A stretch of DNA of 6,718 nucleotides from NCBI GenBank assembly GCA_030064795.1, contig JASJEI010000374.1, positions 1 to 6,718 on the forward strand, written 5' to 3'. Below the pieces are notes generated by a model that made no database searches, was not told where the DNA came from, and worked only from the letters and a program-made list of their open reading frames with translations. The position numbers and the translations under genes were made by a program. Shown in pieces: positions 1 through 6,718 of the stretch. The stretch comes from Pleurocapsa sp. MO_226.B13. Lineage in GTDB: Bacteria > Cyanobacteriota > Cyanobacteriia > Cyanobacteriales > Xenococcaceae. Position 1 is the first letter of the stretch. Every line of letters begins with the position of its first letter.

Positions 1-900
1 GCCCATAGTTCGCCCCATGTAGTGGCGCAACTCACCCCAAGGTGTCAGGGGAGCAAGATCCATTGGCGACAATGGATCTTGCACCGTAATCGAGCGATTC
101 GGAGTCGGTCGGATGTCACATAACTTTACCCTGGGTTCGTTAGGCTTGAGGCGATTAATTTTGGTAGCAATTTTTTTAGCTTCACGAATTTCTTGATGTT
201 GCAGCAAAAAATAACCCAACTCCATTTGAGGTTGTAAATCATTGGGGCGATTAGCCCCTTCGAGCAGTAATTGATGCCAAGTTGCTAAGGCATCGCTACT
301 ACGAGCCAATCGCCACTCAACAACTTTCTGACTACAATACAATCGCCACAATCCCCATAACAATGCTAAGTGAGCCACCAGAACCAACTTAGCGTAGGGA
401 GCAATAGCAAAATTGTAAATTTGTACCCAGTCTCCAGATCTAGAAAGAGCCGACCATAGAGGATAGAGGATAAGAGCATAAATTGACTGCATACAGGCAA
501 ACCAATAAAGCACTTCAGCAATAATTCGTTTGCGAATACGAGGAATCAAAAGAATTGGTATCAATCCCAAGCAGATTGAGAGCAGATTCCCAGCAAAGAC
601 AATCCACCAATATTCAACTGTACTAAAATTTCCTGACGGAATAATATAACCCGAAAAGAATAGCCAGCGAAAGGTGGTTACTGTTCCTCCCACTTGCCAA
701 GTAGCTAGGCTATGACCTATTTCATGAAGCAGAACACCAAGGGGTATTAAGATAAAAATAGCCGACTGTTGTGCTAGCTGCCGATCTGATTCGGTGACTT
801 GGGCATCCCAAAATTGTGACCAATTCTGAGATATTTGCCAAATAGTGTTGATGCAAATCAGAATTGGAAATAGAGAAATAAGCCCGTAGGAGTCTGTCAT
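1..900 (-). CDS. M50-type membrane zinc metalloprotease-like protein, partial (C-terminus off left edge)
   Basis: An uninterrupted 300-codon frame begins with ATG at 900 and leaves the window at base 1, so the C-terminus is missing. The start is firm: a TAG stop (901-903) abuts the ATG, and the next Met (137) lies beyond the active-site motif. No clear ribosome binding site precedes it. Residues 59-63 read HEIGH, the HExxH zinc-binding and catalytic motif, at the end of a hydrophobic stretch (46-58), as in intramembrane site-2-protease-like (M50) peptidases. Other hydrophobic segments lie near 3-20, 95-118, 126-150 and 164-187. The segment FAGNLLSICLG (102-112) resembles the second M50 core helix, but no LDG-type third-ligand motif follows it. 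D157 in SRSGDW is a possible substitute. Residues 200-258 are charged and helical, reminiscent of a TPR-like cytoplasmic domain. The gene lies 149 bp downstream of mtnA on the same strand, so cotranscription is possible but unproven. Membrane location and protease class are fairly sure; the substrate is unknown. Confidence 0.82.
   Translation of the reverse strand, partial: MTDSYGLISLFPILICINTIWQISQNWSQFWDAQVTESDRQLAQQSAIFILIPLGVLLHEIGHSLATWQVGGTVTTFRWLFFSGYIIPSGNFSTVEYWWIVFAGNLLSICLGLIPILLIPRIRKRIIAEVLYWFACMQSIYALILYPLWSALSRSGDWVQIYNFAIAPYAKLVLVAHLALLWGLWRLYCSQKVVEWRLARSSDALATWHQLLLEGANRPNDLQPQMELGYFLLQHQEIREAKKIATKINRLKPNEPRVKLCDIRPTPNRSITVQDPLSPMDLAPLTPWGELRHYMGRTMG
53..82. repeat. Perfect 13-4-13 inverted repeat inside the M50-like gene
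   Basis: GCAAGATCCATTG (53-65) is followed by the four bases GCGA (66-69) and then by its exact reverse complement CAATGGATCTTGC (70-82). The flanking bases (A52 and A83) do not pair, so the stem is exactly 13 bp. It lies within codons 273-283 of the M50-like frame (residues VQDPLSPMDLA) and keeps that frame open. Read on the plus strand the loop is GCGA, a GNRA-type tetraloop. Neither side is followed by a T-tract, so it does not look like an intrinsic terminator. It could be a small palindromic repeat inserted in frame, or a selected mRNA or DNA hairpin. Confidence 0.85.
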
Positions 901-1049
901 CTAAGATAGAAAATGGCAAAACTGGGATGGGTAATTTGGGGGAAAACTTCACGATCGGGTTGGACAAATTATTTTGCCTACCTACTCACTCAATGAAAAT
1001 TTGAACCGCCTTCCACATTTTCTAACATATCTCCAGGGTTAATTTATGG

Positions 1050-2114
1050 TTAGCTGACCGAACTAACGTTACGAAAATCAATTAAAGAGCTAGGTTGAAT
1101 TACTCCTTTTTCGGTGATAACTGCCGTAATTAATTCAGCAGGAGTGACATCAAAGGCTGGATTATAAAATTTTGCTCCTTTAGGACAGATCGAATGTCGC
1201 TCGATCTGATATATTTCTGTAGCATTTCGTTCTTCGATGGGAATTTGACTGCCCTCATTTAAGTCAAAATCGATAGTGGAAAAAGGGGCAGCGACATAAA
1301 AAGGAATCTGATGGACCTTGGCTGCGATCGCGACGGAATAAGTGCCAATTTTATTGGCTGTATCGCCGTTAGCTGCAATTCGATCTGCTCCTACCACCAC
1401 CAGGTCAATCATGCCCTGTTGCATACAGTGAGCGGCCATACTATCGGCGATCGCGGTTACGGGAATATTTTCTTGTACGCATTCCCAAGCGGTTAGTTTT
1501 GCCCCTTGAAGACGGGGACGAGTTTCATCTGCATAAACCATCTCCAAACGTTGCTCTCGCCAAGCAGAACGAATTACACCCAAAGCCGTGCCATAACCAG
1601 CAGTAGCCAAAGCCCCTGCATTACAGTGAGTGAGAATTCGGAGTTTTTGTGGGGTATTGGGCAAAATAGCTAAGCCACGATCGCCTATCGCTTTACAGGT
1701 TGCCAAGTCTTCTGCTTGAATCTCTTGGGCGGTTTTTAACAGAGTCGCCTTAATCTCTTCCACACTGCCAATTTCCTCGTAAGCCGTTTTCAGCATTCTA
1801 GCGATCGCCCAAAATAAATTTACTGCTGTCGGGCGAGTTTGCCGTAATAAGTTAGCTACCCGTTCTAAATCGGCGATAAATTGAGTGCGATCGCTGGTCT
1901 TGATTTCCGTCGCCCCCAGATACATTCCATAGGCTGCTGCCACTCCAATTGCAGGCGCACCCCGCACAATCATGGTCTTAATCGCCCGTGCCATATCTTC
2001 ACTACGATTGACGATCACCCTGCTATATTCCCCTGGGAGGCGAGTTTGATCGATTAGAGAGACATAACCGTCTTGCCAGATTACAGGATAAATTTGATTA
2101 TAATTTGAATTCAT
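1050..2114 (-). CDS. mtnA: S-methyl-5-thioribose-1-phosphate isomerase
   Basis: This 354-residue protein is a full-length aldose-ketose isomerase of the MtnA / eIF2B-like family. It converts 5-methylthioribose-1-phosphate to 5-methylthioribulose-1-phosphate in the cytoplasm, a step of the methionine salvage pathway that recycles methylthioadenosine. Family landmarks appear in order: [13 protein letters not shown] (51-63) in the N-terminal substrate-binding part, [18 protein letters not shown] (162-179) with the catalytic Cys at 164, [12 protein letters not shown] (194-205), and [20 protein letters not shown] (240-259) with the catalytic acid Asp244. The end matches the family (PFSTID, then the EER segment). 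The start at 2114 gives the N-terminus expected for cyanobacterial MtnA (..YPVIWQDG..). No strong ribosome binding site is visible. A candidate promoter lies about 30 bp upstream. Four HIP1 octamers lie inside the gene. No other methionine-salvage gene is in the window. Identity is very secure. Confidence 0.97.
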
Positions 2115-2141
2115 TGAGTCGTTGCACGCAGTCTATTGGTT

Positions 2142-2169
2142 TTTATATATATTTTATGACTTCAAACAA
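2142..2169 (-). promoter_or_regulatory. Candidate mtnA promoter
   Basis: Read on the minus strand, TTGTTT (2169-2164) and TATAAA (2147-2142) are separated by 16 bp, a sigma-70-like arrangement. The -10 element ends 27 bases before the mtnA ATG, which would give a 5' leader of roughly 20 bases. The surrounding sequence is very AT-rich (a TATATATA run), so a chance match is possible. I saw nothing resembling a SAM riboswitch in this leader. Confidence 0.35.
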
Positions 2170-2195
2170 AATATAGAGCTTCACTGCCAAACTAT

Positions 2196-2207
2196 TATCT
2201 ATAGATA
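2196..2207. repeat. 12-bp perfect palindrome TATCTATAGATA
   Basis: TATCTATAGATA is identical to its reverse complement. It sits between the divergent mtnA and 2360-2941 genes, immediately before the strong Shine-Dalgarno-like sequence at 2209-2218. It could be a dimeric regulator site, but it is low-complexity AT sequence and there is no known match. Confidence 0.4.
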
Positions 2208-2208
2208 G

Positions 2209-2218
2209 AAGGAGGTGA
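2209..2218 (+). promoter_or_regulatory. Orphan perfect Shine-Dalgarno sequence
   Basis: AAGGAGGTGA matches ten consecutive bases of the anti-Shine-Dalgarno complement of bacterial 16S rRNA, far stronger than the sites before the other genes here. It does not serve the next gene (ATG 2360), which is about 140 bases away and separated by an in-frame TAA (2348-2350). The only usable frames nearby are tiny. One is a GTG at 2215 that overlaps the site itself (21 codons, ending TGA 2278-2280). The other is a rare ATC at 2222 (25 codons, ending just before TAG). Neither encodes anything recognisable. It may be a decayed gene start, a leader-peptide site or chance. Confidence 0.4.
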
Positions 2219-2241
2219 GCTATCGATCGTTTAATTTGCTA

Positions 2242-2253
2242 CTCATCGATGAG
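2242..2253. repeat. 12-bp perfect palindrome CTCATCGATGAG
   Basis: CTCATCGATGAG is a perfect palindrome located about 107 bp before the ATG at 2360 and 24 bases after the orphan Shine-Dalgarno sequence. With the palindrome at 2196-2207 it makes two 12-bp palindromes within 58 bases of this divergent spacer. Its size would suit a dimeric repressor, but no regulator can be assigned. Confidence 0.4.
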
Positions 2254-2359
2254 GGGAAGATTGTTTGCCTGCTTGTTTGACCAGTTAAGCAATACATAGT
2301 TTTCAATTGGTGACAGCTTAAAATTAAAAATTTCAACTATTCTAAAGTAAAAAAGTATT

Positions 2360-2941
2360 ATGAAACAAAAGCCAGAAAAAATTTTACGGTTAAAAAATAC
2401 CAAACACAAAGCTTTTTTCTTAACTTTTATTTTAGGTTTGACCCTCGTTTCTGTTGTTGGCTTGAGGAATTTATCGCTTGACAACACTCTGTTAGCAGAA
2501 GCTGCACCTACTCGTAATTCATTGCCAAGCGATCTTTCTTTACCGCCGATCCACCCAGACGAACCTGCTGAATATACGTTTTCTAAAAGATTTTCCAAGA
2601 AAAATGCCTTGGATAGCGCATCTAAAATCGGCAATGCTTTGTCTAGCTTCCAAAAACTCACTGCTAAAGCTCAAACTGTCTTAGAACCAGAAACTCTTAA
2701 TGAAGTGGGAAATACTGGCTGGGAGATACAAAACCTGGGCTTTCCTAACTGGGTTAATACTGTCTCAGGAGCGATCGAGAAACAAAACTATCAGCTAAAA
2801 AAACTTGAGTGGGAATTAGCACAAAAACAATACGAAGCTGGAGAAATTAACCGCTCGGTTTTAGACTCAAAAGCCGAAAGCTACGAAACTGCAAAACAAA
2901 ATTTTCAGCAGTTTTGGCAATCTTTGAAAATAAGAGACTAG
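2360..2941 (+). CDS. Hypothetical membrane-anchored or exported protein with TolC-like C-terminal helix
   Basis: I do not recognise this 193-residue protein as a named family. The N-terminus is basic (residues 1-17, rich in Lys and Arg) and is followed by a hydrophobic segment (18-36), so it is either exported by a signal peptide (possible processing near AEA, 46-48) or held as a signal anchor. Residues 50-75 are Pro-rich and probably extended. The rest is polar and mostly helical, with heptad-like charge from about 137 to 190. In that stretch, LEWELAQKQYEAGEINRSVL (149-168) closely resembles the helix-turn-helix hallmark of TolC/OEP outer-membrane efflux proteins (AxxQYEAGEIS-xx-L). The protein is far shorter than a TolC monomer (over 400 residues) and has no barrel strands visible. 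The ATG at 2360 is the first in frame, because a TAA lies at 2348-2350; its ribosome binding site is weak. The gene converges on the TetR gene with a 19-bp gap. A periplasmic or thylakoid-lumen-facing coiled-coil accessory protein is plausible but inferred. Confidence 0.75.
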   Translation: MKQKPEKILRLKNTKHKAFFLTFILGLTLVSVVGLRNLSLDNTLLAEAAPTRNSLPSDLSLPPIHPDEPAEYTFSKRFSKKNALDSASKIGNALSSFQKLTAKAQTVLEPETLNEVGNTGWEIQNLGFPNWVNTVSGAIEKQNYQLKKLEWELAQKQYEAGEINRSVLDSKAESYETAKQNFQQFWQSLKIRD

Positions 2942-2960
2942 TGTGGTTATCTGTTTGGTG

Positions 2961-3548
2961 TTAGTTGGTTTTTATATGTTCTATGGCTGCGAGTAAAGCA
3001 TCGAGCATCACTGCAAAACTATCATCCGTAGAACGAGGTAAAGTTAATAATCCAGACCGTTCTAAGCTGATAAAGCCGAAAATAGCAGAATTAACCATTC
3101 GCATGATATCAATTAATTTAGTTTTACTTAAACTTTGAGAATCTAAAAGAGTTTTAAATAAACCCTGAGATGCTTGAATTATCGCAGCCGAGTCTGGATC
3201 GTCTGGCTGGAGTTGAAACTGCATCATTACTTGAAATAGTCCAGGATGCAACCTGGCAAAATCTCGACTGGTAAATCCTCCAGCCTTTAATAAAGCGCGG
3301 GGTTCTTTTATACCAGCAGTTTTAGATCTGAGTTCGGCAAACAAAAGTTCGTAAATCTTTAACGCCACTACTTTGTTTAATTCTGTATTTCCTTGGAGAT
3401 GTTTATAAATTGCAGGAGGTTTGATACCTAATTCTCTTGCCACGCGGTTTACACCAAGGGCAGATGCACCCTCTTTTTCGATACAGGCGATCGCAGCATT
3501 AATTACGTCTTGTCTGGTTAAGGAGTTTTCTTTAGTCGGACGACCCAT
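2961..3548 (-). CDS. TetR/AcrR-family transcriptional repressor with WHG-type C-terminal domain
   Basis: This 195-residue protein has the typical TetR size and layout. The N-terminal domain starts MGRPTKENSLTRQDVINAA and carries the helix-turn-helix at about 33-52 (VARELGIKPPAIYKHLQG), with the Tyr-Lys-His of the recognition helix. The C-terminal ligand and dimerisation domain contains RLHPGLFQVMM (99-109) and FGFISLERSG (157-166), which fit the TetR_C_33/WHG group by pattern. The inducer cannot be read from sequence. It starts 32 bp after the end of the phosphotransferase gene on the same strand, so the two are probably one transcript, starting upstream of 4495. The doubled inverted repeat at 4510-4549, before the divergent amidase, is the natural candidate operator, giving autorepression plus amidase control (inference). 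The ribosome binding site is weak; the start is fixed by the conserved MGRPT opening. A HIP1 octamer lies in the helix-turn-helix coding region. Confidence 0.93.
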   Translation of the reverse strand: MGRPTKENSLTRQDVINAAIACIEKEGASALGVNRVARELGIKPPAIYKHLQGNTELNKVVALKIYELLFAELRSKTAGIKEPRALLKAGGFTSRDFARLHPGLFQVMMQFQLQPDDPDSAAIIQASQGLFKTLLDSQSLSKTKLIDIMRMVNSAIFGFISLERSGLLTLPRSTDDSFAVMLDALLAAIEHIKTN

Positions 3549-3580
3549 TTTTCATTAAACTTTAAGCGTTTATCATTTTG

Positions 3581-4495
3581 TTACCTAGTTTCCGACTCGG
3601 CAACACAACGCAATGTTCTTTCTCCTATTATTGCTTGCCTTGGGTTGTCTATTAAGCCCACATCCAGTAGCGTTACACCAAAATATATTGCCCATCCCTT
3701 CGCTCTTTGTAATGTTGCCTCAGATATATTAGTGTATTCGGCGATCGCCTGTTGTCGGGCATCTCGATTTGGGAAAAGCATCCAAATGGAAGCGAGATCT
3801 GTGGCAATATCGCCAGAGGTAATATCGCCCCAATCAATAATACCCGCGATCGCACCATCCTTAACCAGAATATTGCCTGGATGAAGATCGCCATGAAGCC
3901 ATTTTGCTGGAACGTCTATTGGTGCATCTAAAGCCCGATGCCAGATATTTTTAATTGTTTTAGCGATAGGATCGATCTTACTCTCAAGCCGTTGTATTCG
4001 TTGTTCGATAATATCTGCTCGTTGTTTTAAGGGTACGCCCCGTACTGGATTTGCAGGAGCATTAGCTGGTGGGGGTAGATGTAGCGATCGCAGAAATGAC
4101 CCCAATAACTTTGCCTGATTTGCATTGGGTTGCTCTCGATCCGCAGTTACTCCAGAAACCCAAGGCAAGATACTCCATCGCCAAGGGTAGTTTGCTGTAG
4201 GTTTACCCAGTCTATAAGGAGTTGGTATGGGCATGGTTAATCTATCGGCTATTTGTGGCAACCATGTCTGTTCGTGTTCGATTAGTTTGGCTGCTACTTG
4301 TCTTCGAGGAAGTCTGACACACAGGCGATCGCCTAAGCGAAAGATAACATTATCCCAACCAAAGTCAAGCAGTTGCAGGGGAAGGTTGATTAAATCTGGG
4401 TGTTGTTTTGCTAACAAATCAAAAACTAAGGCTGTATCTATTTCAACTTCTGAAATTGGTGTCCCTGAAGAACCAGATTTTTTATTTAATTCCAT
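3581..4495 (-). CDS. Aminoglycoside phosphotransferase (APH)-family small-molecule kinase
   Basis: This 304-residue soluble protein has a protein-kinase-like APH fold and should transfer phosphate from a nucleotide to a small-molecule hydroxyl. The N-lobe has WDNVIFRLGDRLCVRLPRR (47-65), where the usual nucleotide-binding strand carries Arg, followed by the helix with E73/E75 (LIEHEQTWLP). A hinge-like segment WRWSILPWVSG lies at 105-115. The C-lobe holds the Brenner motif WLHGDLHPGNILV (199-211), with catalytic Asp203 and Asn208, and the metal-binding IIDWGD (219-224, Asp221). All key residues are present, so the enzyme is probably active. Chromosomal members of this family have varied or unknown substrates, so antibiotic resistance should not be assumed. 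The start at 4495 precedes the conserved domain by about 20 residues; its ribosome binding site is weak. It is the first gene of a probable operon with tetR (32-bp gap), divergent from the amidase. The gene is rich in HIP1 (four copies), suggesting long residence in this genome rather than recent transfer. Confidence 0.9.
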   Translation of the reverse strand: MELNKKSGSSGTPISEVEIDTALVFDLLAKQHPDLINLPLQLLDFGWDNVIFRLGDRLCVRLPRRQVAAKLIEHEQTWLPQIADRLTMPIPTPYRLGKPTANYPWRWSILPWVSGVTADREQPNANQAKLLGSFLRSLHLPPPANAPANPVRGVPLKQRADIIEQRIQRLESKIDPIAKTIKNIWHRALDAPIDVPAKWLHGDLHPGNILVKDGAIAGIIDWGDITSGDIATDLASIWMLFPNRDARQQAIAEYTNISEATLQRAKGWAIYFGVTLLDVGLIDNPRQAIIGERTLRCVAESETR

Positions 4496-4509
4496 GTTTA
4501 GCTCTGAAA

Positions 4510-4532
4510 TTTAGTTAATAGCATTAACTAAA
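4510..4532. promoter_or_regulatory. Probable TetR operator, copy 1 (10-bp arms, 3-bp spacer)
   Basis: TTTAGTTAAT (4510-4519) and ATTAACTAAA (4523-4532) are exact reverse complements separated by AGC, a 23-bp near-palindrome of the size bound by TetR-family dimers. It lies in the short divergent spacer between the phosphotransferase-tetR operon and the amidase, close to the expected promoters of both. The adjoining second copy (4533-4549) repeats its 17-bp core. Binding by the TetR protein encoded at 2961-3548 is inferred from position. Confidence 0.65.
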
Positions 4533-4549
4533 AGTAAATATAATTAACT
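4533..4549. promoter_or_regulatory. Probable TetR operator, copy 2 (imperfect), overlapping the amidase -10 box
   Basis: AGTAAAT-ATA-ATTAACT repeats the core AGTTAAT-AGC-ATTAACT of copy 1 (4513-4529) with one arm mismatch and a different spacer. It is offset by exactly 20 bp, about two helical turns, so two bound dimers would lie on the same face of the DNA. It covers the TATAAT at 4539-4544, so occupancy should block RNA polymerase at the amidase promoter. A match of this length at such a phased distance argues against chance, though the region is AT-rich. Confidence 0.55.
4539..4544 (+). promoter_or_regulatory. -10 element (TATAAT) of the amidase promoter
   Basis: A perfect TATAAT consensus sits 37 bases upstream of the preferred amidase ATG (4582), which places transcription start near 4551 and leaves a leader of about 30 bases carrying the GAGG ribosome binding site. 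No good -35 hexamer lies 16-18 bp upstream (the positions fall inside operator copy 1), so the promoter may be weak or activator-dependent. On the opposite strand the same bases offer TATATT (4542-4537), and TTGAGT (4552-4547) with GTTAAT (4528-4523) is a weak alternative promoter for the phosphotransferase operon. Confidence 0.5.
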
Positions 4550-4581
4550 CAATCAAATCTATTTTATTGAGGATGCTAGCG

Positions 4582-6051
4582 ATGGAGATAGTGTTTGCTA
4601 CTGCCAGTCAACTGGCGCAGATGATTAGAGATAAAGAAGTTTCGGCGTTAGAAGTTGTGAATGCTTATTTGGAACAGATTGAAAAACATAACGGAAAGAT
4701 AAATGCAATCGCCACCTTAAATAGAGAAGAAGCTAAAACAAGAGCAATAGAAGCAGATGAAGCTTTAGCCAGAGGAGAAAACTGGGGCGCGTTACATGGC
4801 GTACCGATTACCATTAAAGATGCTTTAGAAACTAAGGGGTTGCGCTCTACTTGTAACTATAAACCTTTAACTAACTATATCCCCCAACAAGATGCGATCG
4901 CGGTAGAAAGATTGCGTTCGGCAGGAGCAATTATTATGGCTAAAACTAACTGTGCCAGTTTAGCGGGAGATTATCAAACTCATGGTGCGGTGTTTGCCAG
5001 AGCCAATAATCCTTGGAATCTCGATTATACTCCAGGGGGAAGCACTGGTGGAGGTGCAGCAGCAGTAGCTGCTGGTTTGTCGCCTTTAGAATTGGGGAGT
5101 GATGGCGGTGGTTCGATTAGACAACCCGCTCATTGCTGCGGAATTTTTGGTTTTAAGCCAACAGATAGATTAGTTCCTACTTTGGGACATCTTCCCGAAC
5201 TTCCTGGCTATCCTAAAAGTATCCGTCATGTCTTAACTATTGGTGCTTTAGCTCGTTGTGTGGAGGATTTAAAACTTTGTCTATCTTTAATTGCAGGAGC
5301 AGATTCCAGACAACCAGAAATACCGCCAGTAACTTTAAACACTCCAGCAAAAAAATCCTTATCATCTTTACGTATTGCTTGGACTTCTGAATTGGGAAAT
5401 CTGAAAGTAGATCCTGAAATTAGTTCTACCTTAAGCAATTTTGTGACTAGACTTACTGAGGCTGGATGCCATGTAGAACAACAAATCCCTCAAGAATTCG
5501 ATTTTGATACTGCTTGGGAAACCTATGGCGAGGTATATGCATCAGAGCTATTGACCTCCGAACCAGTTTTTACCTGGGATAACATTTCATTTACCTTAAA
5601 ACTCAATTTCTCTAAAATTCAAGTGGCTCGTCAGTATCGAAATAGTCCGATAGAACGGGGATTTCTCAAAGCTTTTCCTGTCAATTTCTCCAAATATATG
5701 CAGAGTTTAACCAAACGCGATTGCGCCATCGCTCAGATGGATGATTTTTTAGCTGACTGGGATGCTTATCTTTGTCCTGTATCAACAATTACAGCTTTTC
5801 CCCATCAACCCAAAGGAAAACCCATAGAAGTCAATGGCATCAAGCTTCCTTACATTACAGCCTGTGGCGGTTATGCCATTTTGTTTAATTTTACGGGACA
5901 TCCCGTAGTAGTGATTCCTATTGGTCGTAGTCAGTCAGGATTACCCATAGGAATACAGATAGTGGGAAAAAGGTGGCAAGATTTAGAGTTATTGGCGATC
6001 GCAGAAAAGATTAATGAAATAGCTTGCGATCTTCAACATCCATCTTTGTAA
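4582..6051 (+). CDS. Amidase-signature family hydrolase
   Basis: This 489-residue cytoplasmic enzyme hydrolyses a carboxamide to acid plus ammonia or amine, using the Ser-cisSer-Lys triad. Visible elements are PITIKDALET with catalytic Lys79; the signature GGSTGGGAAAVAAG, where Ser154 is the cis-Ser and a Thr replaces the usual second Ser; and GSDGGGSIRQPAHCCGIFGF with nucleophile Ser178. The C-terminus has the usual NFTGHPVVVIPIG and LPIGIQIVGKRWQDLELL segments, so the protein is complete. I chose ATG 4582 because GAGG (4569-4572) lies 9 bases before it. In-frame TTG 4567 and ATG 4573 would overlap that site and add only five or three residues. It is less likely to be GatA of the tRNA amidotransferase, because no GatB or GatC is nearby and it stands beside a TetR-controlled unit. 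It resembles general acylamidases, and the substrate is unknown. It is probably repressed through the doubled inverted repeat upstream. The gene has just two HIP1 octamers. Confidence 0.93.
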   Translation: MEIVFATASQLAQMIRDKEVSALEVVNAYLEQIEKHNGKINAIATLNREEAKTRAIEADEALARGENWGALHGVPITIKDALETKGLRSTCNYKPLTNYIPQQDAIAVERLRSAGAIIMAKTNCASLAGDYQTHGAVFARANNPWNLDYTPGGSTGGGAAAVAAGLSPLELGSDGGGSIRQPAHCCGIFGFKPTDRLVPTLGHLPELPGYPKSIRHVLTIGALARCVEDLKLCLSLIAGADSRQPEIPPVTLNTPAKKSLSSLRIAWTSELGNLKVDPEISSTLSNFVTRLTEAGCHVEQQIPQEFDFDTAWETYGEVYASELLTSEPVFTWDNISFTLKLNFSKIQVARQYRNSPIERGFLKAFPVNFSKYMQSLTKRDCAIAQMDDFLADWDAYLCPVSTITAFPHQPKGKPIEVNGIKLPYITACGGYAILFNFTGHPVVVIPIGRSQSGLPIGIQIVGKRWQDLELLAIAEKINEIACDLQHPSL

Positions 6052-6130
6052 TTAAGTAATTAAATGACCATCGATTAATAAAGTTCTAGTTATAGACTGT
6101 AAAAAAATAAGATTACTCAATAGTTCGAGC

Positions 6131-6598
6131 GTGAATAAAATCCCCAAAGCTTTTAAAAGCAATCAGCAGTTTGAGAATAGCTTCGCTTATCGCCAGACAA
6201 GCATATTGTCTCAACTGCCTCGTTTACCGATTAATTCTAGTTCTGAATTAGGGTGGAAAACTATTCAGATTACGCATTATCGTCAACCAGCTTTCGAGAT
6301 TCCCGAACATAATTTAGATTGTCATGGAATTTATCTTAATGCAGGTAAAACCGTCAGGCTAAAGCAGAAAATTGCAGGTAAAACGATTACATCTAATTCT
6401 GTTCCAGAAGACTTTGGTATTTATCCCGCACAAATTAGTCAGTCATTTGCTTGGAACTCAGAAGCAGACTTTTTACTGATTTATTTGGAAGCCGATTTAA
6501 TAACTAAGCTGGGCTACGAACTTTATCAAAGCAATAGTGTAGAACTAATACCTCAGATTGAAACTTCCTTCGATCCTTTGATTCAACAGATTCAGTAG
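6131..6598 (+). pseudogene. AraC-family regulator, N-terminal sensor domain only (HTH lost)
   Basis: A 155-codon frame opens with GTG at 6131 and ends at TAG 6596-6598. No other usual start lies between it and the upstream in-frame TGA at 6065-6067. Its sequence follows the N-terminal cupin-like sensing domain of a large group of cyanobacterial AraC regulators: LGWKTIQITHYRQPAFEIPEH (40-60), YLNAGKTVRLKQKIAGK (68-84), a GIYPAQ turn near 97, and the domain end ELIPQIETSFDPLIQQI. Intact members run to nearly 300 residues and continue with two AraC helix-turn-helix motifs. Here the frame stops after IQQIQ, and no HTH coding is found in any frame of the remaining 120 bases. It is therefore a truncated remnant, although a ligand-binding fragment could still be made. 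It follows the amidase by 79 bp on the same strand and may once have regulated a neighbouring gene. Confidence 0.68.
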
Positions 6599-6654
6599 AT
6601 GGACAAGTTTTTGATTAGGGCGATCGCTATGCTGAGAGACTTGACTTTTTCAAC

Positions 6655-6666
6655 TACTAATTAGTA
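6655..6666. repeat. 12-bp palindrome TACTAATTAGTA
   Basis: TACTAATTAGTA is a perfect palindrome, followed at once by another TACTAA-like step (CTAATG). It is the only structured element I see in the 120 bases after the truncated AraC gene. TTGACT at 6641-6646 lies 18 bp before TACTAA (6665-6670), a weak promoter-like pair that would point off the right edge. The link to any gene is unknown. Confidence 0.3.
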
Positions 6667-6718
6667 CTAATGTTTGAAGATCTAAGATGAAAAATAAGTA
6701 TTGCTTATATTTGTAAAC

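What the first reader, a model, noticed from the sequence alone, without database searches (positions are those of the whole stretch)
4510..4549. Two phased copies of an operator-like inverted repeat between the amidase and the kinase-tetR operon
The core AGTTAAT-AGC-ATTAACT is repeated as AGTAAAT-ATA-ATTAACT exactly 20 bp downstream. The first copy extends to 10-bp perfect arms. The second covers a perfect TATAAT for the amidase. TetR-family dimers are known to bind such palindromes, sometimes as two dimers on one operator, and a TetR gene lies in the divergent operon. That this TetR binds here is inference.
Basis: partly seen in the sequence, partly recalled or inferred. Interest (0 to 1): 0.72.

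Follow-up and report, generated by a model that had tools for sequence, protein, structure and literature searches.

The report
Twin TetR operator between divergent genes
Two matching DNA palindromes between an amidase gene and a repressor operon are very probably the landing sites of that repressor, kept with the same 20-letter spacing in many cyanobacteria, which makes this a well-supported but ordinary kind of gene switch.

Summary
Of 60 cyanobacterial TetR loci, 58 have site 1 upstream of TetR. Of 59 anchored regions (58 loci plus window), 35 also have site 2, 34 of them at exactly 20 bp. In 291 genomes the strict 21-bp palindrome occurs in 25; 24 of those places adjoin this TetR and an amidase, and the exception is a long hairpin. 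A sister TetR clade (7 loci, no amidase found beside them) keeps two palindromes 20 bp apart but reads AGCTAAT instead of AGTTAAT, together with Ser instead of Ala at helix residue 46, which aligns with TetR Thr40. Likely mechanism: two TetR dimers sit side by side on overlapping divergent promoters and repress both the amidase and their own operon, which a kinase gene has joined here. Shown: conservation, genomic uniqueness, co-change of helix and operator. Inferred: binding, repression, start sites, ligand. New member of a known kind.

The parts
4510..4532 (.). Site 1: TTTAGTTAAT-AGC-ATTAACTAAA, main proposed TetR operator; covers the -35/spacer region of the amidase promoter and the putative -10/start of the kinase-tetR promoter
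   Evidence: consensus TTAGTTAAYNNNRTTAACTAA
4533..4549 (.). Site 2: AGTAAAT-ATA-ATTAACT, second proposed operator, 20 bp from site 1
   Evidence: 35 of 59 regions have it
4539..4544 (+). TATAAT, putative amidase -10, inside site 2
   Evidence: this slot is TATAAT in 29 of 35 two-site regions and in 4 of 19 single-site regions, TATGAT in 6 of those 19
4551..4556 (-). TTGATT, putative -35 of the kinase-tetR promoter (TTGATA in many relatives, TTGACA in 6 of 7 sister-clade loci)
   Evidence: inference
4527..4532 (-). TTTAGT, putative -10 of the kinase-tetR promoter, 18 nt from the -35, at the edge of site 1
   Evidence: inference
2961..3548 (-). TetR-family regulator (TetR_N plus TetR_C_33), 195 aa
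   Evidence: model pLDDT 89.9, best fold match 1zk8
3399..3425 (-). Codons of TetR residues 42-50, recognition helix IKPPAIYKH; Ala46 aligns with TetR Thr40
3581..4495 (-). APH-fold phosphotransferase (kinase) placed between operator and tetR; of 60 related loci only L003 has it there
4582..6051 (+). Amidase-signature amidase, divergent proposed target gene (ORF opens at TTG 4567; relatives suggest ATG 4582)

Best explanation
The two palindromes are a tandem operator for the TetR-family protein of the divergent operon. One dimer binds site 1 and another binds site 2, 20 bp away, nearly two helical turns, so on almost the same face of the DNA. Site 2 lies on the amidase -10 and inside the -35/-10 spacer of the tetR-side promoter; site 1 lies on the amidase -35/spacer region and on the -10/start of the tetR-side promoter. 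Bound TetR would thus shut off both overlapping promoters; an unknown small molecule, perhaps an amidase substrate or product, would release it. In this genome a kinase gene heads the tetR operon and would fall under the same control. Shown by sequence: conservation, uniqueness in genomes, co-change of helix and operator. Inferred: binding, cooperativity, repression rather than activation, start sites, ligand.
For: Site 1 (at most 2 mismatches) within 2.6 kb upstream of TetR in 58 of 60 loci; site 2 in 35 of 59 regions, 34 at 20 bp and one (L033) at 19. Strict palindrome in 25 of 291 genomes (reversed control pattern: 1 of 291), TetR in 34 of 291, 24 of 25 sites beside TetR and amidase (Fisher p 4e-26, relatedness ignored). 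In 24 TetR-bearing genomes, all 12 extra core matches outside G011 were fetched and 10 lie inside mechanical ORFs of 90 aa or more, as background would. Sister TetR clade: 7 of 7 loci keep two palindromes 20 bp apart, with half-site AGCTAAY and helix ITPPSIYKH, and no amidase hit in the 4.9-10.9 kb fetched; A and B are sister clades, support 100/99 and 100/98. Residue 46 aligns without gaps with the Thr of QPTLY in TetR; PMC7102968 (passages) names Gln38, Pro39 and Thr40 as playing a major role in recognition specificity. L044, a TetR without an amidase hit in 20.6 kb, keeps a 2-mismatch site ending 5 bp before its start.
Against: No binding or expression data. Site 2 is decayed in 21 of 59 regions and fused with site 1 in 3, so two dimers are not always needed. 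Helix-operator covariation rests on one or two evolutionary steps, and one of four half-sites in the sister clade keeps T6. Genome G011 has 18 core-match places, one of them its own operator; 6 of the 17 others were fetched and 3 of those are intergenic. The promoter-like match in the window is no better than shuffles, and the TTGATA element is in place (5 of 6 bases or better) in only 30 of 59 regions. L029, a second TetR copy, has only half of site 1.
Confidence: 0.9

Rival explanations
1. The palindromes are the binding site of another regulator, for example a global one acting on the amidase, and TetR is a bystander.
For: Most TetR loci also carry the amidase (56 of 60 gave an amidase hit), so gene order alone cannot separate the two.
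Against: One strict site per site-bearing genome, and 24 of 25 beside this TetR; sites persist upstream of TetRs without an amidase hit (L044; seven sister-clade loci); the half-site differs together with the TetR helix.
Confidence: 0.04
2. The symmetry is only promoter symmetry: a bidirectional promoter whose -10 reads TATAAT one way and TATATT the other, without a repressor.
For: TATAAT/TATATT overlap inside site 2; such promoters are described as ubiquitous in prokaryotes (PMC12825309, abstract and section list only).
Against: Site 1 is the better conserved element, promoter symmetry does not call for it, and it stays where site 2 decays.
Confidence: 0.03
3. Only site 1 is an operator; site 2 looks palindromic because the promoter and its spacer happen to match.
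For: Single-site regions are common, 19 of 59; the inner half of site 2 carries a non-consensus G at position 5 in 25 of 34 regions, and in the window an A.
Against: 34 of 35 second sites keep 20 bp exactly; the sister clade, with no amidase found and so no need of an amidase -10, also keeps site 2 at 20 bp in 7 of 7; two remoter relatives have a pair (L158, L159, printed; 19 bp by my count).
Confidence: 0.15

Closest known systems
Tn10/class D TetR and tetO
   Same: Autoregulated TetR between overlapping divergent promoters with two operators (layout recalled); ungapped alignment through the helix-turn-helix, similar fold.
   Different: Core AGTTAAT-N3-ATTAACT rather than tetO (recalled); enzyme genes at the operator (amidase; kinase or methyltransferase) instead of an efflux pump; C-terminal domain TetR_C_33.
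QacR-type operators with two dimers
   Same: Two TetR-family dimers per regulatory region proposed.
   Different: Here two adjacent palindromes 20 bp apart, not two overlapping dimers on one palindrome (QacR recalled; only its title in a reference list was seen).
Bidirectional promoters of E. coli (PMC12825309, abstract only)
   Same: Opposed -10-like hexamers overlap in site 2.
   Different: Here the symmetry extends to a second palindrome that follows the TetR gene.

Membership tests
TetR family of transcriptional regulators | TetR_N helix-turn-helix above the Pfam cut-off | tested here: met
   29.1 bits against a cut-off of 24; TetR_C_33 57.5 against 26.8
TetR family of transcriptional regulators | All-helical TetR fold | tested here: met
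   Model pLDDT 89.9; 1zk8_A TM 0.82 and many TetR(D) chains
TetR-autoregulated divergon | Regulator and target divergent around a shared operator-like palindrome | tested here: met
   Window; 56 of 60 loci gave an amidase hit, one only a 75-residue piece
TetR-autoregulated divergon | Palindrome conserved with the regulator | tested here: met
   24 of 25 strict sites in 291 genomes
TetR-autoregulated divergon | Repressor binds the operator and is released by a ligand | not testable with these tools
   No binding, expression or ligand data
Two-dimer tandem operator | Two palindromes at fixed phase | tested here: met
   34 of 35 two-site regions at 20 bp; 7 of 7 sister-clade loci at 20 bp; but 24 of 59 regions lack a separate second site
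Two-dimer tandem operator | Cooperative binding of two dimers | not testable with these tools
   Needs footprint or gel shift
Bidirectional promoter | Transcription in both directions from shared elements | tested here: inconclusive
   Hexamers overlap in sequence, promoter-like match no better than shuffles; no start-site data

The most novel reading that the evidence does not exclude
The twin operator is older than the divergent amidase promoter. An ancestral cyanobacterial TetR used two palindromes about 20 bp apart inside its own promoter for autorepression (still so in the sister clade, and in L158 with a co-directional amidase frame after TetR); in one branch an amidase promoter pointing the other way arose within site 2, so one element became -10 and operator at once. 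The two sister branches differ by a one-residue, one-base-pair change (Ala46 with T6, Ser46 with C6), leaving natural repressors with different operators in the same cell (both paralogues in G164, G252, G199 and G022).
Probability: 0.45. Interest if true: 0.55.

Novelty: new member of a known kind. Interest (0 to 1): 0.42.

Why it matters
It gives an uncharacterised TetR lineage, found in many cyanobacterial families, a precise candidate operator, a local regulon (about one address per genome) and a target enzyme. The two sister clades with different half-sites offer a test of how a TetR recognition helix changes specificity, and candidate repressor-operator parts for cyanobacterial genetics. 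Paper searches did not list a description of this system; only capped listings were seen, and most subscription papers are not held.

Tried and rejected
Own-genome motif scan: no genome is held for the window, so relatives' genomes were used. Larger regulon: of 18 core sites in 17 fetched loci away from TetR, 13 lie inside mechanical ORFs of 90 aa or more; the reversed control pattern gave 15 strand matches against 75 in the 24 genomes, and the 12 extra places outside G011 amount to 19 strand matches against 11 control ones, near background. Rejected, except that G011 (21 against 4 control) stays unexplained. Terminator or structured RNA: no terminator-like site at 4400-4700, no Rfam match at gathering score in the window. 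Remote TetRs L157 and L183-L186 (IQPPS[LM]YNH): no comparable palindrome in 220 bp upstream, outside the system. The single strict site without TetR (G044, L098) lies in a perfect 17-nt-arm, 5-nt-loop hairpin, read by eye from the sequence printed; the automatic arm count assumed a 3-nt loop and returned 0. Remembered, not verified: TetR T40A changes recognition of tetO base pair 6 from GC to AT (Hillen group, 1988); searches did not list it and look-up 66 (a related paper of 1991) is not held.

Full report
What is there. The window is from a cyanobacterium close to Pleurocapsales: its TetR falls with proteins of Hyellaceae, Myxosarcina and Xenococcaceae. Between an APH-fold kinase plus TetR operon on the minus strand and an amidase on the plus strand lies TTTAGTTAAT-AGC-ATTAACTAAA (4510-4532), then AGTAAAT-ATA-ATTAACT (4533-4549), 20 bp on, with TATAAT at 4539-4544. 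Chance alone would give perfect arms of 10 bp or more in 0.6% of such spacers, and one promoter-like match is what shuffles give too.

Conservation. A TetR alignment of 38 sequences found 60 loci in genome contigs (one, L051, is labelled Gracilibacteria but its TetR is of the cyanobacterial kind). 58 of 60 have a core match with at most 2 mismatches within 2.6 kb upstream of TetR; L029 and L042 do not. L042 has only 33 nt of contig upstream. L029 is a second copy in Fischerella sp. PCC 9431 that keeps only the half GTTAACTAA and has transposase-like ORFs beside it (judged by eye). 56 of 60 loci gave an amidase hit, one of them (L024) only a 75-residue piece; L010, L029, L042 and L044 gave none. 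With the window, 59 regions could be anchored on site 1: 35 have a second site with at most 2 mismatches, 34 at 20 bp and one (L033) at 19; 2 are intermediate, 19 single, 3 collapsed. In the collapsed ones (L003, L054, L060) about 20 bp are missing and one hybrid palindrome remains. Conservation in the two-site class begins near TTGATA, runs through both palindromes and then fades (24 non-redundant rows). On a TetR tree of 57 rows (quick method) the two-site and single-site states differ by at least 8 changes, or 12 if all other groups are counted against the two-site label, so second sites were gained or lost repeatedly, unless transfer of TetR genes blurs this.

The slot between operator and tetR changes its tenant. 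It holds a kinase in the window and L003, a SAM methyltransferase in L032, L033, L046 and L058 and, by distance only, probably in L047 and L057. In L041 a similar gene precedes TetR while site and amidase lie 2 kb off. In L056 another APH-fold kinase sits on the amidase side. In the cases read, L041 apart, the palindrome stays at the head of both operons.

Uniqueness. In 291 genomes of the class the strict pattern TTAGTTAAYNNNRTTAACTAA occurs in 25, the reversed control in 1, and TetR (E up to 1e-40) in 34. 24 of the 25 sites have TetR and amidase hits within the fetched flanks (in L103 TetR is cut by the contig end). The exception, G044, is a long hairpin without TetR or amidase hit. The 10 TetR genomes without a strict site are: three with the sister TetR only (G040, G155, G266), four whose core has 1-2 mismatches (G021, G022, G215, G288), G020 (variant site near its amidase, L041), G100 (TetR frame broken) and G123 (remote TetR). 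Fisher exact p = 4e-26 without correction for relatedness. In 24 TetR-bearing genomes the looser core gave 75 strand matches against 15 for the reversed control. All 12 extra places outside G011 were fetched; 10 lie in ORFs. G011 (Calothrix parasitica NIES-267) has 18 places including its own locus; of the 6 extras fetched (of 17), 3 are intergenic: unexplained.

Covariation. A sister clade B (L153, L154, L160, L162-L165; monophyletic, 100/98, sister to A in a tree of 32 rows) carries helix ITPPSIYKH instead of IKPPAIYKH. No amidase hit was found in the 4.9-10.9 kb fetched around 7 of 7; in L153 and L154 the next gene is an alpha/beta-hydrolase-like frame (Pfam run on L153 only). All 7 have AGCTAAYACYATTCGCTTTTAGTRAATAGTRYTAGCTA, two palindromes 20 bp apart, preceded by TTGACA in 6; the pattern was drawn from these loci, and with up to 2 mismatches it occurs in no other of the 291 genomes. 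Three of its four half-sites carry C at position 6 from the dyad; the fourth is AGTAAAT or AGTGAAT. A-type site 1 has T6 in 118 of 118 half-sites and G7 in 117 of 118. L159 (IRPPSIYKH) has AGCTAAT-type halves (one of its four halves is divergent) and L158 (IQPPSIYNH) has ACTAAT halves, both as pairs (19 bp by my count). L158 also has an amidase-like frame after TetR on the same strand, so a TetR-amidase link may be older than the divergent layout. Ala46 thus goes with T6, Ser46 with C6, Lys49 with G7 and Asn49 with A7; each rests on one or few evolutionary events, and the last on one locus. Ala46 aligns without gaps with Thr of QPTLY in TetR; PMC7102968 (passages) says Thr40 contacts bases and that Gln38, Pro39 and Thr40 play a major role in recognition specificity. 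That T40A moves base pair 6 from GC to AT is recalled, not found here.

Mechanism. In two-site regions TATAAT fills the amidase -10 slot in 29 of 35; in single-site regions the same slot is TATAAT in 4 and TATGAT in 6 of 19, which fits an amidase -10 that does not depend on site 2. On the tetR side TTGATA (TTGACA in 6 of 7 B loci) lies 18 nt before TTTAGT at the edge of site 1; this reading is weaker, with at least 5 of 6 TTGATA bases in that exact place in 30 of 59 regions. Two dimers would then cover both promoters. Since B loci keep the pair without an amidase and L158 keeps one without a divergent amidase, the layout probably served autoregulation first.

Verdict. What remains is experiment: binding, cooperativity, repression and ligand.

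Noticed in passing
window 53-82: Perfect 13-bp-arm inverted repeat GCAAGATCCATTG-GCGA-CAATGGATCTTGC inside an open M50B-like peptidase frame (1-900, minus; Pfam just below its cut-off); the longest-armed palindrome in the window, no Rfam match.
   Followed up: partly
window 6131-6598: 155-aa frame after the amidase without any Pfam match; by eye it resembles the N-terminal part of an AraC-type regulator, perhaps truncated.
   Followed up: partly
G011 (Calothrix parasitica NIES-267), loci L093-L097: 21 strand matches (18 places) of AGTTAATNNNRTTAACT against 0-6 in the other 23 genomes; some intergenic. A larger regulon or a dispersed repeat is open.
   Followed up: partly
L003, L054, L060: One operator unit of about 20 bp missing, leaving one hybrid palindrome, as expected of slippage between direct repeats.
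   Followed up: partly
L158 (G226), 3397-4786: Amidase-like hits (41% over 195 residues, plus a C-terminal piece) on the same strand after a remote TetR whose upstream pair reads ACTAAT.
   Followed up: partly
L001, L003, L014, L020, L021, L025: A second amidase hit lies beyond the first, suggesting repeated amidase duplication at this locus.
   Followed up: no
L161 (G100): TetR match without a start and with a TAG inside, a possible decaying copy.
   Followed up: no
window, whole: 12 copies of GCGATCGC, the cyanobacterial HIP1 octamer (name recalled; count).
   Followed up: no
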